Shown: positions 1 to 64,000 of the stretch, one piece after another
Numbering within the stretch: position 1 is the stretch's first letter
Layout of the letters: each line of letters opens with the position of its first letter
Source: Chlorobiaceae bacterium
GTDB lineage: Bacteria > Bacteroidota > Chlorobiia > Chlorobiales > Chlorobiaceae
NCBI GenBank assembly: GCA_013334485.1
Contig: JAAXXL010000005.1
Location: 1-64,000, forward strand
Direction of reading: 5' to 3'
Length of the DNA: 64,000 nucleotides
Program-made: the position numbers and the translations under genes
Notes under the pieces: model-generated
What the model was told of the DNA's origin: nothing
What the model saw: the letters and a program-made list of their open reading frames with translations, nothing else
Database searches by the model: none

Positions 1-11
1 CTATATGTGAC

Positions 12-953
12 GTGACAATAGAACATCTTGACATTCTGAAACAGGGTGTGAAAGTATGGAATGAGTGGTTGAAAAAGCCCTCTGGGGTATTTCCTGATCT
101 CTATGATTCTGATCTTTCAGGCGCCGATTTCTCTAATGCAAATTTTGTAAGAGCGGATCTCTCTTTTGCCAATCTCAGTGCAGCCGATTTATCTCAAGCA
201 GATCTTACTGACGCAAATCTTTCTCAATCCGATCTTTCTGGGGCTAATCTTTCTGGAATTAGTCTCTTTGATGCCAATCTCTCCGGTGCTAATCTTGATG
301 GTACAGTCTTCACTGATGCAATATTTGGAATGACAACATTTGCAAATGTTGATCTCAGTACAGCTAACGGACTGGATTCAATAGATCATGTTGGCCCTTC
401 TCCCGTTGGTGTCGATACGATTTATAAGTCTAAGGGTAACATTCCCGTAGTTTTCCTCCGTGGTTGCGGCATACCGGATGAATTTATTGCCTATATCCCC
501 TCATTGATCGGGAAAGGCATTGAATACTACTCGTGCTTTATCAGCTACAGCCACAAGGATGAAGAATTTGCTAAGCGCCTGCACAATGATTTGCAAGCAA
601 AAGGAGTTCGTTGCTGGTTTGCCCCGCATGAGATGAAGATCGGGGATAAAATTCGCCCAACCATTGATGACTCAATCCGTCTTCACGACAAGTTGCTCCT
701 GATTCTATCGGATAATTCTGTGCAAAGCAACTGGGTTGAGCATGAAGTTGAGCATGCCCTCTACCTTGAAACAGAGCGGAAAAAACCAGTTCTCTTTCCG
801 GTCCGAATCGATGAGGCAATCATGGAGAGCACAACCGGATGGGCAGGAAATGTGAAGCGTCAGCGGCACATCTGCGACTTCACAAAATGGAAACAGCACG
901 ACGCCTACAAGTCAGCATTCGACCGTCTTCTGCGTGACCTGAAAGCCAGATAG
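12..953 (+). CDS. Pentapeptide-repeat / TIR-domain protein
   Basis: The 313-residue protein has two parts. Residues about 31-115 are A(D/N)LSx pentapeptide repeats, expected to form a right-handed quadrilateral beta-helix. Residues about 172-312 are a TIR domain opening with FISYSHKDEEFA and containing W241-x3-E245, the usual place of the catalytic glutamate of NAD-cleaving TIRs. Known family roles are NAD hydrolysis and protein scaffolding in antiviral defence; that this copy does so is an inference. The start is a GTG at 12, but the frame stays open to the window edge, so the true start may lie upstream. It opens an accessory block with HipA-like, RhuM and HicBA genes. No signal peptide is seen, so it is probably cytoplasmic. 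Confidence 0.85.
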   Translation: MTIEHLDILKQGVKVWNEWLKKPSGVFPDLYDSDLSGADFSNANFVRADLSFANLSAADLSQADLTDANLSQSDLSGANLSGISLFDANLSGANLDGTVFTDAIFGMTTFANVDLSTANGLDSIDHVGPSPVGVDTIYKSKGNIPVVFLRGCGIPDEFIAYIPSLIGKGIEYYSCFISYSHKDEEFAKRLHNDLQAKGVRCWFAPHEMKIGDKIRPTIDDSIRLHDKLLLILSDNSVQSNWVEHEVEHALYLETERKKPVLFPVRIDEAIMESTTGWAGNVKRQRHICDFTKWKQHDAYKSAFDRLLRDLKAR

Positions 954-1078
954 AGTAATGGTGCAGTTAATGGGTTTAGTGATCATTCGTCGTTTGACAG
1001 GCGGCATACCTGAGGCAAATGGTGTATATTTATGCTATACTGAATTGATACAGTACCACCTGTAGATACCAGCAATGC

Positions 1079-1894
1079 ATGAGGAGAGTCAAGACAGAGC
1101 GTTTTATCGAGCAAATATTTACAAATGGCAGTGTGCCTTGCCGGTTTGAATGCAGCGATGGTGAGACTTACTATGTTAAACATTATGGCAACAATCGGTT
1201 ACATGTAATCAATGAGCTGATTGGCTTCAAGCTTCTGCAAATGCTCGAACTCCCGACGCCTGACATCGCACTTGTAGAGGTTGTCTCAGGAAGCATTGAA
1301 GGACAAAGCTTTGAACGGAAAGCACCTTGTGGTGTCGCGTTTGGTTCAAGACAACTGCCGGGACATTCCAAGTCACTTGACAGGGGTGATTTGTTCGAGG
1401 GGCCAGAAATTCGTAAATTTATCGCGCCTCAATCCTTGGTGGGGATTGTTTTGTTCGATATTTGGGTTTACAATACAGATCGAACTCAGCTCAACACGAA
1501 TATTCTTGTTGAGCAAATCGTTAACAACAGGTTCCGGTTTTTGGCAATTGATCATGCCATGATTTTTGATGGGAAGGAGTACCGGGATCTCGGTAGTAGC
1601 GGAAAAATCTTGTCGCCAACCATTGAAGATTCCCTCATAACTCATCCGTTCTATCAGCAAGTTTATGATTCTTTCGGTTTGTTTTCTTTTGAAGAGGCGG
1701 ACAGGGTTCTTGGAAGGATAGAGCGCCTGACGGAAGATGAGCTTCGTTGCGTATTGCAGGTAATCCCTGAAGAATGGGAAGTAAAGGACGAAGAAAAAGA
1801 TGCGATTATAAAACACTATTTGTTGCCCCGTAAGGATTTGGTTCGCGGGTTCTATCAACAGCTTTTAGTGGACGCAAAGATTAAAATACTATGA
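1079..1894 (+). CDS. HipA-like kinase-domain protein
   Basis: A 271-residue protein with the layout of the short HipA-like kinase family. It shows a probable ATP-binding lysine in YYVKHYGN (K34), a conserved NELIGF helix near residue 46, a catalytic-loop-like VYNTDRTQLNTNIL (130-143) and a metal-binding-like AIDHAMIF (156-163). HipA proteins are serine/threonine kinases used as toxins. In this shorter family the substrate is unknown. In the loop, D134-R135 are kept but the usual DRH histidine is threonine. Its TGA overlaps the ATG of the DUF3037 gene by 4 bases, so the two are almost certainly co-translated. There is no HipB-type HTH partner next to it. Confidence 0.75.
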   Translation: MRRVKTERFIEQIFTNGSVPCRFECSDGETYYVKHYGNNRLHVINELIGFKLLQMLELPTPDIALVEVVSGSIEGQSFERKAPCGVAFGSRQLPGHSKSLDRGDLFEGPEIRKFIAPQSLVGIVLFDIWVYNTDRTQLNTNILVEQIVNNRFRFLAIDHAMIFDGKEYRDLGSSGKILSPTIEDSLITHPFYQQVYDSFGLFSFEEADRVLGRIERLTEDELRCVLQVIPEEWEVKDEEKDAIIKHYLLPRKDLVRGFYQQLLVDAKIKIL

Positions 1895-2814
1895 AAACCT
1901 GGTTCACAACCGTAAAATACGCGCCGAATCCTGATCGTGAGGAGTACTTTGGCATCGGATTAATTATGGTTAGCCCTGAGAGCGGCGCTGTAAAGGTACG
2001 TTTCTCAAGAGAGCGTGTGAAAAGAATTAATCATGCACTCGGAATTACAAAATCCTCACTTTTTGAGAGTGCGATGCAGCAGGCTGAAGGCCTTGCCAAA
2101 AGCAGCGAGCCTCTTGATGTCAAACATCTTGAGTATCTTTCTGTATACGAAAATGGAGTGATTCGTTACACTTTTCCAAAACCTCTGATCATTGCGCAGG
2201 AAAGCCCTGACGTCTCTGACGCAGAACTTATGGATCAGCGTTTTGACCGACTGTATCAAAAGCTAATCTCGGACAAACTGGAAAACAGCGTCAGGTCATC
2301 AAAAGGTTTGGCTTTAGCTACGGCTTTTCGCAGAATGGCCAAAAAGGATGTGGTTTTTACAAGTCATCTGGATATTGATTACAGCTTTGACTCAATAGAG
2401 TTTCAGACAGATATTCTTTTTCCGGATATCGCGGTTGATTATATAGGGGGTAACGGCGCAATTTATTGTGCCAATTTCATCGACCTTGGTGTGCAGGAAA
2501 AGACATTACAAAAGAATATTGCAGAGACACTCCTTGCGCGGAATTTTTTGGCGTCACTGTTTGACGCTGAGCATGCAAAATATGGGTCGCAGTATAAAAT
2601 TATTCTCGATAAAGAACAGGCAGAAAGCAACTATGCGAGACAGGCTTTGCATTCACTGAAATTTGCTTTAGAGAAAGAACCGCATAATCTCGTTGTGGTT
2701 CCAGATGTTCATGAACTCATGGACAGTGTACTGGAAGAGGTTAAAGCGAAGAATGTTGAGCCATTTTCAAAATGGATCAGGAAACACCCCCCAAAAGCTT
2801 TTCATCAACGCTGA
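1891..2814 (+). CDS. DUF3037 domain protein, partner of the HipA-like kinase
   Basis: This 307-residue protein opens with a segment (WFTTVKYAPNPDREEYFGIG) typical of DUF3037, whose members are commonly encoded next to HipA-like kinase genes. The rest (residues about 120-307) is soluble with no motif I recognise. There is no signal peptide or membrane segment. The 4-base overlap with the preceding kinase gene points to a two-gene unit, in which this protein may be the regulator, antitoxin or target. That role is inferred from position only. DUF3037 has no established biochemical function that I know of. Confidence 0.7.
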   Translation: MKTWFTTVKYAPNPDREEYFGIGLIMVSPESGAVKVRFSRERVKRINHALGITKSSLFESAMQQAEGLAKSSEPLDVKHLEYLSVYENGVIRYTFPKPLIIAQESPDVSDAELMDQRFDRLYQKLISDKLENSVRSSKGLALATAFRRMAKKDVVFTSHLDIDYSFDSIEFQTDILFPDIAVDYIGGNGAIYCANFIDLGVQEKTLQKNIAETLLARNFLASLFDAEHAKYGSQYKIILDKEQAESNYARQALHSLKFALEKEPHNLVVVPDVHELMDSVLEEVKAKNVEPFSKWIRKHPPKAFHQR

Positions 2815-2999
2815 TAATCAGAACAGGTTATCGACACACCAACTTCGAATATCCCCTCGCATTTCAAATTCCTGAAATCCGGATGATCTTGCTGTGGTGA
2901 CTATCTTAATTTATTCCTCCCTGGTTTTTCCAGTTATTCTTGTTTTTATGCCGGGAAGGAGGAGTTCTCGAAACGATCTCTAATGCATTCGGGGGGCTT

Positions 3000-4037
3000 A
3001 TGAATAACAACTCTGAACTGCTTATCTACCAGGCTCCGGATGGTAGAATAAAAATAGATGTCCGGCTTGAAGACGAAACGGTCTGGCTGACACAAACGCA
3101 TTTGTGTGAGCTTTTTCAGAAGTCAAAAGCGACCATCAGCGAGCATATCAAGCATATCTTTGAAGAGGGTGAACTTGATGATACAGTGGTTGTTCGGAAT
3201 TTCCGAACAACCACTCGGCATGGTGCTATTAAAGGAAAAACCCAGTCCCAGGAAGTTCAGTACTACAATCTGGACGTGATCATCTCAGTCGGTTACCGTG
3301 TCAAATCGCAGCAGGGTACTCGGTTTCGCATCTGGGCTACCCAACGGCTCAGGGAATATATTGTCAAAGGTTTTGCGCTGAATGATGAGCGCTTCAAGAG
3401 CGGCAGTTCGATGAACTACTTTACGGAGCTGCAGGAGCGTATCCGCGAAATCCGGTTGTCGGAGCGATTCTTTTACCAGAAGATCAAGGATATCTACACA
3501 ACCAGCATTGACTATGACCCCGGAGCTGAAAGCACTATCGCCTTTTTCAAGGCGGTGCAGAATAAGTTACTGTGGGTAATCAGTATGCAGACAGCAGCGG
3601 AACTTGTTTATCGCCGCGCTGATGCTTCACTGCCGCTGATGGGAATGCTCTCCTTTGATAAAGAGGGAGTGCCAGTACGCAAGGGCGATGTGGGTATTGC
3701 TAAAAATTATCTCAAGGAAGATGAAATCAAATTGCTTGGCCTGCTGGTGGAGCAATACCTTGCTTTTGCGGAAGTGATGGCGCAGCAGCGAACGCCGATG
3801 TACATGAAAGACTGGATTCAGCGTCTGGATTCGATTATTCAGCTCAACGGTCGCGAACTGCTTACCCATGCAGGTAAAATCAGTCACCAGATCGCTCTCG
3901 AAAAATCAACGATTGAATACGACAAGTACAAAGAAGCCCTGAAACATCCGCAGCAGGAAGAGAACCTTCGGGAACTTGAGGAGGATATAAAACAACTGAA
4001 ATCTTCTCGGAAGCGGGAAGGGGACAGTCATAACTAA
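3000..4037 (+). CDS. RhuM-family (virulence RhuM-like) protein
   Basis: A 345-residue protein of the RhuM family, named from a Salmonella pathogenicity-island gene and scattered through accessory regions of many bacteria. The N-terminal third looks DNA-binding: VWLTQTHLCELFQKSKATIS at about residues 29-48 reads as a helix-turn-helix, followed by the conserved VQYYNLDVIISVGYRV segment. The C-terminus (about 305-345) is charged and probably helical. I chose the ATG at 3000 over an upstream ATG at 2940 because homology to the family starts after it. It stands alone, downstream of the HipA-like/DUF3037 pair. The molecular function of the family is unproven. Confidence 0.8.
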   Translation: MNNNSELLIYQAPDGRIKIDVRLEDETVWLTQTHLCELFQKSKATISEHIKHIFEEGELDDTVVVRNFRTTTRHGAIKGKTQSQEVQYYNLDVIISVGYRVKSQQGTRFRIWATQRLREYIVKGFALNDERFKSGSSMNYFTELQERIREIRLSERFFYQKIKDIYTTSIDYDPGAESTIAFFKAVQNKLLWVISMQTAAELVYRRADASLPLMGMLSFDKEGVPVRKGDVGIAKNYLKEDEIKLLGLLVEQYLAFAEVMAQQRTPMYMKDWIQRLDSIIQLNGRELLTHAGKISHQIALEKSTIEYDKYKEALKHPQQEENLRELEEDIKQLKSSRKREGDSHN

Positions 4038-4325
4038 CTGCACTTGTTACGCCATTTCACTCCTCCGAAGCATCGCTCATGAGCCTCGCTTTATACCGAG
4101 CTTGAGCCCGGCGTTCCCGGAGTGTTTCCGGATATGCGGGATGTGAATGCCGGATAGCAATTGATTGATATCAGAACTGTTTCCCTTTGCCGGAGGGATG
4201 GCAGGTGCGGATTGACGGCGTGGGTTGGCTATCACATCCAGCACATGAACTGCCTGTATGTTGGCATGAATATTTCTTATGTTTATTGGTAATAAACCAT
4301 CGGTTAAATTTTTAGCACTTCTATC
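4038..4325 (+). other. Gene-free stretch between rhuM-like and hicBA
   Basis: I see no convincing gene here. An antisense reading frame crosses the stretch but has no recognisable domain and no ribosome-binding site. The last 60 bases before hicB are AT-rich and probably hold its promoter and operator, but no clean motif stands out. Confidence 0.4.
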
Positions 4326-4535
4326 ATGGAACTTACCGCAATCCTTACACCAGCAGTTGAAGGTGGATATGTTGCCTATAATCCTGACACCGGCACAACC
4401 ACACAAGGCGAAAACATTGAAGAAGCCTTAACAAATTTACGAGAAGCTACCGAGCTTTATTTAGAGGAGTTTCCTTTAATACTTGCTGAAAAAAGGTCAT
4501 TACTTACAACCTTTCAAGTTGCAAGCAATGCCTAA
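4326..4535 (+). CDS. hicB: HicB-family antitoxin
   Basis: This 69-residue protein has the HicB partial RNase H-like fold pattern: an initial strand LTAILTPAVEGGYVAYNPD, then TTQGENIEEALTNLREATELYLEE. It lacks a C-terminal DNA-binding extension, so it belongs to the short HicB type. HicB proteins bind and neutralise HicA and repress their own operon. Its stop overlaps the start of the downstream hicA by 8 bases, giving the antitoxin-first order. The operon sits at the edge of the accessory block, convergent with rnc. Confidence 0.88.
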   Translation: MELTAILTPAVEGGYVAYNPDTGTTTQGENIEEALTNLREATELYLEEFPLILAEKRSLLTTFQVASNA

Positions 4536-4746
4536 ACTGCCAATTGTATCTGGAAGCGAAGCAGTTAAGGCTCTGCAGCGCCTTGGATTTACTGTGGTTA
4601 GGCAAAAAGGAAGTCATGTTGTTCTTCGGAAAGATATGTACGGATGCGTTGTTCCCAACCATCGTGAAATTAAAACAGGTACATTGGCAGGAATTTTAAA
4701 ACAAGCAGGAGTTTCGGCTGAAGAGTTTATTACTGCGTTGCATTAG
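4528..4746 (+). CDS. hicA: HicA-family mRNA interferase toxin
   Basis: A 72-residue HicA toxin with the double-stranded-RNA-binding-like fold signature: GSEAVKALQRLGF, then VVRQKGSHVVLRK with the catalytic histidine of GSH, and the VPNHREIKTGTLAGILKQAG segment. HicA cleaves mRNA and is held in check by HicB. I chose the ATG at 4528, inside the end of hicB, because the motif starts directly after it and the length then fits the family. An upstream in-frame ATG at 4483 would add 15 residues without family resemblance. The active histidine is present, so this pair looks intact. Confidence 0.88.
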   Translation: MPKLPIVSGSEAVKALQRLGFTVVRQKGSHVVLRKDMYGCVVPNHREIKTGTLAGILKQAGVSAEEFITALH

Positions 4747-4805
4747 CCAAAGCAATCGATAGCCTCTTGCGGGATTTGAAATTAGTAGGGGAAGTTTTCG
4801 AAATG

Positions 4806-5633
4806 TCAGATCGGGGTCTCATCCTTTTCTGCGGCGTCGATGATGCTGAGTGCTTCTTTTGCGGCGAGTTGCTCGGCATCTTTTTTTCTCCGGGCGGTTC
4901 CTGTGCCAAGGTGCTGGTCGCTGCAGGATACTCCAACCGTGAACTGTTTTTCATGTTCAGCTCCGGACTCTTCCTCTATTGTGTAGAGCGGCATTGGAAG
5001 GTGGCGCGACTGGGTGTACTCGATCAGGCGGCTTTTGTAGTTGTGTTCTGCTTCGACAATCATCCTGAAGTTTTCATGTTCGATAACATGCTTCCGGATG
5101 AAGTTTTCGGCAGCCTGAATGCCTTTATCGAGATAGATTGCGCCAATCAGTGATTCGAATGCATCGGCAAGGGCTGAGTCGCTGGAGGTAATTTTATTGC
5201 GGTCGGCTGACTCTCCGGTAAGGAGGTGTTCGCCAAGGTTGAGGGTTTCAGCAAATCCGGCAAGGGATTTACGATTGACGATTTTTGCCCGGTTGCTTGA
5301 AAGTTCACCTTCAGCACTTTCGGGGAATGTTCTGAAGAGGTATGCGGAAATGAGAAGCCCGAGCACCGAGTCACCGAGGAATTCAAGGCGCTGGTTGGAT
5401 TCAACGAGGTGTTGAGTTGCCGGGTCATGGACCACCGAACGGTGTGTCAGGGCGGTTCGGTAAAGAGGTAATCCTGTTTCGACATCGCCTGTAAGCTTCT
5501 GCAGGAAGGCTATGGTTTCAGGAAAGAGTTCCTGAGTGCTGAGTAGCGAGTGCTGAGCAATGCGCTCTTCGAGAGCGCTCTCTTCTGTGCGTTTGAAGGC
5601 AAAAGAGGTTATTTTTTGCCAGAACGGCTCCAT
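4806..5633 (-). CDS. rnc: Ribonuclease III
   Basis: RNase III cleaves double-stranded RNA in rRNA maturation and mRNA decay. The 275-residue protein has the signature NQRLEFLGDSVLG at residues 80-92 (E84, D88), the second acidic cluster in DAFESLIGAIYLDKG, and a dsRNA-binding domain from about 200 (NYKSRLIEYTQ...ARRKKDAEQLAAKEAL). The first residue of the usual NERLEF is Q here; the E84/D88/E metal ligands remain. About 45 N-terminal residues precede the catalytic domain, longer than in E. coli. It is the last gene of the fab operon, 16 bases after fabF, and is convergent with hicA. Confidence 0.95.
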   Translation of the reverse strand: MEPFWQKITSFAFKRTEESALEERIAQHSLLSTQELFPETIAFLQKLTGDVETGLPLYRTALTHRSVVHDPATQHLVESNQRLEFLGDSVLGLLISAYLFRTFPESAEGELSSNRAKIVNRKSLAGFAETLNLGEHLLTGESADRNKITSSDSALADAFESLIGAIYLDKGIQAAENFIRKHVIEHENFRMIVEAEHNYKSRLIEYTQSRHLPMPLYTIEEESGAEHEKQFTVGVSCSDQHLGTGTARRKKDAEQLAAKEALSIIDAAEKDETPI

Positions 5634-5649
5634 TGGCAGGAGTTTTTCC

Positions 5650-6903
5650 TTAAAGGGATGAACCGTTCCTGAAAATCAGTGATGCGTTGTGACCGCCAAA
5701 GCCGAACCCGTTGTTGAGTGCATACTCTATGGTCCGTTTTTTCGGTGTATTCGGTGTTACGTCAATATCAACCGCAGGGTCGAGGTTGTCGCAGTTGATT
5801 GTTGGAGGAACCGTCTGATGCTGTAGTGCGAGCAGGCAGGCAATCGACTCAACCACTCCGGCAGCACCAAGCAGGTGACCGGTCATGGATTTTGTTGCGC
5901 TGATGCTGAGCTTGTAGGCATGGTCTTCAAAGACGGTCTTGATGGCGGCAACTTCTGCCAGATCACCAAGCGGGGTAGATGTGCCGTGTGTATTGATATA
6001 GTCGATCTGCTCGCGTTTAATACCAGCCATGGCAATAGCTGATCTCATGGCATTGACCGCTCCAAGCCCTTCCGGGTGCGGGGCTGTCAGGTGATAGGCA
6101 TCGGCAGTTGCGCCTACGCCAACAATTTCGCCATAAATTTTTGCTCCACGTGCTTTTGCTGATTCCAGGGACTCAAGAATCAAGGTTCCGCCGCCTTCAC
6201 CCATTACAAAGCCGTCACGGTCGCGGTCATAAGGGCGTGACGCCTCTTGTGGCCGATCATTGAGCGTAGAGAGTGCTCTGGCTGAGTTGAATCCGCCAAC
6301 ACTCATCCGCGTGATTGGTGCCTCTGAACCACCACAAACCATGTAATCTGCCATTCCTGCGTTAATGAGGAGGTAGGCGTCAATAATGGCATGAAGAGAG
6401 GTAGCACAGGCCGACGCTGTTGCGTAATTCGGACCCATGAGGCCGTAGCGAATGGATATCTGCCCGGCGGCAATGTCGGGGATAAGCATGGGAATAAAGA
6501 AAGGGCTGATGCGTCGCGGCCCTTTTTCAAGGAAGTTCTCGAACTGCTGTTCATAGGTGGTCATTCCGCCAATACCGGAACCATGAACCACTCCGATTCT
6601 GAGCGGATCAATCTCCTTCAGGTCAAGTCCTGAATCTTTCAGTGCCTGACCTGCGGCGATAACGGCATACTGGCAGTATGGATCCATTCTGTCAGCAGAT
6701 TTTCTGTCGATATAATCTGCCGCGCAAAATTCTTTCAGTTCACAGGCAAAGGTTGTTGCAAAATCAGTGGTGTCAAAATAGGTAATAGGCGCGGCTCCGC
6801 TCTTTCCATTATAGAGAGAGTTCCAGAACTCCTCTTTGGAAAGGCCTATAGGAGTTAAGACCCCTATTCCGGTAATGACAATTCTTTTACGCTCCTGAGC
6901 CAT
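5650..6903 (-). CDS. fabF: 3-oxoacyl-ACP synthase II (KAS II)
   Basis: FabF condenses malonyl-ACP with growing acyl-ACP in type II fatty-acid elongation. The 417-residue length is normal. The nucleophile cysteine is in [12 protein letters not shown], and the two histidines are in [10 protein letters not shown] and [11 protein letters not shown]. It lies directly after acpP in the minus-strand lipid operon, an arrangement (acpP-fabF-rnc) common to many bacteria. Start is an ATG at 6903. Confidence 0.97.
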
Positions 6904-6953
6904 AGGTTCTGATTTTACTTGTTTCCTTTTGCCTGTTTTACCCGGAATGCTGA

Positions 6954-7193
6954 TTACTTCTTGCCGACGATGTAATCGATAGCCTGCTGTACGGTACCGA
7001 TCTTTTCAGCATCTTCATCAGGGATCTGAACGCCGAACTCATTTTCGAGTTCCATGATCAGTTCAACGGTGTCAAGTGAGTCTGCACCGAGATCATCGGA
7101 AAACTTTGATTCCATTTTGATCTGGTCTTTGGTGACGCCCATCTTGCTGACGATAATATCGTATACTTTGTCTTTGATTTCTGCCTGGGTCAT
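6954..7193 (-). CDS. acpP: Acyl carrier protein
   Basis: A 79-residue acidic protein carrying the phosphopantetheine attachment motif [15 protein letters not shown], with the modified serine at residue 39. It carries acyl intermediates for FabD, FabG, FabH, FabF and PlsX, all encoded beside it. A GGAG ribosome-binding site lies just upstream of the ATG at 7193. A gap of about 85 bases with an AT-rich stretch separates it from fabG, which could hold an internal promoter. Confidence 0.97.
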
Positions 7194-7279
7194 GGTGTTC
7201 TCCGGATTAAGCGTTGGTTGTTGTATAAAATTTTTTTAAAAAAGTCTGTCAATATACGAAGAAAATAAGCTTGCCCAAA

Positions 7280-8017
7280 TCACATAACCATACCGCCATT
7301 GACACTGATGACCTGGCCGGTGATGTATGATGACTGGTCGCTGGCAAGGAATGCAACCGCATTGGCTACATCCTGAGGTGTGCCGAAGCTGGCGAGCGGG
7401 ATGGCATCAAGCATTTTCTGGCGGACATCGTCGGATAGCGCATCGGTCATTTTTGAGGAGATGAACCCTGGTGCGACCGCGTTGGCCCTGATGTTGCGCG
7501 ATGAGAGCTCTTTTGCGACCGACTTGGTGAAAGCAATAACGCCACCTTTTGAAGCCGCATAGTTTGCCTGACCTGCATTACCCATAAGACCGACAACAGA
7601 GGCAATGTTGATGATAGCGCCTGAACGCTGCTTCATCATAATGCGGCTGACCGCCTTGGTGCATGAAAATGTTCCCTTCAGGTTGACCGTAAGCACAGCA
7701 TCCCAGTCCTCTTCACTCATTCTCATCAGAAGGCCGTCACGGGTGATGCCGGCATTGTTGACAAGAATATCGATTCTGCCTGTTGCCGCAACAATGTCAT
7801 TGACCGCGTTATTGACCGCCTCTGCGTTGGTGACGTCGAGCTCAAAACAGTATGCCTTGCGGCCGAGCTTCTCAACACCTTCGGCTGTTTCCGTCAGCCA
7901 TTCCGACTTGATATCGCATACAACAATATCAGCCCCTTTAGCTGCCAGGTCAAATGCGATGGCCTGCCCGATACCTCTGGCAGCTCCGGTTACAAGAGCG
8001 ATTTTTCCTTTAAACAT
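7280..8017 (-). CDS. fabG: 3-oxoacyl-ACP reductase
   Basis: A short-chain dehydrogenase of 245 residues that reduces 3-oxoacyl-ACP with NADPH. It has the nucleotide-binding TGAARGIGQ near the N-terminus, NNAGIT, a catalytic serine in ASVVG, and the Y-x3-K pair in [11 protein letters not shown] chose the ATG at 8017 ([11 protein letters not shown]) because the Rossmann strand begins right after it; an in-frame GTG at 8053 would add 12 residues with no family resemblance. It sits between fabD and acpP in the lipid operon. Confidence 0.95.
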
Positions 8018-8062
8018 TGTTTCTGTCGGTTGATGTTGATAACTCAAATGCACAATTTTATT

Positions 8063-8971
8063 TTAAAGAACAGCCTGAATGTCTGCGGCAGTGTCGAACC
8101 CTGTGGCCGAAACGGTTTTATCTATTCTTTTGATCAGCCCTTGCAAAACTTTTTGAGGGCCGATTTCAACAAATTCTGTGATACCGCTCTTTATCATGGC
8201 CTCAATGGATTGCGACCAGAGTACGGAGCTGGTGAGCTGCAAGATCAGGTTCCGGCGGATTTCCGCAGCATCGGTAACCGGATGGGCTACGGCGTTCATG
8301 CACACCGGTATCTCCGCATCTTTTATGTCAATCAGTTCAAGGGCCCGGGCAAGCTCCTCTTCAGCCGGTTTCATGAGCGGGGAGTGAAAAGCGCCCGAAA
8401 CCACAAGCTCTTTAGCCATGCGGGCACCTTTGGATGGTGCAAGTGCAACAGCTTTTTTTACTGCGGCAAGATCGCCCGAAATGACAACCTGACCCGGAGA
8501 GTTATAGTTGGCAGCCTGAACGATGCCTTCGCTTGCAGCTTCAGCAAGCAGCTCGGAAAGAGCGCTGTCAGGCATACCGATGATGGCAGCCATGGTTCCG
8601 GGATTCTGCTGCCCGGCATTCTGCATCAGCTCACCCCGTTTGGCAACAATACGCACAGCATCCTCAAAATCTATGGCGCCGGCAATACAGAGTGCTGAAT
8701 ATTCACCAAGGCTGTGACCTGCGGTCATGACGACATCCTTTCTTCCAAGTAGCGTCGCCACAGCAACACTATGCAAAAATATTGCAGGCTGGGTGTATCT
8801 GGTCTGGCGCAACTCCTCTTCGCTGCCCGAAAACATGATATCGGTGATAGAGTAGCCGAGAATATTGTTGGCTCTCTCCATCAGGGTGCGTGCAGCGGGG
8901 AAGTTTTCGAAAATGTCCTTTCCCATGCCGCAATACTGGGAGCCTTGTCCCGGAAACAGAAATGCTTTCAT
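8063..8971 (-). CDS. fabD: Malonyl-CoA:ACP transacylase
   Basis: FabD loads malonyl groups from CoA onto ACP. The 302-residue protein has the N-terminal FPGQGSQ motif, the active-site GHSLGEYSA (residues 85-93, nucleophile S87) and the histidine in SGAFHSPLM. Length matches the family. It lies between fabH and fabG on the minus strand. Confidence 0.96.
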
Positions 8972-9002
8972 GAAATTGATGGTTCTTGAGCAGTGTGAGT
9001 TG

Positions 9003-9995
9003 TTATTGATGCCATTTCAGATAGATTCCACCCCAGGTGTAACCTGCGCCAAAGCTTACCAGAACAAGGTTTGAGCCTTTATGCAGTTTTTGCTCTTCGT
9101 CAAGCTCGGCAAGGCAGATCGGGATGGTTCCCGCTGTTGTGTTGCCGTAACGGCCGACATTTGAAACTACTTTGGCATCATCAAGCCCCATCCGTTCGGC
9201 TGTTGCGTTGATGATTCTCTGATTGGCCTGATGGGGAACAAGATAGTCGATGTCATCAGCAGTAAGCTTGTTGCGGGTCATGATCTCTTCGGCAACATTG
9301 GCCATTGATATAACGGCTGATTTGAAAACCTGCTTCCCGTCCTGATAGATATAGTGCATTTTCCTGTCAACCGTCTCATGGGAAGCCGGATGACGGCTTC
9401 CTCCTCCGGTCATGAGCAGATGGTCGGTACCGGTTTCACCATCGGCGTACATGCGTGCATCAAGAATGCCGAACCCCTCTTCCGTGGCCGGTTCAAGGAT
9501 GACTCCGCCGGCGCCGTCACCAAACAGGATCGCCGTTGAGCGGTCGGTATAGTCAATAACTGCCGACATCTTGTCGGCGCCGATGACCATGATTTTTTTG
9601 TGGAGGCCTGATTCGATAAATTTTGATGCAGTCTGCAGTGCATAGAGGAAGCCGGAGCAGGCGGCATTAAGGTCGAAGGCCCAGGCGTTCTTTGCTCCAA
9701 TGATACTCTGGGTAAAACATGCCGTTGAGGGGAAGAGCATGTCCGGGGTCATGGTGGCAACAATGATCAGTTCGATATCGTCAGCCGATATTCCTCTTTT
9801 CTCAAGAAGCTGCCGTGCAACCTCTCCACACATGTAGGATGTCGCTTTTTCCGGGTCTCTGAGTATACGGCGTTCACTGATGCCCGTTCTTGCTCGAATC
9901 CACTCATCATTGGTTTCAAGCATGAGTTCGAGATCGTGATTGCTCAGAACAGAATCTGGTAGATATTTGGCTGTTGCCGTAATTACAGCTTTCAT
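9003..9995 (-). CDS. fabH: 3-oxoacyl-ACP synthase III (KAS III)
   Basis: FabH starts fatty-acid synthesis by condensing acetyl-CoA with malonyl-ACP. Counting from the ATG at 9995 ([13 protein letters not shown]) gives 330 residues, with active cysteine C113 in [11 protein letters not shown], histidine in VPHQANQRI and asparagine in GNTTAGTIP. An earlier in-frame start at 10031 would add 12 unrelated residues. It follows plsX in the operon, as in many bacteria. Confidence 0.95.
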
Positions 9996-10091
9996 AGGTT
10001 GTATGCTGTTGTGTGCTGCTGGATGTAACAAAAGTAGCCCTACAGCTCAAGAGTGACGCCTCGGCTGTATCGGGTGCGGATAGATAAGCGT

Positions 10092-11117
10092 TTACTCGTC
10101 GTTCAGGATTTCTGCAATATGAGCATTAACCCTTTTTTCAACCATATGTTCAGCCATGTAGATCATGTTTTTGATCGCTATTGATGAGGATCTGCCGTGG
10201 CCGACTATGGAGATGCCGTCAACACCGAGAAAGGGTACGCCGCCGAATTTTTCGACATCAAAGGGTTCGAACATCGCTTTGAACATATCGGAGGTTATTT
10301 TAGCGGTACTCTGGTCAATTTCACCTGATGCCATGAGTTTTTCCAGTGAGGCTTTGAGCAGGGTGCCAAGAAACTCGGGAATGCTTTCGCCAAACTTGAG
10401 AATGGTATTGCCGACAACTCCGTCACAGACAACAATGGTCGCTTCACCTTTAAGAATATCATGCCCTTCAATATTTCCCTTGAAGGTGATTTTCCCTTTG
10501 CGATCAGCTTCCTTGAGCAGCCGATAAGTCTGTTTGAGTGTTTCAGATCCTTTCCCCTCCTCCTCTCCGATATTGAGAAGACCGGTAACCGGCTTTTCGA
10601 TGCCGGCGCCATATCGCTGGTAGATGGTGAGCATTTCGGCAAACTGCACCAGATTTTCAGGCTTGCAGTCTACGTTGGCTCCTACATCAACGATATTGGT
10701 CAATCCCTCTCCTATCCGGGGGAAATAGGCATAGATGGTTGGACGAAGTACTCCGGGTAACCTGCCGAGAACAAAGAGCGATGCTGCCATTTGAGCGCCG
10801 GTGTTCCCTGCGCTGACAAAAGCGTCAGCCTTTTTTTCCTTGCAGAGCTGAAGACCCTTGACCAGAGATGATTGCTGTTTTGTTTTGACGGCAGTGGCTG
10901 GAATGTCATCCATAGTCACCACTTCAGGGGCGTGCAGGAATTTCAGGTTTAGCGAGCTGATATCGTAAGAAGCAAGCAGAGGCTCAACTTTGTCCGCCTG
11001 CCCGATAAGTACGATTTCAAATCTGTTGCCACTCTCCTGTAAAGCCTGAACAGTTCCCTCGATCACACAGGCGGGAGCGTTGTCTCCGCCCATGGCGTCA
11101 ACAGCAATAGTCAACAT
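10092..11117 (-). CDS. plsX: Phosphate acyltransferase PlsX
   Basis: PlsX makes acyl-phosphate from acyl-ACP, the acyl donor used by PlsY in phospholipid synthesis. The 341-residue protein opens with the family hallmark [12 protein letters not shown] and contains VSAGNTGA and IEGHDI. It lies between rpmF and fabH, the classical order linking ribosome, fatty-acid and phospholipid synthesis. No membrane segment is present, in line with a peripheral membrane enzyme. Confidence 0.96.
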
Positions 11118-11145
11118 GATTGGGGTGTTTGTCTTGTTAGGGTGA

Positions 11146-11337
11146 TCAGCTATTTGACAACTTTGCGACTATTGATCTGCCACGGTAGAAACCGCAGTGG
11201 CGGCATGCGCGATGCGGAAGGGTTGGTTCACCGCAGTTAGAACAGTTAACCGTTGTTGCCGGTTTTGTTCTTGCATTGAACTGGGCTCGTCTTTTATCCC
11301 TTCTGGATTTTGACATTTTGGCTTTAGGATTTGCCAT
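11146..11337 (-). CDS. rpmF: 50S ribosomal protein L32
   Basis: A 63-residue basic protein starting with [17 protein letters not shown], with a zinc-ribbon of two CxxC pairs (CSNCGEP and CRHCGFY). All four cysteines are present, so this is the zinc-binding (C+) form. It lies directly after the yceD-like gene and before plsX, the conserved yceD-rpmF-plsX order. Confidence 0.96.
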
Positions 11338-11362
11338 GACTGTCCTCTTTATTTATAATCAG

Positions 11363-11890
11363 TTAACAATACTTGTTTTTCAGTTTTCCGAGCGACTCCT
11401 GCCATGAAGTTGCCTCTTCGTCATCGGCGATTTCATCAGCATCATCACTTCTGTAGAGCCTGCACTCCGGATTATCCGAACAGGTTACTTTCATTGGTAT
11501 CGAAAGCAGCAGTGTTTCCCTGACATCTTCAGAGATATCAAGGGTTGTCGCATTGCTCTCAATGATTCGGTAATCTTCCTCAGCGGATTGAACAGCTTCA
11601 GGATGTTCACCGAAAACATAATATATACGGTATGATCCTGCAAGAGCTTTTGATGCAGGCGAAAGGCATATGTCACAGGTGAAATCGGCTGTTGCCGAAG
11701 TTTCAACCGTCACCCTGGCCTCCCGTTCACTTTTCTCGACCATCGCCCGCACATTGATCATCCCGGTGAAACCGGCTTCGGTCAACTGAAGATCTTTGAA
11801 ATCTATAGGCGCACAGGTGAAATCAAATTCATGGGTTCCCTGCTCAAGACCCGCAAGCGGGATCTCTATCAGTTTTTTTTCTTTATGCAT
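11363..11890 (-). CDS. DUF177 (YceD-family) protein
   Basis: A 175-residue acidic protein of the YceD/DUF177 family, found next to rpmF in most bacteria. It has ADFTCDICLSPASKAL, a likely CxxC metal site, and a second Cys pair in CSDNPECRLY. The family has been linked to 23S rRNA accumulation in some species; no enzymatic activity is known. It is the first gene of the lipid operon, whose promoter should lie in the AT-rich 11891-12050 stretch, divergent from tRNA-Asn. Confidence 0.88.
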   Translation of the reverse strand: MHKEKKLIEIPLAGLEQGTHEFDFTCAPIDFKDLQLTEAGFTGMINVRAMVEKSEREARVTVETSATADFTCDICLSPASKALAGSYRIYYVFGEHPEAVQSAEEDYRIIESNATTLDISEDVRETLLLSIPMKVTCSDNPECRLYRSDDADEIADDEEATSWQESLGKLKNKYC

Positions 11891-12065
11891 TGTCCCCTCT
11901 TTTCAGTAAAAGAACACCAATGTACAAAAATTATTATGGAAAATGAAAAGCTTGAACACCACAACTTCAAGGAAAAAGCATAAAAAAACGCAATGCGGGT
12001 TTGTATTTCAAAAATCCGGATGTATATTATCTGCCCATTAGCACACCATAGCTGATGAACAAGAT

Positions 12066-12137
12066 TCCGCGATAGCTCAATGGTAGAGCATGCGACTGTT
12101 AATCGCAGGGTTGCAGGTTCGAGTCCTGCTCGCGGAG
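12066..12137 (+). tRNA. tRNA-Asn (anticodon GTT)
   Basis: The cloverleaf can be drawn in full. The acceptor stem is TCCGCGA (12066-12072) with TCGCGGA (12130-12136) and a G discriminator at 12137. The anticodon stem is TGCGA/TCGCA around the loop CTGTTAA, with GTT at 12098-12100. The T arm is GCAGG-TTCGAGT-CCTGC. CCA is not encoded. It is followed at once by a strong terminator. Confidence 0.97.
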
Positions 12138-12140
12138 CTG

Positions 12141-12177
12141 AAAAAAGCAGAAGTATCGAAAGATCTTCTGCTTTTTT
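12141..12177 (+). terminator. Rho-independent terminator after tRNA-Asn
   Basis: The stem GCAGAAG/CTTCTGC is flanked by AAAAAA and TTTTTT, with further pairing (ATC/GAT) inside the loop. The T-run on the plus strand fits termination of the tRNA transcript. Confidence 0.88.
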
Positions 12178-12316
12178 GTTTTTAGCCCAATCGAGCTAAT
12201 ATACTCTGCCCTCTTTTTTTTATCTGCGTCACCCTTCCTCACGATTTGCAAGCATGAATGGTAATTACTATTCTTTCTGAGGGTGTCAAGGATCCGAAAT
12301 TTCAAATGAATGGAAT

Positions 12317-12799
12317 ATGTTAACGCTGGTACGTGAGATGAACATTCCGGGATTGATGCGGAACAGGCGCTTTGCGGTTTTGCTGTTCTTGATGATGGTG
12401 CTGGTCAGTGGCTGTTCCCGCCAAATGGTAAGAACCGAAAAGGTCAAAGCCTTGATTGGTACAACCTGGAGGGCCGCTGAAATTAACGGTGTTCGGGTCG
12501 TTTTTTTGCCTCGTCAGCAGCTTGATATCGCTCTTGTTCTTTACCGGCAGGGTCATATCCGGGGATACACCGGGTGCAATTCGTTTATGGGGAGGTATAG
12601 CCGAAATGTTGATCTTTTGAGTTTTACGCCTGAGGAACGCACTGATATGAGATGTTCGCCCGAGATCATGGCAAGAGAGCGGGAGTTTATCAAGGCTCTT
12701 CGTGAGGTTTCTCGATATGAGATATCCGGCTCAATTTTGAAGCTTTTCAGTAAAGATGGCCGGAAAGTAGTTGAACTGATCGCTGTCAGGGCATATTGA
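12317..12799 (+). CDS. META-domain (HslJ-like) lipoprotein
   Basis: A protein of up to 160 residues. A basic start and hydrophobic run (FAVLLFLMMVLVSGC) end in a lipobox cysteine, so it is probably a lipoprotein. The mature part is a META domain with the hallmark W...GYTGCNSFMGRY, a methionine-cysteine pair (DMRCSPE) and E-REFIKAL. HslJ-type proteins are linked to heat and antibiotic tolerance, without a defined reaction. In-frame ATGs at 12317, 12338 and 12356 are all possible starts, and no clear ribosome-binding site decides between them. It appears to be a single-gene unit. Confidence 0.82.
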   Translation: MLTLVREMNIPGLMRNRRFAVLLFLMMVLVSGCSRQMVRTEKVKALIGTTWRAAEINGVRVVFLPRQQLDIALVLYRQGHIRGYTGCNSFMGRYSRNVDLLSFTPEERTDMRCSPEIMAREREFIKALREVSRYEISGSILKLFSKDGRKVVELIAVRAY

Positions 12800-12841
12800 A
12801 GTAGAGAGCCTTGGCGGGGCTTGCAGATGCCCGACCCGTTC

Positions 12842-12869
12842 TTGCATGCTTCCGGTATTTTTTTATATT
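12842..12869 (+). promoter_or_regulatory. Candidate promoter of leu leader/leuA
   Basis: TTGCAT (12842-12847) and TATATT (12864-12869) are 16 bases apart, about 40 bases before the leader peptide start. This is a sigma-70-like match seen by eye only; the consensus of this group is not well defined. Confidence 0.3.
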
Positions 12870-12911
12870 TCAAAAAAGTTAAATACACCGTTTTTATTGC
12901 TGACAGATACC

Positions 12912-12995
12912 ATGTTCAGATCAACTAACCTCAACCTGCTGCTTGCCCCTGGCCTGCTACAGAGCATTCCGGCTCAGAGTGGTTGTGGTTTTTAG
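12912..12995 (+). CDS. Leucine-rich leader peptide of leuA
   Basis: A 27-codon frame starts with ATG at 12912 and ends TAG at 12993-12995. Its product begins MFRSTNLNLLLAPGLL, with six leucines among residues 7-16 and none after. It lies about 100 bases before leuA and directly before a terminator-like hairpin, the layout of amino-acid biosynthetic attenuators where ribosome stalling at regulatory codons controls read-through. No strong ribosome-binding site is visible. The attenuator role is an inference from composition and position. Confidence 0.65.
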   Translation: MFRSTNLNLLLAPGLLQSIPAQSGCGF

Positions 12996-13027
12996 TTTGT
13001 TTTTTTACAGCAGAGAAAAACAGTGTT

Positions 13028-13060
13028 AAAGCCGCCTCCCTCTCAGGGTTGGTGGCTTTT
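13028..13060 (+). promoter_or_regulatory. Attenuator-like hairpin before leuA
   Basis: AAAGCCGCC pairs with GGTGGCTTT (one G-T pair), extended inside by CCC/GGG around TCTCA, and is followed by TTTTATC. A CAGCAG at 13008-13013 could instead pair with the CTGCTG formed by leucine codons at 12936-12941. That would give the alternative structures an attenuator needs. Confidence 0.55.
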
Positions 13061-13095
13061 ATCGTTTAAAGATGACAAACGGAGGATAAAGAGTA

Positions 13096-14778
13096 ATGAA
13101 AAAGATGAATTTCAGAAAATATGCACCATACCCGGCAGTCGATATGCCCGAAAGAGCCTGGCCGGACATGCGTATTACCAAAGCACCGATATGGAGCAGT
13201 GTCGATCTTCGTGACGGTAATCAGGCTCTGCCGATTCCGATGAGTGTAGACGAAAAGGTCGCCATGTTTCAACTTCTGGTTTCCGTCGGCTTCAAGGAGA
13301 TTGAGGTCGGATTTCCATCTGCTTCGGCGACCGAGTTTGCATTTGTTCGCAGGCTTATTGAGCAGGGGCTTATTCCTGACGATGTTACTATTCAGGTTCT
13401 GACCCAGGCGCGCGAGCATCTTATCCGCAAGACCTTTGATGCAATCAGTGGCGCAAAGCATGCAATTGTCCATCTTTATAATTCAACCTCCCGTTTGCAG
13501 AGGGATGTCGTATTCAGGAAAAACAGAGAGGAGATCAAGGCGATTGCAATCGAGGGCACGGCTCTTGTCCGGCGCCTCAAGGATGAGTGTGGTAGTGACG
13601 GTATCCGTTTTGAGTACAGTCCGGAAAGTTTTACCGGTACGGAGCTTGATTATGCTCTTGAAGTCTGTCATGCAGTCATGGACACATGGGGGGCTTCGGC
13701 GGAGAACAAAGTCATTCTTAACCTTCCCTCAACGGTTGAAATGTCAACACCCAATATTTATGCTGATCGTATTGAGTGGTTTGCCCGTAATCTTAAAAAC
13801 CGTGAGGCTGTTCTGATCAGTGTTCATGCCCATAATGACAGGGGGACGGCTGTGGCTACGGCAGAATTGGCCATGATGGCCGGAGCTGACCGGGTTGAAG
13901 GGGCGCTTTTTGGTAATGGTGAACGGTGTGGAAACATGGATATCGTGATCATGGCGCTTAATCTTCTCACCCAGGGGATCGATCCCGAGCTTGATCTGTC
14001 GGATCTGCCCCGGATTCGTGAAATCTACCAGCGGTGCACCCGAATGGAGATTCACTCCCGTCATCCCTATGCCGGTGATCTTGTCTACACCGCTTTTTCC
14101 GGATCGCATCAGGACGCTATCAGTAAAGGGATGAAAGCTCAACCGCAGTCACCCGGCGGCTTGTGGGCGGTTCCCTATCTGCCGATAGACCCGGAGGATG
14201 TGGGGTGCAGTTACGAGGCGATTGTGCGTATCAACAGTCAGTCAGGAAAGGGAGGTGTAGCCTATGTACTTGAAAAAGATTACGGAATTCAGATACCAAA
14301 GTGGATGCAGCCTGACTTTGCCGAAGCCGTTCAGGCTGTTGCTGACCGCACAGGAATTGAGCTTTCGACGGAACAGATTCACGATTTGTTTCATGCGGAG
14401 TATGTAAAGCTAATTGAGCCGGTGATTCTCAAGAAGTGCCATATCAGTTTTGATGATGAGGATCTTCAGCGCAATGATGAAGAGGCTACTCTCATAACTG
14501 CTGTTGTACAGATGAAAGAGCAGGAGTTCTCTTTTGACGCCAGGGGTAACGGGCCGCTTGATGCGTTTGTCAAGGGGATCATCAATGCAAGCGGTCTTGA
14601 ATTCAGTGTCGATGAGTATGCCGAGCATGCAATCGGCCGAAGTGCCGGTGCTCAGGCTATAGCCTACATCAAGATTTGCTGTGCAGATGGTCGCATCGCT
14701 TACGGTGCCGGTATTGATTCCAACATTAGTCTTGCCTCCATCAAGGCCATTGTCAGCGCCCTGAATCGGCTTCCGTAA
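13096..14778 (+). CDS. leuA: 2-isopropylmalate synthase (long type)
   Basis: LeuA joins acetyl-CoA and 2-oxoisovalerate, the first committed step of leucine synthesis. The 560-residue protein matches the longer form of the enzyme. The HMGL-like barrel starts with DLRDGNQALP, with the metal-binding H-x-H in SVHAHNDRG and GNGERCGNMD. The C-terminal part from about 430 is the leucine-sensing regulatory domain, ending DSNISLASIKAIVSALNRL. A GGAGG site (13081-13085) lies 10 bases before the ATG. It is transcribed alone, behind the leucine leader and hairpin; other leu genes are not in this window. Confidence 0.94.
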   Translation: MKKMNFRKYAPYPAVDMPERAWPDMRITKAPIWSSVDLRDGNQALPIPMSVDEKVAMFQLLVSVGFKEIEVGFPSASATEFAFVRRLIEQGLIPDDVTIQVLTQAREHLIRKTFDAISGAKHAIVHLYNSTSRLQRDVVFRKNREEIKAIAIEGTALVRRLKDECGSDGIRFEYSPESFTGTELDYALEVCHAVMDTWGASAENKVILNLPSTVEMSTPNIYADRIEWFARNLKNREAVLISVHAHNDRGTAVATAELAMMAGADRVEGALFGNGERCGNMDIVIMALNLLTQGIDPELDLSDLPRIREIYQRCTRMEIHSRHPYAGDLVYTAFSGSHQDAISKGMKAQPQSPGGLWAVPYLPIDPEDVGCSYEAIVRINSQSGKGGVAYVLEKDYGIQIPKWMQPDFAEAVQAVADRTGIELSTEQIHDLFHAEYVKLIEPVILKKCHISFDDEDLQRNDEEATLITAVVQMKEQEFSFDARGNGPLDAFVKGIINASGLEFSVDEYAEHAIGRSAGAQAIAYIKICCADGRIAYGAGIDSNISLASIKAIVSALNRLP

Positions 14779-14786
14779 TATTGTTT

Positions 14787-14818
14787 TTCACCGGTATGAC
14801 AAGCGCCATACCGGTGAA
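14787..14818 (+). terminator. Perfect 12-bp hairpin downstream of leuA
   Basis: TTCACCGGTATG (14787-14798) and CATACCGGTGAA (14807-14818) are perfect inverted copies around an 8-base loop. The plus-strand side is followed by CAGGCTCTCTTTT rather than an immediate T-run, so it may be a weak terminator or an mRNA 3' end stabiliser. It lies between the convergent leuA and usp genes. Confidence 0.5.
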
Positions 14819-14876
14819 CAGGCTCTCTTTTCAGTCCGCCTTGCGCTATCAGAAGAGCGCTGAAGCGATGTTGAGG

Positions 14877-15338
14877 TTATTTTGGAGCTGAAGGAATGAC
14901 AATAACCGGGCAGGATGCCTTTCTTATGACACCTTCAGAAACGCTGCCAATGAGGAGATGGTAAAGTGCCCCATGCCCATGGGAGCCGAGCATGATCATA
15001 TCGGCACTGTTTTTTCTGCTCTCCTCAATAATGGCCTCAACCTCATTGTTGTGTGTCAGGATGATGGATGTCTCAATACCCCTTCCTTGCAGCCTGATGG
15101 AGATTTCAAGCAGCTTTTCTGTCGCAGTTTCAGAGCAGTGCTGAATGGCGCCCCTCTGGAAGGGAGTGTCAGGATTCGGTATGATTTCCGATTCGGCAAC
15201 GACATCCATGACCGGAGAGAGGGGCGCCATCGCATGAAGCAGAAAAACTTTTGCAGGCAGGGTCAGTGCAAGTTTTTCTGCTTCAACAATAACGCTCTCG
15301 GCAGATATGGAAAAATCAACAGCCACAAGAAGCTTCAT
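14877..15338 (-). CDS. Universal stress protein (UspA family)
   Basis: A 153-residue Usp domain from the ATG at 15338. The first strand MKLLVAVDFSISAESV and the ATP-binding LGSHGHGALYHLLIGSVSEG (G-x2-G-x9-G-S) are both clear, so it is probably the nucleotide-binding type. The open frame runs further upstream (to 15470), but the added 44 residues do not resemble the family. Usp proteins accumulate under stress; the partner here is unknown. A Pmp3-like gene lies 61 bases upstream on the same strand, so the two may be co-transcribed. Confidence 0.88.
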   Translation of the reverse strand: MKLLVAVDFSISAESVIVEAEKLALTLPAKVFLLHAMAPLSPVMDVVAESEIIPNPDTPFQRGAIQHCSETATEKLLEISIRLQGRGIETSIILTHNNEVEAIIEESRKNSADMIMLGSHGHGALYHLLIGSVSEGVIRKASCPVIVIPSAPK

Positions 15339-15399
15339 GGCACTCCTGGTCACGTCTGTGCAGGCAAAAAGAGAGTTCCGGCCCTGAATTGAGAGCGTT

Positions 15400-15570
15400 T
15401 CAGGCCTTTGCCTGGCGTTTTTCCTGGGATATAAGGAAAAGTGCTGCGGCAACACCAGGCAGCCATCCAAAAACTGTCAGGATGCCTGTCAGCATGATTG
15501 TTCCGGCCTCTTTGTTTGTAACTGCGGCTGGAGGAAGAATCACGGCAAGAACCAGTCTGCGAATGTCCAT
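15400..15570 (-). CDS. Pmp3/YqaE-family small membrane protein
   Basis: A 56-residue protein with two hydrophobic segments and the family signature: RLVLAVILPPAAV, then ILTVFGWLPGVAAALFLI, then a charged tail. AAGGA lies 11 bases before the ATG at 15570. Pmp3/UPF0057 proteins are tiny inner-membrane proteins linked to salt or low-temperature tolerance in plants and yeast; the bacterial role is uncertain. The usual glycine-rich turn between the helices is replaced by TNKEAGTIM. It lies upstream of the universal stress gene on the same strand, which suggests a small stress unit. Confidence 0.8.
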   Translation of the reverse strand: MDIRRLVLAVILPPAAVTNKEAGTIMLTGILTVFGWLPGVAAALFLISQEKRQAKA

Positions 15571-15866
15571 AGTTGAGTTTCCTTGTTAAAAAATTAAATA
15601 ATTCAAAATTAATACATAAACAGTCAACAAGCAATGCAAAAACACTAATACGGCAGGAGCCGCTCTTTCGGGAATCTCAATTTATTTGTTCATTCTTGTG
15701 AGTCTCTGCATGAGGTAACAAAATGATGCAGCCGAATGCCCTGTTTTAGCAGAAGAGTTTTTGCTTCATTTGCATTTTGTTTCTAAAATTGTAAATTACA
15801 TTCCCTTCGATAATAATCCTGAGTAAAACGAATACTCTTGATTTGTGAACATAAATTAGAAACAAC

Positions 15867-16175
15867 TTGCTTAATAAAGTTCATCCCGACGTGGTGTTGG
15901 ATGATGTTGATGAGGTCATTGACGAGCCGAATTTTAATAACTACAATACCTCACCAGACCCGCCCAGTCCTTATGCCGACCTTGAGAAGAAGTATCGAAA
16001 AAATCGGTTTAACAAAATCAGAACCAAAAGCAGCTCCGACAGTTTTGGTGTAAGCGGTGCAGGAAAGCATCCTTTCCCAAAAAGTGCAGACGGAAACAAG
16101 CCTCATAAAAGAAAGCCGAAGAAAAAAACTTTTTCAAAGGTATCCCGCGCTCCTTCAGGCAACCGTAACGCATAA
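15867..16175 (+). CDS. Hypothetical basic-tailed protein
   Basis: An open frame of 102 codons with no internal methionine, so it would have to start at TTG 15867 or a later GTG. The first 40 residues are acidic and proline/asparagine rich (DDVDEVIDEP, SPDPPSPYADLEKKY). The rest is strongly basic (NKPHKRKPKKKTFSK), suggesting nucleic-acid binding or a disordered tail. I recognise no family. There is no clear ribosome-binding site, so it may not be a real gene. Codon choice resembles coding sequence more than the overlapping frame does. Confidence 0.4.
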   Translation: MLNKVHPDVVLDDVDEVIDEPNFNNYNTSPDPPSPYADLEKKYRKNRFNKIRTKSSSDSFGVSGAGKHPFPKSADGNKPHKRKPKKKTFSKVSRAPSGNRNA

Positions 16176-16456
16176 GGCCTCTCCGCTCCTTTGATTTTCT
16201 TGCATAAAGGGATTGGTGCGTCCCGTTTTAATAGCTTAACAATCGTTACTTCCCTCCGCCGGAGCTTTTAATTTGCCCGTCATTGTTCCCGCTTGCCATC
16301 AGATTTTTATTTTGATGGAGATCCCTCATTGTTTGATCTCTTAAAAGAAGAACCGTACTATTTGGATGCGCCCGGTATCCAATTCATTGTATCCGCAATG
16401 ACACTGGTTGTTACGATATTTTCGTTTATATCGCGGAACAAATTAGCGCTGCCCTT

Positions 16457-17287
16457 ATGACATTTGAAATACAGGCGCATAGAGGCGCCAGATCCTTTTT
16501 TCCTGAAAATACCCTGCAAGCCTTTTGCAAGGCTGCGGACCTTGGCGTTCGCGTATTGGAGCTTGATCTGGTCGTTTCTCAAGATCATGAGATTCTGGTC
16601 TCGCACGATCCCTGGCTCTCGGGACCTCTTTGTTCTGACCCTGCCGGACGTCCTCTTGGCAGTGAAGAGGGGATGAACCACCTTGTCTACCGTATGCCTT
16701 ATGCCGATATTTCCGCTTTTGACTGTGGCGGCTTGCACCCCTCTTTTCCTCTTCAACAGCGAGTTTCTGCCTGCAAGCCCCTGCTTTCAACTGTTTTCAG
16801 TGAAGTTGACCGATATATGGCATTGGCGGGTATGAAGGGGCGGATGCTCTATAATCTGGAGCTGAAATCCTGGCCGGACAAGGATGGCGTTTTTCATCCC
16901 GCACCAGAACTCTATGCGGCGCTTGTTCTCCGGATTGTTGATGAGGCATTGATGTCCGAGCAGGTTCGTCTTCAGTCTTTCGATTACCGGGTGCTCAGGG
17001 CGGCATGGAAGCAGAACCCCAAGCTTGTTTATGGCCTTTTAATCGAAAAGCGAGAGCATCTTGATCGTTATCTCCGGCAGTTGGGTTTTTTGCCCCGCTA
17101 TCTCAATCCCCATTTTTCTTTTGTGGACCGTCAACTTGCAGAATATCTCCATGCAGAGAAGATCGGCATGATTCCCTGGACGGTTAACCGGCCTGAAGAT
17201 ATGTTGGAGATGAAGCAGCTCGGAGCGGAAGGAATTATAACAGATTATCCCGAAGTGGCGTTGACCCTTGCTGCTCTTCGGGATTGA
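16457..17287 (+). CDS. Glycerophosphodiester phosphodiesterase
   Basis: A 276-residue GDPD-family protein that should hydrolyse glycerophosphodiesters to glycerol-3-phosphate and an alcohol. The catalytic and metal residues are visible: H8-R9-G10, PENT, ELDLVV (E and D) and VSHDP. There is no signal peptide, so it is of the cytoplasmic UgpQ-like type rather than the periplasmic GlpQ type. It is followed by the convergent batD-like gene only 20 bases away. The 280 bases upstream hold no recognisable feature. Confidence 0.9.
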   Translation: MTFEIQAHRGARSFFPENTLQAFCKAADLGVRVLELDLVVSQDHEILVSHDPWLSGPLCSDPAGRPLGSEEGMNHLVYRMPYADISAFDCGGLHPSFPLQQRVSACKPLLSTVFSEVDRYMALAGMKGRMLYNLELKSWPDKDGVFHPAPELYAALVLRIVDEALMSEQVRLQSFDYRVLRAAWKQNPKLVYGLLIEKREHLDRYLRQLGFLPRYLNPHFSFVDRQLAEYLHAEKIGMIPWTVNRPEDMLEMKQLGAEGIITDYPEVALTLAALRD

Positions 17288-17307
17288 TGCAGGGCCTTGC
17301 TATCAAT

Positions 17308-18660
17308 CTATTTACCGGGTGAACCACCGCTGTTTTTTATTTTCTTCAGCAGCGTTTCGGCCTTTGCGGCAATTTTTTCTGGCAGATGACTCGCCTGATT
17401 TTCAGAACGGGCGTAGAGCGACCGGTCAAGTGCGTCGAGCAGTGCTGTGACTTCGATAATAACGTCATCAGGGGTTCCTTTTTCCTTCAGCGCCGCGTTC
17501 AGCTCTTTTCTTGTCAATCCCCCGGGAGTGCTTATCCCTTTCTCTTCGAGCAGAGCCAAAAGCTGTTGTTTGACGTTTATAGCAGAGGGTTCGATTATTG
17601 AAGCAGGCTCTCCGTTTCGTCTTGCTGCAGGAGTTTTTTTCTGCTGCTGCCGTTTTTTTCTGAGTATGAATAGAGCAGCGCCCCCAAGCAGCAGCACGCA
17701 TGAAGGTATCCAAAGAGTGCTCATTATTTCCGGATATTCACCTTCACTGCTTTGCAAAGAGAGGCGTGCGTCAGAGGGTATGGCACCTTGAGCCGGTCTG
17801 CTTACCCTTATGCTGATAGCGTTGGACTGAACTGTTTTGAACTGTGCTGTTTCGGGGTTGAACACAACGGTGCTGATTGCCGGGATGGTGAAGTTTCCTT
17901 CCCGTTGTGGCCAGGCCGTAACTGCTAACGTTTTGCTTCCCGCAGTCTCAACAGACTCTTTGTTCAGGGTTGTGGCTACATCCGGTGGGTTCTGCCGGAA
18001 ACTTTCCGGCAGATGGAGGGCTGGAAGTTTGAGGGTAAACAGGTTTCCGGTTCCGGAAAGTATCAGTTTAAGTTTAAGGGGTTCTCCTGCTTTCAGGGCC
18101 GATTTATCTGCAACGAGTTTCAGCTCGAATGTCCCGACAGCGCCGGAGAATCCTTTCGGGAGCGGCTCGGGTAGTGCCCTGGCTGAGATTGAAATATTTG
18201 GAGCCTTGAGTTGCTGGCGGTTTTCTGGTGGAGGACTTTCGCTATTCAGAAGCGGATCCGGAGTGACAGAGCAAAGCATTGTGTAGCCTGAAATCCTTAT
18301 GGTGCCGCTTTGTACGGGGGCAACTCTGAAACGCTTCACCACAGCCGTTCTGAATTGTTCGCCGTTGATGGTAGCCGGTAAACTTTTGATATAGCGTTCA
18401 GTCTCCGCTTCTCTTGCCCAGATGCCCTGAAATGAAGGGTTGGTTTCATTGGATATTTTCGGGGCGATCTCTTTGAAGTAGAGGCGGTAGGTGAGCAGCG
18501 CCTCCTGGCCGACCCATGGACGGGTGTTGCTTATCGAAGAGAGGAGGAATGGTTTCTTCTCCCTGTTGCCTCCGGCAGCACGAGCAGAGGGTGCAAAGCA
18601 GAGCAGTGTCACAAGAAGCACGGCCAACCGGAACCGGAAATAAAATACTCGTCCAGCCAT
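17308..18660 (-). CDS. BatD-like aerotolerance protein
   Basis: A 450-residue protein with a signal peptide (FRLAVLLVTLLCFAPSARA) and a periplasmic beta-sandwich region typical of BatD (VGQEALLTYRLYF..., then repeated LKAGEPLKLKLILSGTGN). One transmembrane helix (LWIPSCVLLLGGAALFIL, about residue 320) is followed by a cytoplasmic basic tail. BatD belongs to the Bat/MoxR system, linked to oxygen or stress tolerance. Here it is separated by more than 9 kb from moxR, batA and batB, and lies 5 bases after proC on the same strand. Confidence 0.82.
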   Translation of the reverse strand: MAGRVFYFRFRLAVLLVTLLCFAPSARAAGGNREKKPFLLSSISNTRPWVGQEALLTYRLYFKEIAPKISNETNPSFQGIWAREAETERYIKSLPATINGEQFRTAVVKRFRVAPVQSGTIRISGYTMLCSVTPDPLLNSESPPPENRQQLKAPNISISARALPEPLPKGFSGAVGTFELKLVADKSALKAGEPLKLKLILSGTGNLFTLKLPALHLPESFRQNPPDVATTLNKESVETAGSKTLAVTAWPQREGNFTIPAISTVVFNPETAQFKTVQSNAISIRVSRPAQGAIPSDARLSLQSSEGEYPEIMSTLWIPSCVLLLGGAALFILRKKRQQQKKTPAARRNGEPASIIEPSAINVKQQLLALLEEKGISTPGGLTRKELNAALKEKGTPDDVIIEVTALLDALDRSLYARSENQASHLPEKIAAKAETLLKKIKNSGGSPGK

Positions 18661-18665
18661 AGCAG

Positions 18666-19466
18666 TTACTTCATAAGTTCCCTGGAGCGCGCTGCCGCTG
18701 CTGCAACGGTTTCCACCAGAATCTGCCGGATATTTTGTTCATCCATTATCTTCAGTCCGGCTTCCGTAGTTCCTCCCGGAGTTGTTACCTCCCGTTTGAG
18801 CTCTTCCGGACTTTTGACTCCAGAGAGTACCATTTTGGCAGCTCCAAGCATGGTTTGTGCACTGAGGAGACGGGCTTCTTCACCCGTAAGACCGCAGGCT
18901 GCACCACCAGCGGCAAGCGCATCAAGAATATGGAACATATAGGCAGGGCCGCTTCCTGAGAGTGCTGTTGCGGCATCCATCTGCGACTCATCAAGAACTA
19001 CAACCTTTCCAATAGCGCTGAACAGGTCACAGGCAAGGTTGACGTCCTCATCTGTAGCCATTTTTCCTCTGCTGACAGCAGTCATCCCTTCACCAACAAA
19101 TGCGGGTGTATTGGGCATGACACGAATCACTTTTGTGCTTTCGTGTGCGTTTTTTCTGATAAAATCCGAGGATATCCCCGCAGCTACACTGATCAGCAGA
19201 TGATCTTTTCCGAGCGCTGGCTTCAGCACTCCGACCACTTCGGCAATCTGGTAGGGTTTGACGGCAAGGATGATTACCCTGGAGCACTGTGCAAGCTCTT
19301 CAATAGAGTGGCAGGGTTTAACCGGATAGTCGGCGGCAACGGAGGCTATTGCAGCGGGTTCCCGGTCGTAACCGGAAATAACAGTATCTGCTTTGCCAGA
19401 CAGACCGGCAATAAGCGCACGGGCTATTCTTCCTGTTCCGATGAATCCGAGCTGTAAGTTGGGCAT
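18666..19466 (-). CDS. proC: Pyrroline-5-carboxylate reductase
   Basis: ProC reduces pyrroline-5-carboxylate to proline with NAD(P)H. The 266-residue protein has the Rossmann motif GFIGTGRIARALI, the VKPYQI segment and the proline-binding ATALSGSGPAYMF and TTPGGTTEAGL. Length matches the family. The batD-like gene starts 5 bases after its stop. Confidence 0.95.
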   Translation of the reverse strand: MPNLQLGFIGTGRIARALIAGLSGKADTVISGYDREPAAIASVAADYPVKPCHSIEELAQCSRVIILAVKPYQIAEVVGVLKPALGKDHLLISVAAGISSDFIRKNAHESTKVIRVMPNTPAFVGEGMTAVSRGKMATDEDVNLACDLFSAIGKVVVLDESQMDAATALSGSGPAYMFHILDALAAGGAACGLTGEEARLLSAQTMLGAAKMVLSGVKSPEELKREVTTPGGTTEAGLKIMDEQNIRQILVETVAAAAARSRELMK

Positions 19467-19562
19467 GAATTTATCTGTTTTTATAATAGGTCCCCGTAAA
19501 TCGTTTAGATATGTACACTTTTTCAGTCAATTTTCCACTTCTCTGCCAATGGAGATTGATTG

Positions 19563-19820
19563 TCAGCGGTAGCGCAGTTTCAGAACAAGAATAACCATGA
19601 GCAGAATGAGGGAGATGCTGTTGGCCGCAATCATCGGCAGGTCGTTCTTTGCTATGCCGTAGAGGAGCCAGAGTACAATACCGGTATTCATTGCAACAGC
19701 CCATATCAGGCTGATGTCGCGCGTTCTTCGGGTTTTGAAAATTCGTAAAGCCTGTGGCAGGAATGCCAGGGTGGTAATGATGCCGGCAGCATAGCCGAGA
19801 TATTCAGTGTGTTGCATCAT
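19563..19820 (-). CDS. SemiSWEET-type transporter
   Basis: An 85-residue protein with three transmembrane helices and the PQ-loop motif TLAFLPQALRIFKTR in the first, followed by TRDISLIWAVAMNTG in the second. SemiSWEETs dimerise to form a sugar-type uniporter in the inner membrane; the substrate cannot be told from sequence. Two start codons are adjacent (19820 and 19817). It appears monocistronic. Confidence 0.87.
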   Translation of the reverse strand: MMQHTEYLGYAAGIITTLAFLPQALRIFKTRRTRDISLIWAVAMNTGIVLWLLYGIAKNDLPMIAANSISLILLMVILVLKLRYR

Positions 19821-19916
19821 TTTTTATACTTGCTTTATGCTGATACTTTTTTGTTGTACAAAATAAGCAGGATGCCTGATATTACCGAGGCCTTGAAGAG
19901 AATGATTGTTATAAAC

Positions 19917-19947
19917 AAAAAAAGGCAGGAGATCATCCTGCCTTTTT
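19917..19947 (-). terminator. Terminator of the first cytochrome c gene
   Basis: The stem AAGGCAGGA/TCCTGCCTT has A-runs and T-runs on both sides, so it could work in both directions. It lies about 20 bases after the stop of the cytochrome gene. Confidence 0.85.
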
Positions 19948-19967
19948 TGCTGAGGTACAAAATTTTA

Positions 19968-20291
19968 TTACTTGATCATGTATGCCACTGCATCAGCAAT
20001 TTGGACATCGGTCAGCTTCGCATTGCCACCCTTAGGAGGCATCATGCCAACAGCACCCTTGAATCCCTTGGTGGCATTGGATACCAGAACAGCATTGCCT
20101 TTTTTGATGCGAGGTGCCCATGCAGCCTTGTCACCGAGTTTAGGGGCGCCCATCAGGCCTGTTTTATGGCAGGTTACACAGCTTGCATCGTAAACCGCTT
20201 TACCGGCAGCAGCATTTGCAGCAGATGCATCGGTAGAGCCGATAGCAAAAACAAAAAGCGCACAAAGGGACGCAGAGATAATACGAGACAT
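19968..20291 (-). CDS. Monohaem cytochrome c (c-555-like), copy 1
   Basis: A 107-residue precursor: signal peptide (MSRIISASLCALFVFAIG...AS), then a class I cytochrome with haem motif CVTCH (C38, C41, H42) and axial methionine in VGMMPPKGG. Small c-555 cytochromes of green sulfur bacteria are periplasmic carriers that move electrons to the reaction-centre-bound cytochrome. It is very close to the next gene: about 22 differences over 107 aligned residues counted by eye. Each has its own terminator. Confidence 0.88.
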   Translation of the reverse strand: MSRIISASLCALFVFAIGSTDASAANAAAGKAVYDASCVTCHKTGLMGAPKLGDKAAWAPRIKKGNAVLVSNATKGFKGAVGMMPPKGGNAKLTDVQIADAVAYMIK

Positions 20292-20461
20292 AGGGGTTAC
20301 TCCTTTTTATTGTTTTCGGGGTTGTTATGGGATGATGTGCTGTTGTGCGCGTGTAGACACAAACCTCTATTAATACGATTTAAACACAAGCTATCCAAAT
20401 ATTCGCACAAAAATCGTCCGATATTTATGGCGATTGTGCATGCATTGAGTATTAATGGCGC

Positions 20462-20498
20462 AAAAAAGAGCGGGAGCAGGTTAATTCAGCTCCCGTTC
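20462..20498 (-). terminator. Terminator of the second cytochrome c gene
   Basis: Read on the minus strand, GAACGGGAGC pairs with GCTCCCGCTC and is followed by TTTTTT. It starts about 20 bases after the gene's stop. Confidence 0.85.
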
Positions 20499-20519
20499 AG
20501 AACAGATCGGATGGGGTTC

Positions 20520-20852
20520 CTACTTTGATCCGGAAACCATGTATGCTACGGCATTGCCTACCTGAATGTCAGTAAGTTTGGCGTTGCCGCCTTTTGGAGG
20601 CATCATGCCAACTTTACCCTGAAACCCCTTGATGGAGTGCGAAACAAGCACAGCTTCGCCCTGTTTGATTCGAGGAGCCCATGCGGCCTTGTCGCCAAGC
20701 TTGGGTGCACCCATCAGGCCTGTTTTATGGCAGGTCACACAGCTCGCATCGTAAGTAGCTTTACCCGCAGCAGCATTTGCTGCAAAGGCATCAGAAGAGC
20801 TGAAAGCAAAAACAACGAGCGAACAAAGGGCCGCAGTGATAATACGAGACAT
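20520..20852 (-). CDS. Monohaem cytochrome c (c-555-like), copy 2
   Basis: A 110-residue precursor starting at the ATG at 20852, preceded by a GGAG site. An upstream in-frame start at 20930 is rejected because the signal peptide begins at MSRIITAALC. Signal peptide, haem motif CVTCH and axial-methionine region VGMMPPKGG match copy 1. The mature C-terminus is three residues longer (SGSK). It probably arose by tandem duplication and may differ in partner or expression. Confidence 0.88.
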   Translation of the reverse strand: MSRIITAALCSLVVFAFSSSDAFAANAAAGKATYDASCVTCHKTGLMGAPKLGDKAAWAPRIKQGEAVLVSHSIKGFQGKVGMMPPKGGNAKLTDIQVGNAVAYMVSGSK

Positions 20853-21004
20853 AAAATACTCCTTTACAATTAGAGACAAGTTTTTGTGTGCAAGCTTGCA
20901 CACCTTCTTAGTAGTACAACTAAAATACAAGCAATCCTAATTATTGTAAAATATTTTCTCATCCAATGGTGTTCGGATCAGTTCGTTTTGACTTATATGG
21001 AAAT

Positions 21005-21034
21005 AAAAAAAGGGAGCCTGTGGTGCAGGCTCCC
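21005..21034 (-). terminator. Terminator of the lipoprotein cytochrome gene
   Basis: GGGAGCCTG pairs with CAGGCTCCC around TGGTG. On the minus strand it is followed by seven Ts. It starts about 30 bases after the stop. Confidence 0.88.
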
Positions 21035-21063
21035 GAAGATGAAATAGCTTGGGGGTTGGTTTT

Positions 21064-21495
21064 TTACTTTGATACCTCGACCAGATAGTTGACAACACTC
21101 TTGATCTCGTCATCGGTAAGCGTTGAACCGCCCTTCGCAGGCATCATCCCAACCTTGCCCTGGAACCCTTTGATGGCATTGCTTTCAACTGTTGCAATTC
21201 CCTGTGCAATACGGGGAGCCCAGTTGGCCTTGTCGCCTGGTTTAGGAGCACCCATCATGGCGGTATCGTGGCACGACGCACAGCTTGCGTCATAGAGGGT
21301 TTTGCCTGCGGCAAGCTTTGGATCCAGCGGAGCGGCTGGAGCAGCAGGTGCTGCTGGCGCTGCCGGAGCTGCTGCAACTGGAGCTGCGGCTTTATCTTCC
21401 GGGAACTCTATTTTTGTCGGTGGTTTTTCAAGTCCGCAGGCACCGAGAGTAAAGAGGCTCACGGTCAAAAGAGGCAGAAGTGGCTTGATGGTCAT
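21064..21495 (-). CDS. Membrane-anchored (lipoprotein) monohaem cytochrome c
   Basis: A 143-residue precursor with lipobox LGAC (C20), so it is lipid-anchored rather than soluble. Residues about 36-57 are an alanine/proline linker (repeated AAP). The C-terminal cytochrome has CASCH (C72, C75, H76) and VGMMPAKGG, clearly paralogous to the two soluble cytochromes downstream. The linker would let the haem domain reach away from the membrane, suiting relay between membrane complexes and soluble c-555. That role is inferred. Confidence 0.87.
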   Translation of the reverse strand: MTIKPLLPLLTVSLFTLGACGLEKPPTKIEFPEDKAAAPVAAAPAAPAAPAAPAAPLDPKLAAGKTLYDASCASCHDTAMMGAPKPGDKANWAPRIAQGIATVESNAIKGFQGKVGMMPAKGGSTLTDDEIKSVVNYLVEVSK

Positions 21496-21560
21496 GAGAG
21501 TGTCGTGTTTAGGTTGTTGAGCAGGAAGAGCTGCTGAAAATAATAGGTACAGTTTAAAAA

Positions 21561-23006
21561 TTATTCGGCGTACGGCAAAATGGTTTTTTCGAAGCTGCCG
21601 GCTTCAACTTGACGCCTCAGGTCATGGCGCGAGAGGCTGTAGAGATGGGTGTAGAAAAGGTTAAAGAGCATGACTGCAGCTTTGGCGGAAGGAGCGGCAA
21701 ACCCTCTTGTTATCGAGTTTTTAATTGTGAATATTTTCCGGGTCAGGTCGGCGTAGCTTTCCACAAAAGCTTCAAGATCAATGTTCTTTGGCTGGTAGAG
21801 CATCTCTTGACCAAAGGTGTAGCGGAATGCGGTGATGTCTCGGGGATCAAAGAGCAAACGCCCCTCCTCTTTCAGGCGTTCGAAAACCCTGGTGCCGGGA
21901 GTGGGACGCAGAATATTGATACCGGGGACGTCGAGCCCTGTTTCACTTATAAAATCAAGAATTGCTGCCGGGGTGTCGAGTGTATCGCCATCAAGGCCGT
22001 AAATAAAACTGCCATAAAGACTGATACCGGCTTTTCTGATGTTTTGTATTGCTCCGGCAAGTTCTGTACTTCTGTTCTGGTTTTTTTTGTGGGCGCTGCG
22101 GCTTTTGGCTTCAACACTCTCTATGCCGACAAGCAGAGCACGGCATCCTGACAGGGCAAAGGTCTCCAGCAGTTCGTGCTGCTGGCCGAGTGTTGTTGTC
22201 GCCTGGCCGAACCAGCTTATCTTCAGGGGTGTCAGTTGACGGAAAAGCTCATTGGCATAAGCCGGATCAGCGTTGATGGAGTCATCAACAAAAAAGAAAA
22301 TCCGGTGATCATGCTGCTGAAAGCGGGCAACTTCACTGACTATATCGCTGATTGCCCTTCGGCGGAGTGTGTGACCGTTGAGCACATGCACATTGCAGAA
22401 ATCACAGTTGTGCGGGCACCCTCTTCCGGTCTGGATCAGGTTTGTTGTGAAGTAACGGCTTTTGATCAGAGCGTTTTTACTGACAGGTTTGGCTTCTCCC
22501 ATGTCAGGAAATTTGTTGGAGTGGTAATCGGGCTTAAGAGCCCCCCTTTTGAGGTCTGTGAGTACCTTTTTCCACAGGTCGTCGGCCTCCCCTTGAACAA
22601 GCAGGTCGGCATGAGGTCGGCATGAATCCGCAAAGAGCGTTACATGAGCCCCTCCAAGCGCAACCGGGGTTCCCCTTGCTCGAAGCCGGTCGGCAAGGTC
22701 AAACGCCTGTCTTGCCATTCCGGTTTGCACACTGATTCCAACAAGATCCCAGTGCTCGTGGAACGGAAACTCTTCAAAGCGCATGTCGCAGATCGTTTGC
22801 CGGACACCCTCTACCTCAATGGAACTGAGGATCATTAGTGAAAGGGGTGGAATGGCAAACTGGCTTTTTTTGATGAGGTTTCTCAGCGAGCCGTTGAACC
22901 AGCTTGTAATGACGTTGCTCTTCGTGTCGCTGTAAAGTGACCGGGCGCCGTCAACCCCGCTTTCAGAAGGAAGAAAAACCAGCAGAACTTTTTTATGAGC
23001 GGTCAT
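21561..23006 (-). CDS. B12-binding-domain radical SAM protein
   Basis: A 481-residue protein with an N-terminal cobalamin-binding-like domain (residues about 1-150, GISVQTG...ALGGAHVTLF...VQGEAD). The radical SAM core follows, with cluster cysteines C197-x3-C201-x2-C204 (GRGCPHNCDFCNVH), then FIYGLDGDT and a helical C-terminal region. Members of this class include methyltransferases and cyclases of bacteriochlorophyll and hopanoid synthesis, such as BchE, BchQ/BchR and HpnP. The substrate cannot be assigned here. It starts 5 bases after the TPR gene, so the two are probably co-transcribed. Confidence 0.85.
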   Translation of the reverse strand: MTAHKKVLLVFLPSESGVDGARSLYSDTKSNVITSWFNGSLRNLIKKSQFAIPPLSLMILSSIEVEGVRQTICDMRFEEFPFHEHWDLVGISVQTGMARQAFDLADRLRARGTPVALGGAHVTLFADSCRPHADLLVQGEADDLWKKVLTDLKRGALKPDYHSNKFPDMGEAKPVSKNALIKSRYFTTNLIQTGRGCPHNCDFCNVHVLNGHTLRRRAISDIVSEVARFQQHDHRIFFFVDDSINADPAYANELFRQLTPLKISWFGQATTTLGQQHELLETFALSGCRALLVGIESVEAKSRSAHKKNQNRSTELAGAIQNIRKAGISLYGSFIYGLDGDTLDTPAAILDFISETGLDVPGINILRPTPGTRVFERLKEEGRLLFDPRDITAFRYTFGQEMLYQPKNIDLEAFVESYADLTRKIFTIKNSITRGFAAPSAKAAVMLFNLFYTHLYSLSRHDLRRQVEAGSFEKTILPYAE

Positions 23007-23011
23007 TGATT

Positions 23012-23680
23012 TTACCAGTCCCGGTTGTTGCGGCTTTCCTTTGCTGGCGCTTTACTGCTCCGGGGAATCTGGCGCATCAGTGAGGACTCATCCTGCTGAG
23101 CTTTTTCAAGAATGCGTGACGCCACATCACTGCCGATACCCTGGTCGGATTTTGCATTATCCAGGCTGCCGGATCCGGATGAGGGGGGAGGCGGGGGCTT
23201 TTCAATGTCGCGAAGGTAGCGGCGTACTATTTCATAATTTATTTTTGCATCACCGTCATCCGGATCACTGAGCAGTACCGATTTAAAGCGTGCCAGTGAA
23301 CGTCGGAAAAGCTCGGTTTTTCTGTTTTTTTCGCTTGCAGCGATAGCGCTCATGGCAAGAGCGTTCCCTTCGTTGAAAAGGGCTTTTCGTGCTATCGTCT
23401 GTTGTTTCGGTGTATAGACGGTCTTGTGAGCAAAGAGGGTTGCTGCATCACTGTATTTGCCTTGCATGTAGAGGGCGCAAGCAAGGTTGTAACGCGACGC
23501 TACGGCTCCTTTCGGTTCACTGCCTGCTTGCAGCAGATTACGGTATGCCTGTTCAGCCCGATTGTAGGCGCGTGCTTCATAGAGGGCATCGGCCTTGAGT
23601 TTCATGCGATACTCCTCAAGCACCTCCTGCAGGGGGGAGGTAAATGCAACAAAAAGCAAAAGTACCGAAAGAGTGATCAT
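23012..23680 (-). CDS. Bat-type TPR protein
   Basis: A 222-residue protein with an N-terminal hydrophobic signal or anchor (ITLSVLLLFVAFTS). TPR-like helices follow (ALYEARAYNRAEQAYRNLL, ASRYNLACALYMQGKYSDAA, ALFNEGNALA), then a PPPPPSSGSGS linker and a charged tail. The pattern AR-FNEGNALA...INYE is that of BatC/BatE-like TPR proteins of the aerotolerance system. It is not next to the other bat genes in this window but immediately before a radical SAM gene. Confidence 0.75.
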   Translation of the reverse strand: MITLSVLLLFVAFTSPLQEVLEEYRMKLKADALYEARAYNRAEQAYRNLLQAGSEPKGAVASRYNLACALYMQGKYSDAATLFAHKTVYTPKQQTIARKALFNEGNALAMSAIAASEKNRKTELFRRSLARFKSVLLSDPDDGDAKINYEIVRRYLRDIEKPPPPPSSGSGSLDNAKSDQGIGSDVASRILEKAQQDESSLMRQIPRSSKAPAKESRNNRDW

Positions 23681-23713
23681 GACGGGAGATTCTGAACGTT
23701 AGCAGCATCATAA

Positions 23714-23749
23714 ACAGCAAAGCCCCGAGCGTTCAGGGCTTTGCTGTTG
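23714..23749 (-). terminator. Hairpin after the aminotransferase gene
   Basis: AACAGCAAAGCCC and GGGCTTTGCTGTT form a 13-bp perfect stem with a 10-base loop. The minus-strand side is followed by only a short T-run (TTTATG). It separates the aminotransferase from the TPR gene. Confidence 0.65.
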
Positions 23750-23762
23750 ACTCTTGCAGATG

Positions 23763-24902
23763 TCATGCACCGAGAAAGGCCTGCTGTACAGCCTTGACTC
23801 CGGCTCCGATCTCAAAATCAAAGTTGATCTCCTTGAGTGCCCGCTCCAGTCCGCCGATAACCGTCAGCATGTCGAGCTCGTCATAGTAGCCGAGATGGGA
23901 GATACGGAAAATTTTTCCCTTGAACTCATCCTGGCCGGCAGCGACGGTAATGCCGTTGCTGTTTTTCAGCGCTTTGTTGAATGCCGACCATGCAACTCCT
24001 TCCGGAAGCCAGACCGGAGTAACAGCAAATGAGGGTGAGTTACTGAAGAGCTTCATGCCAAGAGCATTGCATCCCTGACGGCAGGCGCTTGCAAGGCTTT
24101 CGTGGCGTTTCCAGATGTTTTCAATTCCTTCAGCCCGTACCATCTGCAGCGCTTCATCGAGGCCGATTACCAGCGAAACCGCAGGAGTGAAGGGTGTGTC
24201 GTCGTCGGCATGGGCCTTGAGTGCTTTTTTAAGGCTCAGGTAGAACTGGGGTATATCTTTCTGGCTATTGATGATATCCTGGGCTCTTTCGGAGATGGCG
24301 ATAAGGGCGAGTCCTGGAGGCATCATGAGCCCCTTTTGGGAGCCGGTAATACAGATATCAACACCCCAGTCATCGAAATGAAACTCGTGAGCACCAACCG
24401 CTGTAATGCCGTCAACCAGCACAAGAGCATCAGAGTTTTCGCGAATGAGTGCGCTGAGTGTCTTAATGTCAGCGGCGGTACCGGTGGATGTTTCCGAATG
24501 GGTCAGGCAGACACCTTTGGCATCAGGGTGCTCTTTAAGCAGTTCGGCAAGGCGTTCGGGTTGAAGGGCTGAACCCCATTCAACTTTTTCTTCAATGCAG
24601 TTGCCGGTAAAGATGCGTACCAGTGAGCCCCAGCGTTCGCCGAACTTGCCGGCGTTGACGGTGATGACCTTGTCACCCTTTTTGAAGAGGCTTGAGATGG
24701 AGGCTTCCATGCCGCCGGTTCCTGAACAGCTCAGCACAACAACCGGCTGGCTGGTTCTGAAGAGATACTTGAGATCCTCATGAACCCTGGTCAGAATCTC
24801 CATGAACTCAGGGTTTCTGTGATGGATAATCGGTGCGGCCATGCGAAGCATGACATTTTCAGGTACCGGCGTCGGTCCCGGAGTAAATAATCTTTTTTTC
24901 AT
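23763..24902 (-). CDS. Class V aminotransferase (alanine/serine-glyoxylate type)
   Basis: A 379-residue PLP enzyme. It opens with the family start FTPGPTPVPENV and has the cofactor-binding SGTGGMEA, HSETSTGT, VDGITAVGAHEF and the Schiff-base lysine K190 in TGSQKGLMMPPGL. Relatives are serine-glyoxylate or alanine-glyoxylate aminotransferases and the so-called soluble hydrogenase small subunit. The exact donor is not decided by sequence. It lies 43 bases after carA and may be the last gene of a tsaD-yajC-carA unit. Confidence 0.88.
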   Translation of the reverse strand: MKKRLFTPGPTPVPENVMLRMAAPIIHHRNPEFMEILTRVHEDLKYLFRTSQPVVVLSCSGTGGMEASISSLFKKGDKVITVNAGKFGERWGSLVRIFTGNCIEEKVEWGSALQPERLAELLKEHPDAKGVCLTHSETSTGTAADIKTLSALIRENSDALVLVDGITAVGAHEFHFDDWGVDICITGSQKGLMMPPGLALIAISERAQDIINSQKDIPQFYLSLKKALKAHADDDTPFTPAVSLVIGLDEALQMVRAEGIENIWKRHESLASACRQGCNALGMKLFSNSPSFAVTPVWLPEGVAWSAFNKALKNSNGITVAAGQDEFKGKIFRISHLGYYDELDMLTVIGGLERALKEINFDFEIGAGVKAVQQAFLGA

Positions 24903-24945
24903 CTCTTCAGAAAATGGGTTTTATAATTAAAGAGATCCTCTGCTG

Positions 24946-26067
24946 TCAGTTTTTTGCCTGATCCATCAGCGAGGTAAACTCACCGAACAGGTAGTGCGAA
25001 TCGTGCGGTCCCGGAGCGGCTTCCGGATGGTACTGCACGGAAAAGCAGGGGAGCGATTTGTGTTTCACCCCTTCAACCGTATGATCGTAGAGGTTGAGAT
25101 GGGTCATTTCAAGAGCTTCGGGAAGCGACTCCATGTTTACCGAAAAGCCGTGATTCTGCGACGTTATCTCTATCTTGCTGCTCTTGAGGTTTTTAACCGG
25201 GTGGTTGCTTCCGTGATGACCGAATTTAAGCTTGTAGGTTTCAGCTCCGAAGGCCAGCGAGAGAAGCTGGTGGCCAAGGCAGATACCGAAGATCGGCAGC
25301 GGCTTTGTTGAGCGGTTATACTCAACCAGTTTTTTGATGGTCTCTATGGCGTAACCTACAGCCGACGGATCACCCGGGCCATTGGAAAGAAATACTCCGT
25401 CAGGGTTGAGCTTGATGACATCTTCAGCAGGAGTTCCAGCCTTGAGTACCGTTACCCGGCAGCCCGAGTTCTGCAGCATGCGCAGGATATTTGTTTTGAT
25501 TCCGTAGTCGAGTGCTGCAACATGGTAACGGGCATCGGCTTTTTCAAGTGTGTAGTTTTCACTTGTCGTTACCGTCCTGACCAGATCCTGGCCGCTCATT
25601 TCGGGGCTGTTCAGTGCTTTCTGATGGAGACTTTCGTCATTGGTATCAAGAGCGGAGATAACCCCTCTCATTGCCCCTTTTTCACGGATTTCGCGAACAA
25701 GCTTGCGGGTATCAATCCCGGCAAGCCCCATAATCCCCTCTCTCTTGAGCGCGGAGTCCAGAGATTCGGTCGCTTCAAAGTTGCTGTGGACATTGGAGAG
25801 TTCACTTATAATAAATGCCGAGGCCCACATTTTTGACGATTCATTATCGGAGATGTTGATACCGTAGTTGCCTATCAGGGGATAGGTCATCAGCACCATC
25901 TGACCGGTGTATGACGGGTCGGTAAGAATTTCCTGGTATCCGGTCAGTGATGTATTGAAAACCACCTCGCCGGATCTCTCTCCGATATGGCCGAACGCTG
26001 TTCCTTTATAGACAGATCCGTTTTCCAATACCAATTTTGCTGGAGTTGGCTGCATTATTCTGCTCAT
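24946..26067 (-). CDS. carA: Carbamoyl-phosphate synthase small subunit
   Basis: CarA is the glutaminase subunit that feeds ammonia to CarB for arginine and pyrimidine synthesis. The 373-residue protein has an N-terminal CarA domain ([27 protein letters not shown]) and a class I amidotransferase domain with nucleophile in [15 protein letters not shown] and histidine in [13 protein letters not shown]. Its start overlaps the end of yajC by 4 bases. carB is not in this window. Confidence 0.96.
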
Positions 26068-26417
26068 TCCTTGGTCGTAAGTTTATCGCCCGAATCCTGT
26101 TTTTCAATATTGGCAACAGCGGTACGGTCGAAGGTGATTTTAGTTGCTTCGTTCACCTGTACAAGTACGGTCTTTTTGTCGCTGTCGATTCCTGCTACCG
26201 TGCCGTGAATACCGCCTATGGTGACAACCTTGTCCCCTCTTTTCAGGCTGTCGAGCACCTTCTCCTTATCTTTCTGCTTTTTCTGCTGCGGGCGGATCAT
26301 GAAAAAGTAGAAAACAATAAAAATAAGAACCATCGGCACAATCTGCAGGAAGGGATTCGGTGCAGGGCCTCCGGCGGGAGGAGCAAAGAGAAGCAGAGCG
26401 AGAATACTATTATGCAT
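26064..26417 (-). CDS. yajC: Preprotein translocase accessory subunit YajC
   Basis: A 117-residue protein with one transmembrane helix ([23 protein letters not shown], about residues 28-50) and the conserved [20 protein letters not shown] domain. YajC associates with SecDF at the SecYEG translocon. A glycine/proline-rich stretch ([10 protein letters not shown]) precedes the helix. It is translationally coupled to carA through an ATG/TGA-type overlap. Confidence 0.95.
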
Positions 26418-26499
26418 GGTTACGTCGTAATATTTATAAAAAATCGTTACAGCTTTAATTTGTGAGCAATAATGTAATGTATTTATAGAACTATTTCAA

Positions 26500-27552
26500 T
26501 CACGGCTTCGGCCTGCCGGTACTGAAGCTGGCGAAAGGCGCGATGTTGTATCGGTGTTCGGCTTTCAAGCCCCGCGAGAGTTTTACTCCGGCCAGTGTGG
26601 CGATCATGGCGGCATTGTCAGTCGAGTAGACGGCACCTGGCAGATAGAGTGTTAATCCCGCTTTATCGCAGGCAAATTGCATCATTGTTCTGAGTCCTGA
26701 GTTTGCGCTGACCCCACCGGCAATGGAGACCGCTTTTATCCCCCGGCTGCGGGCAGCGGCAATGGTTTTTTCAACAAGTACGCTGACAATGGCCTGCTGA
26801 ATTGATGCGGCTATATTCGGCATATTTGCCGCAATATATTCCGGTTTCTGTTTTTGCAGAAAGGTTAGTACGGAGGTTTTCAGACCGGAAAAGCTGAAAT
26901 CGAAATTGCCATCGTAGCTTTTGCTGGTCTGTGAGCGGGAGGTGAGCGCTCTGGGGAACTCATGGAAGTGCGGGTCACCCTCTCTTGCCAGCCGGTCAAT
27001 TTCCGGTCCGGCAGGGTAGGCGAGGCCGAGCATTTTGCCGGTTTTATCAAAGGCCTCTCCGGCAGCATCATCTAGCGTTCTGCCAATCACCATATAGGAG
27101 AGATCCTGCTCTATCACCGAGAGCAGCGTATGGCCTCCTGATACCGTCAAAGAGACAAAAGCTCCATCGGGAGCGCAGTGGGAAGTCCCCTCATCAATAA
27201 AGGGTGAGAACATGTGGGCTTCGACATGATTGACCGGAACGAAGGGGATTTTGAGTGCCCAAGCGAGCCCCTGGGCAAAACTGAGTCCGACCATGACGGC
27301 ACCGATAAGGCCGGGGCCTGCCGTGGCCGCTATGACATCGATCTCTTTTTTTGTTATATTTGCTTCAGTTATTGCAGCATCGGCAATCGAGACCATAAGC
27401 CTTTCGTGCTCTCTCGATGCGAGTTCAGGAACGACACCTCCAAAGCTGGTGTGACAGCGTTGTGAACTGACAACATTTGACGCGACCCTGCCCTCCAGGA
27501 GCACTGCCGCTGAAGTTTCATCACAACTGGTTTCGATGCCTAAAATTTTCAT
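26500..27552 (-). CDS. tsaD: tRNA N6-threonylcarbamoyladenosine transferase
   Basis: TsaD transfers threonylcarbamoyl to A37 of ANN-decoding tRNAs. The 350-residue protein has [15 protein letters not shown] at the N-terminus, the iron-binding HVEAH of [17 protein letters not shown] and the [10 protein letters not shown] segment. Length is normal. Its ATG at 27552 is only 23 bases from the divergent start of a small membrane protein gene, so the two promoters must lie within each other's 5' regions. Confidence 0.96.
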
Positions 27553-27575
27553 GGACTGATTTTTTCTGTAGAACT

Positions 27576-27803
27576 ATGGCCAAAGCTAACAAACCCGAGA
27601 ATAATAGCAAACCGCCTGTCAAGGTAAGTTTTCTTCATGTCCTTATTATACTTGTCGGTGTAGATCTGATACTTCTTTTTGCTCCTGAAGTGGGTATCTG
27701 GAACAGCTTCAGTTACCTTTCCGATCTCTACTCCTGGTCTGCTCTCGTCGGTGGACTGGCACTGCTTTTGTTCGGTCTCAGGGGATTCATCAAAAAGAGG
27801 TAA
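27576..27803 (+). CDS. Small two-helix membrane protein
   Basis: A 75-residue protein from the ATG at 27576 (MAKANKPENN). A short polar N-terminus is followed by two hydrophobic helices (FLHVLIILVGVDLILLF and SALVGGLALLLFGLRGF) and a basic end (KKR). The frame is open upstream to 27477, but that part overlaps the antisense tsaD start and does not look coding. I recognise no family. It precedes moxR by 70 bases and may be in the same transcript. Confidence 0.6.
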   Translation: MAKANKPENNSKPPVKVSFLHVLIILVGVDLILLFAPEVGIWNSFSYLSDLYSWSALVGGLALLLFGLRGFIKKR

Positions 27804-27873
27804 CGGTTCGGGCGGTATGGGCAGGGTAACATCGAACGCCGGTATTTTAAAGTAACTGAACGATGGAGATGCT

Positions 27874-28872
27874 ATGCAGTATGCGGTAGAACTGGAGGAG
27901 CTGGGGCAGCAGATAACGGAGGCCTCCCGTTTTCTTGAAAAGGCAGAGGAGCAGCTTTCGCGCAGGATTATCGGTCAGAAGGAGGTTATCCAGCGGGTGT
28001 TCATTGCCTTGCTGGTTAATGGTCATATTCTGCTTGAAGGGGTTCCGGGGCTTGCCAAGACGCTCATTATCAGGACCTTTGCCGCTGCCATGAACCTGAA
28101 GTTCCAGCGGATCCAGTTTACCCCCGACATGCTTCCCGCCGATCTCATCGGTACCATGATCTACAATCCGAAAGACATGGAGTTCTATCCCCGCAAAGGG
28201 CCGGTTTTTGCCAATGTTATTCTCGCTGACGAAATCAATCGCTCACCGGCAAAGGTGCAGTCAGCCCTGCTTGAGGCGATGCAGGAGCATCAGGTGACCA
28301 TCGGTAATCAGACATTTCCTCTCCAGGAGCCCTTTATGGTGCTCGCTACACAGAATCCCATTGAGCACGAAGGCACCTATCTTTTGCCGGAGGCTCAGGT
28401 TGACCGGTTTATGATGAAGGTGTTGGTTGATTACCCTTCCTACGATGAGGAGCTTGAGATTATGCTGCAATCGGCCACTACCGCAAGCGATCGGGAGATA
28501 AGTGCGGTTGTTCAGCCGGATGATATTGCAAAAGCACGGGGGCTGATTGACCGCATCTATGTTGATCCACGGGTTCAGCGCTACATTGTTGATCTTGTGG
28601 TAGCTACCAGAAATCCGGCACGCTTCGGTATGGAGTCGCTTGAAGCCATGATTGAGTATGGAGCATCACCCAGAGCCTCGATTTTTCTCCTTCTTGCCTC
28701 CAAGGCGCACGCCTTTCTGCAGAAGCGGCCGTACATCACCCCTGAGGATGTCAAGGCTATCGCCTACGACACCCTTCGTCACCGCATAAGGCCGGGATAT
28801 GAAGCCGAGGCAGATAACATCCGCTCGGATGATATTATCCGTCAGATTCTTCAGCATGTACAGGTGCCGTGA
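27874..28872 (+). CDS. MoxR-family AAA+ ATPase
   Basis: A 332-residue AAA+ ATPase with Walker A GVPGLAKT (residues 56-63), Walker B VILADEINR, sensor-type LATQNP and a C-terminal lid. MoxR proteins act with VWA-domain partners as chaperones that activate or assemble envelope or metal-containing complexes. It heads the moxR-DUF58-membrane protein-batA-batB cluster. Its TGA overlaps the GTG of the DUF58 gene. Confidence 0.93.
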   Translation: MQYAVELEELGQQITEASRFLEKAEEQLSRRIIGQKEVIQRVFIALLVNGHILLEGVPGLAKTLIIRTFAAAMNLKFQRIQFTPDMLPADLIGTMIYNPKDMEFYPRKGPVFANVILADEINRSPAKVQSALLEAMQEHQVTIGNQTFPLQEPFMVLATQNPIEHEGTYLLPEAQVDRFMMKVLVDYPSYDEELEIMLQSATTASDREISAVVQPDDIAKARGLIDRIYVDPRVQRYIVDLVVATRNPARFGMESLEAMIEYGASPRASIFLLLASKAHAFLQKRPYITPEDVKAIAYDTLRHRIRPGYEAEADNIRSDDIIRQILQHVQVP

Positions 28873-29768
28873 GTGCTATGGAAAAGAATGAAGAGTACCT
28901 GAAGGAGCTTCAGAAGCTCATACGTCGGGTTGAAATCCGTTCGAAGCGGATGGCCAGCGAGCTCTTCAGCGGCGAGTACCACTCCTCGTTCAAGGGCAAA
29001 GGGATTGAGTTCAGCAATGTCCGCGAATACCAGTATGGTGATGATGTCCGGGCTATTGACTGGAACACCTCCGCCCGCAAGCATGAGCTCTACGTCAAGC
29101 TTTTTACCGAAGAGCGCGAACGAACCCTTCTGCTTGTTGTGGATGGTTCAGCATCAATGCAGTTCGGCAGCCGGGAGCGCAGCAAAAAAGCGCTTGCCCT
29201 TGAACTCAGTGCCGTGCTTGCCTTCAGTGCCATCCAGAACAACGATAAGGTCGGGCTTCTCGTCTTTACCGACCGGGTTGAAACTTTTATCGCTCCACGC
29301 AAAGGTCGCCAGCATGTTCTTGTGATTCTTGAAGAGCTTTTTCGCTTCAAACCTGAGAGCCGCAAAACTGATATCAGTGCCGCCCTTATCTTTATTCGCT
29401 ACGCACTCAGACGGCAGTCAATTATTTTTCTTTTGACCGATCTTGTCGATAACGACTATGAAAAAGGGATGAAGTTGCTCAATACCCGTCACGACTTTGT
29501 GCTTGTGCATCTGAGCGACCCGCTTGACAAAGCTCTGCCGAAGAGCGGCCTGCTTGATCTCGAAGATCCTGAAACCGGCATGCGTCTCACTCTGGACGGG
29601 GGAAGCCCCCGCCAGATCGAGCGATACCGCAGTGAGCAGTCGAGAGTGTATGAAGAGCTTCGCCAGCGGCTTCGCCGGTTGCGTATTGACTCGGTATTTC
29701 TCGATACCGACCGCTCTTTCATTGGTGAGCTGAACACATTTTTTCGGTATCGTGAGCGCAAGGTGTGA
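28869..29768 (+). CDS. DUF58 (VWA-like) protein
   Basis: A 299-residue DUF58 protein. The N-terminal part carries the family signature SGEYHSSFKGKGIEFSNVRE and DDVRAIDWNTSAR. The rest has a VWA-like fold with LLVVDGSASMQFG, a MIDAS-type D-x-S-x-S variant (DGSAS). It starts with GTG overlapping moxR by 4 bases, or with an ATG three codons later. DUF58 proteins normally partner MoxR. It overlaps the next gene by 17 bases, indicating tight co-translation. Confidence 0.9.
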   Translation: MSAMEKNEEYLKELQKLIRRVEIRSKRMASELFSGEYHSSFKGKGIEFSNVREYQYGDDVRAIDWNTSARKHELYVKLFTEERERTLLLVVDGSASMQFGSRERSKKALALELSAVLAFSAIQNNDKVGLLVFTDRVETFIAPRKGRQHVLVILEELFRFKPESRKTDISAALIFIRYALRRQSIIFLLTDLVDNDYEKGMKLLNTRHDFVLVHLSDPLDKALPKSGLLDLEDPETGMRLTLDGGSPRQIERYRSEQSRVYEELRQRLRRLRIDSVFLDTDRSFIGELNTFFRYRERKV

Positions 29769-30696
29769 GCGGTTTCGGGTCGGGGCATGCAGGCTGCTTT
29801 TTATGCTGCTGCTGTTTGCTCCACTGGCTCAGCTTGCGGCAGCCGAGGGCCCGCTCTATCAAGGGGTAAGGGTGACCGTGGTGCCCGACACGGTACTTGT
29901 TGGTGACCGGATTCGCTGTGTTATCGCTGTGCAGCACGGGGAACGGGAGGTTGCCTCTCTTGAAGGGCTTGATCCTGCTTCAAGGCCCCGGTTTGAACTG
30001 ATCAGCCTTCAGCGAGTCTCATCCATGCTCTCCGCTTCCGGTAGTGGAAAAGAGCGTTTTGAGCTTGATCTTGCTCTATTCGGAAGTGGCCGGCAGCTTC
30101 TTCCCCCGTTTACCGTGATACTCCGCGACAGCGAGGGGCGCATGACGCGCAAGGTGGTTTACAGCGCACCGATTTCGGTTTTTGTCAAGGCACTTACCGA
30201 CTCCACCATGCGCGAGCTCCGGCCCATCAAGCCGCAGGAGAAACCCTCGATTCCCTTTTTTCTGATTTTCCCCTTGATTGTAACGGTTTTCGGTACCGCA
30301 GTTGTAGTATTGGGGCTGCTTTTCCTCATAAAACGTGCAGTACGCAAGAGTGCCGAAAAGGTTAATCCCGGGCAGGTTGCACAGCGCAAGCTTCGCAAGC
30401 TCCGCTCAAAGCTCACTGCCGGAATGCCTCCGCCTGAGTGTTATGAAGAGCTGAGCAACATCATGCGCTCTTTTCTCGAAAACCACTACCGCATCAGGGC
30501 ACTCGAAGCGGTAACGCAGGAGATTGAGCGCGATCTGAAAAAGCTTGGTGTTGGCGGTTTTGAGAGCATCATGAGCCTTCTTAAGCAGGCCGATCTGGTC
30601 AAGTTTGCCGGCCGCCGCCCCGACATTGAGGAGTCCCGCAACTCCCTGCAGAAAGCCGAAGAGGTTATCCGCTCCGCCCGCCCGGCTGAAGAGTAG
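29752..30696 (+). CDS. Bat-operon membrane protein (BatD/DUF4381-like)
   Basis: A 314-residue protein with a signal peptide (ACRLLFMLLLFAPLAQLAAA), a periplasmic beta-rich domain (LVGDRIRCVIAVQHGER...), one transmembrane helix at about 164-188 (FFLIFPLIVTVFGTAVVVLG) and a basic, helical cytoplasmic domain. Position after moxR and DUF58 and before the VWA genes is where DUF4381-type proteins occur in other bat operons. The GTG start at 29752 overlaps the previous gene. Confidence 0.68.
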   Translation: MSARCERFRVGACRLLFMLLLFAPLAQLAAAEGPLYQGVRVTVVPDTVLVGDRIRCVIAVQHGEREVASLEGLDPASRPRFELISLQRVSSMLSASGSGKERFELDLALFGSGRQLLPPFTVILRDSEGRMTRKVVYSAPISVFVKALTDSTMRELRPIKPQEKPSIPFFLIFPLIVTVFGTAVVVLGLLFLIKRAVRKSAEKVNPGQVAQRKLRKLRSKLTAGMPPPECYEELSNIMRSFLENHYRIRALEAVTQEIERDLKKLGVGGFESIMSLLKQADLVKFAGRRPDIEESRNSLQKAEEVIRSARPAEE

Positions 30697-30955
30697 GGTA
30701 TTGAATCCCCCCGCGATGATTTATAAGGTTGCCTTATATTATCGCTTGCCTATGGAAGCATGTCAAAAGAATTCACAGGGGTTCGGGATGGTTCAAGTTG
30801 ATCTGCTGAAACTGGATGCTGTAATTTTACTGAACTTTGAGGTATCTTGTTATGGGGAATAGCTATCTTACAGAGCTGGTGATTGACAAACAATAAACTC
30901 ATGTGCTTGTGTCGGCGTGGTTGCAAATGGAGCAAGCAAAAAAGCTATATGCCGC

Positions 30956-31529
30956 ATGAAGCTATCTGATCTTATATCCCTGATCGCTCTCGACGAAGAC
31001 AGTACCCGACAGTTCAAGGTGGATGTGCGCAATGCCGAGTCGCTGGCTTCGGAGATGGTGGCTTTTGCCTATGCATAGCAATATAACCAACAATCTTACG
31101 CTGGAAAAGATCCGGAGGGGAAATACCAATATCCGCAACCCGATTCTGGTTTCCTATGTCGCCAAAGGGGTTTTACCCTATCATGGACTTGGTTCCGGCA
31201 TTAAACTCGCTTTGAGCGATTGGCCGCAGATTGAATTTCAGGATGACCATGACGGCTGCCTGTTCACCGTAACAGTTCACCGAAAACCGGCTGAAGAGCT
31301 CAGGTTGGCAAACGATTTGTTGAAAAGTTCATCAAAAAGTTCATCAAAAACCGAAGATCAGATTCTTGGGTTGTTAACTCACGATTCATTCATGACGACG
31401 GAACAGTTGGCATCAGCTTTGGGCATATCAAAGCGGGCGATACTCAAGCAGATTGACAAGCTTAAAGTGCAGGGTCGCCTGAGTCGCGTTGACCCTGCAA
31501 GGGGTGGTCACTGGGAGGTGATTGCATGA
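30956..31529 (+). pseudogene. Internally deleted AlbA_2/ATP-binding transcriptional regulator
   Basis: Two pieces of one gene family lie side by side. Codons from the ATG at 30956 read MKLSDLISLIALDEDSTRQF... to MVAFAYA and stop at 31076-31078; this is the start of an AlbA_2 (Schlafen-like) domain. In another frame from about 31070 follows the C-terminal end: EKIRRGNTNIRNPILVSYVA, then LGSGIKLAL, an SSKSSSK linker and a winged helix (MTTEQLASALGISKRAILKQ). The middle of about 200 or more residues is gone and the frame is lost. The intact family are ATP-binding regulators often near mobile or toxin genes. Confidence 0.75.
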
Positions 31530-31638
31530 CCGGAATCAACGAAAATATTCTTTAAGAGAGCTGTTTGGAGGAGAGAAATGCAATGTTCTGCAATGGTTAA
31601 AGCGAATTTTGGCGTTATTGAGTTAAACAAGTGAGTCT

Positions 31639-32649
31639 ATGCAGGAGTGGATAGCCCGAATACCCTCTATTGAGCTGGCAGAGCCCTTGTGGCTGCTGCT
31701 CCTGCCGCTGCTTGCCCTGCTTGCATGGATCAGGATCCGGCGGGACAGGCTGGGGAAGAATCCTGCGATACTTTTTCCCGGTCTTGAACGGCTTCGTGAT
31801 TCAGGATTTGAAGCAAATAGAGCGTTGCGCCATCTGCCGCAGTGGCTGCGCTGGAGTGCTCTTGTGCTCTGTGTGCTTGCCCTTGCCGGTCCGCGCATGG
31901 TTATTCGCCAGAGTGAAGCTGAGGCTCGGGGTATTGATGTGATGCTCGCTCTTGATATTTCGGAGTCCATGCTCCAGAAGGATAGTTCAGGAAAAAGCCG
32001 TCTTGATGCAGCACGGGAGGTGGCCCGCAGCTTTATACTCCGAGGCTCGAATGACCGGATCGGCCTTGTGGTTTTTCGCGGCAAAGGGTATACGCAGTGC
32101 CCGCTGACGGTCGATCATGAGGTACTTGCAATGCTTGTTGATCATCTCTCCCCTCTGGTTATACAGGACGAGGGTACGGCCATCGGGAGTGCAATTCTTA
32201 TCGCAACCAACCGTTTCAAGGGTTCAACGTCACCGCAAAAGGTTATTATTTTGATTACTGATGGCCAGAACAACACCGGAGATGTCGGGCCTGCTACAGC
32301 GGCAACTTTGGCCGCCCAGAACGGTATCAGGATATATGTGGTCAATGCCGGATTTAAAGTGGGGGGGAGTGCTGCGAACTCTTCCTCTGAAAGCAGTGGT
32401 CATGCAGCGATGGATGAAGAGTCGCTTCGGGGGATAGCCCGAACGACCGGCGGCGGCTATTTCAGGGCCGAAGATCCGTCGGTACTTGATAATGCAATCA
32501 AGACAATCGGCCGCCTTGAAAACAATCGTTATACCGGTCAGTTTGTAGAGCGCAGAACGGGGTTGTTTTTCTTTTTGCTTTTTCCGGCGGTGCTGCTGCT
32601 TGTTCTTGAGGTCCTTTTGTCTAACACAAGGCTGTTGCGACTACCGTAA
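31639..32649 (+). CDS. batA: BatA-like VWA-domain protein
   Basis: A 336-residue protein: N-terminal helix (PLWLLLLPLLALLAWI), a second helix near 72-85, a periplasmic VWA domain with MIDAS D106-x-S108-x-S110 (LALDISESM) and a C-terminal helix (LFFFLLFPAVLLLVLEVLL). BatA-type proteins form envelope complexes with BatB and MoxR and are linked to stress and oxygen tolerance. It is separated from the DUF58/membrane genes by the regulator pseudogene. Confidence 0.88.
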   Translation: MQEWIARIPSIELAEPLWLLLLPLLALLAWIRIRRDRLGKNPAILFPGLERLRDSGFEANRALRHLPQWLRWSALVLCVLALAGPRMVIRQSEAEARGIDVMLALDISESMLQKDSSGKSRLDAAREVARSFILRGSNDRIGLVVFRGKGYTQCPLTVDHEVLAMLVDHLSPLVIQDEGTAIGSAILIATNRFKGSTSPQKVIILITDGQNNTGDVGPATAATLAAQNGIRIYVVNAGFKVGGSAANSSSESSGHAAMDEESLRGIARTTGGGYFRAEDPSVLDNAIKTIGRLENNRYTGQFVERRTGLFFFLLFPAVLLLVLEVLLSNTRLLRLP

Positions 32650-32809
32650 CCATTATGGAGACCTTTGTAGATCTATTTCGTCCCGACCTGTCGGGATTGG
32701 TCAGTGCCCGCAATCCTTTCCGATCCTTTCGGGACTCCCGACAATTTTTAGACCTCTCTTTATGCCACGCTCTCTTTTATAATGCTGACTATCTGAGGGG
32801 AGCGAACAG

Positions 32810-33841
32810 ATGAGCTTTGCATGGCCTGAAAATATTGTTTACCTGCTCCTTTTGATCCCTCTGGTCGTGTTTCTCGGCTATGGGGTTATTCGCCATTTTC
32901 AGTTGCGTGAGGCCGTTGTTGCTCCGCCTCTGGCGGATCTGATGATGCCCGGTGTCGGGTTCAGGGTGATTGTTGTAAAAAAAGTGATGATTTTTATTGG
33001 TATTGCTTCTCTGCTTTTTGCCCTGACAGGTCCCAGGCTTTCAGGCGGTGGGCGGCCAATGTTGCGTAAAGGGGCTGATATGGTTTTTGTGCTGGATGTC
33101 TCCCGCAGTATGAGGGCCGGGGATGTTCTGCCGGACCGGCTCACCCAGGCGAAATTTGAAATATCAGGGATCAGTCGTGCAGTTACAGGTGGCCGGAGGG
33201 CAATTGTTCTTTTTGCTGAAAAACCTCTTGCGCAGTGCCCGCTTACGGCTGACTCCGAGGCCTTTGAAGCGCTACTCGATATGGCTTCACCCGATCTGAT
33301 CGAGGCCCAGGGAACTGATTTTGTTTCTGCACTTGAACTGGCCAAAAACATACTTGAGCCATCATCGGAAAGCCGGATTGCATACGCGGCGAAGGGAGAG
33401 AAGATTATTGTGCTTCTCAGCGATGGAGAGGATCATGCCGGTAATTTGCCGACTGTTGCCAGGCGGATAAAAAAGGGAGGGATCCATTTTTTTGCAATCG
33501 GGGTCGGGATGATCGGCCCTGCCGTGATTCCTCTTGGAGAAGGTAGTGGTGAACTTAAACTTGATGAACGGGGACGGGTGGTGACAACCAGTTTAAGATC
33601 TGAAACGCTTCAGGCTCTGGCGCGTGACGCCGGAGGGTTTTATTTTCGCACCAGAGCTGATCAGACGGTTTTCGGCGAGGTCTCCGCAAGGATCAACCGC
33701 ATCGCAGCGGCATCCCGCTGGGTGATGGAGCCTGTTGAAAGTGAACCGGTCTACTACTATTTTCTTGGACTTGGTCTCCTTCTGCTGCTCTGTGAAACCA
33801 TGATCGGTCGCGGAGGAAGCGGGCGATTGCAAAAACCGTAA
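32810..33841 (+). CDS. batB: BatB-like VWA-domain protein
   Basis: A 343-residue paralogue of BatA with the same plan: two N-terminal helices, a VWA domain with MIDAS D96-x-S98-x-S100 (VLDVSRSMRAGD) and a C-terminal helix (YYYFLGLGLLLLLCE). A GAGGGGAG site lies before the ATG at 32810. A 160-base gap from batA holds a small inverted repeat (CCCGACCTGTCGGG). No TPR gene follows it; the likely TPR partner is at 23012-23680. Confidence 0.88.
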   Translation: MSFAWPENIVYLLLLIPLVVFLGYGVIRHFQLREAVVAPPLADLMMPGVGFRVIVVKKVMIFIGIASLLFALTGPRLSGGGRPMLRKGADMVFVLDVSRSMRAGDVLPDRLTQAKFEISGISRAVTGGRRAIVLFAEKPLAQCPLTADSEAFEALLDMASPDLIEAQGTDFVSALELAKNILEPSSESRIAYAAKGEKIIVLLSDGEDHAGNLPTVARRIKKGGIHFFAIGVGMIGPAVIPLGEGSGELKLDERGRVVTTSLRSETLQALARDAGGFYFRTRADQTVFGEVSARINRIAAASRWVMEPVESEPVYYYFLGLGLLLLLCETMIGRGGSGRLQKP

Positions 33842-33978
33842 AGATAGCAATGATAGAGAGCAGGGGTGAGGATCACATGAGAAAAAATTGTTACATTCTT
33901 TAATTGTACGCAGGTGGTGGTAACGCTCTTGATAGCGGTACCCGGCAATGTTTTTTCAGACGAAAACAGATATCATCT

Positions 33979-34281
33979 ATGGAGCAGCAGAACACCGGTC
34001 AGAAGGTTCTCGACCCCATTGAAAGGGCGAAGCTCGGCTTAAAGGTTTTAACCTTGCCATTTTCCGAGGCTGAAGAGGTTATTGACGCTTATGTCAGTGA
34101 AGGGAATTATGACAAGGCAAGCGTTGACTTGTTCAAGGATCAGGTTGCTACACAGCGCCACATCCAGGAGAAAAGTGCAGAACTGCTATCCACCAGTTCG
34201 CAGATTATCCGTCTTGTCGCAGGTGCATTTATTAAAAATCTGCCGAAGCCGGAAGATGAGAACCGGGCAGCAAACTCCTGA
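33979..34281 (+). CDS. Hypothetical protein, 100 residues
   Basis: Begins MEQQNTGQKVLDPIERAKLG at the ATG at 33979. It is mostly helical and soluble, with EVIDAYVSEGNYDKASVDLF and a Q/E-rich middle, and no signal peptide. An upstream in-frame start at 33904 is unlikely to be used. I recognise no domain. It is followed by a strong terminator and lies alone between batB and clpB. Confidence 0.6.
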   Translation: MEQQNTGQKVLDPIERAKLGLKVLTLPFSEAEEVIDAYVSEGNYDKASVDLFKDQVATQRHIQEKSAELLSTSSQIIRLVAGAFIKNLPKPEDENRAANS

Positions 34282-34330
34282 GAGCTGGAAGAGAGAGGAG
34301 TGAGCTTGATTGAAGAGTGGTTAATGATAG

Positions 34331-34364
34331 TCGCGGCAGGTTGCTCTGTCGCGATTTTTTTTTT
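34331..34364 (+). terminator. Terminator after the 100-residue protein gene
   Basis: TCGCGGCAG pairs with CTGTCGCGA (one G-T pair) around GTTGCT, followed by ten Ts. Confidence 0.9.
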
Positions 34365-34477
34365 GTCTTTTGCAAAGGAAGAGGGGTTGCATGATTAACT
34401 TTTTTTGCGTTTACATTGTTATAGATCAAGGAGTTCCCATTGCAAGCTTTGTAGCTGAAAACAAAACAGTCTGAACC

Positions 34478-35803
34478 ATGCAGTTTGATCCAAATAAATT
34501 CACCCTGAAGGCGCAGGAGGCTTTGCAGGCGGCGGGTACGCTTGCCTCCAGTCGTCAGCATCAGCAGATTGAGCCCGAACATCTGCTGCACAGCATGCTT
34601 GCTGATAAAAGCAGCATTGCTGTTCAGATTGCGCAGAAGATTGAAGTCTCCTCCGACAACCTTCTTCTGGCTCTTGATCGTGAAATTGAGCGCATTCCGA
34701 AGGTAACGGGGGCTTCGGCTTCAGGCCAGTATCTTTCACAGAATCTTGGTAAAGTGTTTGATGTGGCGCTCAAAGAGGCGGAGAATCTGAAGGATGACTA
34801 TATCAGTTCAGAGCATCTGCTGATTGCCATGACTGAAGCATCGCTCAATGTTTCGCGAATGCTTCAGGATGCGGGGATAAACCGTAACGCCATTCTCAAG
34901 GTGCTGACAACCATCAGGGGATCGCAGCGCGTGACCAGTCAGAGTGCCGAGGAGAACTATAATTCCCTGAAAAAATATTCCAGAAACCTGAACGATCAGG
35001 CCCGGAAAGGCAAGCTTGATCCGGTGATCGGTCGTGACGAGGAGATTCGCAGGGTGCTCCAGATTCTTAGTCGCCGGACAAAGAACAACCCTGTTCTTAT
35101 CGGAGACCCGGGGGTCGGCAAGACTGCACTCGTCGAGGGAATCGCCCAGCGGATTGTGGCCGGTGACGTGCCTGAAAATCTCAAGAGCAAGCAAATTGCC
35201 GCGCTTGATATCGCTCAGCTTGTAGCCGGAGCAAAGTTTCGTGGTGAGTTCGAGGAGCGCCTCAAAGCTGTCGTTCGCGAAGTCCAGGAGGCCGAAGGTG
35301 AGGTTATTCTCTTTATCGATGAGATCCATCTGCTCGTTGGCGCGGGCTCTGCCGAGGGGTCAATGGATGCGGCAAATATTCTCAAACCCGCTCTCGCCCG
35401 TGGTGAGCTTCGCTGCATCGGCGCGACCACCCTTGATGAGTATCGCAAGCATATTGAAAAGGATGCAGCTCTTGAGCGTCGGTTCCAGACCGTTGTGGTT
35501 GACCAGCCGAGTGTCGAGGATACGGTCTCCATTCTCCGTGGTCTCAAGGAGAAGTATGAGATCCACCATGGTGTGCGCATCAAGGATGCCGCCATCGTTG
35601 CGGCTGCCGAACTCTCCAACCGCTACATTTCCGACCGTTTTCTGCCCGACAAGGCTATTGACCTGATTGATGAGGCCTCTTCAAGGCTCCGCCTCGAAAT
35701 AGACAGCAGCCCCGAAGAACTCGACAGGGTAAACCGCGATATCCGCCGCCTTGAAATCGAGCGTGAAGCCCTGAAGCGCGAGCTTGAAGCCGGGGGGATA
35801 TAG
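34478..35803 (+). pseudogene. clpB: ClpB truncated after the first ATPase domain
   Basis: Reads as ClpB for 438 residues: N-domain (1-145), first AAA+ domain with Walker A GDPGVGKT (209-216) and Walker B FIDE (279-282), then the first turns of the M-domain coiled coil ([16 protein letters not shown]). It then ends GGI and stops. ClpB is normally about 860 residues with a second AAA+ domain and C-terminal oligomerisation region; neither appears in any frame downstream. Without NBD2 it should not work as a disaggregase, though the N-terminal half could be stable. The junction is near 35794; the sequence after it is AT-rich and unrelated. Confidence 0.8.
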
Positions 35804-35919
35804 CAATTTTTCCGGATTGAATTTATTACGAAGTGATGCTGTTGTAGTTCCTTTGGAAATCAAAGCGACAAAGAAGGAGTCTTTTATGATGGCGTCACTC
35901 GATGAAATAAAATCATATC

Positions 35920-38661
35920 ATGAGGTTAGTTAGTAAGGGTGTTACCGCTCTGTTTTTGCTTCCTCTCTTTTCGGTGGAAATCCCGTCTTCAGCAAGCGCG
36001 CAGATATCAAAAATCCCTATTGAACAGATTGCCGGTAAACAGCGGGTGAGAGTGATACCCTGTGCCGATTATGAAGCAGGAGCACTGCATACCATGATCT
36101 TCGGTACCCATTGGCGATCACTCTGGACGACACCTGTTGAGATGCCTGTTCTTGACCTTGACTCTTTTGCCGGTGGATTAGTTCCATTTGAAAAAGGGGG
36201 AGGTTTTCAGCCGATGACACTGAGTTTCAGGGGAGCAAACGGCAAGGAATATCGGTTCCGCTCACTGGATAAAGATCCTTCACGCGATATGCCGACTAAA
36301 CTGCAGGCTACTGTTGTTTCCCGCGTACTTCAGGATCAGGTTACCACTTCCAATCCAGTCTCCGGTTTTATTGTATCGCCTCTGCTTGGCGCAGAGGGTA
36401 TCTATAATGCAAGCCCGGAATTTGCGATTTTGCCACACGATAAAGTGCGTCTCGGTGAGTATTTCGATGATTTTGCCGGTATTCCAGGAACCATGGAAGA
36501 GCTTCCGAAGCAAGGTGACAATGCCGGAGCAGGGTTTAAGGGAGCGGATAAAATTTCAGAGACCTACGCTCTCTTGAACAACCTTGAAAAGGATAACGAC
36601 AACAGCGTTGATGGCCCAGCCTATTTAAGGGCAAGGTTGCTTGATCTGTTTATCGGCGACTGGGATCGTCACTCAGATCAGTGGAAATGGGCAGGTTATA
36701 CAAAAAATGGAAAAACGGTTTGGTTGCCAATTCCCAGAGATAGGGATCATGCTTTTTCACGACAGGATGGAGTTTTTTCATGGATTATCACAACGGTGTT
36801 TTCCCGGATGACAGATTTCGGTCCGAAGTATCCGAGCATCAAAAATTTAAGTTTTTCCGGTCGCCCTCTTGACCGGCGTCTTCTGTCGGAAATAGACAGA
36901 GTCGCGTGGGATGCTGTAACAAGCGATGTCAAACTGAAGCTCACCGACCAGGTCATCCATGAGGCCGTCATGAAGATGCCTCCTCTAATGTATGGCAAAG
37001 AGGGGGAACGGCTTGAACGGGAGCTGAGAGTGCGAAGAGATCTTCTTGAAAAGGCATCAGAAGAGCTTTATCGGCTTTATGCAGAAGATGTGGACATCTA
37101 TGTGAGCAACAAGCCAGAGTATGCGAAGGTTCACCGTCTGCCGGGAGGCAGTGTGGAAATTGTTGTTTTTAAAAGAGATGAGACGACCGGTGAGGAAAAA
37201 GGGATACCGTTGTATTCCCGTCGTTTTATCTCACTTGAGACAAACGAGGTCAGACTCTATCTTCAGGGTGGTGATGACAAGAGTGTTGTTGATGGGACTG
37301 ACTGCAAGAGCGGTGTAAAAGTAAGGATCATTGGCGGCAAAGGAGCTGATAGTTTTGAATATTATGCCCGGAAATCCCGGCTCCAGGATCCTGATGGCGA
37401 TGGAAAAATGGTGTTTTTCTATGATGACGACAATACATCGGAATTTATCACAACGAAGCATATAAAGGTTGACCGGCACACGGTTGCGATTCCGGCTGAT
37501 GATCTGGAGAAATATGATCGTGCTGTGCGAGATTCAGGTCATGATATTGGTGCCTTTCCGTTGTTGGATTATTCTCCGGATTACGGACTGTTGCTCGGGT
37601 TAGGGGTAAGATTTGATGATTATGGCTTCAGAATGGCCCCCTACCGCTACAGTATGCAGCTTGAAGGAGGGCTTGCTACTCAAGGTGATCGCCCTTATAA
37701 AATACATTACAGTGGAGATTTCCGGTCGCTTTTCAGGAATACATCCCTTCAGGTTGAAGCTGGTACGACAGGTCTTGAGGTCATTAACTTCTACGGGCTT
37801 GGAAACGAAAAATACTATAATGGCTCAGCTCTTTCAGAAGATGATTTCGAAATTATGAATCAAATCACCTCATTCCGTGCTTCATTTAACTATCCGATGG
37901 ATAAAAACTATCGGTGGAGCGCAGGAATCGGTGCGAAATGGGTAGACATTGCTCTGGCCCCTGGTTCATTCAATGACCTGAACAGAACTCAAATTCCCGG
38001 AATCGAGAATGATTTTGCCGGTAGTTTTCAGATCGGATTTCGTTATGATTCAAGGGATAGCGGTGACGATATTGAACTCTCATCCCGAAAAAAAAGCAGC
38101 ACCAAAGCTGGTTCGAGTCTGACTGGCGCTACAACGGCGCTCAGCGGAATAATGCTCGATCTCAGTGGGCGGTACTACCCGGAATTTCTTGGCAATGATC
38201 ATGGATATGGAAAAGTCAGTGGTGAAGTTCGTACTTATATCCCGCTGGTCACCTCCCGTTATTCACGATTGGCCCTTCGGGTTGGTGGAGAAAAAATCTG
38301 GGGAGATTATCCATTCTATGAAGCTGCTTTTCTTGGTGGTTCTACCTCGCTGAGGGGATATGACCGGCAGCGATTTGCTGGAGATGCGTCACTCTATGCC
38401 GGTTCAGAACTTCGACTCTACTTTGGCACATTCAAGTTTCTTGTTCCTGTTATGTACGGTCCGCTTGCCTTTGCTGAAACCGGAAGGGTCTTTCTTGACG
38501 GGGAGGATTCCCGCGCATGGCATAGCAGCGCCGGCGGAGGATTATGGTTCGGATGTATTGAGTCGCGTTATTCCGCAAGTATCTCTTTTGCGCATGGGTT
38601 TGACGATGGCCGACTGATGCATGATTCAGGAATATATCTCAGGACAGGTTTCAGTTTTTAG
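35920..38661 (+). CDS. Outer-membrane beta-barrel protein with kinase-like periplasmic domain
   Basis: A 913-residue protein. Residues 1-28 are a signal peptide (MRLVSKGVTALFLLPLF...ASAQ). The C-terminal part (from about 560) is a BamA/Omp85-like barrel of alternating beta-strands ending in phenylalanine, as barrel proteins do (LRTGFSF). The N-terminal part has LLDLFIGDWDRHSDQWKW (D247, D249, R250, H251) and then LPIPRDRDHAF (D274, D276), a motif pair resembling the catalytic and metal-binding loops of HipA/FAM20-type kinases. Similar long barrel proteins occur in Bacteroidetes/Chlorobi. The kinase reading is an inference. It follows the truncated clpB and is probably monocistronic. Confidence 0.75.
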   Translation: MRLVSKGVTALFLLPLFSVEIPSSASAQISKIPIEQIAGKQRVRVIPCADYEAGALHTMIFGTHWRSLWTTPVEMPVLDLDSFAGGLVPFEKGGGFQPMTLSFRGANGKEYRFRSLDKDPSRDMPTKLQATVVSRVLQDQVTTSNPVSGFIVSPLLGAEGIYNASPEFAILPHDKVRLGEYFDDFAGIPGTMEELPKQGDNAGAGFKGADKISETYALLNNLEKDNDNSVDGPAYLRARLLDLFIGDWDRHSDQWKWAGYTKNGKTVWLPIPRDRDHAFSRQDGVFSWIITTVFSRMTDFGPKYPSIKNLSFSGRPLDRRLLSEIDRVAWDAVTSDVKLKLTDQVIHEAVMKMPPLMYGKEGERLERELRVRRDLLEKASEELYRLYAEDVDIYVSNKPEYAKVHRLPGGSVEIVVFKRDETTGEEKGIPLYSRRFISLETNEVRLYLQGGDDKSVVDGTDCKSGVKVRIIGGKGADSFEYYARKSRLQDPDGDGKMVFFYDDDNTSEFITTKHIKVDRHTVAIPADDLEKYDRAVRDSGHDIGAFPLLDYSPDYGLLLGLGVRFDDYGFRMAPYRYSMQLEGGLATQGDRPYKIHYSGDFRSLFRNTSLQVEAGTTGLEVINFYGLGNEKYYNGSALSEDDFEIMNQITSFRASFNYPMDKNYRWSAGIGAKWVDIALAPGSFNDLNRTQIPGIENDFAGSFQIGFRYDSRDSGDDIELSSRKKSSTKAGSSLTGATTALSGIMLDLSGRYYPEFLGNDHGYGKVSGEVRTYIPLVTSRYSRLALRVGGEKIWGDYPFYEAAFLGGSTSLRGYDRQRFAGDASLYAGSELRLYFGTFKFLVPVMYGPLAFAETGRVFLDGEDSRAWHSSAGGGLWFGCIESRYSASISFAHGFDDGRLMHDSGIYLRTGFSF

Positions 38662-38740
38662 CGATTCCCGAGGGAAATGACTCCGCCTCGCAATCGAGAG
38701 ATGGAAGCAGGGGGGTTATAGGTGAGGCGTCTGATGCCAT

Positions 38741-38962
38741 GAGATTCCTCGCTGCGCTCGGAATGACACAAGAGGGAGTTTGTCAACTCGAACACCCAAT
38801 CCCTGTCATCCCGAACTGAAGGAAGGGATCTGTTTTTTTTTGCCGTTTTGATTGTTGTGAGTGAGGGGATGAGATTCCTCACTGCGTTCGGAATGACACA
38901 AGAGGGAGTTTGTCATCCCAAACACCCAATCCCTGTCATCCCGAACCGAAGGGAGGAATCTA
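38741..38962 (+). repeat. Imperfect inverted-repeat units A and B
   Basis: Two units begin GAGATTCCTC at 38741 and 38871, exactly 130 bases apart. Each has an outer arm (GAGATTCCTC..TGCG.TCGGAATGACA) and, about 40 bases on, a near-inverse arm (TGTCATCCCGAAC.GAAGG..GGATCT or GGAATCT). The spacers share AAGAGGGAGTTTGTCA and CACCCAATCCC. They lie between the barrel gene and the GIY-YIG gene. Confidence 0.85.
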
Positions 38963-39010
38963 CTTGGGATAGGGTTTCGAATTGATGACTTCATTATCCC
39001 AATACCAGCA

Positions 39011-39310
39011 ATGAGCAGGGACAAACCATATTGTGTCTACATTCTTACCAATCGCACGAACAAGGTTATGTATGTCGGCATGACCAATGATTTGCAGCGA
39101 AGAGTTCTTGAGCACAAGAGCTTTATGATTGATGGTTTTACGAAAAAATATAATGTTGATAAACTGGTCTATTTTGAAGAGACTACTGATGTACTGAGTG
39201 CAATAGCCAGGGAAAAAGAGATAAAAAAATGGAGGAGAGAAAAGAAAGACCTGCTGGTTGCGACACTGAACCCTGAGTGGAAGGAACTCGGTAATGATGG
39301 TATTTGGTAG
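39011..39310 (+). CDS. GIY-YIG nuclease-family protein
   Basis: A 99-residue single-domain GIY-YIG protein (UPF0213/YhbQ-like). The signature CVYILTNRTNKVMYVGMTND is at residues about 8-27, followed by LQRRVLEHK and a catalytic-type glutamate in AIAREKEIKKWRREKK. The fold cleaves DNA in repair and mobile-element enzymes; the role of small stand-alone members is unclear. It is flanked on both sides by inverted-repeat units and has few bases between it and unit B, suggesting it belongs to a repeat-based element. Confidence 0.85.
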   Translation: MSRDKPYCVYILTNRTNKVMYVGMTNDLQRRVLEHKSFMIDGFTKKYNVDKLVYFEETTDVLSAIAREKEIKKWRREKKDLLVATLNPEWKELGNDGIW

Positions 39311-39376
39311 TCAACAGTTTTGTTGCCAACAATAATGCTGGTAAGAAGAGTTATGTTTGTTTGTGAGTGAAGGGAT

Positions 39377-39554
39377 GAGATTCCTCACTGCGTTCGGAAT
39401 GACACAAGAGGGAGCTTGTCATCCCGAACATCCCATCCCTTGCATCCCGAACACTCAATCCCTGTCATCCCGAACTGAAGGGAGGGATCTGTATTTTGCT
39501 GGTTTGATTGTTGTGAGTGAGAGTATGAGATTTCTCGCTGTGCTCGGAATGACA
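39377..39554 (+). repeat. Imperfect inverted-repeat units C and D
   Basis: Unit C (39377-39491) matches A and B with an extra short insert (CATCCCATCCCTTGCATCCC). Unit D (from 39527) keeps only the first arm (GAGATTTCTCGCTGTGCTCGGAATGACA). Both are preceded by TTGTGAGTGA, as is unit B. Beyond D, a degenerate tail to about 39620 repeats GAGTGACA, and 39620-39722 before the next gene holds nothing recognisable. Confidence 0.82.
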
Positions 39555-39722
39555 TATTGGGGGGGCTTGGAGTGACAGAGTCTTGGAGTGCACTGAGTGA
39601 CACAAGGTTTGAGTCTTCTCGGGTAGGTGATTTATTGGGGTGAAAATCGTACATTACAGAATTGTACGTCAGTGTAAAGATTTTTACGGTTTGATTTTAT
39701 TAAATATGAAAACTGTGAAGCC

Positions 39723-40259
39723 ATGATGAAGATGATGAAGGTTTGTGCGCTGGTGTTTATGCTGGCGGGTATGTTTGTTTCAACTGCTGAGGCAGGGTGG
39801 GACCCGGCCAACAAGGAGAAGGCTGATGAGTCGGTTGGCTATTTCAGAAAGAATGCCCCCTCATTGAACCGTTTTTTTGAGCAGGCATACGGTTATGCGG
39901 TTTTTCCGGATGTCTACAAGGGCGGGCTTTTTATGGTAGGCGGCGGGCATGGCAAGGGGTATGTGTATGAGCAGAATAACCTTGTGGGTAATTCGACCAT
40001 TACCCAGCTCAATCTGGGCCCGCAGTTTGGGGGCCAGTCTTTTTCCGAGATCATTTTTTTCAAGAGCAAGGAAGATCTGGAAAGTTTTAAAAAAGGTACT
40101 TTTGAGGTCAACGCCCAGGTTGCAGCAATTATTGTGACAACGGGTATGGCAACCAATATTGATTTTTCAAATGGCGTAGCCGTTTTTGTTCTGCCAAAAG
40201 CCGGCGTTATGGCTGAGGCGACCGTGGGAGGTCAGAAATTTTCCTATCAGCCCTACTGA
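39723..40259 (+). CDS. SYLF-domain (YSC84-like) secreted protein
   Basis: A 178-residue protein with a signal peptide (MMKMMKVCALVFMLAGMFVSTAEA) and a SYLF domain: AYGYAVFPDVYKGGLFMVGGGHGKGYV, then LGPQFGGQSFSEIIFF and the ending GVMAEATVGGQKFSYQ. In eukaryotes SYLF domains bind phosphoinositides; bacterial members are secreted or periplasmic lipid-binding proteins of unknown role. Several in-frame ATGs occur in the first six codons; the first is used here. Confidence 0.85.
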   Translation: MMKMMKVCALVFMLAGMFVSTAEAGWDPANKEKADESVGYFRKNAPSLNRFFEQAYGYAVFPDVYKGGLFMVGGGHGKGYVYEQNNLVGNSTITQLNLGPQFGGQSFSEIIFFKSKEDLESFKKGTFEVNAQVAAIIVTTGMATNIDFSNGVAVFVLPKAGVMAEATVGGQKFSYQPY

Positions 40260-40331
40260 CAGTGTTTTAATAAGTGAGCATGGTTTCCGGTCAGCGTAGA
40301 CCGGTACCGTCTATTAACGTTAATTTTTGCA

Positions 40332-41759
40332 ATGAAGTATGAATTAGTGGTGGGCCTTGAGGTCCATTGTCAGCTCAACACCGAGAGCAAAGCCTTTTGT
40401 GGCTGTTCAGCAAAGTTTGGAAAACCGGCAAACGCCAATGTCTGCCCGGTCTGTCTTGCGCTTCCGGGTGCCCTTCCTGTGTTAAACCGCCAGGTTGTGG
40501 AGGATGCTGTGAAGCTTGGTATTGCAACGGGTTGCACAATTGCGCCTCACTCGGTGCTTGCCCGGAAAAACTACTTTTATCCCGATCTGCCGAAAGGGTA
40601 TCAGATTTCGCAGTTTGAGGAGCCGATCTGCAGTGAGGGGAATGTTCATATTGATGCCGGTGAAGGGCGCAAGGATATCAGGCTGATAAGAATCCACATT
40701 GAGGAGGATGCCGGCAAGTCGATTCATGATATCGGGGACGACACCTATATTGATCTTAACCGGAGTGGAGTTCCTCTGCTGGAAATTGTCAGTTACCCTG
40801 ACATGCGTACGCCGAGGGAGGCGTCAGCCTATCTGCAGAAAATCCGCCAGATTGTCAAGTATCTCGGTATTTCGGATGGAAATATGGAGGAGGGAAGCCT
40901 TCGTTGCGATGCCAACGTCTCCCTTCGACTGGTTGGCGCGACGGAGTATGGTACCCGTACCGAGATCAAGAATATGAACTCCTTCAAGAATGTAGAGAAG
41001 GCTATTGAGTATGAGGCCGAACGGCACCGTGAGATTCTGGATGGAGGTGGCGCCATTTTGCAGGAGACCCGTCTTTGGGATGCTGACAAGGGCGAGACCC
41101 GTTCAATGAGGGGCAAGGAGTTTGCTCATGACTATCGTTATTTCCCCGATCCTGATCTGGTTCCGGTGCTTGTTGATCAGGAGCTGTTTGAGAGGATGAA
41201 GAGCGAGCTTCCGGAGTTTCCCGAGGTTCGTGCCGCCCGCTTTGTAACGGAGTATGCCATTCCAGCCTATGATGCCGCTGTGCTTACCGTTGAGCGTGAG
41301 GTTGCCGACTATTATGAAGAGACTGTAAGGGTTTCAGGTGACGGCAAGGTATCCTCTAACTGGGTAATGGGTGAAGTTTTGCGTACCCTGAAAGAGAAGT
41401 ATCTGGATATTTCCGAGTTTGCCATCTCGTCCGACCGGCTTGGTGGACTGATTCGACTCATAGGAGAGGGCACCATCAGTAACACCATTGCCAAGCAGGT
41501 TTTTGAGCTGATGCAGCAGAACGGACTCTCTTCTTCGGAGATTGTTGAGCGTGAAGGGCTTGCACAGGTTTCTGATTCAGGGGCAATCGAGTCGGTTGTT
41601 CAGGAGATCCTTGATGCCAACCCCGGCCAGCTTGCCTCCTATCGAGAGGGAAAGACCAAGCTGTTTGGGTTTTTTGTGGGGCAGTGCATGAGCCGTATGA
41701 AAGGCAAGGCGAATCCCCAGATGGTCAATGAGGTGCTTTTGAAGAAGCTTGAAGGGTGA
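40332..41759 (+). CDS. gatB: Asp/Glu-tRNA amidotransferase subunit B
   Basis: GatB with GatA and GatC converts misacylated Glu-tRNA-Gln or Asp-tRNA-Asn to the correct amide form. The 475-residue protein begins [19 protein letters not shown], with the zinc cysteines (CGC...CPVC) and [16 protein letters not shown], and ends with a YqeY-like tail ([14 protein letters not shown]). gatA and gatC are not adjacent. A tRNA-Asn gene lies elsewhere in the window but that is coincidental. Confidence 0.96.
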
Positions 41760-41765
41760 GTGCTC

Positions 41766-42023
41766 TCAGGACTCGCCGTCGAACAGATCTTTGATGTGGG
41801 AGGATTCTGGCCAGGTTTTGGCAAGTTCAGGATTGATAACTTCAATTTTTTTTCTTGCCTCCTGCAGCCGTTTTTTGCATTGTCCGGCAATGGTCAGTCC
41901 CTCTTCGTAGAGTGAGATGGAGCTTTCAAGGCCGGTCTCGGGATTTTCGATATTCCGGGTGATCTCCTCAAGCCGCGAGATCAGCTCTTCAATAGCGGGT
42001 TTTCCGGAATGTGATGCTGCCAT
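41766..42023 (-). CDS. xseB: Exodeoxyribonuclease VII small subunit
   Basis: An 85-residue protein from the ATG at 42023 with the XseB pattern: IEELISRLEEITRNIENPETGLESSI, then SLYEEGLTIAGQCKKRLQEARKKIEVI. XseB forms a coiled-coil complex with XseA to degrade single-stranded DNA. An earlier frame start at 42080 adds 19 residues unlike the family. It is convergent with gatB, 6 bases apart, and divergent from obg. Confidence 0.9.
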   Translation of the reverse strand: MAASHSGKPAIEELISRLEEITRNIENPETGLESSISLYEEGLTIAGQCKKRLQEARKKIEVINPELAKTWPESSHIKDLFDGES

Positions 42024-42095
42024 GGGTATGTTTGTTTTAGATGTTGATGATGAAAATAGATAATGTGAAAGAATATTCAAAAGTCAGGAGTGTAA

Positions 42096-43109
42096 GTGAA
42101 GTTTGTAGATAGTGCGTCTATAGTTATAGGAGCAGGAGACGGCGGCAAGGGCTGTGTGAGTTTTCGCAGGGAGAAGTTTGTCCCCAAGGGTGGTCCGGAC
42201 GGTGGTGATGGCGGTCGTGGTGGTCATGTATGGCTGAAAACCAACAGGCAGCTCACCACCCTGCTCGATTTCAAGTACAAGAAAAAGTATATAGCTGATC
42301 GTGGTGTTCACGGGCAGGGTGCCCGGAAAACCGGAAGGGATGGCGCTGACATTGTTATTCAGGTACCGTGCGGAACGCTTGTCCGGAACGCTGAAACTCA
42401 TGAGGTTATTGCCGACCTTACCGGAGAGGAGCAGGAGTTTCTGATTGCAAAAGGGGGCAAGGGCGGAAAAGGTAACCAGCATTTTGCCACCCCTACCCGT
42501 CAGGCTCCCCGTTTTGCCGAGCCGGGACAGAAAGGAGAGGCTCTTGTGCTCGATCTTGAGCTGAAGCTGATGGCCGATGTCGGTCTGGTTGGATTTCCCA
42601 ATGCAGGAAAGTCTACCCTTATTTCGGTCATAAGCGCCGCGAAACCGAAGATTGCCGATTATCCCTTTACAACGCTGGTACCGAATCTCGGTATTGTGCG
42701 TTATGAGGATTATAAATCGTTTGTGATGGCTGATATTCCGGGAATTATTGAAGGAGCTTCAGAGGGCCGAGGGCTTGGTCTCCAGTTTCTGCGTCACATT
42801 GAACGGACAAAAATACTTGCTATTCTTGTTTCGGCTGATTCACCCGATATTGCGGAGGAGTATCAGACTCTGCTTGGTGAGCTTGAAAAGTTTGACAGGG
42901 GACTGCTCAATAAACCGAGGATCGCCGTTATTACCAAAATGGATATTGCATCCGCTGATCTTGATATTCCTCTGCTTGAAGAGGGAGTAAAGGTGCTTCC
43001 GATCTCAAGCGTCTCCGGGTATGGCCTCAAGGAGTTGAAGGATGAGCTCTGGAAGGAGGTCTCTGCACGGGAACGGGATGCTGAACCCTCAGATGAGGGT
43101 ATCGGGTAA
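42096..43109 (+). CDS. obg: GTPase Obg/CgtA
   Basis: A 337-residue essential GTPase in ribosome assembly and stress control. It has the glycine-rich Obg domain ([30 protein letters not shown]) followed by the G domain with G1 GFPNAGKS, G3 DIPG and G4 TKMD. No C-terminal OCT extension is seen. The GTG start at 42096 follows an AGGAG site 5 bases away. It is followed after 2 bases by a GNAT gene. Confidence 0.96.
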
Positions 43110-43111
43110 GT

Positions 43112-43579
43112 ATGCAGCAGGCTGAACTATTTGTCAGGTATGCTCGTCTGGCCGATGCCGGGGCAATTTCCGCCATTACAGCGGAGTATGCCCGTAAGGG
43201 AATTATGCTTGAGCGCTCTGATGAGAATATTATCGAAAATATTCGTAATTTTTTTGTCGCGGAGTATAATGGTGAAGTTATAGGGTGTTGCGCTATTGCA
43301 TTTTATACCCGAAAACTTGCCGAGATCCGTTCACTTGCTGTTTTTAACCGCTTTGCCATGAAGGGAATTGGCCGACTGCTGGTTGAAAAGGCCGAGTCGG
43401 TTTTGCGTGAGGAGGGTGTGGCGGAGGTTTTTGTTTTGACCTTGAGCCGGAAATTTTTCGAACGAAACGGGTATAGTGAAATAAGAAAAGAGTATTTTCC
43501 TCAGAAAATATGGAGGGATTGCACTCATTGTCCGAAGCTGATGGCTTGCGATGAGATTGCAATGGTGAAACATCTCTGA
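43112..43579 (+). CDS. GNAT acetyltransferase, short N-acetylglutamate synthase type
   Basis: A 155-residue GNAT domain with IRSLAVFNRFAMKGIGRLLVE as acetyl-CoA-binding loop. The C-terminal KIWRDCTHCPKLMACDEIAM is a cysteine-rich signature I associate with ArgA-like short N-acetyltransferases that make N-acetylglutamate for arginine synthesis. It is 2 bases after obg and likely co-transcribed. Substrate assignment is by family resemblance only. Confidence 0.78.
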   Translation: MQQAELFVRYARLADAGAISAITAEYARKGIMLERSDENIIENIRNFFVAEYNGEVIGCCAIAFYTRKLAEIRSLAVFNRFAMKGIGRLLVEKAESVLREEGVAEVFVLTLSRKFFERNGYSEIRKEYFPQKIWRDCTHCPKLMACDEIAMVKHL

Positions 43580-43651
43580 TATGCTCTCTTGAGCAGCTCA
43601 CAGAAAGAGCTTTACGTGGTACCCCAAAAAATAAACAGGTCGAGTATAGAT

Positions 43652-43918
43652 GTGATAGTTCAGGAAGTTACCGTTAAAAACAAGGCCGGGCTGCATACCA
43701 GACCCGCAGCCGCCGTAGTAAAGCTGGCATCCCGGTTCAAGGCCGATTTTTTTATCGAAATGCAGGGTGTTGAAATCAATGCGAAATCAATTATTGGTGT
43801 CATGAGTCTTGCTGCTCCGAAAGGTACCCGGCTGACTCTCAAGCTTGACGGAGAGGATGCTCCGGAGGCCGCCCGTCAACTGATTGAATTTTTTGAGCAG
43901 GGATTTGGAGAACAGTAG
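43652..43918 (+). CDS. ptsH: Phosphocarrier protein HPr
   Basis: HPr of the PEP phosphotransferase relay. With the GTG at 43652 as start the protein has 88 residues, the phosphorylated histidine of AGLHTRPAAA falls exactly at position 15 and the regulatory serine of NAKSIIGVMSLAA at position 46. These are the canonical numbers, so I prefer this start over the TTG at 43589. No EI or sugar-specific PTS subunit is nearby. Given Ser46, a regulatory role through an HPr kinase is possible. Confidence 0.9.
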   Translation: MIVQEVTVKNKAGLHTRPAAAVVKLASRFKADFFIEMQGVEINAKSIIGVMSLAAPKGTRLTLKLDGEDAPEAARQLIEFFEQGFGEQ

Positions 43919-43942
43919 TTTCATCATTGTCCGGGAACGTCA

Positions 43943-45085
43943 TTGAAAGCGTTGCGGATTGCCTTTATCACTCCCTTTTCTCCCCTGAAGGGCGGTATTG
44001 CCCGGTTCAGCGGACTTTTGAGGGAAGCCCTTTGCAGGATGGGGTATACCGTTTTCCCTGTCGGGTACAGGGCTCTCTATCCTGCATTTCTGTTCAAGGG
44101 CGGTGCCGCACAAGCTCCTGTACCAGATGACTCTTGTTGTTCAGATGCCCGACTGACGCTCTATAACCCCTTTACCTGGCTTGCAACCATTATTCATCTT
44201 CGCCGGTTGAAGCCTGATCTGCTGCTTGTAGCATACTGGACCGGTTTTCTTGCGCCCCTCTGTTATTTTTTGCGCCGCTTCACCGGTATCAGGGTTGTTG
44301 TACTGCTCCATAACTTCACCTCTCACGAATCTTTTATTTTTGAACCATTCATGCAGAGAGTGCTGGCGGCTTCTGCCGATGCCTTTCTGACACTCTCATC
44401 AGCGGTTTCCAGGGAGCTGCGTGCAGTTCTGCCAAATGCCAGAGTGCTGGAGCTTTTTCATCCGCTCTATCTGCCGCAAACAGCTATCCCTCCGAGAGCT
44501 GAGGCGCAGCGTGCGCTGAATCTTGAAAGCGGCGCGCCTCTGCTGCTTTTTTTTGGCTATGTTCGTCACTATAAGGGGCTTGATCTCTTACTTCGTGCCA
44601 TGCCGGAGATTCTGCAAAAGGAGCCCTCACTCAAGCTGATTGTGGCCGGGGAGTTTTTTGAAGATCCTGATTGTTACCGGAGTTTGATCCGGGATCTTGG
44701 TATTTCAGCCAGTGTTGATCTCTATCCGGGTTATGTTTCTCCGGAGCGTAGTGAACTGCTTTTTGCTGCTGCCGAGTGTGTTGTGCTCCCTTATCGCAGC
44801 GCCACGCAGTCGGGCGTGGTCTTGCAGGCATACGGTTACGGAGTTCCCGTTATTGTGACTCCGGAAGGTGCTCTTCCCGAAGTGGTGCTCCACGGGGTTA
44901 CCGGCTGGATTGCCCGTGAGAGCTCGGCTGCCGGGCTGGTAGAGGCCGTAGCGGAGTTTATCGAGAGTCGGGGTGAGCTGCCGAAAATGCGGGCTGCTGT
45001 TGAGGAGTATTGCCGGGAGTTCTCCTGGGAGAGTTTTGCTGCCGAAGCAGGCCCTTTTCTTGAATCTGAAGCTTTACGGAAGTGA
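43943..45085 (+). CDS. Glycosyltransferase family 4
   Basis: A 380-residue GT-B-fold enzyme. The N-terminal acceptor domain opens IAFITPFSPLKGGIARFSG; the C-terminal donor domain has LLLFFGYVRHYKGLDLLLRA and PYRSATQSGVVLQAYGYGVPVIVT. It probably adds a sugar to a cell-surface glycan; donor and acceptor are unknown. Start is TTG at 43943. It opens a glycan operon in which the next genes overlap (ATGA with the GT2 gene). Confidence 0.86.
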   Translation: MKALRIAFITPFSPLKGGIARFSGLLREALCRMGYTVFPVGYRALYPAFLFKGGAAQAPVPDDSCCSDARLTLYNPFTWLATIIHLRRLKPDLLLVAYWTGFLAPLCYFLRRFTGIRVVVLLHNFTSHESFIFEPFMQRVLAASADAFLTLSSAVSRELRAVLPNARVLELFHPLYLPQTAIPPRAEAQRALNLESGAPLLLFFGYVRHYKGLDLLLRAMPEILQKEPSLKLIVAGEFFEDPDCYRSLIRDLGISASVDLYPGYVSPERSELLFAAAECVVLPYRSATQSGVVLQAYGYGVPVIVTPEGALPEVVLHGVTGWIARESSAAGLVEAVAEFIESRGELPKMRAAVEEYCREFSWESFAAEAGPFLESEALRK

Positions 45086-45942
45086 TGAAGGCGCCGACAC
45101 TCTGTATTGTGGTTCTGAACTGGAACGGAGCTGATGATACGATTGCCTGCCTCAACTCTCTTGCCGGAGTTTGCTCTCCGCCTACAAGTGTGCTTGTGGT
45201 TGACAATGGATCAAGTGACAACTCTCTTGCACGTATAGCCGCAGCTTTTCCCGAAATCGAGATTCTCTCTCTCTCTTTTAATCTCGGCTATGCGGGGGGC
45301 AACAATGCCGGATTCCGGCGTGTCAGGGAGCTTCAGGCAGAGTTTGTGCTATTTCTGAATAACGATACCATTGTGGATACTAACTTTTCTGCCCCGCTTG
45401 TTCAGTCCCTGCAGCGAGATTCTTCAGTTGGAATTGCAGTTCCGAAAATACTCTATCATGACCGGCCTCAAAGAGTCTGGTACGGAGGAGGATTTATCCG
45501 GCTCTCCACGGGCTTGATTCGCCACGTCGGGATCAGAAAAACGGATGCTCCGGAGTTTAACCTTGCCGGAGCAACCGGTTATGCAACAGGTTGCTGCTTT
45601 GCCATGCGCTGCCGTGATTTTGAGCGGCTCGGAGGATTTGATGAACGTTTTGGCATGTATGCCGAGGATGTTGACCTCTCTCTCAGGGTGCGCGCTCTGG
45701 GGATGCGTATCTGGTATGAGCCCGCTTCAACGGTATGGCATAAGGTTTCGGCTTCGCTTGCAGGAAGCCCGTTCAAAAAACTGATGATAAAGAGTGGTGC
45801 TTCGCTTCGACTCTTTATCAAGTACCGTGCATGGTTCGCACTGCTTCTTTTTCCGCTGCTTCAGCCTCTGCGTCTTGCTGCAAGCCTGTCGTCAACACTT
45901 TTTGAGAGCGGATTTGCAGACAAAACATCGAGCAAGCCATGA
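45082..45942 (+). CDS. Glycosyltransferase family 2
   Basis: A 286-residue GT-A enzyme of the rhamnosyltransferase-like type: CIVVLNWNGADDTIACLNSL, VVDNGSSDNSL, a metal-binding FLNNDT, GATGYATGCCFAMR and FDERFGMYAEDVDLSLRVRA. A hydrophobic stretch (AWFALLLFPLLQPLRLAASL) ends it. It overlaps the preceding and following genes by 4 bases each, so the operon is translationally coupled. Confidence 0.88.
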   Translation: MMKAPTLCIVVLNWNGADDTIACLNSLAGVCSPPTSVLVVDNGSSDNSLARIAAAFPEIEILSLSFNLGYAGGNNAGFRRVRELQAEFVLFLNNDTIVDTNFSAPLVQSLQRDSSVGIAVPKILYHDRPQRVWYGGGFIRLSTGLIRHVGIRKTDAPEFNLAGATGYATGCCFAMRCRDFERLGGFDERFGMYAEDVDLSLRVRALGMRIWYEPASTVWHKVSASLAGSPFKKLMIKSGASLRLFIKYRAWFALLLFPLLQPLRLAASLSSTLFESGFADKTSSKP

Positions 45943-46523
45943 AGGATAATCTCAGAACTCTGGTGAATGAGGAGTATCTCAGCGAGCCCGCCCACAGGGT
46001 CAGGTGGCAGAAAACCATCGACTTTGTCGGACGTTCAAGCTCTTCTCAACTATTGACCGCAGCCTCTTTGTCCGGGCTCGATCTGGGTGACCGGACACCT
46101 CTGACTGCTTCGCTGGAGCAACTTTTCGGATGCTCTTTCGAGAGTACGGCAATTGATCTTGATGTTGAGCCTCTTGCCGGATCATTTTCCGTTATAACCG
46201 CTTTTGAGGTGCTGGAGCATCTTTACAATCCGCTTCGTCTTCTGCTCGACGTTCGCCGGATTCTTGAGGGCGGGGGTGCCAGGCTTTTTGTTTCGATGCC
46301 GATTGCAAAGCCGGCATGTTTGAAAAGTGCCGACCATTTTCATGAGATGAGCCGTGACGAGGCGCTCTCGCTATTCAGGCGCGCAGGGTTCAGGGTTGAA
46401 CGGAGCGGGGAGTTTCGTATTCGTCATCCGTTGTTTTATCTTACAGGATTCAAGCCGCTGTTACGTGCATGGTATGAAAAGGTGCAGATTTATGAGCTTT
46501 CCGTTTCGCAGGAAAAACGCTGA
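45939..46523 (+). CDS. SAM-dependent methyltransferase (class I)
   Basis: A 194-residue methyltransferase with a weak nucleotide-binding region (LSGLDLGDRTPL) and the typical VITAFEVLEHLYNPLRLLLDVRRIL and GGGARLFVSMP. The family acts on many small molecules; in this operon a sugar or lipid-linked glycan is the likely substrate. It starts on an ATG overlapping the GT2 stop. Confidence 0.8.
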   Translation: MKDNLRTLVNEEYLSEPAHRVRWQKTIDFVGRSSSSQLLTAASLSGLDLGDRTPLTASLEQLFGCSFESTAIDLDVEPLAGSFSVITAFEVLEHLYNPLRLLLDVRRILEGGGARLFVSMPIAKPACLKSADHFHEMSRDEALSLFRRAGFRVERSGEFRIRHPLFYLTGFKPLLRAWYEKVQIYELSVSQEKR

Positions 46524-46530
46524 GGGGCTT

Positions 46531-47658
46531 ATGAGGCTTGTCTGGTTTTCTGAAATACAGTGGGATTTTCTCTCAACCCGCAAGCAGCGTATTCTGGGTC
46601 GATTTCCGGAGCGATGGAGCATTCTCTTTATTGAGCCTTTTGCACTCGGGCGTCGCCATCACTGGCTTCCGGTTAAAAGGGGGAGGGTTTGGGTGGTCAC
46701 GGTGCCTTTTCTGAAAACTCTCCCTTTCCGTTTCGGGCGTTTGCTTGATAATTCTTTGTTGCGAACACTGCTCTCTCTTCCGGGTATTCTTATCATGCTC
46801 TGGTGGGTAGCCATTCTCGGATTTGGTTCATCAGACCGCATCATTGGGCTCTCCAACGTCTATTGGGGCAGGGCGGCCCGTATCCTTTCATGCCGCTTCC
46901 GTTTTTATGATGCCAATGATGATCATCTGGCCTTTCCGGGTACCCCTGTGTGGCTGAAGGGATATCTTGATGCCTGGCTCTCGGGGATTGATCTGCTCTT
47001 TACGGTCTCCCCGGAGTTGACGGCCCGGCTTAAGCTGCCTTTTGGTGTGCGTACTGTTGAGCTGGGTAACGGTGTCGAGTTCAGCCACTTCGCCGATCCG
47101 CGACGTGAAGCTCCCGGAGAACTTGCCCGGTTCAAGGTACCGATTCTCGGTTATGCCGGAGCGATGGACTGGCTTGATACCGCCCTTGTTGCGGCAACGG
47201 CCAAAGCCTGGCCGGAGTACACGGTTGTGCTGCTCGGACCAGCTTATGAGCAGAACTGGTGGAAAAAGCAGAGTCTGATCAACACCCTTTCCAATGTGCA
47301 CTATTTCGGACGTATCGATTACGCGGAGCTTCCTGCATGGGTGCAACGCTTTGACGTTGCGTTGATACCGATGCAGAAGGGAAGGCTCAAGGGGGTTTCC
47401 CACCCAAACAAGCTTTATGAGTATTGCGCAGCAGGTGTGCCTGTGCTTTCGATGAACTACTGCAGTGCCGTTGATCGGGCGCGGGATGTGGTGCATGTGG
47501 CTGATTCACCAACAGCCTTTGTGTGTATGGTGTCGGAAGCGCTTGCTGACCGGCGCAGAGCTGAACGGCAGGCCTTTGCCCGCCGGCACAGTTGGGATGC
47601 AATTGCTGCAACCATGGAGCAGGAGCTGCTGAAGAGCTATCGGGAGCTGCACTCTTGA
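46531..47658 (+). CDS. Glycosyltransferase (GT-B, family 4-like)
   Basis: A 375-residue protein from the ATG at 46531, which has GAGGGG just before it. In-frame starts at 46492 and 46354 lie inside the methyltransferase gene and are less likely. It has LFTVSPELTARLKLPFGVRTVELGNGVEFSHF and ILGYAGAMDWLDTAL, then VSHPNKLYEYCAAGVPVLSM, typical of family 4-like sugar transferases. It precedes the flippase with an overlapping TTGA. Confidence 0.8.
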   Translation: MRLVWFSEIQWDFLSTRKQRILGRFPERWSILFIEPFALGRRHHWLPVKRGRVWVVTVPFLKTLPFRFGRLLDNSLLRTLLSLPGILIMLWWVAILGFGSSDRIIGLSNVYWGRAARILSCRFRFYDANDDHLAFPGTPVWLKGYLDAWLSGIDLLFTVSPELTARLKLPFGVRTVELGNGVEFSHFADPRREAPGELARFKVPILGYAGAMDWLDTALVAATAKAWPEYTVVLLGPAYEQNWWKKQSLINTLSNVHYFGRIDYAELPAWVQRFDVALIPMQKGRLKGVSHPNKLYEYCAAGVPVLSMNYCSAVDRARDVVHVADSPTAFVCMVSEALADRRRAERQAFARRHSWDAIAATMEQELLKSYRELHS

Positions 47659-49148
47659 GCCGCAACCGGGTAATAGCTGGCCAGGCAGGTCTCTCCTACG
47701 GGGGATTTTTATTCGGTCAGGCATCAAGGTTTGCCTTTAACCTGCTGGTTGCAAGAGCACTCGGAGCAGAGGCGCTCGGAACCTATGCCCTTGCCATTGC
47801 TGTTATCCAGATTGCCGAAGTGCTGGCCATAGCCGGGTTTGATTCGGCTCTTTTGCGTTTTGTCAATCTGCACCAGGGTGATCCGGCTCGCCAGAAGGCG
47901 GTAATTGGCTCGGCAATCAAAACCGGCATGCTGCTCTCCTTTTCAGTAGCCATTCTTCTTCTGCTTTTTTCAGGCAGCATAGCCTCCATGCTTAACGGCA
48001 GCCGACTGCTCAAGCTTGTGATCTGCTGTTATGCGGCGGCTATCCCTTTTAATGTCTCAACGATGCTTTTCGGTCACGCCATGCAGGGCTTCAGCAGGCT
48101 ACAGCCGAAAATTATTGCCACCCAGATTATAAGCCCCCTTCTTCTGCTGCTGTTGACACCGGTATTTCTCTATACTGCCGGTCGAGATGAAGCGCTTTTT
48201 TTCCCTTTTGCACTGGCGGCGGCAGGCTCTTTCTTCTGGATCCGCCCAACGCTCAAAAAAATCACCGGAGTTGTTTCCACCGATATTCTTCGTGCAGGTG
48301 CTGATCGTGCCATGCTTGCCTATGCCTTGCCCTTCATGGGTGTTTCACTGTTGAGCATGATGACGCACTGGCTTGATGTGGTGATGCTTGGCATCTATAC
48401 CGACACGGCCTCGGTAGGGATCTATCATCCGGCAGCCAGAACGGCGGGTTTGATACGAGCCGTGCTGATTGCTTTTTCGGGAATTGCAGCTCCGATGATT
48501 GCCGAACTGCACTCCGGAAGTCAGAAGGGGGAGATTGAGCGGATATACAGGATGGTGACGCGCTGGATCGTTGCGATTGTGATGCCCGCAGCTCTCTTTT
48601 TTATGTTGCTTCCTGAGCCGGTACTCAACCTCTTCGGCTCCCGCTTCGGGGCGGGCCGCACTGTTCTTGTGTTATTGACAGCAGCTTCACTCATGCAGGC
48701 AAGTTTCGGACTTGCTTCAACAGTGCTTGCCATGACGGGTTATTCACGACTCAGCTTCATCAATGCTCTTGGAGCGTTCCTTCTGCAGGTTGTTTTGAAT
48801 GCGCTTCTGATACCCCTGATGGGCATTAATGGTGCTGCGCTTGCCACCCTGATTGTGTTTATTCTGCTCTCCGCGCTCCGGATTGTGGAGGTTCGCCACG
48901 TTCTGACTATTACTCCTTTTTCTGTATCGCTCTGGAAGCCCCTGGTTTCGGCTATTCTGGCCGGAATGCTGCTGTTTGCTTTGCGACCATGGCTGCTTGC
49001 ACTCTCTCCGTTTATCAGCCTTGCAGCGGGAGTCGCTCTTACGGCGGGCAGTTATGCTGCAGTGATGCTGCTTCTGAAGTTGGAAGAGGAGGAGCGGGAG
49101 ATTATTTTAAAGTATATGCCCTTTTCTGGCAAGCAACCAAAGCAATAA
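47655..49148 (+). CDS. Wzx-type polysaccharide flippase
   Basis: A membrane protein of 497 residues with 12-14 helices and the MATE/Wzx pattern: GQAGLSYGGFLFGQASRFAFNLLVARALGAEALG, YALPFMGVSLLSMMTHWLDVVMLG, IGAAPMIAELHSGSQKG-type loops. It should move lipid-linked glycan units across the inner membrane. The likely start is the TTG at 47655 overlapping the stop of the preceding gene; the ATG at 47592 falls within that gene. Located centrally in the glycan operon. Confidence 0.87.
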   Translation: MSRNRVIAGQAGLSYGGFLFGQASRFAFNLLVARALGAEALGTYALAIAVIQIAEVLAIAGFDSALLRFVNLHQGDPARQKAVIGSAIKTGMLLSFSVAILLLLFSGSIASMLNGSRLLKLVICCYAAAIPFNVSTMLFGHAMQGFSRLQPKIIATQIISPLLLLLLTPVFLYTAGRDEALFFPFALAAAGSFFWIRPTLKKITGVVSTDILRAGADRAMLAYALPFMGVSLLSMMTHWLDVVMLGIYTDTASVGIYHPAARTAGLIRAVLIAFSGIAAPMIAELHSGSQKGEIERIYRMVTRWIVAIVMPAALFFMLLPEPVLNLFGSRFGAGRTVLVLLTAASLMQASFGLASTVLAMTGYSRLSFINALGAFLLQVVLNALLIPLMGINGAALATLIVFILLSALRIVEVRHVLTITPFSVSLWKPLVSAILAGMLLFALRPWLLALSPFISLAAGVALTAGSYAAVMLLLKLEEEEREIILKYMPFSGKQPKQ

Positions 49149-49152
49149 CGCT

Positions 49153-51549
49153 GTGAAAAAAAAGATTCTTCCGCTGCTCGCTCTTTTCGGGCTTTATACC
49201 CTTCTGGCACTGCTGCTCTTTTGGCCGCTTGTTTTTCAGTCCAGTACGCTTGTTGCTCCGGACTCGCTTATTCCACATGCATCAACCATCGCGCTTGACA
49301 AACTTCAAACAGAGAGCGGCCTCTACCCGCTCTGGCAGCCATGGCTCTTTTCAGGGATGCCGACGGTTGAAGCGTTAAGCTATATCAGCGGACTCTATTT
49401 CCCCAACATCGTGTTCAGCCTGTTCAATACCAGCGGCATTCTTCTTCAGCTTCTTCATCTTGCCTTTGCGGGTTTCGGGGTTTTTCTTTTTCTTCGCCAG
49501 TATGGTTTGACTACCCCTGCCGCACCGTTCGGCGGGGCGCTCTTTATGCTTAATCCCTACATGACGGCCATGCTGGTGCATGGTCATGGCAGTCAGCTCA
49601 TGACAGCAGCCTGGATGCCCTGGATGCTCTGGGCTGTTATGCGGCTCATGCAGCGCGGAGGGCTTGTTGATGCCGGGATTCTGGCGATTATCGCCGGATT
49701 TCAGTTGCAGCGCTCACATGTTCAGATTGCTTACTACTCATGGATGCTTGCACTGCTTCTTGCTGTTGTGCTGTTTTTGTTCGGTCGGGATTCATGTAAA
49801 AGTGAGGGCAGCCACAAGGGCGGCCCCTACAGGATATTGTTGTTGATGGCCGCGCTCGGGTGTGGTGTTGCCATGTCGGCATCAATCTATCTGCCTGCTT
49901 CGGAATATGCGGCATATTCCGTGAGAGGGATGGCTGCTCAGGGCGGCGCCTCATCGTGGGATTATGCTACCCTCTGGTCGATGCACCCCATGGAGTTGCT
50001 TACTTTTCTCATACCGGGATTTTTCGGATTTGGCGGAGTGACCTACTGGGGCTTTATGCCGTTCACCGATTTTCCCAATTATGCCGGAATTGTGGTGCTG
50101 CTGCTTGCCGTTGCAGGCGGATACAGCCGCCGAAAAGAGCCGATGATATGGTTTTTCACTGCTGGCGCACTGCTTGCCCTCTTGCTCTCCTTCGGCAGGT
50201 TTTTCAGCCCCGTTTTCGATCTCTTCTATCATTTCGCGCCTCTCTTCAGTCGCTTCAGGGTGCCATCAATGGCGCTTATCATACTCTATCTTATTATCTC
50301 CTTTCTTGCGGCAATCGGAGTGAACGATCTGCTTCAGCGCTCGAACGAACGGATGGTGAACCCGATCCGGATCGGTGCGCTGTTGCTTGCAGTTTTCCTG
50401 TTGATTTTTCTTGCCTTTGATCAATCCATAGAGAGCTTTTTCCGTGCACTCTTTCCCGAGCCGCCGGTTGAAAGCTTCGACCTCGCCTTTATGATTAACA
50501 AGGTTCGCTGGGAGAATCTGAAAGGAAGCCTCCTGATCGCGCTCTTCACCCTCCTGCTTTTTACGGGTGTTTTCTGGCTTGGTATCAAGGGCAAGCTCTC
50601 CCATCAGATGACGGGGTTCCTCTTCTTTCTGCTTGCGCTTCTTGATCTTTTCTGGATTGACATACAGATTATCTATCCATCCGAAAGTTCTCTGCGTTCT
50701 CCGGTCTTTGCCGAAAGCCGTCAGGTGGGTCGGGCTTTTCAGCCTGACGACATTACCCGATACCTTGCAGCGCAGAAAGGGGCATTCAGAATCTACCCCG
50801 CAGGGCCACTTTTTGCAGAGAACAAGTTCGCTCTCTCCGGAATCGAGTCAGTCGGAGGTTACCACCCCGCCAAGCTCAAGATTTACGAGGAGTTTCTCGC
50901 AAAAACGGAGAATCTTTCGAGCATCAACATTCTCCGGATGCTCAATGTCGGCTACATTGTCACCCCTCTCCCCCTCAATCACTCTGCCCTTGAGCTGGTC
51001 AAAACCGGCACACTGCAACTGGCAGGTGGTCCGGTACCGGTAAATGTCTATCGCTTGCAGTCAACACTTCCACGGGCCTGGTTTGCAGAGCGGGTGAGTA
51101 GCGTGCAGAGTAGCGACGAGCTTTTCTCCCGCCTGCTTGATGACGCAGCTCTGCAGGGTGAGGCTTTGGTTGACGCTTCGCTCTGGCGCGGCACCAGAAC
51201 TTTTGCTCCGGCAACAGTAACCTCGATTCAGAGGAGGTCAGAATCGATGAGCCTGAAGGTTTTGGTTCCGGGTGACGCTTTTCTGGTTGTGAGCGAGATC
51301 TATTATCCGCTTCGCTGGAAGGTGACGGTGGACGGCAGACCGGCCGAAATGGTCCGGGTAAACGGATTGCTTCGCGGCGTCAGGGTTCCTGCCGGCAGCA
51401 GGGAGGTTCATTTTTATTATGATCGAAGCTTGTTTGACAACGCCCGGCGCATCTCGCTCGGAGCGTTTGGCGTGGCGCTGCTGATGATTGCAGGGGGTTT
51501 TGTTGTTGGACAGTTGCGGAAGAAGCAAATAGGAAAATGTACGATATAG
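49153..51549 (+). CDS. YfhO-like integral membrane protein
   Basis: A 798-residue protein with about 12 N-terminal membrane helices, the YfhO-type opening (LLFWPLVFQSSTLVAPDSLI, WQPWLFSGMPTVEA), and a large extracytoplasmic C-terminal beta-rich region followed by a last helix (ISLGAFGVALLMIAGGFVV). YfhO proteins are GT-C-like and are linked to glycosylation of lipoteichoic acid or surface glycans. It starts with GTG 4 bases after the flippase. It is the last gene of the glycan operon. Confidence 0.83.
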   Translation: MKKKILPLLALFGLYTLLALLLFWPLVFQSSTLVAPDSLIPHASTIALDKLQTESGLYPLWQPWLFSGMPTVEALSYISGLYFPNIVFSLFNTSGILLQLLHLAFAGFGVFLFLRQYGLTTPAAPFGGALFMLNPYMTAMLVHGHGSQLMTAAWMPWMLWAVMRLMQRGGLVDAGILAIIAGFQLQRSHVQIAYYSWMLALLLAVVLFLFGRDSCKSEGSHKGGPYRILLLMAALGCGVAMSASIYLPASEYAAYSVRGMAAQGGASSWDYATLWSMHPMELLTFLIPGFFGFGGVTYWGFMPFTDFPNYAGIVVLLLAVAGGYSRRKEPMIWFFTAGALLALLLSFGRFFSPVFDLFYHFAPLFSRFRVPSMALIILYLIISFLAAIGVNDLLQRSNERMVNPIRIGALLLAVFLLIFLAFDQSIESFFRALFPEPPVESFDLAFMINKVRWENLKGSLLIALFTLLLFTGVFWLGIKGKLSHQMTGFLFFLLALLDLFWIDIQIIYPSESSLRSPVFAESRQVGRAFQPDDITRYLAAQKGAFRIYPAGPLFAENKFALSGIESVGGYHPAKLKIYEEFLAKTENLSSINILRMLNVGYIVTPLPLNHSALELVKTGTLQLAGGPVPVNVYRLQSTLPRAWFAERVSSVQSSDELFSRLLDDAALQGEALVDASLWRGTRTFAPATVTSIQRRSESMSLKVLVPGDAFLVVSEIYYPLRWKVTVDGRPAEMVRVNGLLRGVRVPAGSREVHFYYDRSLFDNARRISLGAFGVALLMIAGGFVVGQLRKKQIGKCTI

Positions 51550-51915
51550 GGCAACAGAATATCCCGCTTTCGACGGACGGAAAATGATCTTTACGTGTAT
51601 GTGGAGATTTCTGTCATGGTATGTTTTCGCAGGTACATAGTAGGGCTGGTTTTGCTACTTGCAGAAAAAATTAATACATTTAAATCGATTTGTATTCCTT
51701 TTAGCAGATTAGGTATCAATAGCTTTGTTAGACTTGGTTGAGATCAAAGGTGTTATACATTATTTCGTGGAACGTATAAGAAAAGTGAGAGATTGTTAAT
51801 ATTTTTGACGGTCAAAAATATTAACAGCTTTTTTCATGGCTATGAATTAGCACCCTACGTGTCACAATTCTGAATTTATTGTTTAACAACGTTTTAACAG
51901 AGCGAGAGTTATTTT
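51550..51915 (+). other. Gene-free stretch before the ATPase-TIR gene
   Basis: AT-rich sequence marking the shift from the GC-richer glycan operon to the accessory block. It holds a perfect palindrome at 51795-51825 but no gene I can support. Confidence 0.5.
51795..51825 (+). promoter_or_regulatory. Perfect 15-bp palindrome (operator or terminator)
   Basis: GTTAATATTTTTGAC and GTCAAAAATATTAAC are exact inverses around one base. It is followed by AGCTTTTTT, so it may terminate the preceding transcript. The near-zero spacer also suits a dimeric DNA-binding protein. It lies 91 bases before the ATPase-TIR gene. Confidence 0.6.
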
Positions 51916-53391
51916 ATGCCTGAACCACAACTGCAAGATGTTTTTAAAACAAGTGGAGTTCCCTCCTATACTTTCGTACAGCCACAAGAGTATGTTCGTC
52001 TCTTATTGAATCTTCGCACATCTGGACGTGGCCTAGTAATAGAAGGGCCATCAGGTATTGGCAAAACAACAGCTGTAGAGAATGCACTTATTGAGCTTGG
52101 GTTATCAGATACGGTGACTAAACTCTCTGCTCGTTTGCCTGAAGATATTGAATATATTGCTGAATTGCCGATAATGGGCAAAGTTGGAACAGTTATTGTT
52201 GATGATTTTCACAAGCTTCCTGATACGGCGAGACAGGCACTTGCAGATTATATGAAAACATTAGCGGATCGATCTTCGACTGAAGTAAAAATTATCGTTG
52301 TAGGTATCAATAAAGCTGGGGAAAATCTTGTTCACTTTGCACATGATTTGGTTAACCGGCTTGACATTGTACCTTTCGAAAGCAACCCTGATGAGCGAGT
52401 TGAGGAGCTGCTGACCAAGGGACAAGAAGCTTTGAATATTAGTCTCAACATAGTTCCAGAGATTGTTCAAGCTGCAAAAGGCAGTTTCTTTCTTGCTCAG
52501 ATGTTAGCGTTTGAGGTTTGCCTTGCATCTAATATTACTAATTGTCAAGATGAGCGACGCATTGCAGAAACAAGCTTTGAAGCTGTTAAAGCTGAAGTAT
52601 GGAAGCGATTGAGTGTTAGTTTTCGTAAGCGGTGTGAAAGGTTTTGTCGGGGAAGTAAGATGAAGCCGGCAGGTCGGGCGCCTTATTTGCATATACTGAA
52701 ATGGCTAGCAGAGGAAGGAGACTGGACATTAGATCTTCGAGAAGCTATGCGACGACATAGAGAGATGACCGGAAGTGTGGGTCAAGTAGTGACCAAGGGA
52801 TTTCTTGCTGAGAATATTGATAGTGATGTGGATATTGGTGCTGTTCTTCATTTTGACGAGGCTTCAAAGCAGCTCACTGTTGAAGATCCACTTTTTGTTT
52901 TTTATATCAGAAACATGCCATGGGCTCTTTTTGCTCGTGAATGTGGATTTGTTTCTGTTGATTTCCAACATAGATATGATTTTGCGCTCTCTTTTGCAGG
53001 CCAGCAGCGAAGGGTTGCTGAAGCTCTTAACGCGGCCCTGCTGGAGCATCAAGTTGAGGTTTTCTACGATCGAAATGAGCAGCACCGGATTCTGGCTCAG
53101 AATGTAGAGGAGTACCTTCTTCCCATATATCAGTCAGAAGCTCGCTATGTCATTCCACTGCTGAGTTCTGAGTACCCTGAAAGAATCTGGGCACGGATAG
53201 AAACTGATGCATTTAAAGCGCGATTCGGTGACAATGCAGTTATCCCAATTTGGTTCAGTAATGCATCGCCAAGTGCGTTTGATGAATCCCGAAGGTATGG
53301 AGGAGTAACATGGAATGTTGATGATAATTTGATCGCACAGGCCGATCAAATCGCATCTGTGTTAGTTCAAAAACTTGCCGAAGATCGTTAG
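51916..53391 (+). CDS. ATPase-TIR fusion protein
   Basis: A 491-residue protein. Residues about 20-240 are a P-loop ATPase with Walker A GPSGIGKT (44-51), Walker B VIVDDFHK (93-100) and a helical lid. Residues about 240-350 look winged-helix-like. The last 140 residues are a TIR domain (YDFALSFAGQQRRVAEAL, VEVFYDRNEQ, VIPLLSSEYPERIWARIE) with a W-x3-E (WARIE) at the expected catalytic place. This is the plan of STAND/AAA-type TIR defence proteins, where sensing unlocks NAD cleavage. The target is unknown. Codons are AT-richer than in the glycan operon. Confidence 0.83.
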   Translation: MPEPQLQDVFKTSGVPSYTFVQPQEYVRLLLNLRTSGRGLVIEGPSGIGKTTAVENALIELGLSDTVTKLSARLPEDIEYIAELPIMGKVGTVIVDDFHKLPDTARQALADYMKTLADRSSTEVKIIVVGINKAGENLVHFAHDLVNRLDIVPFESNPDERVEELLTKGQEALNISLNIVPEIVQAAKGSFFLAQMLAFEVCLASNITNCQDERRIAETSFEAVKAEVWKRLSVSFRKRCERFCRGSKMKPAGRAPYLHILKWLAEEGDWTLDLREAMRRHREMTGSVGQVVTKGFLAENIDSDVDIGAVLHFDEASKQLTVEDPLFVFYIRNMPWALFARECGFVSVDFQHRYDFALSFAGQQRRVAEALNAALLEHQVEVFYDRNEQHRILAQNVEEYLLPIYQSEARYVIPLLSSEYPERIWARIETDAFKARFGDNAVIPIWFSNASPSAFDESRRYGGVTWNVDDNLIAQADQIASVLVQKLAEDR

Positions 53392-53838
53392 TCTATTGTA
53401 GAGGGATACTCCTGTCGGAGTTCTATGAGCGGCTTTGACAAAAGAATTGGAGATAAAATACGTTAACCATCATGCCTAATCATGCCGCTGTTAGAATTTG
53501 GGTTATAAATCCAGTGGAAATGATGTAGTAACGCATGTAAGAGGTTGTGAACGATGTTCGGTAATGCGCATAAATATTTGCGTAGTATAGGGGGTGATTT
53601 TTTTATTTACACTATTTTTTGTACATTCGTAGCCTAATATTGTTACATGACAGTTAAATACGCTTTTATTTCTTTGTCGCATTGATTGCAGGTGGCGTAT
53701 TTTCTGTTATATGTATATTGTTAGCTAAACATATAACGGATAAGTATAAACTGCTTTTTATAGGCAGGTGAGGTGAACGCATTAATCACTTGTTGTTAAG
53801 GCTAAATACTGACGAAGGATTAATGGCCATTATTTTTT
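53392..53838 (+). other. AT-rich gene-free stretch
   Basis: No gene can be supported here. At 53682-53771 a 29-codon TTG-started frame encodes a hydrophobic segment (ALIAGGVFSVICILLA type), which may be a remnant. AAATACGC and GCGTATTT at about 53655 and 53696 form a small inverted pair. The stretch probably holds the promoter of the three-gene unit that follows. Confidence 0.45.
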
Positions 53839-54354
53839 ATGACTACAAAAAATCGCACTCAAAACGAAATATCGGTGTTTGGTGTTTATGCTATTTATTC
53901 TTCCGTTGTGTGGGGATATGTATTTTCTAAATGCCAAGCAGAACAAAAGGTACTTGATAATTTCATTATTCGTGATAAATGTTTGCCGGTTGGTATAGAT
54001 TGGTTTTCGGATTTTTTTATGCGTTTTATCAGTTTTTTTTCGAGTAATAATACGTCAGATATTTCTATGATGGTCAGTGTTTCGATGGCTATCTGTTTCC
54101 AATTATTATCCATATATTTATGGATTAACTTTATTATGGTCCGATTAACTGTTCCGAATAAGTTGATAGGGCTAAAAAAAATCCTTTTTTTATTCATGGT
54201 GTTGATAAGTTCACATTGGTGGATTTATTCGCTGTTTAACGACTATATGACAAAGTTATACGTTATTATATCAGGGGGTTTATTTTATGCGTCTATTTTT
54301 ATCCTTGCTAAAGATTCGCCACTAAAAAAAATAGGTATTTTGAGAACCAGTTAA
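53839..54354 (+). CDS. Hypothetical membrane protein, first gene of AT-rich unit
   Basis: A 171-residue protein with four likely helices (FGVYAIYSSVVWGYVF, MMVSVSMAICFQLLSIYLWI, ILFLFMVLISSHWWIYSLF, LYVIISGGLFYASIFILA) and a hydrophilic loop after the first. The N-terminus (MTTKNRTQNE) is polar with no cleavable signal. I recognise no family. Its stop is 7 bases before the next gene, and codon use is strongly AT-biased, unlike the flanking operons. Possibly the membrane component of the three-gene unit. Confidence 0.65.
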   Translation: MTTKNRTQNEISVFGVYAIYSSVVWGYVFSKCQAEQKVLDNFIIRDKCLPVGIDWFSDFFMRFISFFSSNNTSDISMMVSVSMAICFQLLSIYLWINFIMVRLTVPNKLIGLKKILFLFMVLISSHWWIYSLFNDYMTKLYVIISGGLFYASIFILAKDSPLKKIGILRTS

Positions 54355-54361
54355 CAATATT

Positions 54362-55237
54362 ATGCTACTATATTTAATTAGTATATTAATTCCTGTACTA
54401 ATGCTTTTATGGGTGGTACTGATTGATCGGAAGTATGTATATAGATCAAAAATTATAAGCGCCCTTCCACCTACTAATTCTTTTGCTAATTATCAGAAAG
54501 GGATTTGCGATATTCATAATAAAATTTCGCCTGATAAATGCATTAATGATAAAAAAAGACAGACCAAATATTTTAGTATTTTAGCAAAAAGGCATAAAGG
54601 GCTTTGGATCCCCTTTTGGTCAATTATTTATAGACTATTTTCTAGTAGATATTTTGCTTATAACCAATTCTCTGTAGTATATATCTCTTCATATGGGGGT
54701 ATATCTGAAGTTTCTCGAAGAAAAATAACTTCAGATGGGGGAATAAAAAAACTAAAAAAACTTCGTGAAGATTTAAAGTATGCTGTTGTAAATAATGAAA
54801 AGGCAGAGATAATAGCTAATTTAGCTGACATTTATAGGTTTATGTATGACCTTGATAAAGATAACGCAATAGATTCTATGCGAGTTGGGTATTTGGTAGA
54901 AGATTTAGAAGAAGTTTGTAGACACATGTGTGAAAAGGATTTGGTGAATGCATATATTTGCTGGAGATCAAAAGAAAAATATTTAAATGAAATGAGTGAT
55001 ATGGAGATTATCATTTATGGATCAATACGATTGCATCTAGAAAAATATATTATTTCTTATGAGTATCCAGTTAATCCAAAAGATATTGAGGATGATATTG
55101 AGGAGTTTTCAAACATGCTTAAAGCCACACTTCAGTGGATTACTATGGATATCTTTCAAAAAGTAAAATTTTTAAGTAACCTGAGTGTTATTATGATGCT
55201 GGATCTGCTAGGCAGTCGTATAGAGTATAAAGTATGA
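54362..55237 (+). CDS. Hypothetical membrane-anchored protein, second gene of AT-rich unit
   Basis: A 291-residue protein with one N-terminal helix (MLLYLISILIPVLMLLWVVL), then a basic soluble region. Cysteines are scattered (GICDI, DKCIND, EEVCRHMCEK), and the C-terminal half is helical (NLADIYRFMYDLDKDNAI, SDMEIIIYGSIRLHLEKYI). I recognise no domain. It starts 7 bases after the first gene and ends 15 bases before the phosphoribosyltransferase-like gene, so the three look like one operon. Confidence 0.65.
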   Translation: MLLYLISILIPVLMLLWVVLIDRKYVYRSKIISALPPTNSFANYQKGICDIHNKISPDKCINDKKRQTKYFSILAKRHKGLWIPFWSIIYRLFSSRYFAYNQFSVVYISSYGGISEVSRRKITSDGGIKKLKKLREDLKYAVVNNEKAEIIANLADIYRFMYDLDKDNAIDSMRVGYLVEDLEEVCRHMCEKDLVNAYICWRSKEKYLNEMSDMEIIIYGSIRLHLEKYIISYEYPVNPKDIEDDIEEFSNMLKATLQWITMDIFQKVKFLSNLSVIMMLDLLGSRIEYKV

Positions 55238-55252
55238 TTACGTGATTAGGTT

Positions 55253-56434
55253 ATGGTTGATAATTTTAAAGTTATTAATAATTTCATTTTAGAAGATCCT
55301 ACATGGATGTGGGACGAATGGAATTTCTTTTTTTATTTTGACGATATTTGTGATTTTTTTAAAAGCCATGAAGATGATTTTAAAAGTATAGTTGATCAAT
55401 CAGACGTTATCTGCTCATTAGGGAAATCCGGGATGGTTTTTGCTACCTATCTTTCTGTGATTACAAGAAAACCGTTAGTTGTCTTTTCTGTTGGAGAGTT
55501 TATTCACCAAGGAGCATATGTTATAGGGTTCACAAAATCTGAAGATCAGATAGTTAAGGGGAAAAAGCTGCTTGTTGTGGACTCTCATATTCGTAGTGGT
55601 AACACGATTAAAATGATGGGCAATTATATAGCACACAATGATGTTGAGGATGTGAAATGGCTGACAATTATGGATTGTAGGAGTGCCAAAAAAAGAGAGG
55701 AGATGCATAAGTACGACATTAGAAGTATCTGTGATTTTTTTCCTGATATTCGTAATCAAGTTATTAAAGTGACAGACGATGAATTTTTACTTGAAGATGA
55801 AAGCTTTTGGATGAAAAAAGAGGAGTATTGGCTTGGAAGAGACTCGATAAAATTGAAATTCTCTAACCAAGATTCGAGTGATAAAGAAATAGCAGAAAAA
55901 CAAGAAAAAATAAATTATTTCGATATTACGTTATTTGATAAGTCATCAAATAAATATTTTATTCCGTTGCATTGTATAAAAAATAGCGAATACTTTGGTC
56001 GCATGATTGGTTACTTTTACGATACTTTAACTCAGGATGAAATTGATGTGGATAAAAAGTATCTAATATTACCATTGACTTTAGGCGCTTTGCCAATTGC
56101 AGTTTCGCTTGCATACTCTTTCTATCATTCCGGATGTGCTGTTAGGTTTTTATTTCCGCTTTTTCGTACAGAAAAATATTTTAGAAAAAAGCTAGATGAA
56201 GTAGCGGATTATACTGTGATAATAATCGATGATGTTATAACTACTGGCGGCTTGATATATGCGTTTTATGATAAATATCTAAGAGATGTGTTTACTGATG
56301 TCAATTTAATTGCACCGCTAAAATTAAAAATCGGTTCAAATTCAGATGCAAAATATGCAAAATATTTTTATAATGTATCAAAATGCATAATAGACAATGG
56401 TGGTAAAGTTATTGTCGGTCAAGTACCTTTTTAA
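55253..56434 (+). CDS. Tandem phosphoribosyltransferase-like protein
   Basis: A 393-residue protein with two PRPP-binding-like motifs. One is VVDSHIRSGNT (108-118), preceded by SLGKSGMVFATYL (55-67). The other is IIIDDVITTGG (323-333), preceded by LPLTLGALPIAVSLAYSF. The hydrophobic strand, DD/DS and T/S-G pattern is that of type I phosphoribosyltransferases. The first copy has DSHIRSG in place of the usual acidic pair, so it may be degenerate. Two PRTase folds in one chain, with linked membrane proteins, is not a salvage-enzyme arrangement that I recognise. Enzyme role unproven. Confidence 0.65.
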   Translation: MVDNFKVINNFILEDPTWMWDEWNFFFYFDDICDFFKSHEDDFKSIVDQSDVICSLGKSGMVFATYLSVITRKPLVVFSVGEFIHQGAYVIGFTKSEDQIVKGKKLLVVDSHIRSGNTIKMMGNYIAHNDVEDVKWLTIMDCRSAKKREEMHKYDIRSICDFFPDIRNQVIKVTDDEFLLEDESFWMKKEEYWLGRDSIKLKFSNQDSSDKEIAEKQEKINYFDITLFDKSSNKYFIPLHCIKNSEYFGRMIGYFYDTLTQDEIDVDKKYLILPLTLGALPIAVSLAYSFYHSGCAVRFLFPLFRTEKYFRKKLDEVADYTVIIIDDVITTGGLIYAFYDKYLRDVFTDVNLIAPLKLKIGSNSDAKYAKYFYNVSKCIIDNGGKVIVGQVPF

Positions 56435-56441
56435 ATATTAA

Positions 56442-56747
56442 GGGCACCTCTAATAATTGATATAGATCATAATTTCAGACGTTACCATCTTTTTATATCT
56501 GTTCTTTGTCAATTTTGAGCGGAAAATGCTCCGTTGAGCTTACAACAGGTCGTACTTATCCGATGACAGCATAGATATTTTTTTTGAGCTGTACGCAACG
56601 CATCATGTTATAGGTCAAGTTCATCAGACCAATTTTTGCAGCAGCACTGAGAATACCTATTGTATCAATGTGCATAGCATCCATGCTGTTGGTCATATAG
56701 CCTTAGATATGTTCAACTCTTGCTCTGAATGTTGATTTAAACCATTA
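56442..56747 (-). mobile_element. IS5-like transposase remnant with one end
   Basis: Reading the minus strand from 56744 to 56556 gives WFKSTFRARVEHI, an in-frame stop (56703-56705), then GYMTNSMDAMHIDTIGILSA, AAKIGLMNLTYNMMRC and a final stop. This is the C-terminal end of an IS5-family transposase (RARVEH and the YNMMR helix). The outer edge GGGCACCTCT at 56442 looks like an IS terminal repeat. The rest of the element is gone. Bases 56748-56857 hold only a 24-codon frame with no recognisable product. Confidence 0.75.
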
Positions 56748-56857
56748 AATCATAGGGTGCTGTTATGAGCGACAAGAACGAGAAAGAACTTTTAGATTCA
56801 GTTGTTGGCGTCAACCGTTTCTCTGCGGCTGACGGTTGACGCGGCATCTTCGATTTA

Positions 56858-57205
56858 CTACGTAATGTGCTCACGAATTACTTCTTCTTCAACCGCTTTT
56901 TGAATGAACTGATTTAAAGAGATTCCCTTCATTAGAGCAAGTCTTTTTGCATTTTTGTGCAAGTCAGGAGCTATTCGGACATTGAAACTTCCTTTGTAAG
57001 ACTTATCAGTTTTCTTGCCGATTTCTTTACATAGCTCTATGTAATCGTTTACGGCCTCATGAAATGCCTTTTTCAGTTCAATCACACTATTGCCTTCAAA
57101 TGAAACAAGATCTTCAATCCCCTCGATCTTGCCAAAAAACACCTCGTCATCTGCATTGAAGTGCACCGATCCTACATAGTCTTTATAGAGCAGAACGTCT
57201 TTCAT
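56858..57205 (-). CDS. hicB: HicB-family antitoxin (long form)
   Basis: A 115-residue HicB: N-terminal partial RNase H-like part (YVGSVHFNADDEVFFGKIEG, VSFEGNSVIELKKAFHEAVN) and a C-terminal ribbon-helix-helix (GSFNVRIAPDLHKNAKRLAL...SLNQFIQKAVEEEV). It could bind operator DNA on its own. The matching hicA upstream is only a stub, so this antitoxin appears orphaned. It lies next to the IS remnant. Confidence 0.88.
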   Translation of the reverse strand: MKDVLLYKDYVGSVHFNADDEVFFGKIEGIEDLVSFEGNSVIELKKAFHEAVNDYIELCKEIGKKTDKSYKGSFNVRIAPDLHKNAKRLALMKGISLNQFIQKAVEEEVIREHIT

Positions 57206-57303
57206 ACAAGCCCCCTTGATTTCAGTTCCTCAATGACCAGTTCAATTTGATATTGTTTTAACTCATTACCCGGATGTGGTTTGTGCTGTGCAAAACGATA
57301 GAG
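57202..57303 (-). pseudogene. hicA: HicA toxin stub
   Basis: Read in the frame ending at 57202, the minus strand gives LYRFAQHKPHPGNELKQYQI and on to LKSRGLV, then the stop, which overlaps the hicB ATG. HPG-N-ELKQYQI matches the C-terminal end of the HicA type that pairs with long HicB. A stop (57304-57306) sits immediately before it and the N-terminal part, including the catalytic histidine, is missing. Confidence 0.7.
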
Positions 57304-57352
57304 TCAGGCTGCTGGAGTAGTCGCCAGACAGCTTCTGCGCATGTTCAGGCAT

Positions 57353-57754
<402 letters not shown>

Positions 57755-57918
57755 TTATCAGTCATACCAGACAGTGTTAAAGGCCCAATCAGTATAATCG
57801 GGAAATAGCAAGAGTTTCTTTCCGTAATATAGGCACTTTGTATGTTATAGTGGACCCCGATCTGCCGGGAGCCGGATGCAGGCTCGTCAAGCTATACAAC
57901 AATGCGTTGTCAACCCCC

Positions 57919-58263
57919 TTACGTTTCCCTATCGCTTTCTCCGGTCTGCGGCTTTTTGCGTGGTGCTCTTCTTCGCCGGGGAAGCGATTCATCCTGCAGG
58001 CGGCGGCCGGGAGCATCCTCTTTGGCGATCAGCGACAAATCTTCGAGCAGCCCAAGTTCACGAAGCACCTCCACATAGAAGCCTATAGCAACCGAAGGGT
58101 CACCATTCTCGATTTTATAGAGCGTCGGGCGTGACATATCAGCCCTGAGGCAGACTGCCTCCATGGAAAGTCGGCGACGGAGCCGTGCATCCCTGAGGCG
58201 TTCTCCGAGAGCGGTCAGCTCTAATTGCGATGCAGGATATAGTGGAGCCTCTTTGTTTTTCAT
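57919..58263 (-). CDS. XRE-family HTH transcriptional regulator
   Basis: A 114-residue protein with a Cro/C1-type HTH: LGERLRDARLRRRLSMEAVCLRADMSRPTLYKIENG (residues about 19-54), GFYVEVLRELGLLEDL, and a very basic tail (PRRRRAPRKKPQ). Such proteins often serve as HipB-like antitoxins, but no toxin gene follows it; 57734-57918 holds no recognisable gene. The start codon lies inside a large imperfect inverted repeat, so self-repression is likely. Confidence 0.83.
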   Translation of the reverse strand: MKNKEAPLYPASQLELTALGERLRDARLRRRLSMEAVCLRADMSRPTLYKIENGDPSVAIGFYVEVLRELGLLEDLSLIAKEDAPGRRLQDESLPRRRRAPRKKPQTGESDRET

Positions 58264-58319
58264 AACGATAATTAATATTTACATAATAAGAATCATTTGT
58301 AAAATATTATTACCGTTAT
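58262..58319 (-). promoter_or_regulatory. Large imperfect inverted repeat over the XRE start
   Basis: The arm 58262-58283 (ATAACGATAATTAATATTTACA, in two halves ATAACGATAAT and TAATATTTACA) matches the inverse of 58298-58319 at 17 of 22 positions, with 14 bases between. It covers the start codon and upstream region of the XRE gene, where its operator would be expected. Confidence 0.55.
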
Positions 58320-58323
58320 ATCA

Positions 58324-58362
58324 TATTTCGAATGCAATAGCCAGCATACTGCATTCGAAATA
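58324..58362. repeat. Perfect 13-bp inverted repeat
   Basis: TATTTCGAATGCA (58324-58336) and TGCATTCGAAATA (58350-58362) are exact inverses with 13 bases between. It adjoins the larger inverted repeat upstream of the XRE gene. No T-run follows, so it is not a classical terminator. Confidence 0.7.
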
Positions 58363-58591
58363 CCTTCAAATAATGCAGAAGAGATCATTATTCGGCACTT
58401 CATTTCTATCGACTATTTCTCACCTTTTCGTCTATTCCTGTGATCTGTTTTCTTTGAATCGGGTACGTTTCCGGAGCCCTTCGTGGATGGCAGAAACTCC
58501 TGTAACTACGGGCTTTTTAGCTTGTTGAAGAGGGGGTTCTGCGGGGCTGACTGATTATTATCAAAAGAGTTGAAAAATGTTTAATTAGGTT

Positions 58592-58619
58592 TTGTTTTTT
58601 TTCATAATTCGCTTACATT
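58592..58619 (+). promoter_or_regulatory. Candidate promoter of the str operon
   Basis: TTGTTT (58592-58597) and TACATT (58614-58619) are 16 bases apart, about 75 bases before rpsL. Found by eye; supported only by position. Confidence 0.3.
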
Positions 58620-58693
58620 GTCTGTCCTTATGGAATTTTAGTGTATTGCGTTTTTCGTAATCATAGGTTTTTAAATAGAAAGAGAGTTTTAGT

Positions 58694-59101
58694 ATGCCGA
58701 CGATTCAGCAGCTCATCAGGCTCGGAAGAAGTGTAAAAGCGTCAAAAACAGCGTCACCGGCGCTTGAGAAGTGCCCGCAGAAGCGTGGCGTTTGTACGCG
58801 TGTCTACACGACTACTCCTAAAAAGCCTAACTCCGCACTCCGCAAGGTTGCGCGTGTCAGGTTATCCAACAAGATTGAGGTTACAGCCTATATTCCCGGT
58901 GAAGGTCATAACCTGCAGGAGCATTCAATTGTTTTGATTCGTGGCGGCAGGGTGAAGGATTTACCTGGTGTGCGTTATCATATTGTGCGTGGTTCGCTGG
59001 ATACGTCCGGTGTTGCTGATCGCAAGCAGAGTCGGTCGAAGTATGGAGCCAAACAGCCGAAAGCTGGTGCAGCCGCTCCTGTCAAGGGTAAAGGCAGATA
59101 A
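58694..59101 (+). CDS. rpsL: 30S ribosomal protein S12
   Basis: A 135-residue S12 starting [12 protein letters not shown]. It has the decoding-centre [19 protein letters not shown] loop and [10 protein letters not shown]. It keeps the wild-type lysine of PKKPNSA, so no streptomycin-resistance substitution is seen there. A GAGAG site precedes the ATG. First gene of the str operon. Confidence 0.97.
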
Positions 59102-59127
59102 GTCGAATCATAAATTCAGAGAAGAGC

Positions 59128-59595
59128 ATGTCAAAAAAAGGTGGCTATAAAAAAATCGGTGTCGATTTTCGTTACGGCGATGAGAGTGTTGCCCGTTTTA
59201 TCAACGCTGTAATGCTTGATGGCAAGAAAGCTGTTGCTACGAAGATAGTCTATGACGCGTTTGGTATCATTGCTGAGAAGATGAGTGGCGAGGATCCTCT
59301 GGAGGTATATCGCAAGGCGATGTCTCATATTGCTCCGGTAGTTGAGGTTCGCAGTAAGAGAGTTGGTGGTGCGACTTATCAGATTCCGATGGAGGTCAAG
59401 GCATCCAGAAGAGGAGCGTTGGCATTTCGCTGGTTGAAGCTTTATGCAGCAAAACGTGGCGGTAAATCTATGGCTGAAAAGCTCGCTGCCGAGTTGATGG
59501 ATGCTGCTAACGAGCAGGGAGCATCGGTGAAAAAGCGTGATGAAGTTCATCGTATGGCTGATGCGAACAAGGCGTTTGCGCATTTCAGGTTCTAA
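59128..59595 (+). CDS. rpsG: 30S ribosomal protein S7
   Basis: A 155-residue S7 with the usual [20 protein letters not shown]-type opening, [18 protein letters not shown] and the C-terminal [21 protein letters not shown]7 nucleates the 30S head by binding 16S rRNA. It lies 26 bases after rpsL and 42 before fusA. Confidence 0.97.
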
Positions 59596-59637
59596 GGTGT
59601 TTTGTGAAAGTGTTGAATAAAAGGCAAAAAATTTGTT

Positions 59638-61752
59638 ATGGCAAGGCTGGTTGATTTAGATAAAGTTCGCAATATCGGCATCATGGCTCACATCGATGCT
59701 GGAAAGACAACGACGACAGAGAGGATACTCTACTATACCGGTCGTCTGCACAGGATGGGTGAAGTGCATGACGGTGGTGCGACGATGGACTGGATGGAGC
59801 AGGAGAAGGAGCGTGGGATCACGATTACCTCTGCGGCTACAACCTGTTTCTGGGTGCCGAAGTTCGGTAACTATTCCGGCGTCAATCACAGAATCAATAT
59901 TATCGATACTCCCGGACACGTTGACTTCACAGTTGAAGTTGAGCGTTCCCTGCGTGTGCTTGATGGCGCTGTAGCACTTTTCTGTGCTGTCGGTGGTGTT
60001 GAGCCTCAGTCCGAAACGGTCTGGCGCCAGGCGAACAAGTATGGTGTTCCGAGAATTGCCTATGTCAACAAGATGGATCGTACGGGCGCTAACTTTTTTG
60101 ATACCGTAAAGGCTATCAGGGAGAGGCTTGGCGCAAACCCGGTTCCGCTTCAGATTCCTATCGGCGAAGGCGAGATATTCGCCGGTTTTGTCGATCTGAT
60201 CAGGATGAAGGGGATTATATATGATAAGGAAGACGGAAGCACCTATAATGAAGTCGAGATTCCTCATGACCTGCAGAATGAAGCAAGGACATGGCGTATC
60301 AATATGCTTGAGGCGGTTTCCGAGGTTGATGATACTCTCCTTGAGAAGTATCTGAACGGTGAGGAGATTACCGAGGAGGAGGTTCGTAACGTTCTTCGTC
60401 AGGCTACGCTCAAGGTTACTATTATTCCTGTACTCTGCGGTTCTTCGTTCAAGAACAAGGGTGTTCAGTTCATGCTTGACGCTGTGGTTGAGTATCTTGC
60501 CTCTCCGGTTGATGTCGGAGCTGTCGAAGGTCACCACCCGCGTACAGATGAGCCTGTAACCAGACAGGCGAGTGATGATGAGCCATTTGCCGGTCTTGCT
60601 TTCAAGATTGCAACTGATCCCTTTGTCGGAAAGCTTACCTTTTTCCGGGTCTACTCAGGTGTTCTGAAGGCAGGCAGTTATGTGCTTAACACCATGACCG
60701 GAAAAAAAGAGCGTATCGGGCGTATTCTTCAGATGCACTCTAACAAGAGAGAAGATATTGATTGTGTTTATTCGGGTGATATTGCAGCGGCTGTTGGTCT
60801 GAAGGATGTCAGGACAGGCGATACGATCTGCGATGAGGCGAGTCCGGTGGTTCTTGAGAAAATGGTTTTCCCTGAGCCTGTTATTCAGATTGCTATCGAG
60901 CCTAAAACCAAAGCTGATAACGACAAGCTTGGTATGTCGCTTGCAAAACTTGCTGAGGAGGATCCTACTTTCAAGGTCAAGACCGATGATGAAACAGGTC
61001 AGACATTGATTGCCGGTATGGGTGAGCTTCATCTTGAGATTCTGGTTGACAGACTCCGTCGTGAGTTCAAGGTTGAGGCAAATGTCGGCCAGCCACAGGT
61101 GGCTTACCGCGAAACCATCAGAAAGTCTGTTGAGTTCGAAGGTAAATTTGTTCGTCAGTCGGGTGGTAAAGGTCAGTTTGGTCTCGTCGTTCTCCGTGTT
61201 GAGCCGCTTGAAGAGGGCAAGGGATATGAATTTGTTGATGCAATCAAGGGTGGAGTTATTCCGAGAGAGTATATCCCTGCTGTAAATGCAGGTGTTCAGC
61301 AGGCGATGAAAAGCGGCGTTGTTGCCGGATTCGCAATGCAGGATATCAAGGTTACCCTTCTGGATGGCAAGTATCACGAGGTTGACTCTTCGGAAATGGC
61401 CTTCAAGATCGCTGGTTCTATCGGTTTCAAGGGTGGAGCAAAGAAAGCTGATCCGGTTCTGCTTGAGCCGATCATGAAGGTTGAGGTTGTAACACCTGAA
61501 GAGTATCTCGGCGATGTCATGGGTGACTTGTCGAGCCGCCGTGGTCACATTGAAGGTATGGGTCAGAGGGCCGGAGCCCAGTTTGTTAATTCCAAGGTGC
61601 CTCTCTCTGCGATGTTCGGTTACTCGACTGATCTTCGCTCAATGAGTCAGGGAAGAGCGAACTATTCGATGGAGTTCGACTGCTATCGCGAAGTTCCCCG
61701 CAGTGTTGCGGAGGCGTTGCAGGAGAAGCGGGTAAGCAAGGATTCGGAATAA
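59638..61752 (+). CDS. fusA: Elongation factor G
   Basis: A 704-residue EF-G driving translocation. The G domain has [19 protein letters not shown], the switch region [28 protein letters not shown] and NKMD; domains II-V follow, with [14 protein letters not shown] near the end. It has the single-copy str-operon position between rpsG and tuf. Confidence 0.97.
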
Positions 61753-61823
61753 GCAGGCTCTTGCCTGTATGCAGTTTTAACTATTACTTAATAAATAACA
61801 GATAACCGACACGGAGATAAGTT

Positions 61824-63005
61824 ATGGCAAAAGAGTCCTACAAAAGGGATAAACCTCATGTCAATATCGGAACCATTGGTCATGTTGACCATGGTAAAAC
61901 AACCTTGACTGCAGCGATTACTTCGGTTCTTGCAAAGCAGGGTCTTGCACTGCAGCGCGATTTCGGCAGCATCGACAAGGCTCCTGAAGAGAGAGAGCGT
62001 GGTATTACCATCTCAACAGCACACGTTGAGTATCAGACAAAAAAGCGTCACTATGCGCACATTGACTGTCCAGGTCACGCTGACTACATTAAAAACATGA
62101 TCACCGGTGCTGCCCAGATGGACGGCGCGATTCTTGTTGTAGCCGGTACCGATGGTCCTATGCCTCAGACCCGCGAGCACATTCTGCTTGCCCGTCAGGT
62201 GAACGTTCCTTCGCTTGTTGTATTCCTGAACAAGGTTGACATTGCTGACCCTGAGCTTATTGAGCTTGTTGAGCTTGAACTCAGAGAGCTTCTTACCGAG
62301 TACAATTTCCCTGGCGACGATATTCCGATCATCAAGGGTTCTGCTCTTAAGGCACTTGATGGCGATCCGGAAGCTGAAAAAGCTATCATGGAACTTATGG
62401 ATGCAGTTGACGAGTTCATTCCTGAGCCTGTCCGCGATATCGATAAGCCTTTCCTTATGCCTGTTGAGGATGTATTCTCTATCTCCGGACGTGGTACTGT
62501 CGGTACCGGAAGGATTGAGAGAGGCCGCATCAAGATCAACGAAGAGGTTGAGATCGTTGGAATCAAGCCTACCCGTAAATCAGTTGTTACCGGAATCGAA
62601 ATGTTCCAGAAGCTTCTTGATGAAGGTCAGGCTGGTGATAACGCAGGTCTTCTTCTTCGCGGTGTTGACAAGACTGAGCTGGAGCGTGGTATGGTTATCG
62701 CTAAACCAGGATCTATAAAGCCGCACACCAAGTTCAAGGCTGAGGTTTACATCCTGAGAAAAGAAGAGGGTGGACGTCACACTCCGTTCTTTAACGGTTA
62801 CCGTCCCCAGTTCTACTTCCGTACCACAGACGTTACAGGTTCTGTAACACTGCCTGAAGGTGTAGAAATGGTTATGCCTGGAGACAACCTTGCAGTAGAG
62901 GTTGAACTGCTCGCTCCTATTGCTATGGATGAAGGACTGCGTTTCGCTATCCGTGAGGGTGGACGTACCGTTGGTGCTGGTTCCGTAACAAAGATTATCG
63001 AGTAA
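61824..63005 (+). CDS. tuf: Elongation factor Tu
   Basis: A 393-residue EF-Tu that delivers aminoacyl-tRNA. It has [31 protein letters not shown] and the domain II/III residues. A GGAG site precedes the ATG. It is the last gene of the str operon and is followed by a terminator. Confidence 0.98.
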
Positions 63006-63024
63006 ACAGATTGTATGGCGTCCC

Positions 63025-63054
63025 GGGACGGGGCCGAAAATCCCGTCCCTTTTT
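63025..63054 (+). terminator. Terminator between tuf and rpsJ
   Basis: GGGACGGG pairs with CCCGTCCC around a 9-base loop and is followed by five Ts. It would separate the str and S10 transcripts, or thin out transcription of the S10 operon. Confidence 0.85.
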
Positions 63055-63082
63055 ATTGATAACATAGAAACAGGGTTGACAA

Positions 63083-63394
63083 GTGGCTGTACAGCAAAAG
63101 ATAAGGATCAAGCTCAAATCTTACGACCATAGTCTGGTTGACAAGTGGGCTTTAAGGATTATTGATGTGGTAAAGCAGACTGATGCTATCATCTTTGGTC
63201 CAATACCGCTGCCCACAAAATCGCACGTGTATACCGTAAACCGGTCTCCACATGTTGACAAGAAATCGCGTGAGCAGTTTTCCTTCTCCTCCCACAAGAG
63301 GTTGATTGAAATTATAAATCCGACATCCAGAACCATTGATATGCTGATGAAGCTTGAGCTTCCGAGCGGCGTTGATGTTGAAATTAAGTCTTAA
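63083..63394 (+). CDS. rpsJ: 30S ribosomal protein S10
   Basis: A 103-residue S10 with [45 protein letters not shown] and the C-terminal [15 protein letters not shown]. The frame begins at 63083 with GTG (ATAGAAACAGGGTTGACAA just upstream). It heads the S10 operon with rplC next. Confidence 0.97.
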
Positions 63395-63415
63395 AGAATT
63401 AGAAAAGCTACAGAT

Positions 63416-64000
63416 ATGGGTGCGATTCTTGGAAAAAAAATCGGCATGACCCGTTTATTCAATGATAAACGCGAAGCAGTATCCTGCACGATTATTGAGG
63501 CAGGGCCATGCTTTGTGACGCAGGTTAAGCGTGTTGATACAGATGGCTATAATGCTTATCAGGTTGGTATCGGTGAAAGAAGCGAGAAAAAGATAAACAA
63601 GCCTTTACAGGGACATTACAGAAAAGCAGGTGTCACACCTGGTTACAAGCTGGCTGAGTTTGATTTTTCAGAACTCAATCAGGAACTTGAGCTGGGCAGC
63701 CCTGTCAGTGTCGAATCCTTCAAGGAAGGCGAGATTGTCAATGTTCTCGGTGTTTCTAAAGGCAAGGGATTTGCCGGTGTTGTAAAGCGCCATAATTTTG
63801 GTGGTGGTTCAAGAACTCATGGTCAGTCAGACAGGCTGAGGGCTCCGGGTTCTGTTGGTGGTTCATCTGATCCATCAAGGGTGTTCAAAGGCACAAGAAT
63901 GGCTGGTCGTATGGGATCGGATAACATAACAGTGAAAAATCTCGAAATTATCAAGATTCTTCCTGACTCCAATCTTATCGTCGTCAAGGGATCAGTTCCC
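63416..64000 (+). CDS. rplC: 50S ribosomal protein L3 (3' end cut by window)
   Basis: Starts [18 protein letters not shown] at the ATG at 63416 and runs open to the window end, covering 195 codons. The L3 signature is [20 protein letters not shown] followed by [23 protein letters not shown], the region close to the peptidyl-transferase centre. L3 is usually about 205-210 residues, so only about 10-15 residues should be missing. Confidence 0.96.

Follow-up and report, generated by a model that had tools for sequence, protein, structure and literature searches.

Type I phosphoribosyltransferases (PRTases) normally carry two adjacent acidic residues in their PRPP motif, and tandem PRTase-fold domains within one chain are found in PRPP synthetase and in the ADPR-PP synthetase of phage NAD+ reconstitution (Prs family). 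PRTases are also proposed or tested components of defence systems, such as III-A retrons and DprA-PRTase (PMC9122126, PMC12548924), and have been proposed for Ter immunity and for the polyvalent proteins of phages and plasmids (PMC5512222). Several defence systems include PRTase-fold proteins with unknown chemistry, the retron PRTases among them (PMC9122126). Here we analysed a 64,000-nucleotide stretch of a Chlorobiaceae contig (JAAXXL010000005.1; the window), from a genome of 2.59 Mb in 130 contigs, belonging to a genus with at least 36 relatives in our comparison. A first-pass annotation of this DNA had proposed that three AT-rich genes, the last of them encoding a tandem PRTase-like protein, were acquired by transfer and may form an undescribed defence or stress system.

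The three open reading frames (ORFs) were recovered at the positions first annotated (Table 1), separated by gaps of 7 and 15 bp. Their codons are AT-rich as described, with GC contents of 0.32, 0.30 and 0.32 and GC3 values of 0.32, 0.24 and 0.26, compared with 0.48-0.53 (GC3 0.46-0.59) for the flanking YfhO-like, rpsL, rpsG and fusA genes. As a control for chance ORFs, the AT-rich stretch was subjected to 300 dinucleotide shuffles. The longest shuffled ORF had 169 residues (95th percentile, 111), so that the 291- and 393-residue frames lie far beyond the shuffle maximum, whereas the 171-residue frame is barely above it. Codon-position GC displayed a coding-type bias in the 291-residue (0.39/0.28/0.24) and 393-residue (0.41/0.28/0.26) frames, but no bias in the 171-residue one (0.30/0.32/0.32). 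Because it just exceeds the shuffle maximum and lacks codon-position bias, the 171-residue ORF is the least certain gene of the three, and may be no gene.

Table 1. Features in and around the three-gene unit (window positions)
Feature	Position	Strand	Remarks
Accessory insert, ~6.4 kb	about 51550..57920		between YfhO-like gene and HTH gene/rpsL; absent there in sister species G015
TIR-ATPase (STAND/AAA-like NTPase, C-terminal TIR), candidate defence gene	51916..53391	+	TIR_2 E 3.9e-7; PADLOC PDC-S59 E 9.9e-22
171-residue hydrophobic protein, no family	53839..54354	+	3-4 predicted membrane segments; weak gene call
291-residue protein, no family	54362..55237	+	one N-terminal membrane segment, then soluble, mostly helical part
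393-residue tandem PRTase	55253..56434	+	N-half HPRT/phage-PRTase-like, VDSHIRSGNT; C-half OPRT-like, IDDVITTGG
N-half, PPi loop (DVICSLGKSGMVFA) to PRPP motif (VVDSHIRSGNT)	55403..55606	+	aligned with IMG/VR PRTases L071, L074
C-half, PPi loop (LILPLTLGALPIA) to PRPP motif (VIIIDDVITTGGL)	56063..56254	+	aligned with phage OPRT-like L069, L070
Putative IS remnant	56441..56720	-	terminal repeat GGGCACCTCTAATAAT and 46-residue frame resembling transposase C-terminus; assigned by eye
hicB, complete, with apparently broken hicA beside it	56858-57350	-	hicB matches PF05534, E 6e-22
Retropepsin-like (clan AA) aspartic protease ORF	57353-57733	-	weak Pfam match, E 0.009

Both PRPP motifs noted earlier are present in the 393-residue protein, LLVVDSHIRSGNT at residues about 106-118 and VIIIDDVITTGG at about 322-333, and profile searches support a tandem arrangement. 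Pfam Pribosyltran (PF00156) matched the whole protein over two stretches (E 2.4e-11), with 43.6 bits against a gathering score of 26.3, and it also matched each half separately, the N-half with E 1.3e-8 and 34.8 bits, the C-half with E 0.0045 and 16.7 bits, the latter below the cut-off. The N-half is closest to PRK02277, archaeal HPT and phage PRTases, and aligns with stand-alone phage enzymes, while the C-half is closest to OPRT and matched the pyrE model TIGR00336 with E 1.6e-4 over 102 residues. The PPi-loop and PRPP-motif positions are recognisable in both, as in type I PRTases of the HPRT/APRT/OPRT superfamily, but unlike these the protein carries two heterologous PRTase domains in one chain. 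BLASTP of the N-half against the C-half gave no alignment. Since the halves fail to align, a tandem duplication of a single domain was rejected, and we infer that two different PRTase lineages were fused. As judged from the motif residues, neither half retains every catalytic hallmark. In VVDSHIRSGNT of the N-half, the second acidic residue is replaced by S (D-D changed to D-S). The C-half motif IIIDDVITTGGL retains both D residues and an intact TTGG loop, but its last residue is L, and the OPRT loop RKxxKxHG is missing from this half, with FRTEKYFRKK in its place. An AlphaFold model built on a three-sequence alignment reached a mean pLDDT of 41, with 64-79 in the N-half core; the C-half was modelled at low confidence, with a strand/helix order that fits OPRT. 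The 50 Foldseek matches listed for this low-confidence model were PRTase-fold proteins, archaeal HGXPRT first (best E 8.8e-4). A PRTase fold is supported by the profile searches and is consistent with Foldseek on this low-confidence model.

The defining features of PyrE, Prs, Ter, retron and ShosTA proteins were tested and are lacking, and the 393-residue protein is therefore not classifiable as any of these. It falls under every NCBIfam cut-off. PyrE membership was rejected, as the C-half scored 21.5 bits against the 106.8 of TIGR00336 and is devoid of the RKxxKxHG loop; of the two, the missing loop weighs more, because the genome's own pyrE also misses this cut-off (75.6 bits). Prs membership was rejected as well, TIGR01251 matching just the 26-residue PRPP motif of the C-half (E 0.029). 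Tandem PRTase-fold domains are common to Prs and to this protein, but the N-half described here has a PRPP-like loop, which is not known from Prs N-domains. The PRTases of Ter systems are separate proteins or TRSP fusions, and are not known as an HPRT-like and OPRT-like tandem. PRTase_2 (PF15609) matched the N-half below threshold (20.1 bits, cut-off 28.8) and no ter gene is found among the insert proteins, which speaks against Ter membership; in those systems, two PRTase domains are proposed to make a nucleotide-like metabolite (PMC5512222). A type III retron PRTase module was rejected, with no reverse transcriptase among the insert proteins and no retron RNA, an Rfam scan of positions 51400-58600 returning no match but one chance snoRNA. 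PADLOC matches of the PRTase to ShosT (E 0.0022 over 42 residues) and PRTase_III-A (E 0.02) were weak and partial and the insert has no DprA, so that ShosTA/DprA-PRTase membership was also rejected. As in DprA-PRTase/ShosTA-type systems and type III retron effectors (PMC9122126, PMC12548924), an accessory PRTase-fold protein occupies a mobile, defence-type location, but membrane proteins are found here instead of DprA, reverse transcriptase and retron RNA.

The membrane character first ascribed to the two upstream proteins was confirmed by the hydrophobic segments of the 171-residue protein and by one strong segment at residues 3-21 of the 291-residue protein. Profile searches detected no transporter family in either, and neither matched a PADLOC model. 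A PRA-PH/MazG-like reading of the 291-residue protein was rejected, its matches being sub-threshold (E 0.007-0.016) and the ExxE/ExxD pattern apparently lost; the predicted structure, with a pLDDT of 43, was not usable. Upstream of the three genes, at positions 53650-53770, a frame resembling a small membrane protein (FVALIAGGVFSVICILLAKHITDKYKLLFIGR) is out of frame with the preceding MTVKYAF start. Another membrane-linked PRTase was observed in IMG/VR (L077, 1485-2321), where a membrane segment at the N-terminus is combined with a PRTase motif (IIIIDDVLTTGQS) at the C-terminus.

The insert that holds the three genes is flanked by core genes, both on the same contig. The corresponding locus of the sister species G015 aligned by blastn with window positions 48501-51497 at 82% and 57921-60269 at 91%, two segments that are adjacent in that genome. 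There, the HTH gene lies within about 70 bp after the YfhO-like gene (protein 85% identical) and is followed by rpsL. The insert borders are approximate, and no target-site duplication was identified. The low-GC composition and the absence of the insert from the same site in G015 support the transfer proposed from codon usage, and place the PRTase gene in an accessory position rather than in that of an ordinary salvage gene. The insert opens with the TIR-ATPase gene and the three-gene unit; an apparent IS end comes next, then hicB and the adjoining broken hicA-like frame, and last the retropepsin-like gene. The IS remnant, present in a single copy in the genome, begins about 7 bp past the PRTase stop codon and may mark a truncated operon end; its short frame gave no NCBIfam match. 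In this genus, the YfhO-rpsL interval is a variable site, and at least two species have TIR-type genes there. In G029 it contains an NYN nuclease gene and two ThsB-like TIR genes (locus L055, 5525-7612), in G003 a biosynthetic gene cluster, and other genomes display larger rearrangements.

The TIR-ATPase, the upstream neighbour of the three-gene unit, is probably a defence gene. Its match to PDC-S59 is limited to residues 73-332, whereas the TIR part matches PDC-S66. Plasmids of Gloeothece, Azospirillum, Acetobacter, Curtobacterium and Pantoea encode relatives with 29-52% identity, that of Pantoea next to TIR and CBASS genes, and relatives with 29-57% identity occur in four other genomes of a 394-genome Bacteroidota sample. 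In one of these (G198, locus L084, 7354-10133), the relative adjoins a ThsB-like TIR gene (PADLOC E 4e-81) and a PDC-M50A membrane gene (6e-47), a trio that may constitute one composite system. TIR-ATPase relatives elsewhere thus adjoin Thoeris (TIR/ThsB)-, CBASS- or PDC-M50-type genes. In G303 (locus L085, 707-3067), a relative is followed by an Ion_trans_2 channel gene, a possible TIR-ATPase/channel pair. One could imagine the TIR-ATPase joining the three genes in a larger NAD+/nucleotide immune system, in which TIR signalling or NAD+ cleavage would act upstream and the PRTase and membrane proteins would serve as effector or recycling arm. Indeed, they share one insert and the same strand, 447 bp apart, and Bacteroidota relatives of the TIR-ATPase precede membrane-protein genes (locus L086), the ion channel gene or the ThsB/PDC-M50 pair. 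However, the three genes are absent at all nine loci examined with TIR-ATPase relatives, the intervening 447 bp contain no intact gene, and the GC content of the TIR-ATPase gene (0.43 versus 0.30-0.32 in the three genes) suggests separate origins. We consider such a joint system improbable.

A search for the same three genes in other genomes and defence islands, suggested at the outset, found no second instance among the searched sets. For the full-length PRTase, searches of 60 related genomes, 394 Bacteroidota, 164 and 123 genomes from two further orders, plasmids and phages detected no relative, and pattern scans of IMG/VR and GTDB (84,980 species) likewise gave no full-length relative. The IMG/VR scans recovered just single-domain phage PRTases (L069-L071), L074 and L077 coming from later scans. 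The 291-residue protein is missing from the same 60 related genomes and had no relative among several hundred Bacteroidota genomes, plasmids and phages; the 171-residue protein had none in plasmids, and the DNA of the last two genes had no match in E. coli genomes. Because the whole-genome searches covered Bacteroidota and the GTDB scans relied on short peptides, relatives in other phyla may have escaped detection if less than about 50-60% identical; the scan peptides were picked via alignments with artificial rows, and those alignments carry no evidential weight. Since the searches reach about 30% identity, as the recovery of TIR-ATPase relatives shows, the three-gene unit is either rare, more divergent, or from outside Bacteroidota. 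With no relatives found for the PRTase and the 291-residue protein, neither a conserved operon nor a statistical link to defence genes supports the proposal. The host genome has its own canonical pyrE (193 residues, beside a prephenate dehydrogenase-like gene) and apt, and the 393-residue PRTase is therefore surplus to housekeeping.

That the DNA looks foreign in composition, that the sister species lacks the insert, that the company is of defence type and that the PRTase is surplus all favour an accessory module over housekeeping genes. The earlier suggestion of a defence system holds in part: the data support a transferred, accessory unit in defence company, next to a PDC-S59-like TIR-ATPase, but the three genes themselves have no good PADLOC match and were found in no second genome. 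In addition, lying close to a single defence gene counts for little, because the insert also holds non-defence or decayed cargo, such as the IS end and the broken hicA. Our tentative conclusion is that the three genes were gained by lateral transfer and make up an accessory module, most likely for conflict or stress of the anti-phage type, a reading that we prefer to two other explanations. In one, the module would serve nucleobase uptake and salvage, the membrane proteins importing a base and the tandem PRTase, with two domains for two substrates, making nucleotides. The homology to HPRT/APRT/OPRT families, the intact DD motif and TTGG loop of the C-half, and the presence of membrane proteins in the unit are consistent with this idea, which we nevertheless regard as unlikely: neither membrane protein belongs to a transporter family, the 291-residue one having a single membrane segment, the OPRT loop residues and the second acidic residue of the N-half are lost, pyrE and apt are encoded elsewhere in the genome, and the insert is shared with a TIR-ATPase.

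The other explanation takes the three genes for orphan cargo, fast-evolving or decaying in an unstable insert and kept by chance, devoid of present function. The lack of detected relatives, the IS end right after the PRTase gene, the broken hicA, the frameshifted membrane ORF (about 53650-53770) and the doubtful 171-residue ORF would all fit. By contrast, neither the 291- nor the 393-residue frame is interrupted, both show codon-position GC bias, and PRPP motifs are recognisable in both PRTase halves, arguing against mere decay; we judge orphan cargo to be as unlikely as salvage.

If the three genes act in conflict or stress, as we tentatively propose, the tandem PRTase would work in the cytoplasm, with PRPP and either a base or a nucleotide as its ligands. 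Catalysis, directed at the PRPP/nucleotide pool, would more likely reside in the C-half, where IIIDDVITTGG is kept, and the N-half, having lost its second acidic residue, might sense a ligand or be degenerate. The single-pass 291-residue protein, together with the multi-pass 171-residue protein if the latter is a real gene product, could tether the PRTase or transduce its signal at the membrane, linking the three proteins in an anti-phage function whose outcome might be, for example, growth stop or membrane damage in infected cells. A more specific version, which we consider doubtful, is a previously undescribed membrane-linked immune module with an HPRT-like and OPRT-like chimera at its core, sensing or draining PRPP or nucleotides during infection and possibly coupled to the TIR-ATPase through NAD+/nucleotide signalling. 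A chimeric tandem PRTase with membrane partners in a small insert offers a compact object to test whether such domains act on PRPP and nucleotide pools.
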